Positions 1 through 33,645 of a stretch of DNA of 33,645 nucleotides are shown here, one piece after another (position 1 is the stretch's first letter; each line of letters begins with the position of its first letter). The translations under genes were made by a program, and so were the position numbers. The stretch covers positions 1-33,645 of the forward strand of contig JASEGV010000032.1 of the NCBI GenBank assembly GCA_030017895.1. The letters are read 5' to 3'. The DNA is from Bacteroidota bacterium. GTDB taxonomy: Bacteria > Bacteroidota > Ignavibacteria > UBA10030 > BY39. The notes under the pieces were generated by a model. The model ran no database searches. It had not been told where the DNA came from and saw only the letters and a list, made by a program, of their open reading frames with translations.

Positions 1-133
1 GTTTACAATCACGTTGATTTTTATTGCCAAACTAAGATTTTAGAGATGCCCTTATATTAATTTCTGTGAAAGAAGCTGGTTATCGTCAAGTTGACATTAT
101 TCTAAACAAATCCAAAACCTCAAATCATAAATC

Positions 134-1048
134 CTACTTCCCCTTTTCCCATTCTCTTAAAGCAATTCCGTATCGAACACCCCGTTCGCTTACAATCAAT
201 TCGTTGAACTTTCCGAATTTCATAAACTCTAATAGTATCAAAGTGCCGGCTGTTATGATATCAGCCCGTCCTTCAGTTGCATTGGATAATTCACGGATTT
301 CTTCTGTCCGCATCGAGCATAATCGCTTAAAAATGTTGTTAATAGTTTCAAACGAAAGTTTGTATCCGCTAATTTTATTAACATTAAAATCTTTTAAGTC
401 CTGATCGATAGAAGCCAAAGTTGTCGGGGTGCCAGCAACTCCAATCAATCTTGCATTAGTAAAATCGAACTTACCTAATTTAGTGAGTGCGTTATTCACA
501 AATTCGGTTGCTAATTGAATTTCAGCTTGAATGGGGGGGTTGTTTCTAAAAAAACGTTCCGATACTCTAACAGCTCCAACAGTAATCGAGTTAGCGCAGG
601 TAACTTCTTTCAATGTTCCTTCCGAAATTTCGGTGCTGCCGCCACCAATATCTAATACAACAATTTTTCCTTCATCGCTAATTCCGCTGACGGCTCCACG
701 ATAACTCCAATAAGCTTCTTCTTTTCCTTCTAAAATTTCTACTTCTATACCGGTTTCAGCTTTTAGCGTTATTACAAACTCATCCTTGTTTGCCGCTTCA
801 CGAAGCACGCTTGTTCCGAAGGCTATAATTTTTTCGGGTTTATGAATTTCAATTATCTTTTGATATTCACGGAAAACATCAATTACACGACCGAAGGCAG
901 GTTTTCCAATAAATCCATCGGCATCAATGTTCTTGCCGATTCGCGGAGTTCGCTGTTCGTATGCAAGCGTTTGAATTTGACCGTCATCAATTTCTGCTAT
1001 TAAAAGCAATACAGTATTTGTTCCGATATCGATAGTTGCGATTCTCAT
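134..1048 (-). CDS. ppx: Ppx/GppA family phosphatase (exopolyphosphatase / pppGpp phosphohydrolase)
   Basis: Predicted cytosolic phosphatase of the ASKHA fold that hydrolyses terminal phosphates of polyphosphate or converts pppGpp to ppGpp. The N-terminal phosphate-binding loop DIGTNT (residues 7-12) and the second loop DIGGGSTE (133-140) are intact, as is the catalytic-region motif GKEEAYWSYRGA around Glu111. At 304 residues it is the short two-lobe form, lacking the C-terminal helical domain of E. coli Ppx, so the split between polyphosphate and pppGpp activity cannot be read from sequence. The ATG is followed directly by the first beta strand (MRIATIDIG), which fixes the start. It is the last gene of a minus-strand run after prmA, 23 bp downstream of it, probably co-transcribed. 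Confidence 0.93.
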   Translation of the reverse strand: MRIATIDIGTNTVLLLIAEIDDGQIQTLAYEQRTPRIGKNIDADGFIGKPAFGRVIDVFREYQKIIEIHKPEKIIAFGTSVLREAANKDEFVITLKAETGIEVEILEGKEEAYWSYRGAVSGISDEGKIVVLDIGGGSTEISEGTLKEVTCANSITVGAVRVSERFFRNNPPIQAEIQLATEFVNNALTKLGKFDFTNARLIGVAGTPTTLASIDQDLKDFNVNKISGYKLSFETINNIFKRLCSMRTEEIRELSNATEGRADIITAGTLILLEFMKFGKFNELIVSERGVRYGIALREWEKGK

Positions 1049-1071
1049 ATCTTATCCTTTATGGATTTGTA

Positions 1072-1923
1072 TTATGATTTTTGTAGGGCGAAAGCCAACC
1101 ATTCGCCTTCGGTTAATTTTTCTATAATTTTTAGATTAAATTTTTCAATCCCCGATAAAAAAGGTTTGTCATCTATAAGTAATAAACCTGAGAACAAAAT
1201 CACACGCTCGGATTTAATACGTTTAACAATGTCGGGAAGCATTTCTAAAATCGTATTAAACATTATATTTGCAGTTATCAGATCGTATTTAGTTTCAGGT
1301 AGGGAAGCTAAAGCTGAATCTGATATCTCGATTTTGTCCGCTAAATTGTTAGCTGCTACATTTTCTTTTGCGTTATCAATCGACCACTCGTCGTTGTCAA
1401 TACCAAGGGCACGGCTGCCTCCTAATTTGATAGCGGCAATCGCTAAAATTCCGGTTCCTGTTCCAACATCTAATACTACATCGTTTTTTTTAATATATTT
1501 TTCAAGAAGTCGAAGAGTCAATCGCGTAGTCTCGTGGTAGCCAGTCCCGAACGACATTTTCGGATCAATTTGAATAACAATTCTTCCCGAAGTATTTTCA
1601 TAATTTGCCCACGAGGGTTTGATGGTTATTTTATTTCCAACCTCAATCGGCTGTATAGATTTTTCCCAAACATCGTTCCAATTCTCTTCTTGAATTTCTT
1701 TTATTTTTATATCCGAATTAGACGACAGCGTGCGAATTAAATTTTTGATTTCGGTTTTGAGTAACTCAAACTTCTCTTCACTCCATAGTGATTTATCTAT
1801 GTAGCAGAGAAGTTCTGTATCAGTTTCTCCGAAGCCGTGGCAGCCAAGTTCGACCATTGTTGGCAGCAGTAATTCTTGTTGTGGTTTGCTCGCACTTATT
1901 GATATTTCAAGATAAGTTTTCAT
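1072..1923 (-). CDS. prmA: Ribosomal protein L11 methyltransferase PrmA
   Basis: SAM-dependent methyltransferase expected to trimethylate ribosomal protein L11. The C-terminal Rossmann domain carries the SAM loop LDVGTGTGILA (residues 151-161), and the family hallmark DPKMSFGTGYHETTRL (120-135) precedes it. The N-terminal about 90 residues form the smaller L11-recognition domain. Length 283 aa is normal for PrmA. The usual NILA motif after strand 4 reads NIMFN (from residue 219), a mild variation. The gene lies 21 bp downstream of the M28 peptidase gene and 23 bp upstream of the Ppx gene, so all are probably one transcript. Function is confident from two independent motifs; activity on L11 itself is inferred from the family. 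Confidence 0.93.
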   Translation of the reverse strand: MKTYLEISISASKPQQELLLPTMVELGCHGFGETDTELLCYIDKSLWSEEKFELLKTEIKNLIRTLSSNSDIKIKEIQEENWNDVWEKSIQPIEVGNKITIKPSWANYENTSGRIVIQIDPKMSFGTGYHETTRLTLRLLEKYIKKNDVVLDVGTGTGILAIAAIKLGGSRALGIDNDEWSIDNAKENVAANNLADKIEISDSALASLPETKYDLITANIMFNTILEMLPDIVKRIKSERVILFSGLLLIDDKPFLSGIEKFNLKIIEKLTEGEWLAFALQKS

Positions 1924-1944
1924 TCCCCGATGTGTTTTGTTAGT

Positions 1945-2889
1945 TTAATAATTCCGGTAAATTACATTCAACAGAACTTTGCCAACAACCTCAAGACTTT
2001 GAGGCGAGCATTTGTCGGGGGTGTCTTCCATCGTGTGCCAGTACCGGTTGGAATCGTCCGGGTAGTTGAAGTCAATTAAGTTAATTGTTTTAATACCGAC
2101 TTCATTTAGCGGCAGGTGGTCGTCAATTATTTCGAGACCGGGTTCATCAACGAATTCAGGCAAGTTCAAATCTTTAGCGATTGACCAAACAAGTTTTATT
2201 ATATCGGGTGCGTAACGGAGCGAGTAGCCTTCCTTTGGGATTTCGAGTTGTGCATCTCCAATCATATCCAACAAAATTCCGAACATCGGATTGTAATTTG
2301 CAGGTTTATTCTTTGCAAAATATTTTGATCCTCTCAAATATGCGGGAACATCGGTAGGTTTTGCATAATCTTCGCCGTCGAATAAAATTATATCAACACC
2401 AATCGGAGGTGGATTATTTTTTAAAATTCTTGCAACTTCAATTAAAACGGCTACACCGCTCGCCCCGTCGTTGGCACCATCTATTGGTTTGTCGTGATTC
2501 TTCGGGTCGAGGTCTTGGTCAGCCCACGGATGTGTATCCCAATGTGCCGCGAGTAGAATTCTTTTTTCAGAAGTTTTATTGAAGGAAGCAATAACATTAG
2601 TCAACGATAGATTTTTCCCATAAGCGACGTCGTTAAAGTTTTGGAGCTTCACTTCGTCAGCGTACTTTTGCAACTCGATATTCAAGTAGTCGAGACATTG
2701 CTTATGTGCATTCGTATTTGGAACACGAGGCCCAAAACTCACCTGTGCTTCTAAATAACGAAACGCATTATCAGCATCGAATGATGGGACTGAAATATTC
2801 TGTTTTTCTGCAACCTGTTCAGGTTTTTCCGGTTTATTTTCAGTACATCCAATCAAAAGTGCAATTAATATGAAAAGCCATAACCTCAT
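1945..2889 (-). CDS. M28 family zinc peptidase / glutaminyl cyclase-like lipoprotein
   Basis: Predicted outer-surface or periplasmic zinc enzyme of the M28 clan. A lipoprotein signal peptide ends in LLIGC with the acylated cysteine at residue 15, followed by a polar linker. Metal-ligand motifs are visible in order: AAHWDTHP (His116, Asp118), DGANDGASG (Asp141) and FDGEDYAKP (Glu173, Asp174). The DGED motif and the total length of 314 aa fit the glutaminyl-peptide cyclotransferase branch as well as aminopeptidases, so the reaction (N-terminal pyroglutamate formation versus peptide-bond hydrolysis) is unresolved. It sits 52 bp downstream of a PBP4-type carboxypeptidase, another exported lipoprotein, and 21 bp upstream of prmA. 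Confidence 0.85.
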   Translation of the reverse strand: MRLWLFILIALLIGCTENKPEKPEQVAEKQNISVPSFDADNAFRYLEAQVSFGPRVPNTNAHKQCLDYLNIELQKYADEVKLQNFNDVAYGKNLSLTNVIASFNKTSEKRILLAAHWDTHPWADQDLDPKNHDKPIDGANDGASGVAVLIEVARILKNNPPPIGVDIILFDGEDYAKPTDVPAYLRGSKYFAKNKPANYNPMFGILLDMIGDAQLEIPKEGYSLRYAPDIIKLVWSIAKDLNLPEFVDEPGLEIIDDHLPLNEVGIKTINLIDFNYPDDSNRYWHTMEDTPDKCSPQSLEVVGKVLLNVIYRNY

Positions 2890-2941
2890 AATTTGTCTGT
2901 AACTTACAAAAATAAAGTTAAAGGTGCAAGAAAAACTTACT

Positions 2942-4423
2942 TTATTTTGCTAATACTTCCACTATGGCATCCTGAATATCCCTGTAATCTTTTAGCTTGG
3001 TATAAAAATCCGGTAATACATTGTTAAAGAAGATTGAAAATGCTAACGTGTCATTATTTGAATTACGTAAATAACCGGAGAGCGACAGTGCATCGGAATG
3101 TGTTCCGGTTTTACCTCGAAAATTATTTTTGACATTTCCGGTTTGAAACCTGTTTTTCAAGGTTCCATCAACACCCGCAATAGATAAAGTGGAATAAAAC
3201 CGATTATATTTTTGGTTTCGATGATAGTAGGAAAGAAGTTTTACAACCGCATTTGACGACAACAGATTGTAACGCGAAACACCGGAACCGTCGGCAATAA
3301 CGATTTTGTTTGTATCAATTTCGATTGAAGATAGAAATTTATTAACCAAAGAAATACTTGCTTCAGAGTTGCCACGGGTTTTTAAAATTTCAGCCGACAA
3401 AGTTTTTAATAAGTTCTCGGAAGCCATATTGTTACTGTTCTTATTAATCTCAGACAAAACTGAGTCGATTGGACGGTCAATAGCTGCAACAGGTTTACCT
3501 CTGCTGATTGTATCAATCAAAACCGTTCCTTCAATTTTGATATTTGATTGTTCAAGTTTTTTTCTCAAAAGTTGAAGCGTAAAAAGTTCCGGCTTCCAAA
3601 CACTCACGGCAAATTCTTTTCCTTTGCTGTCGAGTGGAATGTATCCCGAAACAGTGATTATATTATTGCGTTCTTTCCGGTTACGAATAACCGATAATTT
3701 TTCAATTGCGGTATCATTTATCGCGGATGTAATTGCGGAGTTGATGATATGAACATACTCGGTTTCTGGTTCGATTGTTACCTTTACTGTTTCTCCAATC
3801 TTCGCCCCCGGTGTAACGAATATTTTTACTGAATTTCCATTAATAGTTAGTGGAGTTATGAAAGCTGCGAATGGTTCCGGCTCGTCGTCCCACATCCAAC
3901 CCTTCCCCCAATAATTATCGTCGAAAAAAGAAACATCTCCAATCAAATTGCCTTTAATTCTTTTAATTTTTTTGGTGAATAAATAATTTAATAGAGAATC
4001 CAAATCTCCGGTTTGAAGCAGTGGGTCGCCATAGCCCTTTAGGTATAAATTGCCATTTAGAATTGAATCAACAATTTCGCCGTCGGTAATCAGTTCGGTT
4101 TTGAAATAAAAATCTGCCGACATCAATTCAATTGCCGCACCTGTTGTGATTAATTTCATATTCGATGCAGGACGGAAAAGCTTGTTCGGATTCTTTTCGT
4201 AGATCGTTTCATTTTTTGTGAGATTAACTACTTTGATTCCAACAAAAGCAGCATCTAAAAGTTTGTTATTCAGAAGTGAATCAATTATCGATGTCCTGGT
4301 TTCATTTGAAACTATAGATATTGATTCTCCGGTCAGTTGTTCGGTAACAGGTTTTGAAATCGAACAACCCAAAAGAGAAGTGAATAACAAAACTGAAGTA
4401 ATAAAAATTTGATGTATTCTCAT
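2942..4423 (-). CDS. dacB: D-alanyl-D-alanine carboxypeptidase/endopeptidase, PBP4 (DacB) type lipoprotein
   Basis: Low-molecular-mass class C penicillin-binding protein that trims or cleaves peptidoglycan cross-links in the periplasm. All three serine-acyl-enzyme motifs are present: SNMK at residues 87-90 (SxxK nucleophile and base), SNN in the KNSNNMASENLL segment, and KTG in RGKTGTHSDALSLSGY near the C-terminus. The large segment between the first two motifs is the extra-domain insertion typical of the S13/PBP4 family. A lipobox SLLGC places the acylated cysteine at residue 20, so this copy is membrane-anchored rather than soluble as in E. coli. At 493 aa the length is normal. It is the first gene of the minus-strand run reaching Ppx; 145 bp separate it from trxB upstream. 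Confidence 0.92.
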   Translation of the reverse strand: MRIHQIFITSVLLFTSLLGCSISKPVTEQLTGESISIVSNETRTSIIDSLLNNKLLDAAFVGIKVVNLTKNETIYEKNPNKLFRPASNMKLITTGAAIELMSADFYFKTELITDGEIVDSILNGNLYLKGYGDPLLQTGDLDSLLNYLFTKKIKRIKGNLIGDVSFFDDNYWGKGWMWDDEPEPFAAFITPLTINGNSVKIFVTPGAKIGETVKVTIEPETEYVHIINSAITSAINDTAIEKLSVIRNRKERNNIITVSGYIPLDSKGKEFAVSVWKPELFTLQLLRKKLEQSNIKIEGTVLIDTISRGKPVAAIDRPIDSVLSEINKNSNNMASENLLKTLSAEILKTRGNSEASISLVNKFLSSIEIDTNKIVIADGSGVSRYNLLSSNAVVKLLSYYHRNQKYNRFYSTLSIAGVDGTLKNRFQTGNVKNNFRGKTGTHSDALSLSGYLRNSNNDTLAFSIFFNNVLPDFYTKLKDYRDIQDAIVEVLAK

Positions 4424-4526
4424 ATTTTCAACAGTTTTATTTAATTTTAATCAAAATATTCGTGAAACGGAAATCAGCTGTTGTTTGGATTTTTTGGGAA
4501 GGGGAGTGAGCGTTATAAAGGAACAC

Positions 4527-4549
4527 GGATAAATATTGCTTGTTTATCC
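4527..4549. repeat. Small inverted repeat downstream of trxB
   Basis: GGATAAA and TTTATCC form perfect 7-bp arms around a 9-nt spacer between trxB and dacB. It could be a weak 3' hairpin for the thioredoxin transcript (minus strand), but no U-run follows, so a terminator call is not supported. Confidence 0.3.
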
Positions 4550-4568
4550 TTGGTTTATAGTTCGTTCG

Positions 4569-5513
4569 TTATGCGGGGACTTGCGTGTGGAGTTCGTGAA
4601 CATACTCAATTGCGCGGAGTGCTGCAATAGTTCCGTCTGACACGGCGGTAGTTATTTGACGATAACGTTTGGCGCGTGAATCGCCGGCGGCGAACACACC
4701 AGGTATGTTCGTCTCCATAAACTCATTTGTTACGATTTCATTCCGTTCGTTCAATTCAATCAAACCTTTAATACTTTTTGTATTTGGTTCGTATCCGATT
4801 AGTATGAACACACCATCGACGTGCATTTCGATAATTTCACCGGTTACCTGATGTTCAATTTTTATTTTTTCCAGTTTTTCAGTACCGATGAACTCATTGA
4901 TTTTCGATTCCATAATGAAACTGATTTTGTCGTTGTTACGGGCTTCTTCAACTGCGTGAGGAGATGCCTGGAAATGATCGAACTGATGTACAACTGTAAC
5001 GTGTTTAGCATATTTCGTCAGCGATACAGCTTCTTCGAGAGCCGAGTTGCCGCCTCCGACGACTATGATTTCTTTGTCTTGGAAAAAATCGCCGTCGCAC
5101 GTGGCGCAGTACGAAATTCCACGCCCTTTAAATTCTTCTTCACCGGGAACGTTTAATGTGCGCGACTTCCCGCCGGTTGCAAGAATGATTGCATCGGATG
5201 TGTATAAATCTTTTCCGCTTACTTCAACCGATTTTACATCTTCACTCAGTGAAAGATTTGTTATTCGCACATTCGATTTGATTGTTGCACCGTATTTTAG
5301 TGCCTGACTTTTCATTTGCCGTGCGAGCTGATATCCGCTGATTGTATCAATGCCCGGATAATTTGCAACTTCGTGCGTAAGAACGGTTTGCCCGCCAACC
5401 GCACCTTCGTTTATGATTAATGTTTTTACTTTTCCGCGTGATAAATATATTCCTGCAGTTAATCCGGCTGGTCCGGCTCCGATAACAATTACGTCGTAGT
5501 GTTCTCTGTTCAT
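4569..5513 (-). CDS. trxB: Thioredoxin-disulfide reductase
   Basis: FAD- and NADPH-dependent reductase that passes electrons to thioredoxin-like proteins. The FAD loop GAGPAGLTAGIY lies near the N-terminus, the redox-active CATC is at residues 136-139, the NADPH loop GGGNSALEEA follows, and the C-terminal FAD motif GVFAAGDSRAKRYRQI is intact. Length 314 aa matches the low-molecular-weight bacterial TrxB. Its ATG overlaps the stop of the upstream thioredoxin-fold gene by 4 bp (ATGA type), showing translational coupling. The partner lacks a standard CGPC site, so the pair may be a dedicated, non-canonical redox couple (inference). Confidence 0.96.
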   Translation of the reverse strand: MNREHYDVIVIGAGPAGLTAGIYLSRGKVKTLIINEGAVGGQTVLTHEVANYPGIDTISGYQLARQMKSQALKYGATIKSNVRITNLSLSEDVKSVEVSGKDLYTSDAIILATGGKSRTLNVPGEEEFKGRGISYCATCDGDFFQDKEIIVVGGGNSALEEAVSLTKYAKHVTVVHQFDHFQASPHAVEEARNNDKISFIMESKINEFIGTEKLEKIKIEHQVTGEIIEMHVDGVFILIGYEPNTKSIKGLIELNERNEIVTNEFMETNIPGVFAAGDSRAKRYRQITTAVSDGTIAALRAIEYVHELHTQVPA

Positions 5514-5854
5514 TTGGTAAAGTGTTGTTCGAGGATTGTACTTATCTGATCTATTGTTTGGATGCTGCTTGTCGCTTTGGCAACTTTACCTTCTTTGAAA
5601 TAAACCGTGAAAGGTAAGCCGTTGAAGTTTTTCGTTTCAGGGAGCGTACGTATAACTTTTGAGACGGGGTGATCGAATGGCATATCCGAAAATTTTACGT
5701 GAGTATAATTTGGCTCAAGCTCTTCCATCGCCTCGTAAACGGGAATACACATCGGTCCCATTCGACCGCAGCAAATCATTATGTTTTCGTTTTCAGTTAA
5801 TATATTTTTAAACTCATCTTCAGATGTAATATGAGTAAGATTTGTTTGAAGCAT
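5510..5854 (-). CDS. Thioredoxin-fold protein with atypical cysteine motif
   Basis: A 114-residue thioredoxin-fold protein. The start chosen is the ATG at 5854, preceded by GAAAGGA at good spacing; an in-frame extension to 5935 is possible but has no such site. The fold is suggested by the pattern strand, active-site helix, cis-proline loop: NIMICCGRMGPMCIPVYEAM carries the site and GLPFTVYF carries the cis-Pro. In place of the usual WCGPC it has Cys28-Cys29, then Gly-Arg-Met-Gly-Pro-Met and Cys36, so the cysteine spacing is CX6C or CX7C, not CX2C. The coupling with trxB (4-bp overlap) suggests it is a real substrate of that reductase. Other functions, such as bacillithiol- or peroxide-linked thiol chemistry, cannot be excluded. 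Confidence 0.8.
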   Translation of the reverse strand: MLQTNLTHITSEDEFKNILTENENIMICCGRMGPMCIPVYEAMEELEPNYTHVKFSDMPFDHPVSKVIRTLPETKNFNGLPFTVYFKEGKVAKATSSIQTIDQISTILEQHFTK

Positions 5855-5955
5855 TTTATTCCTTTCGTAAAATTTTGATATAAAAGATTTTCTAATGTAT
5901 GAGATGCAATGGATTAAGGAAGGATTCAAAACCAAACAATTACCCCGAAACTAGA

Positions 5956-6115
5956 TCAGACAACAAACAGTTCTTCGATTTTATTTGCAAAAACTTTTGG
6001 AGAAACATTTTTTCCATCAATGATAGTATCATTTCCAAATTCATCTGCAACCCAATAGTAATCATAACTTTTTATTTACAGGCTGAAGTCCGCCCCACTT
6101 CTGTAATAACGCCAT
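5956..6115 (-). pseudogene. Small gene with probable single-base frameshift
   Basis: On the minus strand an ATG at 6115 opens MALLQKWGGLQPVNKKL and then stops at 6062. A second frame, open from 6075 to the stop at 5956, reads SYDYYWVADEFGNDTIID followed by GKNVSPKVFANKIEELFVV. Removing one base from the A5 run near 6072-6076 joins them into one protein of about 52 residues with protein-like composition. Neither part matches a family I recognise. It lies about 100 bp upstream of the thioredoxin-like gene on the same strand. It may be a true pseudogene, a sequencing error in the A-run, or chance. Confidence 0.35.
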
Positions 6116-6122
6116 ATTGCTT

Positions 6123-6150
6123 GCCCGTCCGACTGGCGGGCGTTTTTTTT
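6123..6150 (+). terminator. GC-rich hairpin followed by T8 (terminator-like; possibly a REP-type palindrome)
   Basis: GCCCGTC (6123-6129) pairs with GGCGGGC (6135-6141), including one G-U pair, around a 5-nt loop. A run of eight T follows from 6143. This is a textbook intrinsic terminator on the plus strand, but no plus-strand gene ends just upstream. The same core, CCGTC-ACT-GGCGG, recurs inside the M1 peptidase gene at 13044-13058, so it may be a copy of a dispersed palindrome. It would insulate secA from upstream transcription. Confidence 0.5.
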
Positions 6151-6230
6151 GTTTAGTTTCCTTGTTTAAATCCCATTTATTCTCTATATTTTAAACGAAA
6201 TCATCAAAAATACATAGAATAAATAGAAAA

Positions 6231-9200
6231 ATGCTAAACATAATCAAAAAAATATTCGGCGATAAGCACGCTAAGGATGTTAAACGTATCCAGCCAATCG
6301 TTGAAGAGATTAACAAACATTTTGAAGAGTATAAAAATCTTACAGACGATGAGTTAAAAGGCAAAACCGTTGAATTTCGTAACCGCATCAAAGAAGCTAC
6401 GTCGGAATTAGAAACTGAAATCGCAGAGATAAAAGAAAAACTAAAAGGCGAATTACCCCTCGAAGAAAGCGAACCGCTCTGGGATGAACTCGAAGTTCTT
6501 CAAAAAAATCTGGACGATACAATCGCTGAAGTATTGAATGAATTACTACCCGAAGCTTTTGCAGTAGTAAAAGATACGTGCCGCCGCTTAGTCAGTCAGT
6601 CGTGGGAAATTACCGGACATAAAATCTTATGGGATATGGTGCCATTCGATGTACAATTAATCGGTGGCGTCGTTTTACACGAAGGAAAAATTGCCGAAAT
6701 GGCAACGGGTGAAGGTAAAACTTTGGTTGCAACACTCCCGATGTATCTCAATGCGCTTCCCGGTCGTGGGGTGCATCTTGTAACAGTGAACGACTACCTC
6801 GCAAAACGCGATAGTGAATGGATGGGAAAAATTTTCGAGTTCCACGGAATAACTGTCGGTTGTATCCAATCGCAGATGGATTCACAGCAGCGCCGCAAAC
6901 AATACGCTTGCGACATAACTTACGGAACTAACAACGAATTCGGCTTCGATTATTTGCGCGACAATATGGTTGTTACACCCGAAGATTTGGTTCAGCGAAA
7001 ACATAACTATGCAATAGTGGACGAGGTTGACTCGGTATTAGTTGACGAAGCCCGAACGCCCTTAATCATCAGCGGACCGGTGCGCGGTGAGGATAATAAA
7101 TTTCAGGAAATGAAACCTCGCATTGAAAAGCTGATAAATGCTCAGAGAAATTTTGTAACTAAGATTGCTACCGAAGCTGAAAAATTTTTAGAGGAAGGAA
7201 AAACTGAAGATGCCGGTGTGCTTCTGCTGCGTGCGTACCGGGGACTACCGAAACAAAAAAAATTAATGAAACTTCTTTCCGAACCGACAAACAAGCGTCT
7301 AATGTATTCAACTGAGATGGAATATATGCGCGACCAATCACGCCGTATGCACGAAATTACCGACGAGCTTTATTATTCGATTGATGAAAAAAACCATTCC
7401 ATCAATCTATCCGAGAAAGGGCGTGAACTTTTAGCATCATCTAATAAAGAGAAGGACTTTTTTATTTTACCCGATGTTGGGACTGAAGTAAGTTTGTTGG
7501 AGAACGATACAACTCTTTCTGAAGATGAGAAAATTAAAAAACGTGATGAAATAAACCAGAATTATGCCGAACGAAGCGAACGAATACACATCGTCAATCA
7601 ATTGATAAAGGCATATTCACTCTACGAAAAAGACGAAGAGTATGTAGTTACCGAGGACGGAAAAGTTGCTATCGTCGATGAGTTTACGGGCCGTTTGCTT
7701 GCGGGACGCAGGTATTCCGACGGACTTCATCAAGCGATAGAAGCGAAGGAAGGAGTAAAAGTAGAGCGCGATATGCAAACGCTTGCAACTATCACGCTTC
7801 AAAATTATTTCCGCTTATACAGAAAATTAGCAGGTATGACCGGTACCGCCGAAACTGAAGCATCAGAATTTTTTGATATTTATAAACTTGATGTAATAGT
7901 TATTCCAACTAACAAACCGATGGTTCGAAAAGATGACGATGATGTGCTGTATCGGACTATCCGTGAAAAATATAATGCCGTAATTGAAGAAATTGAACAA
8001 TGCCGCAAAGATGGCAGACCTGTTTTAGTAGGAACTACAAGCGTTGATGTTTCAGAAACTTTGAGTCGTATGTTGAAGCGGAAAGGATTGCCTCACAACG
8101 TTTTGAATGCGAAACATCATCAGCGGGAAGCTGAAATTGTTACGAATGCCGGTCTGCCCGGAAATGTAACCATAGCAACAAATATGGCTGGTCGTGGAAC
8201 GGATATTAAATTGGGCTCGGGTGTGCGTGAAGCAGGCGGCTTGCATATAATCGGAACTGAACGTCACGAAGCCCGCCGAATCGATAGGCAGTTGCGAGGT
8301 CGTTCGGGTCGTCAAGGCGATTCGGGTTCATCGCGGTTTTATCTTTCGCTCGAAGATGACTTGATGCGGTTGTTTGGCAGCGATAGAATTTCCAGAATTA
8401 TGCAGCGACTTGGTTTGAAAGAAGGCGAAGTAATCCAACATCCGATGATTACCCGTTCGGTCGAACGTGCACAGAAAAAAGTTGAAGAAAACAACTTCTC
8501 AATTCGTAAACGTCTCCTTGAATACGACAACGTGATGAATCAACAGCGAGAGGTAATTTATACGCGCCGCCGTCATGCTCTTTTAGGTGAACATCTTCGC
8601 GATGATATTCACTTGATGCTAAAAGATTTTATAGATGATCTGATTGAAAAACATTATGATGAAGGAGAAATTGAAGAACTTAAAGAAACATTACGGACTA
8701 ATTTATTAGTCGAATTCAAAATACAACCCGACCGTTGGCAATCGCTCGGTAAAGATGGTGTGGCGGATGAAGTTTACAAAGCGGCAATCGAATTTTATAA
8801 ACGTAAAGAAGAACGCATCGGCGCCGAGAATATGGCGATGTTAGAGAAAATGGTAACGCTGCAGGTGATTGATGAGAAGTGGCGCGACCATTTGCGTGAG
8901 ATGGACGACTTGAAAGAAGGAATTCACATGCGTGCGTACGGACAGAAAGACCCGTTAATTGAGTATAAAGGTGAATCATTCAAGATGTTTCGGGAGTTGT
9001 TAGGATTGCTGATGAACGATACAATTTCGTTAGTATTTAAATTATTCCCAACACCGACTGAAGCTGTTCCTATGCGTCGTGTTCGACAACCGAGACAGGA
9101 TGAGATGACTTTATCGCATCAGGAATCTCTCGGAATGGGGCTTGCGGCTAACCGTCCGCCGGCAAGTTCTGAACAACAACAGCGAGGTCAACCTCAAGCG

Positions 9201-9302
9201 TCCGGTAAAAATATTCAGCCAATTCGTGTCGGTGAAAAAGCCGGACGTAACGACCCCTGCCCGTGCGGAAGCGGTAAGAAATTTAAGCATTGCCATGGAT
9301 AA
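6231..9302 (+). CDS. secA: Protein translocase subunit SecA
   Basis: ATPase motor that drives precursor proteins through SecYEG. The Walker A loop MATGEGKT is at residues 157-164, the Walker B-like VDEVDSVLVDEAR follows the preprotein-binding entry segment, and the second helicase domain contains TNMAGRGTDIKLG and GRSGRQGDSG. The C-terminal zinc-binding tail DPCPCGSGKKFKHCHG is complete (Cys1010, Cys1012, Cys1021 and a terminal His), the module that binds SecB or lipids. At 1023 aa it is longer than the E. coli protein (901), as is common in Bacteroidota-type SecA, with extra sequence in the region of residues 300-480. It opens a plus-strand run and its last eight bases overlap the era start codon. 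Confidence 0.98.
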   Translation: MLNIIKKIFGDKHAKDVKRIQPIVEEINKHFEEYKNLTDDELKGKTVEFRNRIKEATSELETEIAEIKEKLKGELPLEESEPLWDELEVLQKNLDDTIAEVLNELLPEAFAVVKDTCRRLVSQSWEITGHKILWDMVPFDVQLIGGVVLHEGKIAEMATGEGKTLVATLPMYLNALPGRGVHLVTVNDYLAKRDSEWMGKIFEFHGITVGCIQSQMDSQQRRKQYACDITYGTNNEFGFDYLRDNMVVTPEDLVQRKHNYAIVDEVDSVLVDEARTPLIISGPVRGEDNKFQEMKPRIEKLINAQRNFVTKIATEAEKFLEEGKTEDAGVLLLRAYRGLPKQKKLMKLLSEPTNKRLMYSTEMEYMRDQSRRMHEITDELYYSIDEKNHSINLSEKGRELLASSNKEKDFFILPDVGTEVSLLENDTTLSEDEKIKKRDEINQNYAERSERIHIVNQLIKAYSLYEKDEEYVVTEDGKVAIVDEFTGRLLAGRRYSDGLHQAIEAKEGVKVERDMQTLATITLQNYFRLYRKLAGMTGTAETEASEFFDIYKLDVIVIPTNKPMVRKDDDDVLYRTIREKYNAVIEEIEQCRKDGRPVLVGTTSVDVSETLSRMLKRKGLPHNVLNAKHHQREAEIVTNAGLPGNVTIATNMAGRGTDIKLGSGVREAGGLHIIGTERHEARRIDRQLRGRSGRQGDSGSSRFYLSLEDDLMRLFGSDRISRIMQRLGLKEGEVIQHPMITRSVERAQKKVEENNFSIRKRLLEYDNVMNQQREVIYTRRRHALLGEHLRDDIHLMLKDFIDDLIEKHYDEGEIEELKETLRTNLLVEFKIQPDRWQSLGKDGVADEVYKAAIEFYKRKEERIGAENMAMLEKMVTLQVIDEKWRDHLREMDDLKEGIHMRAYGQKDPLIEYKGESFKMFRELLGLLMNDTISLVFKLFPTPTEAVPMRRVRQPRQDEMTLSHQESLGMGLAANRPPASSEQQQRGQPQASGKNIQPIRVGEKAGRNDPCPCGSGKKFKHCHG

Positions 9303-10215
9303 TGACCAATCACAAATAAACCCAATCTTCAAATGCGGTTATGTTGTAATCGTCGGCGAGCCCAATGTTGGAAAATCAACCTTGATGAACACGCTCCTCG
9401 GACAGAAAATTTCCATCGTAACTAACAAGCCTCAAACAACGCGACACAAACTTTTAGGAATTCTCTCATCCGAGAGTTATCAAATTATTTTCCTTGATAC
9501 TCCCGGTTTGTTGAAACCCAAATACAAACTTCAGAGTTTTATGATGGATGCGGCATATTCCGCCATAAATGATGCTGATTTAGTTTTTATGATGGTTGAT
9601 GCGGAAGATAAGGTTGATAAAAAAAATGATAACGATATAACATTCGACATAATAAAAAAAATTAACAAACCAACTTTCTTAGTCATCAATAAAGTAGATT
9701 TAGTAAAGAAGTTCTCGCTTTTACCCATCATCGATTTTTACTCTAACAAATTTCCTTTTGTAGAAATCTTTCCAATATCTGCATTGAACGGAATCGGAAC
9801 GGACGATTTACTGAAGAGTTTAGTAGATAGCTTACCCCTTCATCCACCCTATTATCCTACAGATTCTGTAAGCAACGCATCGGAAAGATTTTTCGTAAGC
9901 GAAATTATCAGGGAAAAGATTTTCGAAAAATATAAACAAGAAATTCCTTACTCTACAACAGTCGAAATAATAGAATTTAAAGAACGTATAGTGAAAAAAG
10001 ATTTCATATCTGCCGAGATTTATGTTGAAAGGCAATCTCAAAAAGGGATACTGATAGGAAAGAAAGGCGATGCGTTGAAAGCAATAGGCGAATCAGCCCG
10101 CGCAGACCTCGAAAAGTTTTTAGGCAGAAGTGTGTTTCTCGAACTTCACGTAAAAGTACGTGAAAAATGGAGAGATAGCGAAGCATGGCTGAAACGCTTA
10201 GGATATAAAAATTAA
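9295..10215 (+). CDS. era: GTPase Era
   Basis: Ribosome-assembly GTPase that binds the 3' end of 16S rRNA. The start is the ATG at 9295, inside the last codons of secA, because the GTPase fold begins soon after it; an open extension back to 9142 only reads secA out of frame. G1 is GEPNVGKST (residues 21-29), G3 DTPG, G4 NKVD, and the C-terminal KH domain contains GILIGKKGDALKAIGESA. Length 306 aa is standard. Overlap with secA by 8 bp and immediate abutment to the DMT permease gene indicate one transcript. The secA-era pairing is not the classic rnc-era arrangement. Confidence 0.97.
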   Translation: MDNDQSQINPIFKCGYVVIVGEPNVGKSTLMNTLLGQKISIVTNKPQTTRHKLLGILSSESYQIIFLDTPGLLKPKYKLQSFMMDAAYSAINDADLVFMMVDAEDKVDKKNDNDITFDIIKKINKPTFLVINKVDLVKKFSLLPIIDFYSNKFPFVEIFPISALNGIGTDDLLKSLVDSLPLHPPYYPTDSVSNASERFFVSEIIREKIFEKYKQEIPYSTTVEIIEFKERIVKKDFISAEIYVERQSQKGILIGKKGDALKAIGESARADLEKFLGRSVFLELHVKVREKWRDSEAWLKRLGYKN

Positions 10216-11121
10216 ATGACAAGCGATAGATTAAGAATTAGTTTAGGTTTTATTTTTGCTTCACTTATCTGGGGCTCTACGTGGCTTGTTATTAAAGCCG
10301 GGTTTGAGAGTATTACACCATTTTATGGTGCAACATTTAGGTTTATTATTGCAGTAATTATTTTATGGTTGATTATCAAAATTAAAAAAATACCTTTACC
10401 CCTTGATAAGGATTCAATAAACGTTTATTTAATTGCCGGATTGCTTTCGTTCAGTGTCCCGTTTGCTATGGTCTATTGGGGGCAGCAATATATTCCATCG
10501 GGACTGTCTTCTATCTTGTTTGCTTTATACCCTTTTTTTGTTGGAGTGTTGTCACATTTCACCTTACCAAACGAACCGCTGAATATTTTCAAAATAATCG
10601 GCGTAGTTTTAGGGTTTTCGGGCATACTAATGATTTTTGCTGATGATATCAGTTGGGCGAGCGAATTAACAAATGCCGGTATGATTGCCATAATTGGAAG
10701 TTCATTTTTACAAGCTCTATCACTGGTGTTAATAAAAAAATATGGAAAGGATGTAAATCCGTTTCATTTGAATATTGGTGGAATGGTTATAGGTGTTGTT
10801 GTGCTTTTTTTCTTTGCGATTGCTTTTGAAGATGTATCTAAAAACAAATTCGATTTTATAGGAATCGGATCGATTCTTTATTTGGGAATATTTGGTTCGG
10901 TGGTAGCATTTTCAATTTATTTCTGGATGCTCAAGCGTGTCGAAGCTGTCTATCTTTCGCTTCTCGCATTTGTTACACCGATATTGGCTGTTATTTTAGG
11001 AGGAGTAGTATTGAACGAGAGACTCGATTTTCATATTTTTCAGGGCGCCGCCTTGGTATTGGCTGGTATTTTAATTTCAAACGGTAAACAATTTATTAGC
11101 ATTTTAAATAAAAAAAAATAA
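10216..11121 (+). CDS. DMT-superfamily (EamA) permease
   Basis: Inner-membrane transporter of the drug/metabolite superfamily with two tandem EamA repeats, about ten hydrophobic segments over 301 residues. The first helix has the typical FASLIWGSTWLVIKAG motif, and the second repeat begins around residue 150 (GMIAIIGSSFLQALSLVLIKK). The last helix ends in the family-typical GAALVLAGILISN. Substrate cannot be deduced; family members export amino acids, nucleosides or other small metabolites. The start codon directly follows the era stop, so it is translated from the same message, though no functional link to Era is implied. Confidence 0.92.
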   Translation: MTSDRLRISLGFIFASLIWGSTWLVIKAGFESITPFYGATFRFIIAVIILWLIIKIKKIPLPLDKDSINVYLIAGLLSFSVPFAMVYWGQQYIPSGLSSILFALYPFFVGVLSHFTLPNEPLNIFKIIGVVLGFSGILMIFADDISWASELTNAGMIAIIGSSFLQALSLVLIKKYGKDVNPFHLNIGGMVIGVVVLFFFAIAFEDVSKNKFDFIGIGSILYLGIFGSVVAFSIYFWMLKRVEAVYLSLLAFVTPILAVILGGVVLNERLDFHIFQGAALVLAGILISNGKQFISILNKKK

Positions 11122-11123
11122 TT

Positions 11124-13151
11124 ATGAAAAAATCATATATAAATATATTATTAATATTGTGGGTAGTACTTTTTGCCCAATCTCAGGATTTTTTTCGGGT
11201 TGGAAAATTTGAAGCGCAATCGGTTTTTAATAAAACAGTTTCAATAAATTCAAGTAAGCCCTTCGATGTTCTTCATTATAAATTAGATGCAAATCTTGCA
11301 ATGGAGGATAGCAGTTTTTCGGGGACTATGAAAATGAAAATTTTAATTACTAAACCCACCGATTCACTTACTATGCATTCGGTTGGATTAGTTTTCTTAT
11401 CATTGAAAGTAAATAGCAATCAAGCGGCGTATCAATTCTATCCAACGGCAGAAACTTTTACTATTCATCTGGGGCGCACGTTCGTTGCTCCGGAAACAGT
11501 TGAAGTAGATATTAATTATTACCGCGATCTTGCGTTCTCCCGTCATCCGATGCGGTTGGGGTATTATTGGTTTCGGAAAAGCCCCGGTGCACCAAATCAT
11601 ATTGAAGAAAACATCGGTTACACAATGTCGGAACCCTCCGATGCCCGCTTGTGGATGCCTTGCTACGACGACCCATCCGACAAAGTAAAGTGTGAAATAA
11701 ACGCTACTGTTCCGCAAGGTTACCAAGCCGGATCGAACGGTTTACTTATCGGAGTTTCGCAAAATGGCGATAATACAATCACGTACAAGTGGCGAGAAGA
11801 TTCACCGATTACAACTTACTTAATGGTAATTACTGCGTCGAAGTATTCGAAGTATTCGCAATATTATCGTCGGGTTACAAACCCAAGTGATAGTATTGAG
11901 ATAGTAAATTATATGTGGCAAATGGATTCAGCGGGGACAACCTGGAATGCTGTTAAAGCGTTTGAGAATGTTCCGCAAATGATGGAAGTTTATTCAACAA
12001 TTTTTGGTGAATATCCGTTTGCAAAGTATGGTCACGCAGTTGCTTATCCGTTTTATTACGGAGGGATGGAACATCAAACACTTTCCACAATCCATCGTGG
12101 TTGGTTGAGTGTTGGGGCTTATCCGTTTTACGAAGATTGGATAGCTCACGAACTTGTGCATCAATGGTGGGGGAATTTAGTTACGTGCGAAACTTGGAAA
12201 GATATCTGGCTCAACGAGGGTTTTGCTACTTACTCAGAAATGTTGTGGCGCGAGTTTGCTTACGGAATTCAAAGTCGTGATGAGTTGTTGAACCGCTACA
12301 CACGTTTTACAGATGGTTCCTGGAAATATGCGATATATGATCCCGTAGGACAGGGAATAAAATTATTTACCGGTAATGTATACCAAAAAGCAGGCTGGGT
12401 TTTACACATGTTTAGAAATGTAGTTGGCGACTCTGTTTTTTTCAAAATACTCCACAACTATCGCGATGCACATTATTATGGAACTGCAACCACTCAAGAT
12501 TTTATTGATGCAGTGAACACAACAACAGGCATCAATTACGATTGGTTTTTCAATCAGTGGATTTACGGAAAAGGTTGGCTGAAATTGGGTTATGAAACTG
12601 CTTGGGATAATGATAACAAACTACTCACACTTATTTTGCATCAGCAACAGGAATTAACTTGGCCCACTTACAAGATGCCGGTTGAAATTAAATTTTACAT
12701 TCGGGACACAGATACGTTAGTAACAGTTTGGGATAGCTTGCGAGTCCAAAGTTTTCAGTTCGCTTTTGAGTTCCGACCGGATAGTTTGAAGATTGATCCG
12801 AACAATAAAATTTTGAGGCAGATAAGTACTACGCCTGTTTCAGTGAATGAAGAAGATATTTATGGTTTTCAACTATTTCAAAATTATCCAAATCCGTTTA
12901 ACCCTGCTACAACAATCGCATATCATATTACGAAAAGTAGCTACATTACTTTGAAGGTTTATGATTTGTTAGGCAGAGAAGTCGAAACGTTGATTGACGG
13001 ATCGAAAGAGGCGGGTAGTTACTTGATTGACTGGAATGCAGAGTCCGTCACTGGCGGATTACCAAGCGGCATATATTTTTACCGTATGACTGTAACTGAT
13101 GGAAATAAAACAAATTATACGCAAACAAAGAAATTAGTATTAATAAAATAA
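11124..13151 (+). CDS. Secreted M1 family metallopeptidase with type IX-like C-terminal sorting domain
   Basis: Extracellular zinc aminopeptidase-like protein. Residues 1-19 form a signal peptide (MKKSYINILLILWVVLFAQS). The M1 catalytic core shows GGMEH at 313-317, HELVHQWWGN beginning at His342 (ligands His342, His346; catalytic Glu343) and the third ligand Glu365 in NEGFATYSEM. The catalytic domain is followed by a beta-rich region and a C-terminal module of about 90 residues starting VNEEDIYGFQLFQNYPNPFNP (motif NYPNPFNP at 587-594) and ending ARTKKLVLIK-like (QTKKLVLIK), the pattern of cargo sorting domains in Ignavibacteria and relatives. At 675 aa it lacks the large helical C-terminal domain of classical PepN. 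The gene lies 2 bp after the permease stop; no separate promoter was recognised. Confidence 0.93.
   Translation: MKKSYINILLILWVVLFAQSQDFFRVGKFEAQSVFNKTVSINSSKPFDVLHYKLDANLAMEDSSFSGTMKMKILITKPTDSLTMHSVGLVFLSLKVNSNQAAYQFYPTAETFTIHLGRTFVAPETVEVDINYYRDLAFSRHPMRLGYYWFRKSPGAPNHIEENIGYTMSEPSDARLWMPCYDDPSDKVKCEINATVPQGYQAGSNGLLIGVSQNGDNTITYKWREDSPITTYLMVITASKYSKYSQYYRRVTNPSDSIEIVNYMWQMDSAGTTWNAVKAFENVPQMMEVYSTIFGEYPFAKYGHAVAYPFYYGGMEHQTLSTIHRGWLSVGAYPFYEDWIAHELVHQWWGNLVTCETWKDIWLNEGFATYSEMLWREFAYGIQSRDELLNRYTRFTDGSWKYAIYDPVGQGIKLFTGNVYQKAGWVLHMFRNVVGDSVFFKILHNYRDAHYYGTATTQDFIDAVNTTTGINYDWFFNQWIYGKGWLKLGYETAWDNDNKLLTLILHQQQELTWPTYKMPVEIKFYIRDTDTLVTVWDSLRVQSFQFAFEFRPDSLKIDPNNKILRQISTTPVSVNEEDIYGFQLFQNYPNPFNPATTIAYHITKSSYITLKVYDLLGREVETLIDGSKEAGSYLIDWNAESVTGGLPSGIYFYRMTVTDGNKTNYTQTKKLVLIK
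13044..13058. repeat. REP-like palindrome core inside the M1 peptidase gene
   Basis: TCCGTC-ACT-GGCGGA forms a 6-bp stem (one G-U) with a 3-nt loop and shares its core with the terminator-like palindrome at 6123-6141. It encodes part of ESVTGGLPSG, where the sorting-domain family usually has a shorter loop before SGIYFY. It may be a relic of a repeat inserted in frame; two short matches are weak evidence. Confidence 0.3.
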
Positions 13152-13177
13152 TCTATAAATATTCAAAACTCAATCCG

Positions 13178-13203
13178 CCCGCCGAAGCTTTAGCGTAGGC
13201 GGG
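13178..13203. repeat. Intergenic palindrome (REP-like)
   Basis: CCCGCC (13178-13183) and GGCGGG (13198-13203) flank GAAGCTTTAGCGTA. It lies between the M1 peptidase and truA and is much more GC-rich than its surroundings. A low-complexity AT-rich run (CATAAAT and AAATCCGAAATCC units) follows and extends to the truA start. The form is that of REP-type dispersed palindromes. On the plus strand it could act as a transcript-end hairpin, but no T-run follows. Confidence 0.6.
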
Positions 13204-13237
13204 AATCCCAAATCATAAATCATAAATCCGAAATCCC

Positions 13238-14038
13238 TTGTCTCGTTTTAAACTTTACATAGAATACGATGGCACGCGTTACAGCGGCTGGCAAATTCAG
13301 AAAAATGCACAGACTGTTCAGGGGGCGATTCTTGATGCGGCGTATAAAGTTTTTCAAATACAAGATTTAGAAGTGTACGGTTCAGGCAGAACTGATGCCG
13401 GCGTGCATGCCCTTCAACAAATTGCCCACCTCGAAGTTCGGACTATGCTTGCTCCTGAAATTATCAGGGTGAGACTGAACGATGAATTGCCCGGAGATAT
13501 CAATATAATCGAAGTTGAAAAAGCCGCAAAGAATTTCCACGCCCGCCACGATGCAGTAGCCCGCAGTTACTTGTATCAAATTACAAGGAGAAGAACTGCA
13601 TTCGGTAAGCGTTACGTTTGGTGGCTCAAAGAAAAATTTGACTTTCAGAAAATGCAGGAAGCATCTAAACTGTTTGTGGGTATGAAAAATTTGCAGTCAT
13701 TTACTGCCGATGACCCTGAAGAAAAATCCACAAAAGTATTGATTGAAGAAATTGAAATGAAAGAAGCCGGCGACTTGATATTGATAAGGATTTACGGCTC
13801 TCATTTTTTGTGGAAACTTGTTCGCCAGATTGTGGGAGTTATTGTAGAAGTGGGGAGCGGAAAACTTGCGCTTGATAAAGTTCAGCATTACATCAAAATA
13901 AAATCCAATGAGCCGGCAAAATTCTCCGCACCGCCGTCAGGACTGTTTTTAGAACGAGTTTATTATCAGGGCGATCAGAAACTCCAGAAGTTAGAACCGG
14001 TTTTAAGTGTCGTTACATCTCCCCATAAAAATTTATGA
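13238..14038 (+). CDS. truA: tRNA pseudouridine synthase A
   Basis: Converts uridine to pseudouridine at tRNA positions 38-40. The catalytic aspartate is Asp53 in GSGRTDAGVHAL, and the opening strand FKLYIEYDGTRYSGWQIQ is typical. The C-terminal part contains FLWKLVRQIVGVIVEVGSGK, also characteristic. Length 266 aa is normal. No ATG precedes the first conserved strand, so the start is taken as the TTG at 13238, with no clear ribosome-binding site because the upstream 35 bp are repeat-derived AT-rich sequence. That sequence may have replaced the original translation start. The last codon overlaps the M48 protease ATG by 4 bp. Confidence 0.95.
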   Translation: MSRFKLYIEYDGTRYSGWQIQKNAQTVQGAILDAAYKVFQIQDLEVYGSGRTDAGVHALQQIAHLEVRTMLAPEIIRVRLNDELPGDINIIEVEKAAKNFHARHDAVARSYLYQITRRRTAFGKRYVWWLKEKFDFQKMQEASKLFVGMKNLQSFTADDPEEKSTKVLIEEIEMKEAGDLILIRIYGSHFLWKLVRQIVGVIVEVGSGKLALDKVQHYIKIKSNEPAKFSAPPSGLFLERVYYQGDQKLQKLEPVLSVVTSPHKNL

Positions 14039-15282
14039 ATCCATACTTAGTAATAATTCTTTTTGCTCTTCTAATAGAATATATTCTGGAACTAATCGCC
14101 GACCTTCTTAACCTCAAAACACTCTCTGCCGTTCTGCCTAATGAGTTCAATGGCATCTATGATGAAGAGACATACAAAAAATCACAAACTTATACATACA
14201 CGCGGACTGTATTTGGTATCGTCGAATCAAGTTTTAGTCTCGTTATAACCTTTGTATTCTGGTTCCTCGGTGGTTTTAATTACCTCGATATTATAGTTCG
14301 TGATTTGCAGCTTGGTTTTGTTTTCACAGGAATAGCGTATATCGGTATTCTCATCATCATCAGGTCAATTCTTTCAATGCCGTTTAGTATTTACTCGACT
14401 TTTGTTATTGAAGAAAAATTTGGATTTAACAAGACCACCGTAAAAACTTTTATCACAGACATTCTCAAAGGTTTACTGCTTGGCGCCATTCTCGGTGGAT
14501 CGCTACTGTTAGGCATTCTTGTCTTGTTCGAATATGCGGGTGTCTTTGCGTGGTTGTATTGTTGGACTGCGGCATCGGTTTTTGTGCTTTTTATTCAATT
14601 TGTAGCACCGACTTGGATAATGCCGCTGTTTAACAAATTCACTCCGCTCCAGGATGGAGAGTTGAAAGAGTCGATAGTTTCTTATGCTAAGTCGGTTAAG
14701 TTCTCATTGCGCGATGTTTACGTTATGGACGGCTCGAAACGGTCGAGTAAATCGAATGCATTTTTTACAGGATTCGGTAAAAATAAACGTATTGCTCTTT
14801 TCGATACATTAATTCAGAAACATACAATCCCGGAGTTGGTTTCAGTGCTTGCTCATGAAATTGGTCATTACAAAAAGAAGCATATAATTCAGGGAATGAT
14901 TATCAGCATATTGCATATGGGATTGATGTTCTTCCTGCTGTCGATATTCGTAACTCAGCCTGGGTTATTCGATGCATTTTTTATGGAGAACATTTCTGTT
15001 TATGCAGGACTGTTGTTCTTCGGTATGCTTTTTACGCCGCTTGAGTTTTTGGTTTCCTTAGCGTTAAATGCTTTATCGAGAAAGCATGAATACGAAGCAG
15101 ATAGGTTTGCAGTCGAAACAATGAAATCTTCAGAACCATTTGTTGATGCGTTGAAAAAATTATCAAAGGACAATCTTTCGCACTTAACTCCGCATCCGTT
15201 TTATGTTAAGATGAATTATTCGCACCCGCCTGTGGTTGAGAGGATAATTGCTATAAAATCCGAAATCCAAATTCATATCTGA
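14035..15282 (+). CDS. M48 family membrane metalloprotease (Ste24/CAAX-protease-like)
   Basis: Integral membrane zinc protease related to Ste24 CAAX proteases. Several hydrophobic segments precede the catalytic motif HEIGHYKKKH (His274, Glu275, His278), and the third zinc ligand is Glu354 in HEYEADRFA. The N-terminal NEFNGIYDEETYKKSQTYT segment and the C-terminal LTPHPFYVKMNYSHPPVVER motif are hallmarks of the Ste24 branch rather than HtpX. Length is 415 aa. It is translationally coupled to truA. The final codons after ERI (IAIKSEIQIHI) are encoded by AT-rich AAATCCGAAATCC-type sequence, and a second copy of the gene's 3' end with a different tail lies at 15612-15698, so the present C-terminus may be a replacement. 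Prenylated substrates are not expected in bacteria; a role in membrane protein quality control is inferred. Confidence 0.92.
   Translation: MNPYLVIILFALLIEYILELIADLLNLKTLSAVLPNEFNGIYDEETYKKSQTYTYTRTVFGIVESSFSLVITFVFWFLGGFNYLDIIVRDLQLGFVFTGIAYIGILIIIRSILSMPFSIYSTFVIEEKFGFNKTTVKTFITDILKGLLLGAILGGSLLLGILVLFEYAGVFAWLYCWTAASVFVLFIQFVAPTWIMPLFNKFTPLQDGELKESIVSYAKSVKFSLRDVYVMDGSKRSSKSNAFFTGFGKNKRIALFDTLIQKHTIPELVSVLAHEIGHYKKKHIIQGMIISILHMGLMFFLLSIFVTQPGLFDAFFMENISVYAGLLFFGMLFTPLEFLVSLALNALSRKHEYEADRFAVETMKSSEPFVDALKKLSKDNLSHLTPHPFYVKMNYSHPPVVERIIAIKSEIQIHI
15184..15247. repeat. Direct repeat, copy 1 (in the 3' end of the M48 protease gene)
   Basis: This 64-bp segment encodes LTPHPFYVKMNYSHPPVVERI of the M48 protease. 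It matches 15612-15675 at 60 of 64 positions, offset by 428 bp in the same orientation. Three of the four differences are third-codon-position silent changes. Confidence 0.9.
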
Positions 15283-15315
15283 TTCTATAATCTCCGATTC
15301 TAATTTTGTAATCCA

Positions 15316-15564
15316 TCAGGTTTTATTTTTGCGATCACTGATATAATCATCAAGAAACATGTAATCACCGGTTTTATAAGCGACACGTGCTTCATGAATC
15401 TCAGATTTTACTTTCGGATCTGCAAGTAGTGTATCTTCTTCCGCTTGTTCTAATTGTTCATGTAATAGTTTCCATAACCGCAGTTTTTCGGTTAAAGATA
15501 AATTATTTATTGTATTCAATAGGGATTCAAACGGGACAGAAATATTGATTGGGTCAATTGCCAT
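15316..15564 (-). CDS. Small acidic hypothetical protein, antitoxin-like
   Basis: An 82-residue protein on the strand opposite to its neighbours. The ATG at 15564 is preceded by AGAAAGGA at about 8 nt, so this start is preferred over an upstream in-frame extension to 15615. The N-terminus MAIDPINISVPFESLLNTI is followed by a predicted helix (LSLTEKLRLWKLLHEQLEQAEED) and a charged C-terminal half. Its size and charge resemble small antitoxin or addiction-module components, but no toxin gene lies next to it and I cannot name a family. It sits exactly between the two copies of the M48 gene 3' end, suggesting that it arrived with the rearrangement that produced them. Confidence 0.6.
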   Translation of the reverse strand: MAIDPINISVPFESLLNTINNLSLTEKLRLWKLLHEQLEQAEEDTLLADPKVKSEIHEARVAYKTGDYMFLDDYISDRKNKT

Positions 15565-15611
15565 ATTATAAATCCTTTCTATGTGTATTATATATAAATT
15601 ACGAAATAATA

Positions 15612-15698
15612 TCAACTCCTCATCCGTTTTATGTTAAGATGAATTACTCGCACCCGCCTGTTGTTGAGAGGATAAAAATTATACAGCGAATTCAATAA
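15612..15698 (+). pseudogene. Displaced second copy of the M48 protease 3' end
   Basis: Reads S-TPHPFYVKMNYSHPPVVERI and then KIIQRIQ and a TAA stop at 15696-15698, in the same frame organisation as the end of the M48 gene. The first 64 bases match 15184-15247 at 60 positions. The remaining part of the protease gene is absent upstream. ERIKIIQRIQ resembles the usual end of Ste24-type proteins (ERI followed by a short charged helix) better than the tail of the intact gene, so this may be the original 3' end, displaced by an insertion of about 360 bp, or a remnant of a second allele. Confidence 0.75.
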
Positions 15699-15837
15699 TA
15701 GGGTCAGCGCGGTCAATCTTTAATCCCATCTGTACCAAGTATGGATTCTTTTTTGTCAGGAGTACAAGAAATGTAATGATCCCGAACGCAAGCGTAAGAC
15801 CCGCTATAATAAACGGGAGTAAATATTTGTTGTCCAT
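15679..15837 (-). CDS. Small single-pass membrane protein, hypothetical
   Basis: A 52-residue reading frame, ATG at 15837 to TAA at 15679. MDNKYLLPFIIAGLTLAFGI and the following ITFLVLL form one clear transmembrane helix of about 22 residues, then TKK as a positive stop and a short polar tail ending DRADPIIEFAV. AAGAG lies very close before the ATG, a weak ribosome-binding site. The 3' 20 bp overlap the displaced M48 gene end in antisense. No family is recognised. The long hydrophobic block and positive-inside charge pattern argue for a real protein, but conservation is untested. Confidence 0.5.
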   Translation of the reverse strand: MDNKYLLPFIIAGLTLAFGIITFLVLLTKKNPYLVQMGLKIDRADPIIEFAV

Positions 15838-15953
15838 CTCTTGTTACGTCTAATTATTATTGCTTTATTTCGACTGAATAATAACAAAAATTTTTATAAA
15901 GTCAAACTTTATCAGCTTTTGCTTTCTTCTCAAAATCTGCTTAAAATAAATCT

Positions 15954-16937
15954 ATGAAATTAGGCAATCTAAATATCGCTCAACCAATCGCACTCGCACC
16001 TATGGAAGGTATTACAGATACCTCTTTCCGAATAATCTGTAAACGCCTCGGCGCCAATATCGTTTATACCGAGTTTGTTAATGCCGAAGGATTAGTCCGT
16101 TTATCTGAAAAGACAAAACATAAAATGTATTTCACGGAAGAAGAGCGGCCAATCGGTATTCAAATCTACGGCGGTCTCGAAACCTCGATGGAAGGTGCGG
16201 CTAAGATGGCTGAAGAAATGCAGCCAGATTTCATAGACATTAACGCCGGTTGTTGGGTTAGAAACGTGGTTGGTCAGGGTGCCGGTGCGGGACTGCTTAA
16301 AGATATTTCAAAAATGGAAAGTGTAGTTTCAACAGTCGTGAAATCAGTTAGTTTACCCGTGACAGTCAAAACACGATTGGGTTGGGACGATACCAATATT
16401 AAAATAATCGAAGTTGCAAAAATGGTGGAGAGTGTGGGGGCAGCAGCTTTGACAGTCCATTGCCGAACTCGTTCACAAGCCCACAAAGGCAAAGTTGATT
16501 ATAGCTGGATACCGAAAATCAAGCAGGCAGTTAAGATCCCAATTATAGTCAATGGCGGAATCACTACACCTGAAATTGCTAAGTATGTTTTCGATTCAAC
16601 TGGCTGCGATGGAATTATGATTGGGCAAGGTGCGATTCAAAATCCGTGGATATTTAAAGAAACAAAATATTACTTAAAAACTGGTGAACATTTGACGCCA
16701 GTTACAATCGAAAAGCGAATTGAGACATTAATTGAACATCTAAAACTTTCGGTGCAATTCAAAGGCGAGCGAACCGGTGTAATTGAATTCCGGAAATATT
16801 ATACAGGATATTTGAGAAACGCTCCCGATGTTGCAAAACTCCGAAACGAGTTAATGAAATTTACTGAAGTAGAGCCGATAGTAGAAAAATTGAAAAGCTA
16901 TTCAGCTGTTACGCACGGAAATCAGTTTCAAGCTTGA
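15954..16937 (+). CDS. dusB: tRNA-dihydrouridine synthase (DusB-like)
   Basis: FMN-dependent reductase that forms dihydrouridine in tRNA. The TIM barrel opens with IAQPIALAPMEGITDTSFR, and the phosphate/FMN-binding segment near the end includes VNGGITTPEIAKYVFDSTGCDGIMIGQGA. The catalytic cysteine lies in DINAGCWVRNVVGQGAGAGLL; the residue after Cys is Trp where most Dus proteins have Pro, but the cysteine itself is kept. HCRTRSQAHKG matches the substrate-contact motif. Length 327 aa is normal. It is preceded by 116 bp without a gene after the small minus-strand membrane protein and is followed by 119 bp before polX, so it may be transcribed alone. Confidence 0.95.
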   Translation: MKLGNLNIAQPIALAPMEGITDTSFRIICKRLGANIVYTEFVNAEGLVRLSEKTKHKMYFTEEERPIGIQIYGGLETSMEGAAKMAEEMQPDFIDINAGCWVRNVVGQGAGAGLLKDISKMESVVSTVVKSVSLPVTVKTRLGWDDTNIKIIEVAKMVESVGAAALTVHCRTRSQAHKGKVDYSWIPKIKQAVKIPIIVNGGITTPEIAKYVFDSTGCDGIMIGQGAIQNPWIFKETKYYLKTGEHLTPVTIEKRIETLIEHLKLSVQFKGERTGVIEFRKYYTGYLRNAPDVAKLRNELMKFTEVEPIVEKLKSYSAVTHGNQFQA

Positions 16938-17056
16938 ATCTTAATGAAGTAATTATTAAATTTGATTAAACCTTTCACACAATTTCTCCCTAAAAACTTG
17001 TCGTTTTCACGCCGACTATTTTTTAAAAATATGAAAACTGGCAGTAGGGTCGGATT

Positions 17057-18802
17057 ATGGATAACAAACAAATCGCAGAAATATTGGAAGAAATCGGAAC
17101 GCTGCTTGAATTAAGAGGCGAGAACCTCTTCAAGTGCCGTGCGTACCATAACGCCTCGCGTGTCGTTGCTGCTCTAACAACTGAATTGAGTCTATTAATC
17201 GAGAGTGGTGAGATCAAAAAAGTAAAAGGAATCGGTGAAGGTTTAGCCGAAAAGTTGGCTGAACTTGTTGATACGGGCAAACTCAAATATTACGAGGAGT
17301 TAAAAAAGTCGCTTCCGTCTGGATTACTCGATATGCTTCGGATACCGGGTTTAGGCCCTAAGCGGATCAAGATTTTATATGACAAACTGAACATCACAAC
17401 AATCGAGAAACTAAAAGAAGCTGCTGAAAAAAAAGAGCTCGAGGAACTCGATGGGTTCGGCGAAAAAATAGAAGTAAATATTTTAAAAGGCATCGAGCAA
17501 CTAAAAAAACACGCCGATAAATTTCTCTATCCCGTAGCCAAAAAATCTGCTGATAAAATTATCAGCGATTTAAAGAAACTAAAATCGGTTCTCCAAATTG
17601 AATTAGCAGGAAGTTTACGGCGTAAGAAAGAGATTATCGGAGATATCGATATTCTTGTGAGTGCTAAAATAAAAGATACACCAAAAATAATGGATGCTTT
17701 CGTGAAGTATCCTGATGTCGCTGAAGTTATTGCAAAAGGTGAAACAAAATCAAGCGTCATCCTGCAAAACGGAATCCACTGCGATTTGCGTGTAGTGAGT
17801 GAAGCAGAATTCCCGTTTGCTCTGGCATACTTTACAGGAAGCAAGGAACACAATGTTGAGATGAGGTCGCTCTCGAAAAAATTTGGTATGAGTTTAAATG
17901 AATACGGTTTCTCTGAAATTGGAACAGAAGAAACGAGAGGCAAATCAAAACAAAAAATAAAATGTAAAACCGAATCGGAAATTTATAAAACACTTGGACT
18001 TGAATTCGTTGTACCCGAACTGCGTGAAAATTCTGGAGAACTTGAAGCAGCGGCGACCGGAAAACTTCCGAACTTAATAGAGGAAAATGATATACGTGGC
18101 ACATTCCACTGCCATACAAAATACAGCGACGGTTTCAACACACTTGCCGAAATGGCTGAAGCTTCGCAAAAACTAGGTTGGGAATATTTAGGAATCGCTG
18201 AACATAGCAAATCGGCAGCGTATGCCGGCGGGCTTGATGAAAACAAAGTTAAACAACAGTTAGAAGAAATTGATGGCTTGAACAAATCTTTCAAAAATTT
18301 TCGTATATTGAAAGGGATTGAGGTAGATATTCTTTCCGACGGAAGTTTAGATTTTTCCGATAAAATTTTAGAACTTTTTGATTTTGTAATTTGTGCAATT
18401 CATACTAAATTTAATATGCCGGAAAAAGATATGACCAGACGGATTATAAAAGGTATGAAAAATAAATATGTTACAATGCTTGCTCATCCGACAGGAAGAT
18501 TGCTGCTCGAACGTGAACCTTATCCTGTGAATATGTTTGAAATAATTAAAGCAGCATCCGATTTCGGAAAAGTTATTGAAATTAATGCACATCCGTCGCG
18601 CCTCGACCTCGATTGGAGGTTGTGCAAGTTCGCGAAAAAGACAGGTGTAAAAATAGCAATCAATCCGGATGCGCATAATATCAATAGTTTAACTGACGTT
18701 TTTTACGGTGTTGGTATTGCACGCAAAGGATGGCTCGAAAAATCGGATGTTATAAATACTCGCTCGCTCAAAGATATTACTAAATACTTAAATATTAAAT
18801 AA
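17057..18802 (+). CDS. polX: DNA polymerase X with PHP 3'-5' exonuclease domain
   Basis: Family X DNA repair polymerase for gap filling in base-excision repair, with a proofreading nuclease. The N-terminal 8-kDa region contains helix-hairpin-helix motifs (VKGIGEGLAEKLAEL and IPGLGPKRIKIL). The polymerase palm shows GSLRRKKEIIGDIDILV with the metal-binding aspartates at 196 and 198. The C-terminal PHP domain starts at HCHTKYSDG (His351, His353) and contains GIEVDIL, HPTGR, INAHPSRLDLDW and NPDAH, so the metal centre looks complete. Length 581 aa is typical of bacterial PolX. Start is the ATG after GGGTCGG. The nearby nth gene, 1.5 kb downstream on the same strand, is also a base-excision repair gene. 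Confidence 0.96.
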   Translation: MDNKQIAEILEEIGTLLELRGENLFKCRAYHNASRVVAALTTELSLLIESGEIKKVKGIGEGLAEKLAELVDTGKLKYYEELKKSLPSGLLDMLRIPGLGPKRIKILYDKLNITTIEKLKEAAEKKELEELDGFGEKIEVNILKGIEQLKKHADKFLYPVAKKSADKIISDLKKLKSVLQIELAGSLRRKKEIIGDIDILVSAKIKDTPKIMDAFVKYPDVAEVIAKGETKSSVILQNGIHCDLRVVSEAEFPFALAYFTGSKEHNVEMRSLSKKFGMSLNEYGFSEIGTEETRGKSKQKIKCKTESEIYKTLGLEFVVPELRENSGELEAAATGKLPNLIEENDIRGTFHCHTKYSDGFNTLAEMAEASQKLGWEYLGIAEHSKSAAYAGGLDENKVKQQLEEIDGLNKSFKNFRILKGIEVDILSDGSLDFSDKILELFDFVICAIHTKFNMPEKDMTRRIIKGMKNKYVTMLAHPTGRLLLEREPYPVNMFEIIKAASDFGKVIEINAHPSRLDLDWRLCKFAKKTGVKIAINPDAHNINSLTDVFYGVGIARKGWLEKSDVINTRSLKDITKYLNIK

Positions 18803-18814
18803 TTTATAAACGTT

Positions 18815-19381
18815 ATGCGAAATTTATTTTGGGGCTTGGTTTTAATAACTCTAGGGGTTCTTTTCCTATTAGATAATTTGGGAATTGCTGACTTTAGTTA
18901 TTTAATACGAACTTATTGGCCCGTTATTTTTATCCTGTGGGGTATTCACGTTTTATTAAGAAAAAAAAATCAAAGCCATATTGAAATAACTACTGAACCG
19001 TCGGAGTCTCTTGGCGACTTGATTCATCGTTCAAATATTTTTGGAGATGAATCGTTTTCTGTAAATTCACAAAATTTTAAAGGCGGTTCTATCTCAAATG
19101 TTTTCGGTGATATTAATTTAGATTTGTCGAAAACTGTAATCGCTGACGGTGAACACGTACTTCGTCTCAATTCAGTTTTTGGTGATACAATTATTCAAGC
19201 TCCAAAAGATTGCGCTATTGCAGTTACAGCGAGTGTTGTCTTCGGTGATTTAAAAGTTTTTAATGAAAAAGCTGAGGGGATTTTTAAAGACATTAATACA
19301 TCCTCACCCGGTTATCAAACGGCTTCAAAAAAAATCAGAATTCACGTCTCACAAATTTTTGGTGATTTGAGATTATTATGA
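18815..19381 (+). CDS. LiaF-like membrane protein
   Basis: A 188-residue protein with two or three N-terminal hydrophobic helices (LFWGLVLITLGVLFLLDNLG, then YWPVIFILWGIHVLL) followed by a charged linker and a beta-repeat C-terminal domain. The latter has recurrent VFGD motifs (IFGDESF, VFGDINLDL, VFGDTII, VFGDLKVF, IFGDLRLL), the right-handed beta-type repeat seen in LiaF/YvqF C-terminal domains. LiaF modulates cell-envelope stress two-component systems in Firmicutes; here no adjacent LiaRS pair is present, so the role is unknown. It overlaps the next gene by 4 bp and begins 12 bp after polX. Confidence 0.8.
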   Translation: MRNLFWGLVLITLGVLFLLDNLGIADFSYLIRTYWPVIFILWGIHVLLRKKNQSHIEITTEPSESLGDLIHRSNIFGDESFSVNSQNFKGGSISNVFGDINLDLSKTVIADGEHVLRLNSVFGDTIIQAPKDCAIAVTASVVFGDLKVFNEKAEGIFKDINTSSPGYQTASKKIRIHVSQIFGDLRLL

Positions 19382-20307
19382 GCATATACAAAGCATTATC
19401 ACACGAACCACGAATGATTTGCTGTTCATCCCTTTATCAATTAAAAGAGGGTGAAATCAAAGAAACATACTTGAAATCTTTTAAGAGTATGCAGCAACAT
19501 TTGGAAAAAGAAACCGAGAAAATCGAAAAAACCTTAATTAAGTATTCTGAAAAATTATTAGATAAAAATACCGAGATGCTTACAACCATTTTGGGCGAAT
19601 ACTTGCAAACTCCGTTACAACAAGATAACGAAGAAATCCGAAAGACTCTGAGAGATTCTTTAGAAAAATTAACGACACAGTTTTCGTTAAACATAAAGTA
19701 CGGACTTGAGATGGCGTATATTTCGGAAGTTGTTGTGTTGCCGACTCAGTATGCACTGCTGAAGCGTCTCGAAAAAGCGGGGAGCGATTATCTGAAAACA
19801 ATTGGCTTTGAGGCGGGTAAGGAACAGAGGAAGATCTATGAAACGCTTTTGATTTTTGAAAGCAGCATTAATCTCGATTTGATAGAACAAATGCTTCTTA
19901 AAAAAAATTATGGAGACCAGCTGCACATTGATATTTCACAAAACTCATTGTATAACCTGATTTATTCATCGGGTGCAGCGGCAAATCGGTTATTAGAGAA
20001 AGAAGTCTTCGAGGTTGCTTTCTTTTTTGCACAACCGCAAGACGTTCCTGACGATGTATTTCAAACTTCGATGAACGAGATGCTCGATAAATTATGGGTC
20101 TCTCTCAAAATTCCGTATATAACTTTAATGAAACGAAAACTTGGTTTTGGAAAAGGTTCCGAGTTTGTTCTACGGTTGTATCTACCTGAGGCACACGAAC
20201 ATCTGACGGAAACGCTACGTTGGCTTTCGATGTATAAAGAAGTTGGATTTGTGCGGCAGGCACTGATTGATGAAGGGAAATTAGTAACTAAAAAATTGAT
20301 AAAGTAA
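19378..20307 (+). CDS. Hypothetical protein of 309 aa, no family recognised
   Basis: No signal peptide or transmembrane helix is visible, so it is predicted to be cytosolic. Residues about 25-110 are highly charged and helical (KSFKSMQQHLEKETEKIEK and following), with the look of a coiled coil. The remainder mixes helical and short hydrophobic segments (MAYISEVVVLPTQYALLKRL; FEVAFFFAQPQDVP) without catalytic signatures that I recognise. Two adjacent cysteines near the N-terminus (MICCSSLYQL) are notable. It is coupled to the LiaF-like gene upstream by an ATGA overlap and to nth downstream by a TAATG overlap, so it is translated as part of a tight operon with both. Confidence 0.8.
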   Translation: MSIYKALSHEPRMICCSSLYQLKEGEIKETYLKSFKSMQQHLEKETEKIEKTLIKYSEKLLDKNTEMLTTILGEYLQTPLQQDNEEIRKTLRDSLEKLTTQFSLNIKYGLEMAYISEVVVLPTQYALLKRLEKAGSDYLKTIGFEAGKEQRKIYETLLIFESSINLDLIEQMLLKKNYGDQLHIDISQNSLYNLIYSSGAAANRLLEKEVFEVAFFFAQPQDVPDDVFQTSMNEMLDKLWVSLKIPYITLMKRKLGFGKGSEFVLRLYLPEAHEHLTETLRWLSMYKEVGFVRQALIDEGKLVTKKLIK

Positions 20308-20969
20308 TGCCATCTAAAGAATCATTCGTCGAGTTAAAATTTCGCATCAAAAAAATTATCGGAGTATTACAAAAAGAGTATCCATTACATGGAACTGCTC
20401 TTACACACGATAGTCCACTCGAATTATTAGTTGCTACAATATTATCAGCTCAATGCACCGATGAAAGGGTGAATAAAGTAACTCCGCAATTATTTAAAAA
20501 GTATAAAACTGTAAAACAATTTGCCGAAGCGAATATTACAGAGCTTGAAAGTATTATAAAGTCGACCGGCTTTTACCGTGCAAAAGCAAAAAGTATAATA
20601 AATTGCTGCAGAGTATTAATCAAAAATTATAATGGTAATATACCAAAAGATATTATCGAGCTGATCAAATTACCCGGTATCGGTCGCAAAACTGCCAATG
20701 TAGTTTTAGGCAGTGCGTTCGGCATCGTTTCCGGAATTGTAGTTGATACTCATGTAAAAAGACTTTCAGAAAGGCTTGGCTTCTCGGCGCAGACTAATCC
20801 CGAAAATATTGAAGTTGATTTGATGAACATCGTTCCGCAAAAATACTGGATTGATTTTGGAAATTATCTGATTTGGCACGGTAGAAAAACTTGCCAGGCT
20901 CGTAAACCAAAATGTCTCGAGTGTTGTATCAACGGCTTCTGTTTTTCAAAGTCGAAAATTATTAAATGA
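20307..20969 (+). CDS. nth: Endonuclease III
   Basis: Bifunctional DNA glycosylase/AP lyase removing oxidised pyrimidines. The helix-hairpin-helix LPGIGRKTANVVLG supplies the catalytic Lys128, and VDTHVKRLSERLG the catalytic Asp147. The C-terminal iron-sulfur loop has the canonical spacing C-X6-C-X2-C-X5-C in CQARKPKCLECCINGFC. Length 220 aa is standard. The start ATG overlaps the stop of the preceding gene by one base, and the next gene begins 4 bp after its stop. Confidence 0.97.
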   Translation: MPSKESFVELKFRIKKIIGVLQKEYPLHGTALTHDSPLELLVATILSAQCTDERVNKVTPQLFKKYKTVKQFAEANITELESIIKSTGFYRAKAKSIINCCRVLIKNYNGNIPKDIIELIKLPGIGRKTANVVLGSAFGIVSGIVVDTHVKRLSERLGFSAQTNPENIEVDLMNIVPQKYWIDFGNYLIWHGRKTCQARKPKCLECCINGFCFSKSKIIK

Positions 20970-20973
20970 GCAA

Positions 20974-22500
20974 ATGAATCAAACACAAACTATCGATGAT
21001 GTTGCTCTGAACGAAAAGAACCGGACAAAGATTGTAATCGGTGTAATGTTCGGCGTAACGCTTGCCGGACTCGATGCTACTGTCGTTGGTACAGCTATGC
21101 CTACAATAATTTCGGTTCTTGGAGGTATGGCGCTTTATACTTGGGTCTTCTCGGCTTATATGTTAACTACGGCAATCTCGATGCCCCTCTGGGGCAAGCT
21201 GTCGGATGTATATGGAAAGAAACCTCTTTTTCAAATTGCAGTTTTGTTTTTTCTAATCGGTTCAATACTTTCGGGAGCTTCTCAAAATATGGTTCAGTTA
21301 ATTATATTTAGAGGAGTTCAGGGTATTGGCGCCGGAGGTTTAGCGGCAGTGTCGTACGCATTAATCGGGACCATATTCCCGCCAGCAAAACGAGGACGCG
21401 GTGCGGGAGCTTTAAGTGCTACATGGGGAATTTCAAGTCTGTTAGGTCCGCTCACCGGAAGTTTTATAGTTACTCACTTCGATTGGCAGTGGGTATTCTT
21501 TATTAATATTCCTGTTGGTATCCTTTCAATCATAATCATTCACATTAATTTTAAAGAAATTACACAGGCAAAAAGAGAACGGATCGATTATGCAGGAGCT
21601 GCCATTTTTATTGCGTCAGTGTTTTCGTTATTGATGGCTTTTCTTTTGTTTGGAAAAGGATCGGCTTTCTTCTCGTTCAATGTAACAGGATTAATCATGG
21701 TTTCTGTTATTTTCATATTCGCTTTTATTACTAATGAAGGTAAGTTTGGCGATCCGATTATTCGTATCGATTATTATCGGGACCGTGCGTTCGGGGTTGG
21801 AAATTTGCTTGCTTTTCTTGCCGGGTTCGCGATGTACGGCATTATCAGTTTTGTGCCATTGTTCGTGCAATCTATTCAGGGGGGAAGTCCGTTAACGGCT
21901 GGTTTAGCCATTATGCCGATGGCGCTTGCATGGTCGGCAGCAAGTTTTTCAGCGGGACGCTTAATTCAGAAATACGGCGAAAAATTGTTTATCCGGCTCG
22001 GCTTGGTATTGATGGCAACTGGATTTTTAGCGGCAACGTTTGTTCACTACGATTCGTCGATGTATTTTGTAATAATATTTGTATCGTTTATCGGGGCCGG
22101 TATGGGTTTCAATACTCCTGCAATTTTAGTTACAGTTCAAAATAGTATGAACAAAAACGTCATCGGTGTAGCAACTTCTTCACAAATGCTCGCAAGAACA
22201 CTCGGCGGTACTATGGGCGTTAGCATTATGGGCACAACGTTAGCCCGCTCGATGTTGGTTGAATTCAGTGAATTATCAAAAACCGGGAAACTTAATTCAC
22301 TCCCGGAGGTAGTCCAAAATCATTTCGGCGAGCCTCACGAATTACTTAGTTCCCACTTGCGTGGTCTGATGCAACAACAAGACCTTGTAACGGTTTTATC
22401 TGTTTTTACAAATAGTTTGCAAAATGTTTTTTTTGTAGCTTTAACAATAGTGATACTCGGATTTATAGTAAGTTGGTTATTACCAAAATCAAAAGTTTAA
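20974..22500 (+). CDS. MFS drug-proton antiporter, DHA2 family (14 TM)
   Basis: Inner-membrane multidrug exporter of the EmrB/QacA branch. Around 14 hydrophobic segments fit 508 aa. Motif A appears as GKLSDVYGKKPLFQ, motif B/C regions as FRGVQGIGAGGLAAVSYALIG and LSATWGISSLLGPLTGSFIV, and the early motif LAGLDATVVGTAMPTI with an embedded acidic residue is typical of DHA2. No membrane-fusion partner (EmrA-like) is next to it, so it probably works alone. It starts 4 bp after nth, but downstream a good ribosome-binding site begins a separate small gene. Substrate is unknown. Confidence 0.94.
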   Translation: MNQTQTIDDVALNEKNRTKIVIGVMFGVTLAGLDATVVGTAMPTIISVLGGMALYTWVFSAYMLTTAISMPLWGKLSDVYGKKPLFQIAVLFFLIGSILSGASQNMVQLIIFRGVQGIGAGGLAAVSYALIGTIFPPAKRGRGAGALSATWGISSLLGPLTGSFIVTHFDWQWVFFINIPVGILSIIIIHINFKEITQAKRERIDYAGAAIFIASVFSLLMAFLLFGKGSAFFSFNVTGLIMVSVIFIFAFITNEGKFGDPIIRIDYYRDRAFGVGNLLAFLAGFAMYGIISFVPLFVQSIQGGSPLTAGLAIMPMALAWSAASFSAGRLIQKYGEKLFIRLGLVLMATGFLAATFVHYDSSMYFVIIFVSFIGAGMGFNTPAILVTVQNSMNKNVIGVATSSQMLARTLGGTMGVSIMGTTLARSMLVEFSELSKTGKLNSLPEVVQNHFGEPHELLSSHLRGLMQQQDLVTVLSVFTNSLQNVFFVALTIVILGFIVSWLLPKSKV

Positions 22501-22521
22501 CTATGAAAGGAGAAAAGTTTC

Positions 22522-23184
22522 ATGTGTTACACAAAAATAATTTTACTTTTCTCGTCGTTTCTGTTTACGTTTTCGGTGTCCGCCGACGAGATTAATCTCG
22601 AAAGAAGAGTTGGTAAAAAATTTCAAAAAATTACTGTTAAGGATGTTATCGTAGTCGAAGAAACTCAGAGCTGTATCCGCTATCTGCGGTTCAACAAAGA
22701 ATCCCAATCGCCCGAACCCCGGCTTGCCAATAAAACAGAAGGGGGCGATGACCGTTGTGCGGTTGCAATTAAATCTTCCGACGATGATCGGCGGAAGATT
22801 ATAGCTAACTGGAAGAAACGAGCATTCACTGCAAAAGTAATTTTAACTGATGGTTCAACACACACAGTAAATTGCATATCAATTAAATACCCGTTATCTT
22901 CATCGCTCAAAAATGAAGCATTACCGGAATGGCATAAACCTGCTCTGCTTCTACGAAATGGCGATGAGTTGAAGTTTCCAAAAATTAAAAAATTGCAAAT
23001 GGACATTAAATCGGCGATTGTTGCAGTTGAATACAAAGATGGTAAACAGCAAAGTCTTCAATATGTAATAAAACGGCGTATTCATAACGGCGATTTACCC
23101 GGCGTATTAACAGGTGTTACTGATGCTTTTGCATATTTCAGAGTAACGATAGACAAAATAAAAGAAATAGAATTCATTGAGTAA
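22522..23184 (+). CDS. Exported hypothetical protein upstream of the sensor kinase
   Basis: A 220-residue protein with a signal peptide: a hydrophobic core (IILLFSSFLFTFSVSA) with probable cleavage after SADE. The start ATG is preceded by AAAGGAGA at 8 nt, one of the best ribosome-binding sites in the window. The mature part is basic and beta-rich, with two cysteines (QSCIRYLRF, DDRCAVAI) that could form a disulfide in the periplasm, and a third in VNCISIKY. No family is recognised. Its stop lies 2 bp before the histidine kinase start. The kinase lacks membrane segments, so a direct periplasmic sensor role for this protein would need another link; the coupling is suggestive only. Confidence 0.75.
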   Translation: MCYTKIILLFSSFLFTFSVSADEINLERRVGKKFQKITVKDVIVVEETQSCIRYLRFNKESQSPEPRLANKTEGGDDRCAVAIKSSDDDRRKIIANWKKRAFTAKVILTDGSTHTVNCISIKYPLSSSLKNEALPEWHKPALLLRNGDELKFPKIKKLQMDIKSAIVAVEYKDGKQQSLQYVIKRRIHNGDLPGVLTGVTDAFAYFRVTIDKIKEIEFIE

Positions 23185-23186
23185 TT

Positions 23187-26100
23187 ATGAACGCAGTTAC
23201 AGACCATTATAGATTGTTTTTCAAGGAAAGTCCACTACCAATGTTTGTTTATGATGTAGGGACTTTAAAGTTTCTTGAAGTAAATGATGCGGCTCTGTAT
23301 CATTACGGTTATTCTCTGGAAGAATTTTTGCAAATGACAATTCTCGATATTCGTCCGGCTGAAGATATTCCATTGATTTTGGAACACCTCAAAAAGATCT
23401 ATAGGCAAATCGAAAAATCGGGTTGTTGGAGACATTTGAAAAAAGATGGTTCTATTATCTGGGTTGAAATAACAGCGCACGAAACAATATTCGAAGGACG
23501 GCAGGCGCGATTTGTATTAGTGAAAGATATCACTGAGCAGCGACTAATGCAGGAGGCTTTTCGGTTAGCGGAAGAAAAATATCGCAAACTTGTTGAACTT
23601 TCTCTTGTGGGAATCTATATTATCCAGGATGGGAAATTTTTATATGTGAATCCTCATTTGGCAGAAATTACAGGTTACTCTCAGGAGGAAATAATCAACA
23701 CCAAAACGATTGCGGACCTTGTTTATGAGGATGACAGGGAATTAGTATTCCAAAACATACAGAAAAGATTTAGTGGTGAAGCCGATAAAATCCGTTATTC
23801 ATTCCGGGGGAAAAGGAAAGACGGAAATATTGTATTCGTCGAGGTTCACAGCACAATAACTGAATTTAACGGAAAACCGGCAATTATTGGAACACTATTG
23901 GATATCACCGAACGTAAAAATGCCGAAGAAGCACTGCGTTACCATTATGAAATCGGGAAATTGATTGTAAAAATTTCTACAAATTTTGTAGATCTTTCTG
24001 CCGATGAAATCGATATCGGAATAGAGAGAGCATTGAAAGAAGTTGGTGAATTTATAGATGTTGACCGAAGTTATGTTTTTTTATTTTCTGAAAACATGAG
24101 GAGGATGGATAATACACATGAGTGGTGTGCCCGCGGAATTGAATCTGAAATCGAAAGCTTAAAAAATGTTCCGACCGCACAGATGCCTTGGTGGATTGAA
24201 CAGATTACAAGATACAATGTCATCAACATCCCAAATGTAAACGAGCTCCCTGAAGAAGCAATTAATGAGAAAAAAATTTTCTTATCTCAAGATATAAAAT
24301 CGTTGATATGTGTTCCGTTAATTCATGGTAAAAATTTATTGGGCTTTTTAGGTTTCGATTCTGTACAGAAAAAAAGAATTTGGGGCGAAGAAGCTGCTAC
24401 ATCATTGTTGATGCTTGGAGAAATTATAGCAAACGCATTACGGAGAAAAGTTGTAGAAAAACAACTTGAAAAACTTTCAAGCGCTGTAAAACAAACAGGC
24501 GATAGCGTTGTTATTACAGATAAAGAAGGAATTGTCGAGTTCGTCAATCCCTCGTTTATTCAATTAACAGGATACAGTTCCGAAGAAGTTATAGGTAAAA
24601 AACTAAATGTCCTAAAATCGGGTAAACACAATTCAAAATTTTATAAAAAACTTTGGGACACAATTTGCAGTGGAAAATCGTTCCAAACTGAAATTGTTAA
24701 TCGGAAAAAAGACGGAATGCTTTATCAACAGGATTGTACCATCACACCAATTAAGGATGGTAAAGGCGAGATAACACATTTCATCTCCACTGCCCGTGAT
24801 ATTACAGAACGGATACGGATCGAAGAAACTCGGAAACGACTTACAGCAATTCTCGAAGCAACTACCGACTTTGTATCGAGTGCGGATTTGAATCATAATA
24901 TTCTATTCATAAATCGTGCTGGCAGAAAACTTGTCGGTATAGGTGAATTTGAAGCGGTAACTAATCTAAAAATAGCTGATTTTCATCCGACATGGGCAAG
25001 CGATATTATCTTAAAAGTTGGTGTGCCCACCACATTGTGTGAAGGAACTTGGCATGGCGAAACTGCTTTACTCACTCGTGATGGCAATGAGATACCCGTC
25101 TCACAAGTCATAATTGCTCATAAAGATTCATCAGGAAACGTGGAATATATTTCCACTATAGTCCGTGATATAACGGAGATTAAAAAAGCAGAAGAAGCCT
25201 TACGTTTAAGCGAAGAGCAATACCGCTTATTGGTTGAAAATCAGTCGGACCTGTTAGTGAAGATGGATTTGGATGGGCGATTCTTGTTTGTCAGCCAGAC
25301 TTATTGTGATTTGTTCGGAAAAACTAAGGAAGAGTTATTGGGGAGCATCTTTATGCCTTTAGTTCATGAGGAAGACAGAAACCATACTGCTGAAAAGATG
25401 AAAAATCTTTTCAAACCGCCTTATACATGCTATGTAGAACAGCGAGCAATTACAAAATACGGCTGGCATTGGCTGGCGTGGTCGGATAAAGCCGAATTAG
25501 ATGAAAACGGTAAAGTTGTTGCGATAATCGGCAGCGGACGCGATATATCGGACAGCAAAAAGGCAGAACAGGAAATATTATTAGCAAATATAAAATTAGA
25601 ACACCTGTTAAAAGAAGCCACAAAACGTAAAACGGAGTTAGAAAAATTATCGAATGACCTCGTTTTTGTAGAAGAAAGAGAGCGGAAAAAATTTTCACGT
25701 GAATTGCACGATAGTTTGGGGCAAGCGCTAACTGCATTAAAAATAAATTTAGATTTATCCGATACGACTATGCAGGAAGATATCTTGAAATCAAAAGAGT
25801 ACATTGAGGAATGCCGGAATTTGGTTGACGAAGCAGTTCGTGAAGTAAAGCAAATATCTTACGATTTGAGGCCCTCAGTTTTGGACGACTTCGGATTGAA
25901 TGCAGCGCTACGACTCCAAACATCGCAATTTCAAAAACGGGTTGGTATTTCGACTATCTTGAATCTTGAAGTAGAAGACCGCCGCTACGATCCCACGATT
26001 GAAACTGTCATTTATAGGATTGTGCAAGAAATTTTAACGAATATCGTAAAACACTCGCAAGCTAATCAGGTAAGTATTCAACTTTTTAAACGTGATAATG

Positions 26101-26297
26101 TTTTAGTCCTAACTGTTTCGGATAACGGGATTGGATTTGATATGGATAAGTTAACTAAACGTGAAGAGCAGGAGGCACATTTCGGATTGAGAAATATTCA
26201 GGAGAGAGTTGAATTTTTAGGGGGAAAATTATATATTGACTCTACGATGGGAAAAGGTACAGAAATATCTGTTGAAATTGTGCTGAAAGAGAAATGA
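23187..26297 (+). CDS. Cytoplasmic multi-PAS/GAF sensor histidine kinase (HisKA_3 type)
   Basis: Sensor kinase of the NarX/DesK-type histidine phosphotransfer class. Domain order over 1036 residues: PAS 1 (about 5-120), PAS 2 (125-245), GAF (255-420), PAS 3 (425-550), PAS 4 (555-680), PAS 5 (685-805), a short coiled coil, HisKA_3 (830-900) with the phospho-accepting His841 in RKKFSRELHDSLGQAL, and HATPase (930-1034) with DNGIGFD and FGLRNIQERVEFLGG. Each PAS block ends in a DIT or DIS exit motif (DITEQR, DITERK, DITERI, DITEIK, DISDSK). No transmembrane helix is seen, so it senses internal signals such as redox, gas or small ligands. Four bp downstream lies the NarL-type regulator, its obvious partner. 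The number of PAS inputs suggests integration of several cues. Confidence 0.95.
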   Translation: MNAVTDHYRLFFKESPLPMFVYDVGTLKFLEVNDAALYHYGYSLEEFLQMTILDIRPAEDIPLILEHLKKIYRQIEKSGCWRHLKKDGSIIWVEITAHETIFEGRQARFVLVKDITEQRLMQEAFRLAEEKYRKLVELSLVGIYIIQDGKFLYVNPHLAEITGYSQEEIINTKTIADLVYEDDRELVFQNIQKRFSGEADKIRYSFRGKRKDGNIVFVEVHSTITEFNGKPAIIGTLLDITERKNAEEALRYHYEIGKLIVKISTNFVDLSADEIDIGIERALKEVGEFIDVDRSYVFLFSENMRRMDNTHEWCARGIESEIESLKNVPTAQMPWWIEQITRYNVINIPNVNELPEEAINEKKIFLSQDIKSLICVPLIHGKNLLGFLGFDSVQKKRIWGEEAATSLLMLGEIIANALRRKVVEKQLEKLSSAVKQTGDSVVITDKEGIVEFVNPSFIQLTGYSSEEVIGKKLNVLKSGKHNSKFYKKLWDTICSGKSFQTEIVNRKKDGMLYQQDCTITPIKDGKGEITHFISTARDITERIRIEETRKRLTAILEATTDFVSSADLNHNILFINRAGRKLVGIGEFEAVTNLKIADFHPTWASDIILKVGVPTTLCEGTWHGETALLTRDGNEIPVSQVIIAHKDSSGNVEYISTIVRDITEIKKAEEALRLSEEQYRLLVENQSDLLVKMDLDGRFLFVSQTYCDLFGKTKEELLGSIFMPLVHEEDRNHTAEKMKNLFKPPYTCYVEQRAITKYGWHWLAWSDKAELDENGKVVAIIGSGRDISDSKKAEQEILLANIKLEHLLKEATKRKTELEKLSNDLVFVEERERKKFSRELHDSLGQALTALKINLDLSDTTMQEDILKSKEYIEECRNLVDEAVREVKQISYDLRPSVLDDFGLNAALRLQTSQFQKRVGISTILNLEVEDRRYDPTIETVIYRIVQEILTNIVKHSQANQVSIQLFKRDNVLVLTVSDNGIGFDMDKLTKREEQEAHFGLRNIQERVEFLGGKLYIDSTMGKGTEISVEIVLKEK

Positions 26298-26301
26298 ACA
26301 A

Positions 26302-26985
26302 TTGAAAAAAAATAATCGAATAAAAATTTTGGTCTCCGACGATCATAATCTTGTCCGGCAGGGAATAGTAGCTTTACTAAATGTTGAATCGGATATGGAT
26401 GTAATCGGTGAAGCTTCCGACGGTATTGAAGCAGTTCGGCTTGCTAAAAAACTCGATCCTGATATTGTTATAATGGATTTGAGTATGCCAAATTTAAACG
26501 GCTTGGAAGCTACTCACCAGATAAAACGAGATGTTCCTAACGTAAAAGTACTGATCCTCACTCAACATGAAAATGAAGAGTATGTAATGCAAATTATAAA
26601 AGCAGGTGCAAGTGGGTACATTTTAAAAACATCGGTCTCTGATGATTTGATTAAAGCTATAAAAGAAATTCAAAAAGGGGAAAAGTTTTTTAGTCCCTCA
26701 ATATCGAGAATGATATTAGACGATTATATAAAACGGACGCAAGGTTTACATACCGGGAATAAAGCACCCGAACTTACTCATCGCGAAAAAGAAGTTTTAC
26801 AATTGATAGCGGAAGGGAGTACAAATCAGGAAGTTGCCGGAAAATTATTTATTAGTGTGCGTACAGTCGAATTTCACCGTGCAAATATTATGCACAAATT
26901 ACAATTGACCGATTTAGCAAGTTTAATAAAATACACAATTCAAAAAGGAATTGTACAAATTAATTCAATCAAGGAGAATATATGA
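26302..26985 (+). CDS. NarL/FixJ-family response regulator
   Basis: Two-domain DNA-binding regulator, 227 aa. The receiver carries the acidic pair Asp13-Asp14, the phospho-accepting Asp59 in IVIMDLSMPNLNG and the switch residues in VLILTQHENEEY and GYILKTSV. The C-terminal LuxR-type HTH is ELTHREKEVLQLIAEGSTNQ and following, ending with SVRTVEFHRANIMHKL. Translation begins at TTG (26302), four bases after the kinase stop; no in-frame ATG precedes the first beta strand. It is the cognate regulator of the preceding kinase by position and class. Its stop overlaps the next gene's ATG. Confidence 0.96.
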   Translation: MKKNNRIKILVSDDHNLVRQGIVALLNVESDMDVIGEASDGIEAVRLAKKLDPDIVIMDLSMPNLNGLEATHQIKRDVPNVKVLILTQHENEEYVMQIIKAGASGYILKTSVSDDLIKAIKEIQKGEKFFSPSISRMILDDYIKRTQGLHTGNKAPELTHREKEVLQLIAEGSTNQEVAGKLFISVRTVEFHRANIMHKLQLTDLASLIKYTIQKGIVQINSIKENI

Positions 26986-27314
26986 AAATAAGTAACCTCA
27001 TAATTTCTACATTAATTATTTTTTCTTTTATCGGGTGTGAGAAAGAAGAAGACCCATTAGTTCGGGTTTCCAATAAATTGGCAATTTATACAGAAGTTGA
27101 GTTGAAAAAAACAGATGGATATAAGAAGGTGTTTGAAGAAGTCGATGCTGGATATACCACAGACTATATCAAAATACCCGATGGTTTTTATATCATCACT
27201 TCGACAGATGTTGCCGTTGCTGGTTCTTTTCAAGCCTCTAAAAACAAAAAATATACAATTGAAATTTATAATACTGATAAACTAATACCTTCCATCAGAG
27301 TAACTGAACCTTAG
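26982..27314 (+). CDS. Small lipoprotein, hypothetical
   Basis: A 110-residue protein with a lipoprotein signal peptide: lipobox FSFIGC with the acylated Cys19, followed by acidic EKEEDPL. The remaining 85 residues look like a single beta-rich domain (AIYTEVELKKTDGYKKVF, TDYIKIPDGFYIITSTDVA) without known motifs. Its ATG overlaps the regulator stop by 4 bp, so it is translationally coupled to the two-component pair and six bp precede the next receiver gene. A lipoprotein embedded between regulators could be an accessory sensor or a target; no specific role can be assigned. Confidence 0.8.
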   Translation: MKISNLIISTLIIFSFIGCEKEEDPLVRVSNKLAIYTEVELKKTDGYKKVFEEVDAGYTTDYIKIPDGFYIITSTDVAVAGSFQASKNKKYTIEIYNTDKLIPSIRVTEP

Positions 27315-27320
27315 CCAAAT

Positions 27321-27701
27321 ATGGAAAAGATCGACATACTTGTAGTTGATGATTCGGAAAACTTTAGGGAATTAATTAAAGATTTCTTAGAACAACAGCA
27401 GGAAGTTCAAAAGGTAACTACGGCAGTATCGGGGAAGGAAGCTATCGAGAGCCTCGAAAAATTTATACCAAAAGTTATACTGATGGACATTGTTATGCCG
27501 GGTTTGAACGGATTTGAGACTTCTGAAATAATTCGTAGCAAATTTCCTGATATGCCGATTATTATTCTATCCGGCAACGAGGTTACCGATGCACGTGAAA
27601 TGATTGAAAAATTGAAGCTAAATGGTTTCGTAAATAAAGTAAATTTAGTTAGCGAGTTGATACCCGCTATTTTTAAATCTTTGAGGAAACGGAATCAATA
27701 A
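27321..27701 (+). CDS. Single-domain response regulator (receiver 1)
   Basis: Receiver-only protein of 126 aa with the acidic pair Asp10-Asp11, phospho-accepting Asp56 (VILMDIVMPGLNG), the serine switch in IIILSGNEV and the conserved lysine in GFVNKVNLVS. There is no output domain, so it may act as a phosphate sink, a shuttle or an allosteric partner as CheY does. It follows the lipoprotein by 6 bp and is the last gene of the run; a terminator-like hairpin begins five bases after its stop. Confidence 0.93.
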   Translation: MEKIDILVVDDSENFRELIKDFLEQQQEVQKVTTAVSGKEAIESLEKFIPKVILMDIVMPGLNGFETSEIIRSKFPDMPIIILSGNEVTDAREMIEKLKLNGFVNKVNLVSELIPAIFKSLRKRNQ

Positions 27702-27705
27702 CAAC

Positions 27706-27726
27706 CTCGTATATATACGAGTTTTT
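27706..27726 (+). terminator. Intrinsic terminator after receiver 1
   Basis: CTCGTATATATACGAG is a perfect 16-base palindrome followed by TTTTT, five bases after the receiver stop codon. The stem is partly AT-rich, so termination may be incomplete. The A-rich sequence upstream means the opposite direction is less favoured. Confidence 0.7.
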
Positions 27727-27849
27727 AAAACAAGTAGTTTTACATATTGTTTTTTAATAAATGATACATTAAATTTACACCAGAGCATTGAACTACTTTG
27801 GATGTTCTGATGTTCTTAAGTTAGAAATAATTTTTATAGCAATTTGGGT

Positions 27850-27933
27850 AAGTATCATTCCTCCCGTGATACTTTAAATGAAGCCGGGCCCTGCGGTCCT
27901 ACCCCCTTAACGCGGGGTCCGAGCTTCGGCCCG
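27850..27933 (+). other. Tandem stem-loops in the leader of receiver 2 (possible structured RNA)
   Basis: Stem 1: AAGTATCA (27850-27857) with TGATACTT (27867-27874), loop 9 nt. Stem 2: CGGGCC (27885-27890) with GGCCCG (27928-27933), containing an inner CCCC/GGGG pair (27903-27906 with 27914-27917). A competing pairing exists: GAAGC just before stem 2 can pair with GCTTC inside it, which would give a pseudoknot or an alternative fold. The strong local GC content contrasts with the flanks. No known riboswitch consensus was recognised. Confidence 0.4.
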
Positions 27934-28049
27934 TTTATAAATAAATAAACCTCGTAATTCCCACAGTATAAAATCAAGTAAATAAACTTATTGTTTACGA
28001 GTTGTAATTATCTTATCATTCGTTAGGTTAAATTAAATAGAAGACTAAT

Positions 28050-28511
28050 ATGAAATATATAAAAACAATTTTAGTGGTAGATGATAATGAGGAAATTTCT
28101 TCGGAATTAGCTGAAATCTACAAGTCTTTAAACTATACAGTCGGGTTAGCTCCCGATGGTGAGTCGGCAATCGAAGCATTGCACGAACGCGATGTTGATT
28201 TAGTAATTATGGATTTGTTGTTATCGGATACTTCGGCAGTAACTTTGATTAATCGTTTGAAAGCAGCTTCGCCCGATGTAGAAATTATTGTTATGACTAA
28301 TTTTCAGAATGCCGATTTGTTAAGCGAAGCATTATTAAGCGGTGCGAGTTTGTTCGTACAAAAGCCTATTGTTCCAAATCAAATCATAGCCCTCTCGCTC
28401 AAGTGCTTAGAAAGAAGATGGATGCGACAGGAAAACAGCCGTCTGATGTTTGATTTGGCTTTTACCCGTGAAAAATTAGAAGAACATTCACGACGACATT
28501 CAAATACTTAA
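28050..28511 (+). CDS. Receiver-domain protein with short C-terminal helix (receiver 2)
   Basis: A 153-residue response regulator with Asp11-Asp12, phospho-accepting Asp55 (LVIMDLLLSDTSAV), the threonine switch in IVMTNFQN and the conserved lysine in FVQKPIVPNQ. The residues after Asp55 lack the common MPxxxG turn, reading LLLSDTSAV instead. About 30 charged residues follow the receiver (ERRWMRQENSRLMFDLAFTR and beyond), likely an amphipathic helix for dimerisation or docking, not a DNA-binding domain. Six bp separate it from the next receiver. It begins after the structured intergenic segment, so it probably has its own promoter. Confidence 0.92.
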   Translation: MKYIKTILVVDDNEEISSELAEIYKSLNYTVGLAPDGESAIEALHERDVDLVIMDLLLSDTSAVTLINRLKAASPDVEIIVMTNFQNADLLSEALLSGASLFVQKPIVPNQIIALSLKCLERRWMRQENSRLMFDLAFTREKLEEHSRRHSNT

Positions 28512-28519
28512 GGATTTTG

Positions 28520-28930
28520 ATGATACAAAGAAATGCAACAATTCTAATAGCGGACGATAATGTAACTTTTCGTAGAACTATTGTCCACTTTTTGAAAGCT
28601 CACCTCGTATCAGTGGAGGTAATTCAGGTTACAAACGGTCGTGAAGCTATTCTGAAAACTGATGAACTAATTCCTGATTTAGTGATATTAGATATCAACA
28701 TGCCTGAAGTTTCTGGTTTTGAAGCTGCATTGACAATTAAGAAAAATTATCCGTTTATCCCGATAATTATTTTAACTAATTACGATGAGAACGAATACCG
28801 CCTCGAAGCAAAAAAGGTTCTTGTTGACGCCTTCATACTTAAAGAAAATTTAATTAGCGAACTCCCTGAGGTTATTCATGCCTTTTTGATGAGTCAGGCT
28901 TCGCATCCCTTGTCTAACATATCAGACTAA
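28520..28930 (+). CDS. Single-domain response regulator (receiver 3)
   Basis: Receiver-only protein of 136 aa with Asp12-Asp13, phospho-accepting Asp58 (LVILDINMPEVSG), threonine switch in IIILTNYDENEY and a lysine in AFILKENLIS. The ATG at 28520 is chosen because AAGGA ends five bases upstream; the TTG directly before it (28517) is also in frame but too close to that site. It is co-directional with receiver 2 and almost certainly in the same transcript. Receivers 1 and 3 are similar in layout, suggesting a duplication within the island. Confidence 0.93.
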   Translation: MIQRNATILIADDNVTFRRTIVHFLKAHLVSVEVIQVTNGREAILKTDELIPDLVILDINMPEVSGFEAALTIKKNYPFIPIIILTNYDENEYRLEAKKVLVDAFILKENLISELPEVIHAFLMSQASHPLSNISD

Positions 28931-28954
28931 ATTGCAGTTCGATTAAATATTGCG

Positions 28955-28975
28955 TATTTTATCACTGATAAAATA
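28955..28975. promoter_or_regulatory. Perfect 21-bp palindrome, candidate operator
   Basis: The arms TATTTTATCA and TGATAAAATA are perfectly complementary around one central C. A one-base centre suits a dimeric repressor site better than an RNA hairpin. It lies 24 bp after receiver 3 and 17 bp before a possible small membrane-protein gene, ahead of the aspartokinase gene. No T-run follows. Binding protein unknown. Confidence 0.5.
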
Positions 28976-28991
28976 GAAAATTAGTTATTAG

Positions 28992-29153
28992 ATGGAATCA
29001 TATTTTTATACCAATATAAATGTACTTGTAGCTGGATTAATTTTAGGAATTCTTTTACTTATAGTTGCTCTACAAATAAAAAATAGAATGGCCTCAAGAT
29101 TCCTGCATTATCTCAAACAAAAGTTCTTATCCTTTCGAAAAAAATCAAACTAA
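28992..29153 (+). CDS. Small single-pass membrane protein, hypothetical
   Basis: A 53-residue frame, ATG at 28992 to TAA at 29151-29153. MESYFYTNINVLVAGLILGI followed by LLLIVALQI gives one strong transmembrane helix, after which a very basic tail (KNRMASRF, KQKFLSFRKKSN) would face the cytoplasm. No Shine-Dalgarno sequence is obvious. The charge distribution is what a real N-out membrane peptide would show, but the gene is short and unsupported by family membership. It lies between a 21-bp palindrome and the aspartokinase gene. Confidence 0.5.
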   Translation: MESYFYTNINVLVAGLILGILLLIVALQIKNRMASRFLHYLKQKFLSFRKKSN

Positions 29154-29250
29154 GCCAGCCTTAAAATCCGTCCTGCACCACGTTTGTTTGTTAAACCTAT
29201 CTTTTGTATATTTTTCCACCAAAATTGAGGAACATTTACAAAAGAGTCGA

Positions 29251-30648
29251 ATGATCGTTATGAAATTTGGCGGAACTTCAACGAAAGATGCCGCCGCTAT
29301 GCTTAATGTAACTGAAATTGTAAAATCGAGAACTTCTAAAAGTCCTGTTGTGGTGATCTCTGCGATTGCTCAAGCCACTAATCAACTTGAGACTATGGGA
29401 GGTCTATCAAAATCGAACAAAGTTGCTGAAGCTAAAGAAGTCTTAAAATATTTTATCGACAGGCACCTTGCAATAGTCGAAACTGTGGGTATAAAGCCGG
29501 ACACTCAGGATATAATAAGAACGAAAATCATTTCTTTCTCCGAAGAAATTTTAGAGATTATTAAAGGGGTCTCAATACTTCGCGAGCTAACTCCGCAGAC
29601 TCTCGACAGGTTTTATTCCTACGGTGAGTTATTATCATCCTATATTATCTCAGAAGTGATGAAAGAAAATGGTATCGATACGGTTTGGTTAGATACTAAA
29701 GATTTTATGGTTACCGATAATGCCTTTACCGAGGCGAAGCCAAATATGCCAATCGTGGAAGAAAAATTGCGTCCTCTCGCCCTGAAATTGATTGAGGGGA
29801 AAAAAGTAATTGTAACTCAAGGTTTCATAGGCGTTACACCAACAGGTGAACGAACGACTATGGGACGCGAAAGTTCCGACTTCTCGGCTGCCGTTATTGG
29901 CGCTGTCTTGGATGTCGATGATGTTCAAATATGGACAGATGTTGACGGCGTGCTGAGCGGCGACCCGAATATAATAGAAAATCCGAAAAAAATAAAAGAG
30001 CTTTCTTTTGAAGAAGCTTTTCAACTGTCGCTCTTCGGAGCAAAAGTTTTACATCCCAACACAATGATTCCTGCCGCCGAAAAAAATATTCCTATTCATG
30101 TGTATAATTCAAAACGTCCGCAAATTTCCGGAACTTTAATCTCTAAAACATTTTCCTCAACTGCAAAATCCGGTTCTATCATCAAGTCGGTTACCTACAA
30201 ATCACAGGTCTCGCTGGTAAACATAAAACCCACCAATCGTTTCAGTCCTTACATTTTTTGGGAAAATATTTTCAGCGTCCTGAATAAATACAAAGCAGTA
30301 CCTATTGTAACTTCAACTTCCGAGTATCAATATGCTGTAGTTTTAGAAACCAAGTATATGCTCGATTCTATTAGAACCGAATTAGCCACGTTAGGCGAAA
30401 TTGAAGAACTCGGAAATTTATGCCTCGTTAGCTTGATGGGACAAAAGATAAATCATAATTCTACTATCGTTCAAAAAGTGTTTTCGGTGTTGAGTGCGAT
30501 AAATTTCCATTTTATATCCTTCGGTGCCACTGAAATGAGTATGAGTATTTTAATAAATGCAGATGAAACAGTGAGTGTTGTCCGTTCGCTTCATAAATTA
30601 TTCTTCGAAGGTGAAACCGATTCCAAAATATTCGAAGAAATTAAATGA
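29251..30648 (+). CDS. lysC: Aspartokinase
   Basis: Phosphorylates aspartate as the first step toward lysine, threonine, methionine and diaminopimelate. The start is the ATG at 29251, preceded by AAGAG; an in-frame extension from a TTG at 29188 adds residues not seen in the family. The kinase domain begins MIVMKFGGTSTKD (KFGGTS at 5-10) and contains GVTPTGERTTMGRESSDFSA and TDVDGVLSGDPNI. The C-terminal about 150 residues are two ACT domains (KSVTYKSQVSLVNIKPTN; ELGNLCLVSLMG), the site of allosteric feedback by lysine or threonine. At 465 aa it is a stand-alone enzyme, not fused to homoserine dehydrogenase. It overlaps the ABC exporter gene by 4 bp, an unexpected partner. Confidence 0.95.
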   Translation: MIVMKFGGTSTKDAAAMLNVTEIVKSRTSKSPVVVISAIAQATNQLETMGGLSKSNKVAEAKEVLKYFIDRHLAIVETVGIKPDTQDIIRTKIISFSEEILEIIKGVSILRELTPQTLDRFYSYGELLSSYIISEVMKENGIDTVWLDTKDFMVTDNAFTEAKPNMPIVEEKLRPLALKLIEGKKVIVTQGFIGVTPTGERTTMGRESSDFSAAVIGAVLDVDDVQIWTDVDGVLSGDPNIIENPKKIKELSFEEAFQLSLFGAKVLHPNTMIPAAEKNIPIHVYNSKRPQISGTLISKTFSSTAKSGSIIKSVTYKSQVSLVNIKPTNRFSPYIFWENIFSVLNKYKAVPIVTSTSEYQYAVVLETKYMLDSIRTELATLGEIEELGNLCLVSLMGQKINHNSTIVQKVFSVLSAINFHFISFGATEMSMSILINADETVSVVRSLHKLFFEGETDSKIFEEIK

Positions 30649-32468
30649 AAACTTTTTTAAGAATACTTAAATATCTCCTCCCTTATAAAAAAACTGTATT
30701 GCTTCTGATTTTTTCGATGCTTCTTTATGTCGTATTGAATTTATTCTCGCTTGCAATGGTGGTTCCGCTAATCGACGTAATCTTCACCGATGTAACTCAA
30801 ACTGCAACGGAGGTTCAAATCGATCTTACAAAAGGGAATATCAAAGATCAATTGATGGGTTGGTTGTATCACACATTAGGGGAATATCCTAAAAAAGAAG
30901 CTCTGTTTTATGTTTGTACATTTATTGCAGTCGGCTTTTTATTGAAGAATCTTACCGCTTATATGCAAATGTTTATGAATGCGGCTATCGAGCAAGGAAT
31001 ACTACGCGATATACGAAACGAACTTCATCGCCATCTGCATAAACTCTCGCTCCATTTTTTTATGGCAACCAAAAAAGGGCGGTTAATCAGCATCGTGATG
31101 AACGATGTTCGTATGATTACAGAATCTATTATGGCTTTGTTAGGCTCTTTTTTTCGCGACCCTCTCACAATTATTGTTAGTACGGTTATTCTTTTTATTT
31201 TCAATTGGCAGTTAACACTTACAATTCTTATTGTTACTCCCGTCGTTGGTTATTTTATAGGAAGGATTGGCGAGAAACTAAAAAAATACAGCTTGCTTTT
31301 TCAGGAAAAGCTTTCCGAAATTACAACTTTGATTGATGAAAGCATATCGGGAGTGCGGGTGATTAAAGCATTCAAGATGGAGCAACACGAAATCGAAAAA
31401 TTCGAAACCCACACCTCGAAGTTATACAAAATATTTGTGAAGCTGCAAAGAATCAGAAATATTTCAAGTCCGTTCAGCGAATACTCAGGAATTATAATCG
31501 CAGTTATCGTGATGTGGTTTGGCGGTTCGGCTATAATCGATAAAACAAGTCCAATGACTGCGGGACAGTTTATTTTTTATCTCACAATTTTAATAACTAT
31601 GCTACAACCGATAAAAATTGTTACACAAGTTTTTAATACAGTGAAAGAGGGAACGGCTGCAGGCGAAAGAGTGTTCGCAGTTTTGGATATCAAACCAAGA
31701 ATAATCGACTCGCCAAATGCAACCGAGCTAAAAGAGTTTAAAGATACAATCGTCTTCGAGAATGTTTCTTTCAAATACGATACTACATCATTAGTTTTAA
31801 AAAATATAAATCTGAAAGTAAAAAAGGGGGAAGTGATTGCCATCGTCGGACCGAGTGGTGCGGGCAAATCTACGTTAGTCGATTTGGTCCCGAGGTTTTA
31901 CGACCCGGTTGAAGGGAATATTTTTATAGATGAAATTAATTTAAAGGATGTAACTCAGGATTCGCTCCGCGATATGATGGGAATTGTAACTCAAGAAACA
32001 ATCCTGTTTAATGATACTATAGCTGCCAATATCGGATATGGAGTTAAAGATGTCCCAATCCAAAAAATTATTGAAGCAGCCAAAATTGCAAATGCACATT
32101 TCTTCATCGAGAAAATGCAAACCGGGTATGATACTACAATCGGCGACCGGGGAATAAAACTTTCGGGGGGCGAGCGTCAACGTCTTGCTATTGCGCGGGC
32201 GGTTCTTAAAAATCCAGCGATTCTGATACTCGACGAGGCAACTTCGGCTCTCGATCCGGAATCTGAGATGTTAGTTCAGGAAGCATTAGAGCGGTTGATG
32301 AAAAATCGAACGAGTTTTGTTATCGCTCACCGCTTCTCAACTATACAGAATGCCGATAGAGTTGTGGTTATGGAGAAGGGAAGTATAGCTCAGATCGGAA
32401 AATTTGCTGAATTAATAAAAGAAGAGGGATTGTTTAAAAAATTATATGAATTGCAGTTCCGCTTGTAA
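30645..32468 (+). CDS. ABC exporter, fused permease-ATPase (MsbA-like)
   Basis: A 607-residue half-transporter expected to work as a homodimer in the inner membrane. Six hydrophobic segments occupy about residues 15-320, including the first-helix region TVLLLIFSMLLYVVLNLFSL. The nucleotide-binding domain has Walker A GPSGAGKST (402-410), the signature LSGGE (506-510), Walker B ILILDEATSALD (Asp530, catalytic Glu531) and the H-loop in FVIAHRFSTIQ. The family includes lipid A/phospholipid flippases and drug or peptide exporters; substrate cannot be fixed, although an MsbA-like lipid flippase is plausible. It is coupled by ATGA to aspartokinase. No terminator is visible downstream. Confidence 0.95.
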   Translation: MKTFLRILKYLLPYKKTVLLLIFSMLLYVVLNLFSLAMVVPLIDVIFTDVTQTATEVQIDLTKGNIKDQLMGWLYHTLGEYPKKEALFYVCTFIAVGFLLKNLTAYMQMFMNAAIEQGILRDIRNELHRHLHKLSLHFFMATKKGRLISIVMNDVRMITESIMALLGSFFRDPLTIIVSTVILFIFNWQLTLTILIVTPVVGYFIGRIGEKLKKYSLLFQEKLSEITTLIDESISGVRVIKAFKMEQHEIEKFETHTSKLYKIFVKLQRIRNISSPFSEYSGIIIAVIVMWFGGSAIIDKTSPMTAGQFIFYLTILITMLQPIKIVTQVFNTVKEGTAAGERVFAVLDIKPRIIDSPNATELKEFKDTIVFENVSFKYDTTSLVLKNINLKVKKGEVIAIVGPSGAGKSTLVDLVPRFYDPVEGNIFIDEINLKDVTQDSLRDMMGIVTQETILFNDTIAANIGYGVKDVPIQKIIEAAKIANAHFFIEKMQTGYDTTIGDRGIKLSGGERQRLAIARAVLKNPAILILDEATSALDPESEMLVQEALERLMKNRTSFVIAHRFSTIQNADRVVVMEKGSIAQIGKFAELIKEEGLFKKLYELQFRL

Positions 32469-32580
32469 GGGTTATTGGTGATTGACAGAATTGGCGAATC
32501 GGTGAACCGATGACTCGGGGGGAATATCGAATTCCGAATTATAAATGAAGGGAGACGGAACTACGGATTTACAAGTTTAT

Positions 32581-32705
32581 AACTGAAGTTACGCAAAAGA
32601 GTCATTCTGAACGAAGTGAAGAATCTGAAACCTCAAATTCAGGCTATTTTTAGATGTTTCGCTTCGCTCAACATGACAAAAAGTCAATTCTGCGTAACTT
32701 CAGTT
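32581..32705. mobile_element. MITE-like nested inverted-repeat element
   Basis: The outer arms AACTGAAGTTACGCA (32581-32595) and its exact complement (32691-32705) enclose 95 bp. Inside lie a second pair of inverted arms, 32601-32626 and 32652-32677, 26 bp each, matching at 20 positions; their common pattern is GTCAT--TGA-CGAAG-GAA. No coding capacity is present. The inner arms have the look of the dispersed GTCATTCTGA-type palindromes of environmental genomes. A non-autonomous miniature element or REP doublet is the best reading; no obvious target-site duplication was found. Confidence 0.65.
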
Positions 32706-32732
32706 TATAAAACAAATTTTAGAAAACAATAC

Positions 32733-32761
32733 TTGACACTTCCAAAATTATTCCGTATAAT
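32733..32761 (+). promoter_or_regulatory. Consensus sigma-70-type promoter
   Basis: TTGACA (32733-32738), a spacer of exactly 17 bases, and TATAAT (32756-32761). Transcription would start near 32768, leaving a leader of about 73 bases to the ATG at 32841. It lies 28 bp beyond the right end of the MITE-like element. Both boxes match the E. coli consensus perfectly, whereas Bacteroidota promoters often use TTTG and TAnnTTTG boxes. Confidence 0.7.
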
Positions 32762-32857
32762 GAACACAGAGTTTTTAGTTTTAAATATTCTAAATTCAAA
32801 ATTCGTCATTCGTAAATCGAAAATTATAATAAGGCTTTATATGAAACTTAAAATTTA

Positions 32858-32873
32858 CTCTCTCTCTCTCTCT
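32858..32873. repeat. (CT)8 simple-sequence repeat at the start of an exported-protein gene
   Basis: Eight CT dinucleotides begin 17 bases after the ATG at 32841. Reading from that ATG, eight copies lead to a stop at 32937-32939 after 32 codons. Nine or six copies would join the ATG to the long downstream frame. Dinucleotide tracts placed like this are typical phase-variation switches, although a sequencing or assembly length error would look the same. Confidence 0.85.
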
Positions 32874-32883
32874 GCGGGATTTA

Positions 32884-32913
32884 GGTTTACCCCGAATACT
32901 TTCGGGGCTTACC
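32884..32913. repeat. Palindrome within the signal-peptide region
   Basis: CCCCGAA (32890-32896) and TTCGGGG (32901-32907) form a perfect 7-bp stem with a 4-nt loop. The pairing extends imperfectly outward from GGTTTA to CTTACC. It is GC-rich and separates the CT tract from the hydrophobic core codons of the predicted signal peptide, so it may be an inserted REP-like unit. Confidence 0.6.
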
Positions 32914-32925
32914 ATAATTTTCCTA

Positions 32926-33645
32926 ATGCTATTCTTTAGCGATTTTCTTTGGACACAAGTGAGGATAAAAGAAAAAGTTGTAATAAATCCTCAACAATCA
33001 TTACAAAACATCAATATTATTGGACAAGAAGGTACAGAAGGAGTTATATCTGGTTTTGTGATGAAGAAAAGAGGTGTACTGCAAATATGTAATTCCTTTG
33101 CAAACAGGGATAAAAGTCCGATACCGGTTAATAGCCATTTATATTTAAATATAAGAAACGGTGATTCTATTCTAACCGATCTTGTTGTTCCACGTTTTAA
33201 CAATCCATCTTCTAACTACTGGAATTGTTACGGTGATCAAACTTTAAGATATAAGTATTCTATTTCTTATCTTTGTACACCTTGGTCGGTCATTCCTGTA
33301 CAACGAGGTGATACAGTTGTATTTGCATACGTAACAGATTTACATCCTGCAGATGGAACAATGGATGCACTTGGTATTTATTCTGCGGATACCACACAAT
33401 ATGGATGGGATGTTACTTTTAAGTCGGCATACCCTTGTCGGGAAGAAATTTTAAATATATTTGTAAGTGTAGCAGATACAGTAATAAAATTTATTAAACC
33501 CGCATCTGATAGTATATGCCCAAATATTCCGGGATATAACGATAACTCTACAAGAAGGAACTGGATAGAATTAGAGTTAAAAGCAATGTTCGGAGATTCG
33601 TTGATGAAGAATGTTTGGGTAAAAGTTGACACGGCTGCGATTGCT
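32926..33645 (+). CDS. Exported protein, 5' end disrupted by CT tract, 3' end cut by window edge
   Basis: Frame open from 32845 to the window end; the only in-frame ATG is at 32926 (MLFFSDFLWTQVRIKEK), which has no ribosome-binding site. A better start is the ATG at 32841, with AAGG upstream and the consensus promoter, but it is one frame off because of the (CT)8 tract. If joined, the N-terminus would read MKLKIYSLSLSLRDLGLPRI and then LSGLTIIFLMLFFSDFLWTQ, a plausible signal peptide. The mature part is beta-rich with several cysteines (LQICNSF, WNCYGDQ, SYLCTPW, AYPCREE, DSICPNI), like an extracellular or surface protein; no family is recognised. At least 240 codons are present and the gene continues beyond the window. 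Confidence 0.65.
   Translation, partial: MLFFSDFLWTQVRIKEKVVINPQQSLQNINIIGQEGTEGVISGFVMKKRGVLQICNSFANRDKSPIPVNSHLYLNIRNGDSILTDLVVPRFNNPSSNYWNCYGDQTLRYKYSISYLCTPWSVIPVQRGDTVVFAYVTDLHPADGTMDALGIYSADTTQYGWDVTFKSAYPCREEILNIFVSVADTVIKFIKPASDSICPNIPGYNDNSTRRNWIELELKAMFGDSLMKNVWVKVDTAAIA

Follow-up and report, generated by a model that had tools for sequence, protein, structure and literature searches.

It has long been asked, without an answer so far, how chromosomal toxin-antitoxin (TA) systems devoid of mobility genes pass from one genome to another. The question comes up again at a locus where the 3' end of an M48 family protease gene is present twice, around a small gene that looks like a lone antitoxin: how did the second end get there, and did it come together with the gene that it helps to enclose? 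The stretch of DNA analysed (33,645 nucleotides, henceforth the window) makes up one of the 176 contigs of a draft genome of 3.2 Mb. It was compared with relatives from the same order, a set in which the genus has just one further genome, G001. The features that matter are the following.

14035 to 15282, plus strand: M48 family CAAX-type protease gene, intact, 415 amino acids, from the list of open reading frames (Pfam PF16491, E 1.5e-55; PF01435, E 2.3e-39)
15186 to 15247, plus strand: proximal gene-end copy, inside the intact M48 gene (repeat search; three-way alignment with G001)
15248 to 15613, no strand: putative inserted cassette, 366 bp, 31% GC, without terminal inverted repeats, absent from G001
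15316 to 15564, minus strand: putative solitary RelB/ParD-like antitoxin gene, 82 amino acids, no adjoining toxin gene; homologues beside ParE/RelE toxins in G032 (E 1e-20) and G006 (E 3e-14)
15573 to 15578, minus strand: predicted ribosome-binding site AAAGGA of the antitoxin-like gene, 8 nt before its ATG (sequence)
15587 to 15615, minus strand: promoter-like TTGATA-17-TATAAT, 11 of 12 consensus matches
15614 to 15675, plus strand: displaced gene-end copy (repeat search; recount of differences)
15676 to 15698, plus strand: displaced tail KIIQRIQ and stop, without gene body (open reading frame 15549-15698; resembles the tail in G001)

The doubled end of the M48 gene

The host gene is complete, with both Pfam domains and an HExxH motif that appears as HEIGH in the translation. 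A repeat search of the window showed that 62 nucleotides of its end (15186-15247) recur as a direct repeat at 15614-15675, with a spacing of 428 and 95% identity. Both copies translate as TPHPFYVKMNYSHPPVVERI, and they differ at three of the 62 positions, all of them third positions and silent in the M48 frame. A duplicated gene end around a small gene, with mostly silent differences, had been noticed in a sequence-only reading and is borne out; that reading gave 64 bp with 60 identities, and the shared block is here corrected to 62 bp with three differences, the fourth lying beyond it, where the tails diverge. No M48 body was found upstream of the displaced copy, which starts at the junction 15613/15614 and is the sole other close M48 end in the genome. 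As none of the positions sampled in 109 control loci is bracketed by such a repeat pair, chance can be ruled out for the 62-bp repeat.

Beyond the block, the last codons of the intact gene (15248-15282) make up a replaced tail, IAIKSEIQIHI. AT-rich repeats of the type AAATCCCAAATC are found in intergenic DNA and also directly behind the intact M48 gene (window 13165-13240 and 15258-15310). The displaced tail KIIQRIQ had been taken for the more family-like of the two, and this did not survive comparison: the tail motif in 15 relatives is approximately ERI[RK]A[IL][RK], which intact ERIIAIK fits better than displaced ERIKIIQ. Over this short stretch, the displaced tail is more like that of same-genus G001 (ERIKEIK) than the intact tail is. 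That the intact tail fits the motif of the relatives would be expected if it had arrived with the cassette from another lineage, thin evidence that comes down to three residues.

An empty site in the sister genome

An empty site in a relative had been set beforehand as a test of insertion, and G001 has one: the gene order is the same, the M48 protein is 85% identical, and there is a single M48 end with no insert. In the three-way alignment, it is the left copy that runs on from G001 on the upstream side, and downstream of the 62-bp block the tail of the right copy is closer to G001 than that of the left copy, over a short stretch only. The proximal copy differs from G001 at five of 62 positions and the displaced copy at six of 62; the three differences between the copies cannot tell which of them would be foreign. 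Beyond the displaced tail, the window and G001 differ from each other as far as position 15916 and could not be aligned over this stretch, so that more must have happened there. A 52-codon open reading frame with a hydrophobic stretch lies behind the displaced copy (window 15679-15837, minus strand); no homologue was seen in any locus compared.

The same geometry is seen wherever a sister sequence could be aligned. The block is single in the sister at six loci, the window among them, the others being L123 (nuoN with DUF433), L127, L110, L108 (valS with TA genes) and L130 (ilvE), and at all six the left copy continues the sister upstream while the right copy continues it downstream. The proposal that a cassette had inserted into the gene end and regenerated the coding sequence is thus supported both by the empty site of G001 and by the absence of an M48 paralogue.

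A lone antitoxin-like gene in the insert

The minus-strand gene between the copies had been proposed together with its good ribosome-binding site, and homology now shows it to be real. The encoded protein has two homologues among 60 relatives, 42% and 39% identical, and a ParE/RelE toxin gene follows directly after each of them (L033, PF05016, E 7e-10; L034, PF05016, E 9e-9). It is because of this position that we assign the gene of the window to the RelB/ParD-like antitoxins: on the basis of homology to genes of TA pairs, it would be antitoxin-like by descent. None of the profile libraries puts a name to the protein of the window: Pfam gave no match, VapB15 (E 0.011) is far below its cut-off, and the L033 homologue scored 19.7 bits against PF09720, below the cut-off of 23.3 bits. 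There is no toxin gene beside the antitoxin-like gene; the closest toxin relative that the genome has lies on another contig and shares 42% identity with the toxin of G032. A solitary antitoxin of this kind may be either a decaying remnant or a protection against a related toxin. The -35 hexamer of the promoter-like site spans the junction between the cassette and the displaced copy.

The insert was also to be looked for at other gene ends. It was not found there: a search for the 366-bp sequence elsewhere in the genome or in the relatives returned only distant protein homologues, and what these gene ends carry instead are other TA cassettes.

Recurrence around toxin-antitoxin loci

The oddity of the window is met again in G032 (contig 105, L035), at another gene and beside an antitoxin homologue, and for this reason TA loci were surveyed in the relatives. 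In L035 (1-3509) there are three ends of a gene that, named by eye, resembles a 1-pyrroline-5-carboxylate dehydrogenase (P5CDH) gene. Ends one and two enclose a sucC-like gene start that is truncated, ends two and three enclose a DUF433/DUF5615 pair, and a RelBE-like pair follows the last end; this looks like repeated insertion at one spot. The survey took in loci from two TA families, drawn from 60 relatives, and the neighbourhood of TA genes in four genomes. Of 43 TA anchors, 13 lie between direct repeats of 40-200 bp, compared with 16 of 1551 positions picked at random from the same genomes (Fisher p 3e-14); in a second comparison this was so for 12 of 52 TA anchors and for none of 2160 random positions in 109 M48-anchored loci. 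Phylum-wide the count is 14 of 60 TA loci, with dispersed repeats as the brackets in some cases. These figures describe loci ranked first by the searches, in draft genomes and for two TA families, and insertions shared between genomes may have led to pseudo-replication. No duplication is detectable at about 70% of TA loci, partly because displaced copies decay, as a shared cassette behind aspS illustrates.

The repeats are often host gene ends, 62 bp long at the window and about 50-200 bp at other loci, and the host gene remains intact (nuoN, valS, ilvE and thyX, among others; these names, like aspS and rhomboid, come from reading translations, without profile searches). Duplication is not confined to 3' ends: in L110 and L127 it concerns gene starts. 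Elsewhere the cargo consists mostly of TA genes, with one methyltransferase-like cassette in L104. The nuo operon seems to be a recurrent target: a methyltransferase-like gene and a DUF433 piece occupy the nuoM/nuoN junction in G000 (L104 6168-8298), DUF433 occupies the same junction in G001 (contig 50, about 700-2170), where the nuoN end has been a target as well (L123 7661-8361), and a RelBE pair lies between nuoH and nuoI in G006 (L034 1480-1985). The youngest-looking case is in G001, where 142-bp repeats that are 99% identical (L129 7400-7541 and 8490-8631) surround a ParDE-like pair; no sister sequence was found for it.

Some candidates had to be discarded. In L065 (1267-2337) and L135 (2750-4685), what might have been shared cassette ends or target duplications belongs instead to a dispersed repeat family. 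The repeat measures about 50-100 bp (ATCGTCTGAACCGCGATTCTCTTGATT...) and, flanking TA genes as it does in a number of genomes, can pass for a target duplication. The DUF433 TA cassette behind aspS, found in three genomes of two families (L134 18507-19244, L099 16430-17220, L116 5640-6430), was rejected as three insertions: it looks like one old insertion common to the three genomes, and its right copy is decaying in two of them.

Divergence of the two copies

Three differences are too weak, at the window alone, to uphold the claim that the copies diverged as coding sequence and that one of them came from a related allele. It gains its force from 12 gene-end duplications taken together, all in different host genes. 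Among their 115 changed codons, 74 are synonymous and 41 non-synonymous, and no stop was gained in a displaced copy. We compared this with 4000 simulated runs of a duplication in situ, in which the displaced copy drifts while the gene copy is constrained. The synonymous fraction is 0.64 against 0.30-0.33 in the simulation, none of the 4000 runs reaches the observed value, and about 1% of them remain without a stop. Divergence of the coding type, together with its absence from the simulated runs, suggests that, as a rule, one copy of each pair evolved in a working gene of another lineage.

At L123 the pattern is legible in the sequence itself. The intact nuoN end has four changed bases within 7 nt beside the cassette, with I-L-G-I-K-stop kept, and in the displaced copy the differences fall at the end that faces the cassette. 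Over the six loci with a sister, the order of the differences points to foreign sequence beside the cassette on both sides, weakly (p 0.02) and in a manner that alignment edges can also produce. Both the coding-type divergence and the mosaic of L123 are compatible with transfer by recombination in flanking genes; no donor genome with a matching gene end was found in this analysis. ComEC, which is needed for DNA uptake, is present in the seven of seven genomes tested.

Competing explanations

The most serious rival is an insertion in place with a long target duplication, in which a break or a template switch during replication would have duplicated the gene end and captured a TA fragment, the copies drifting afterwards. 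The three-way alignments fit a plain target duplication, terminal repeats and shared ends are missing as they would be after an illegitimate event, the copies of L130 share nearly all their differences from the sister, and the first duplication, in whichever lineage it occurred, must have needed such a step. A copy deprived of its gene body should, however, gather random changes, and the mostly synonymous, stop-free divergence of the 12 loci does not look like that; end-joining would also be hard to invoke, as no Ku was found in the seven genomes tested. Duplication in place followed by drift is rejected by the simulation as a general rule and could still hold for single loci; for the window, we hold it to be rather unlikely.

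Less can be said for the others. A site-specific mobile cassette, integron-like or comparable to tRNA islands and dependent on a recombinase that works in trans at gene ends, has the merit that an incoming element of this sort restores its target gene, as do islands that enter tRNA or guaA genes. It is made very improbable by targets as different as M48, nuoN, valS, ilvE, aspS and P5CDH, by the lack of any recombinase among the cassette genes read, and by a search of 12 cassettes in which no common ends were seen and no terminal inverted repeats beyond chance (two of the 12 reached p ~0.03, unremarkable among twelve tests); an Rfam search of 14000-17000 gave no match either. That the displaced copy might be what is left of an ancient M48 paralogue, or of a gene independent of it, with the antitoxin gene merely in between, has the resemblance of the two ends in its favour and is scarcely credible when only three differences are found in 62 bp, no M48 homology extends upstream of 15614, the sister genome has one end, and the pattern recurs with unrelated host genes. 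Nor does the genome contain a second full-length gene closely homologous to M48. Draft status, with 176 contigs, might evoke an assembly artefact, to which we give hardly any weight: the copies differ at three positions and are separated by 366 bp within a contig of 33.6 kb, and several independent genomes show this structure too.

A possible course of events

We consider it fairly probable that a TA cassette, accompanied by an M48 end borne by its donor, was inserted with a long target duplication and joined to the chromosome by homologous recombination. A cassette since reduced to its antitoxin gene would have entered at the M48 3' end with a second copy of that end, the left copy closing the intact gene and the right one being the leftover end. 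The incoming DNA probably brought its own M48 end from a related lineage. Were the joining to have taken place by recombination inside the conserved last 20 codons, the M48 gene would never have been broken, and only its variable C-terminal tail would have changed. As to the vehicle, we infer recombination, either within the gene end, the donor being a relative with the cassette already at that place, or through integration of a piece made of gene end and cassette. The toxin gene would have been lost, or would never have arrived with the cassette, and what is left today may be decaying or may stand guard against a related toxin.

The best reading of the survey is that TA cassettes spread between relatives by homologous recombination in gene ends. 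A broader proposal, towards which we remain somewhat reserved, is that they are recombinase-free mobile units, in which a short functional host-gene end would serve both as integration homology and as repair of the host gene, so that they could establish themselves behind essential genes and pass from one species to another. In one bacterial group, the event has left its mark on a large share of the TA loci in the form of a doubled host-gene end, with copies seemingly of different ancestry, and these doubled ends make the route of TA transfer testable. This would account for the harmless position of such cassettes behind important genes (valS, nuoN, ilvE), and would make of the doubled gene end a simple signature for gene cassettes that move without a recombinase.

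Relation to known systems

In the minimal mobile elements of Neisseria, variable cassettes without mobility genes lie between conserved genes and are moved by recombination in these flanking genes. The likeness would reside in cassettes that lack mobility genes and are putatively moved by recombination; here, the flanking gene end is doubled around the cassette. Genomic islands that enter the 3' ends of genes replace the target end by a copy of their own. Unlike them, the elements described here have no integrase and no fixed site and are smaller than 1 kb, the insert of the window having 366 bp and one gene, with targets that differ from locus to locus. Unlike integron cassettes, they have no shared cassette-end site (attC). 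The chromosomal TA islet ccdO157 (PMC2654758) is similar in that TA genes alone make up a small, strain-variable chromosomal islet, and no gene-end duplication is described in that article. Solitary (orphan) antitoxins and anti-addiction modules have been considered as a possible protection against related toxins (PMC2654758); the gene of the window resembles them in having no toxin of its own adjoining, and its subfamily matches no Pfam model.

The closest parallel is offered by restriction-modification (RM) systems, selfish units of two genes which, on insertion, duplicate a long stretch of their target, variable in length and measuring roughly 100 bp (Nobusato et al., 2000; Furuta et al., 2010; both covered in the review of Mruk and Kobayashi, PMC3874152; see also PMC3031569). 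Common to both are a small system, the lack of a transposase, a long and variable target duplication (62 bp here) and a single-copy empty site in a close relative (G001, and six loci in all). The reviews tie long target duplication to RM systems and present TA systems as widely transferred, often on other elements (PMC3874152, PMC3031569); in the literature covered, which comprised the reviews, only RM work was found, and the primary papers of 2000 and 2010 may mention a TA case. Two things set the present loci apart from RM insertion, namely a cargo of TA genes, reduced at the window to an antitoxin alone, and copies whose divergence is that of coding sequence, pointing towards a gene end borne by the donor. 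While long target duplication is known for RM systems, its association with TA cargo and with copies of differing ancestry, which we did not find described, appears to be the new feature of this family of insertions.
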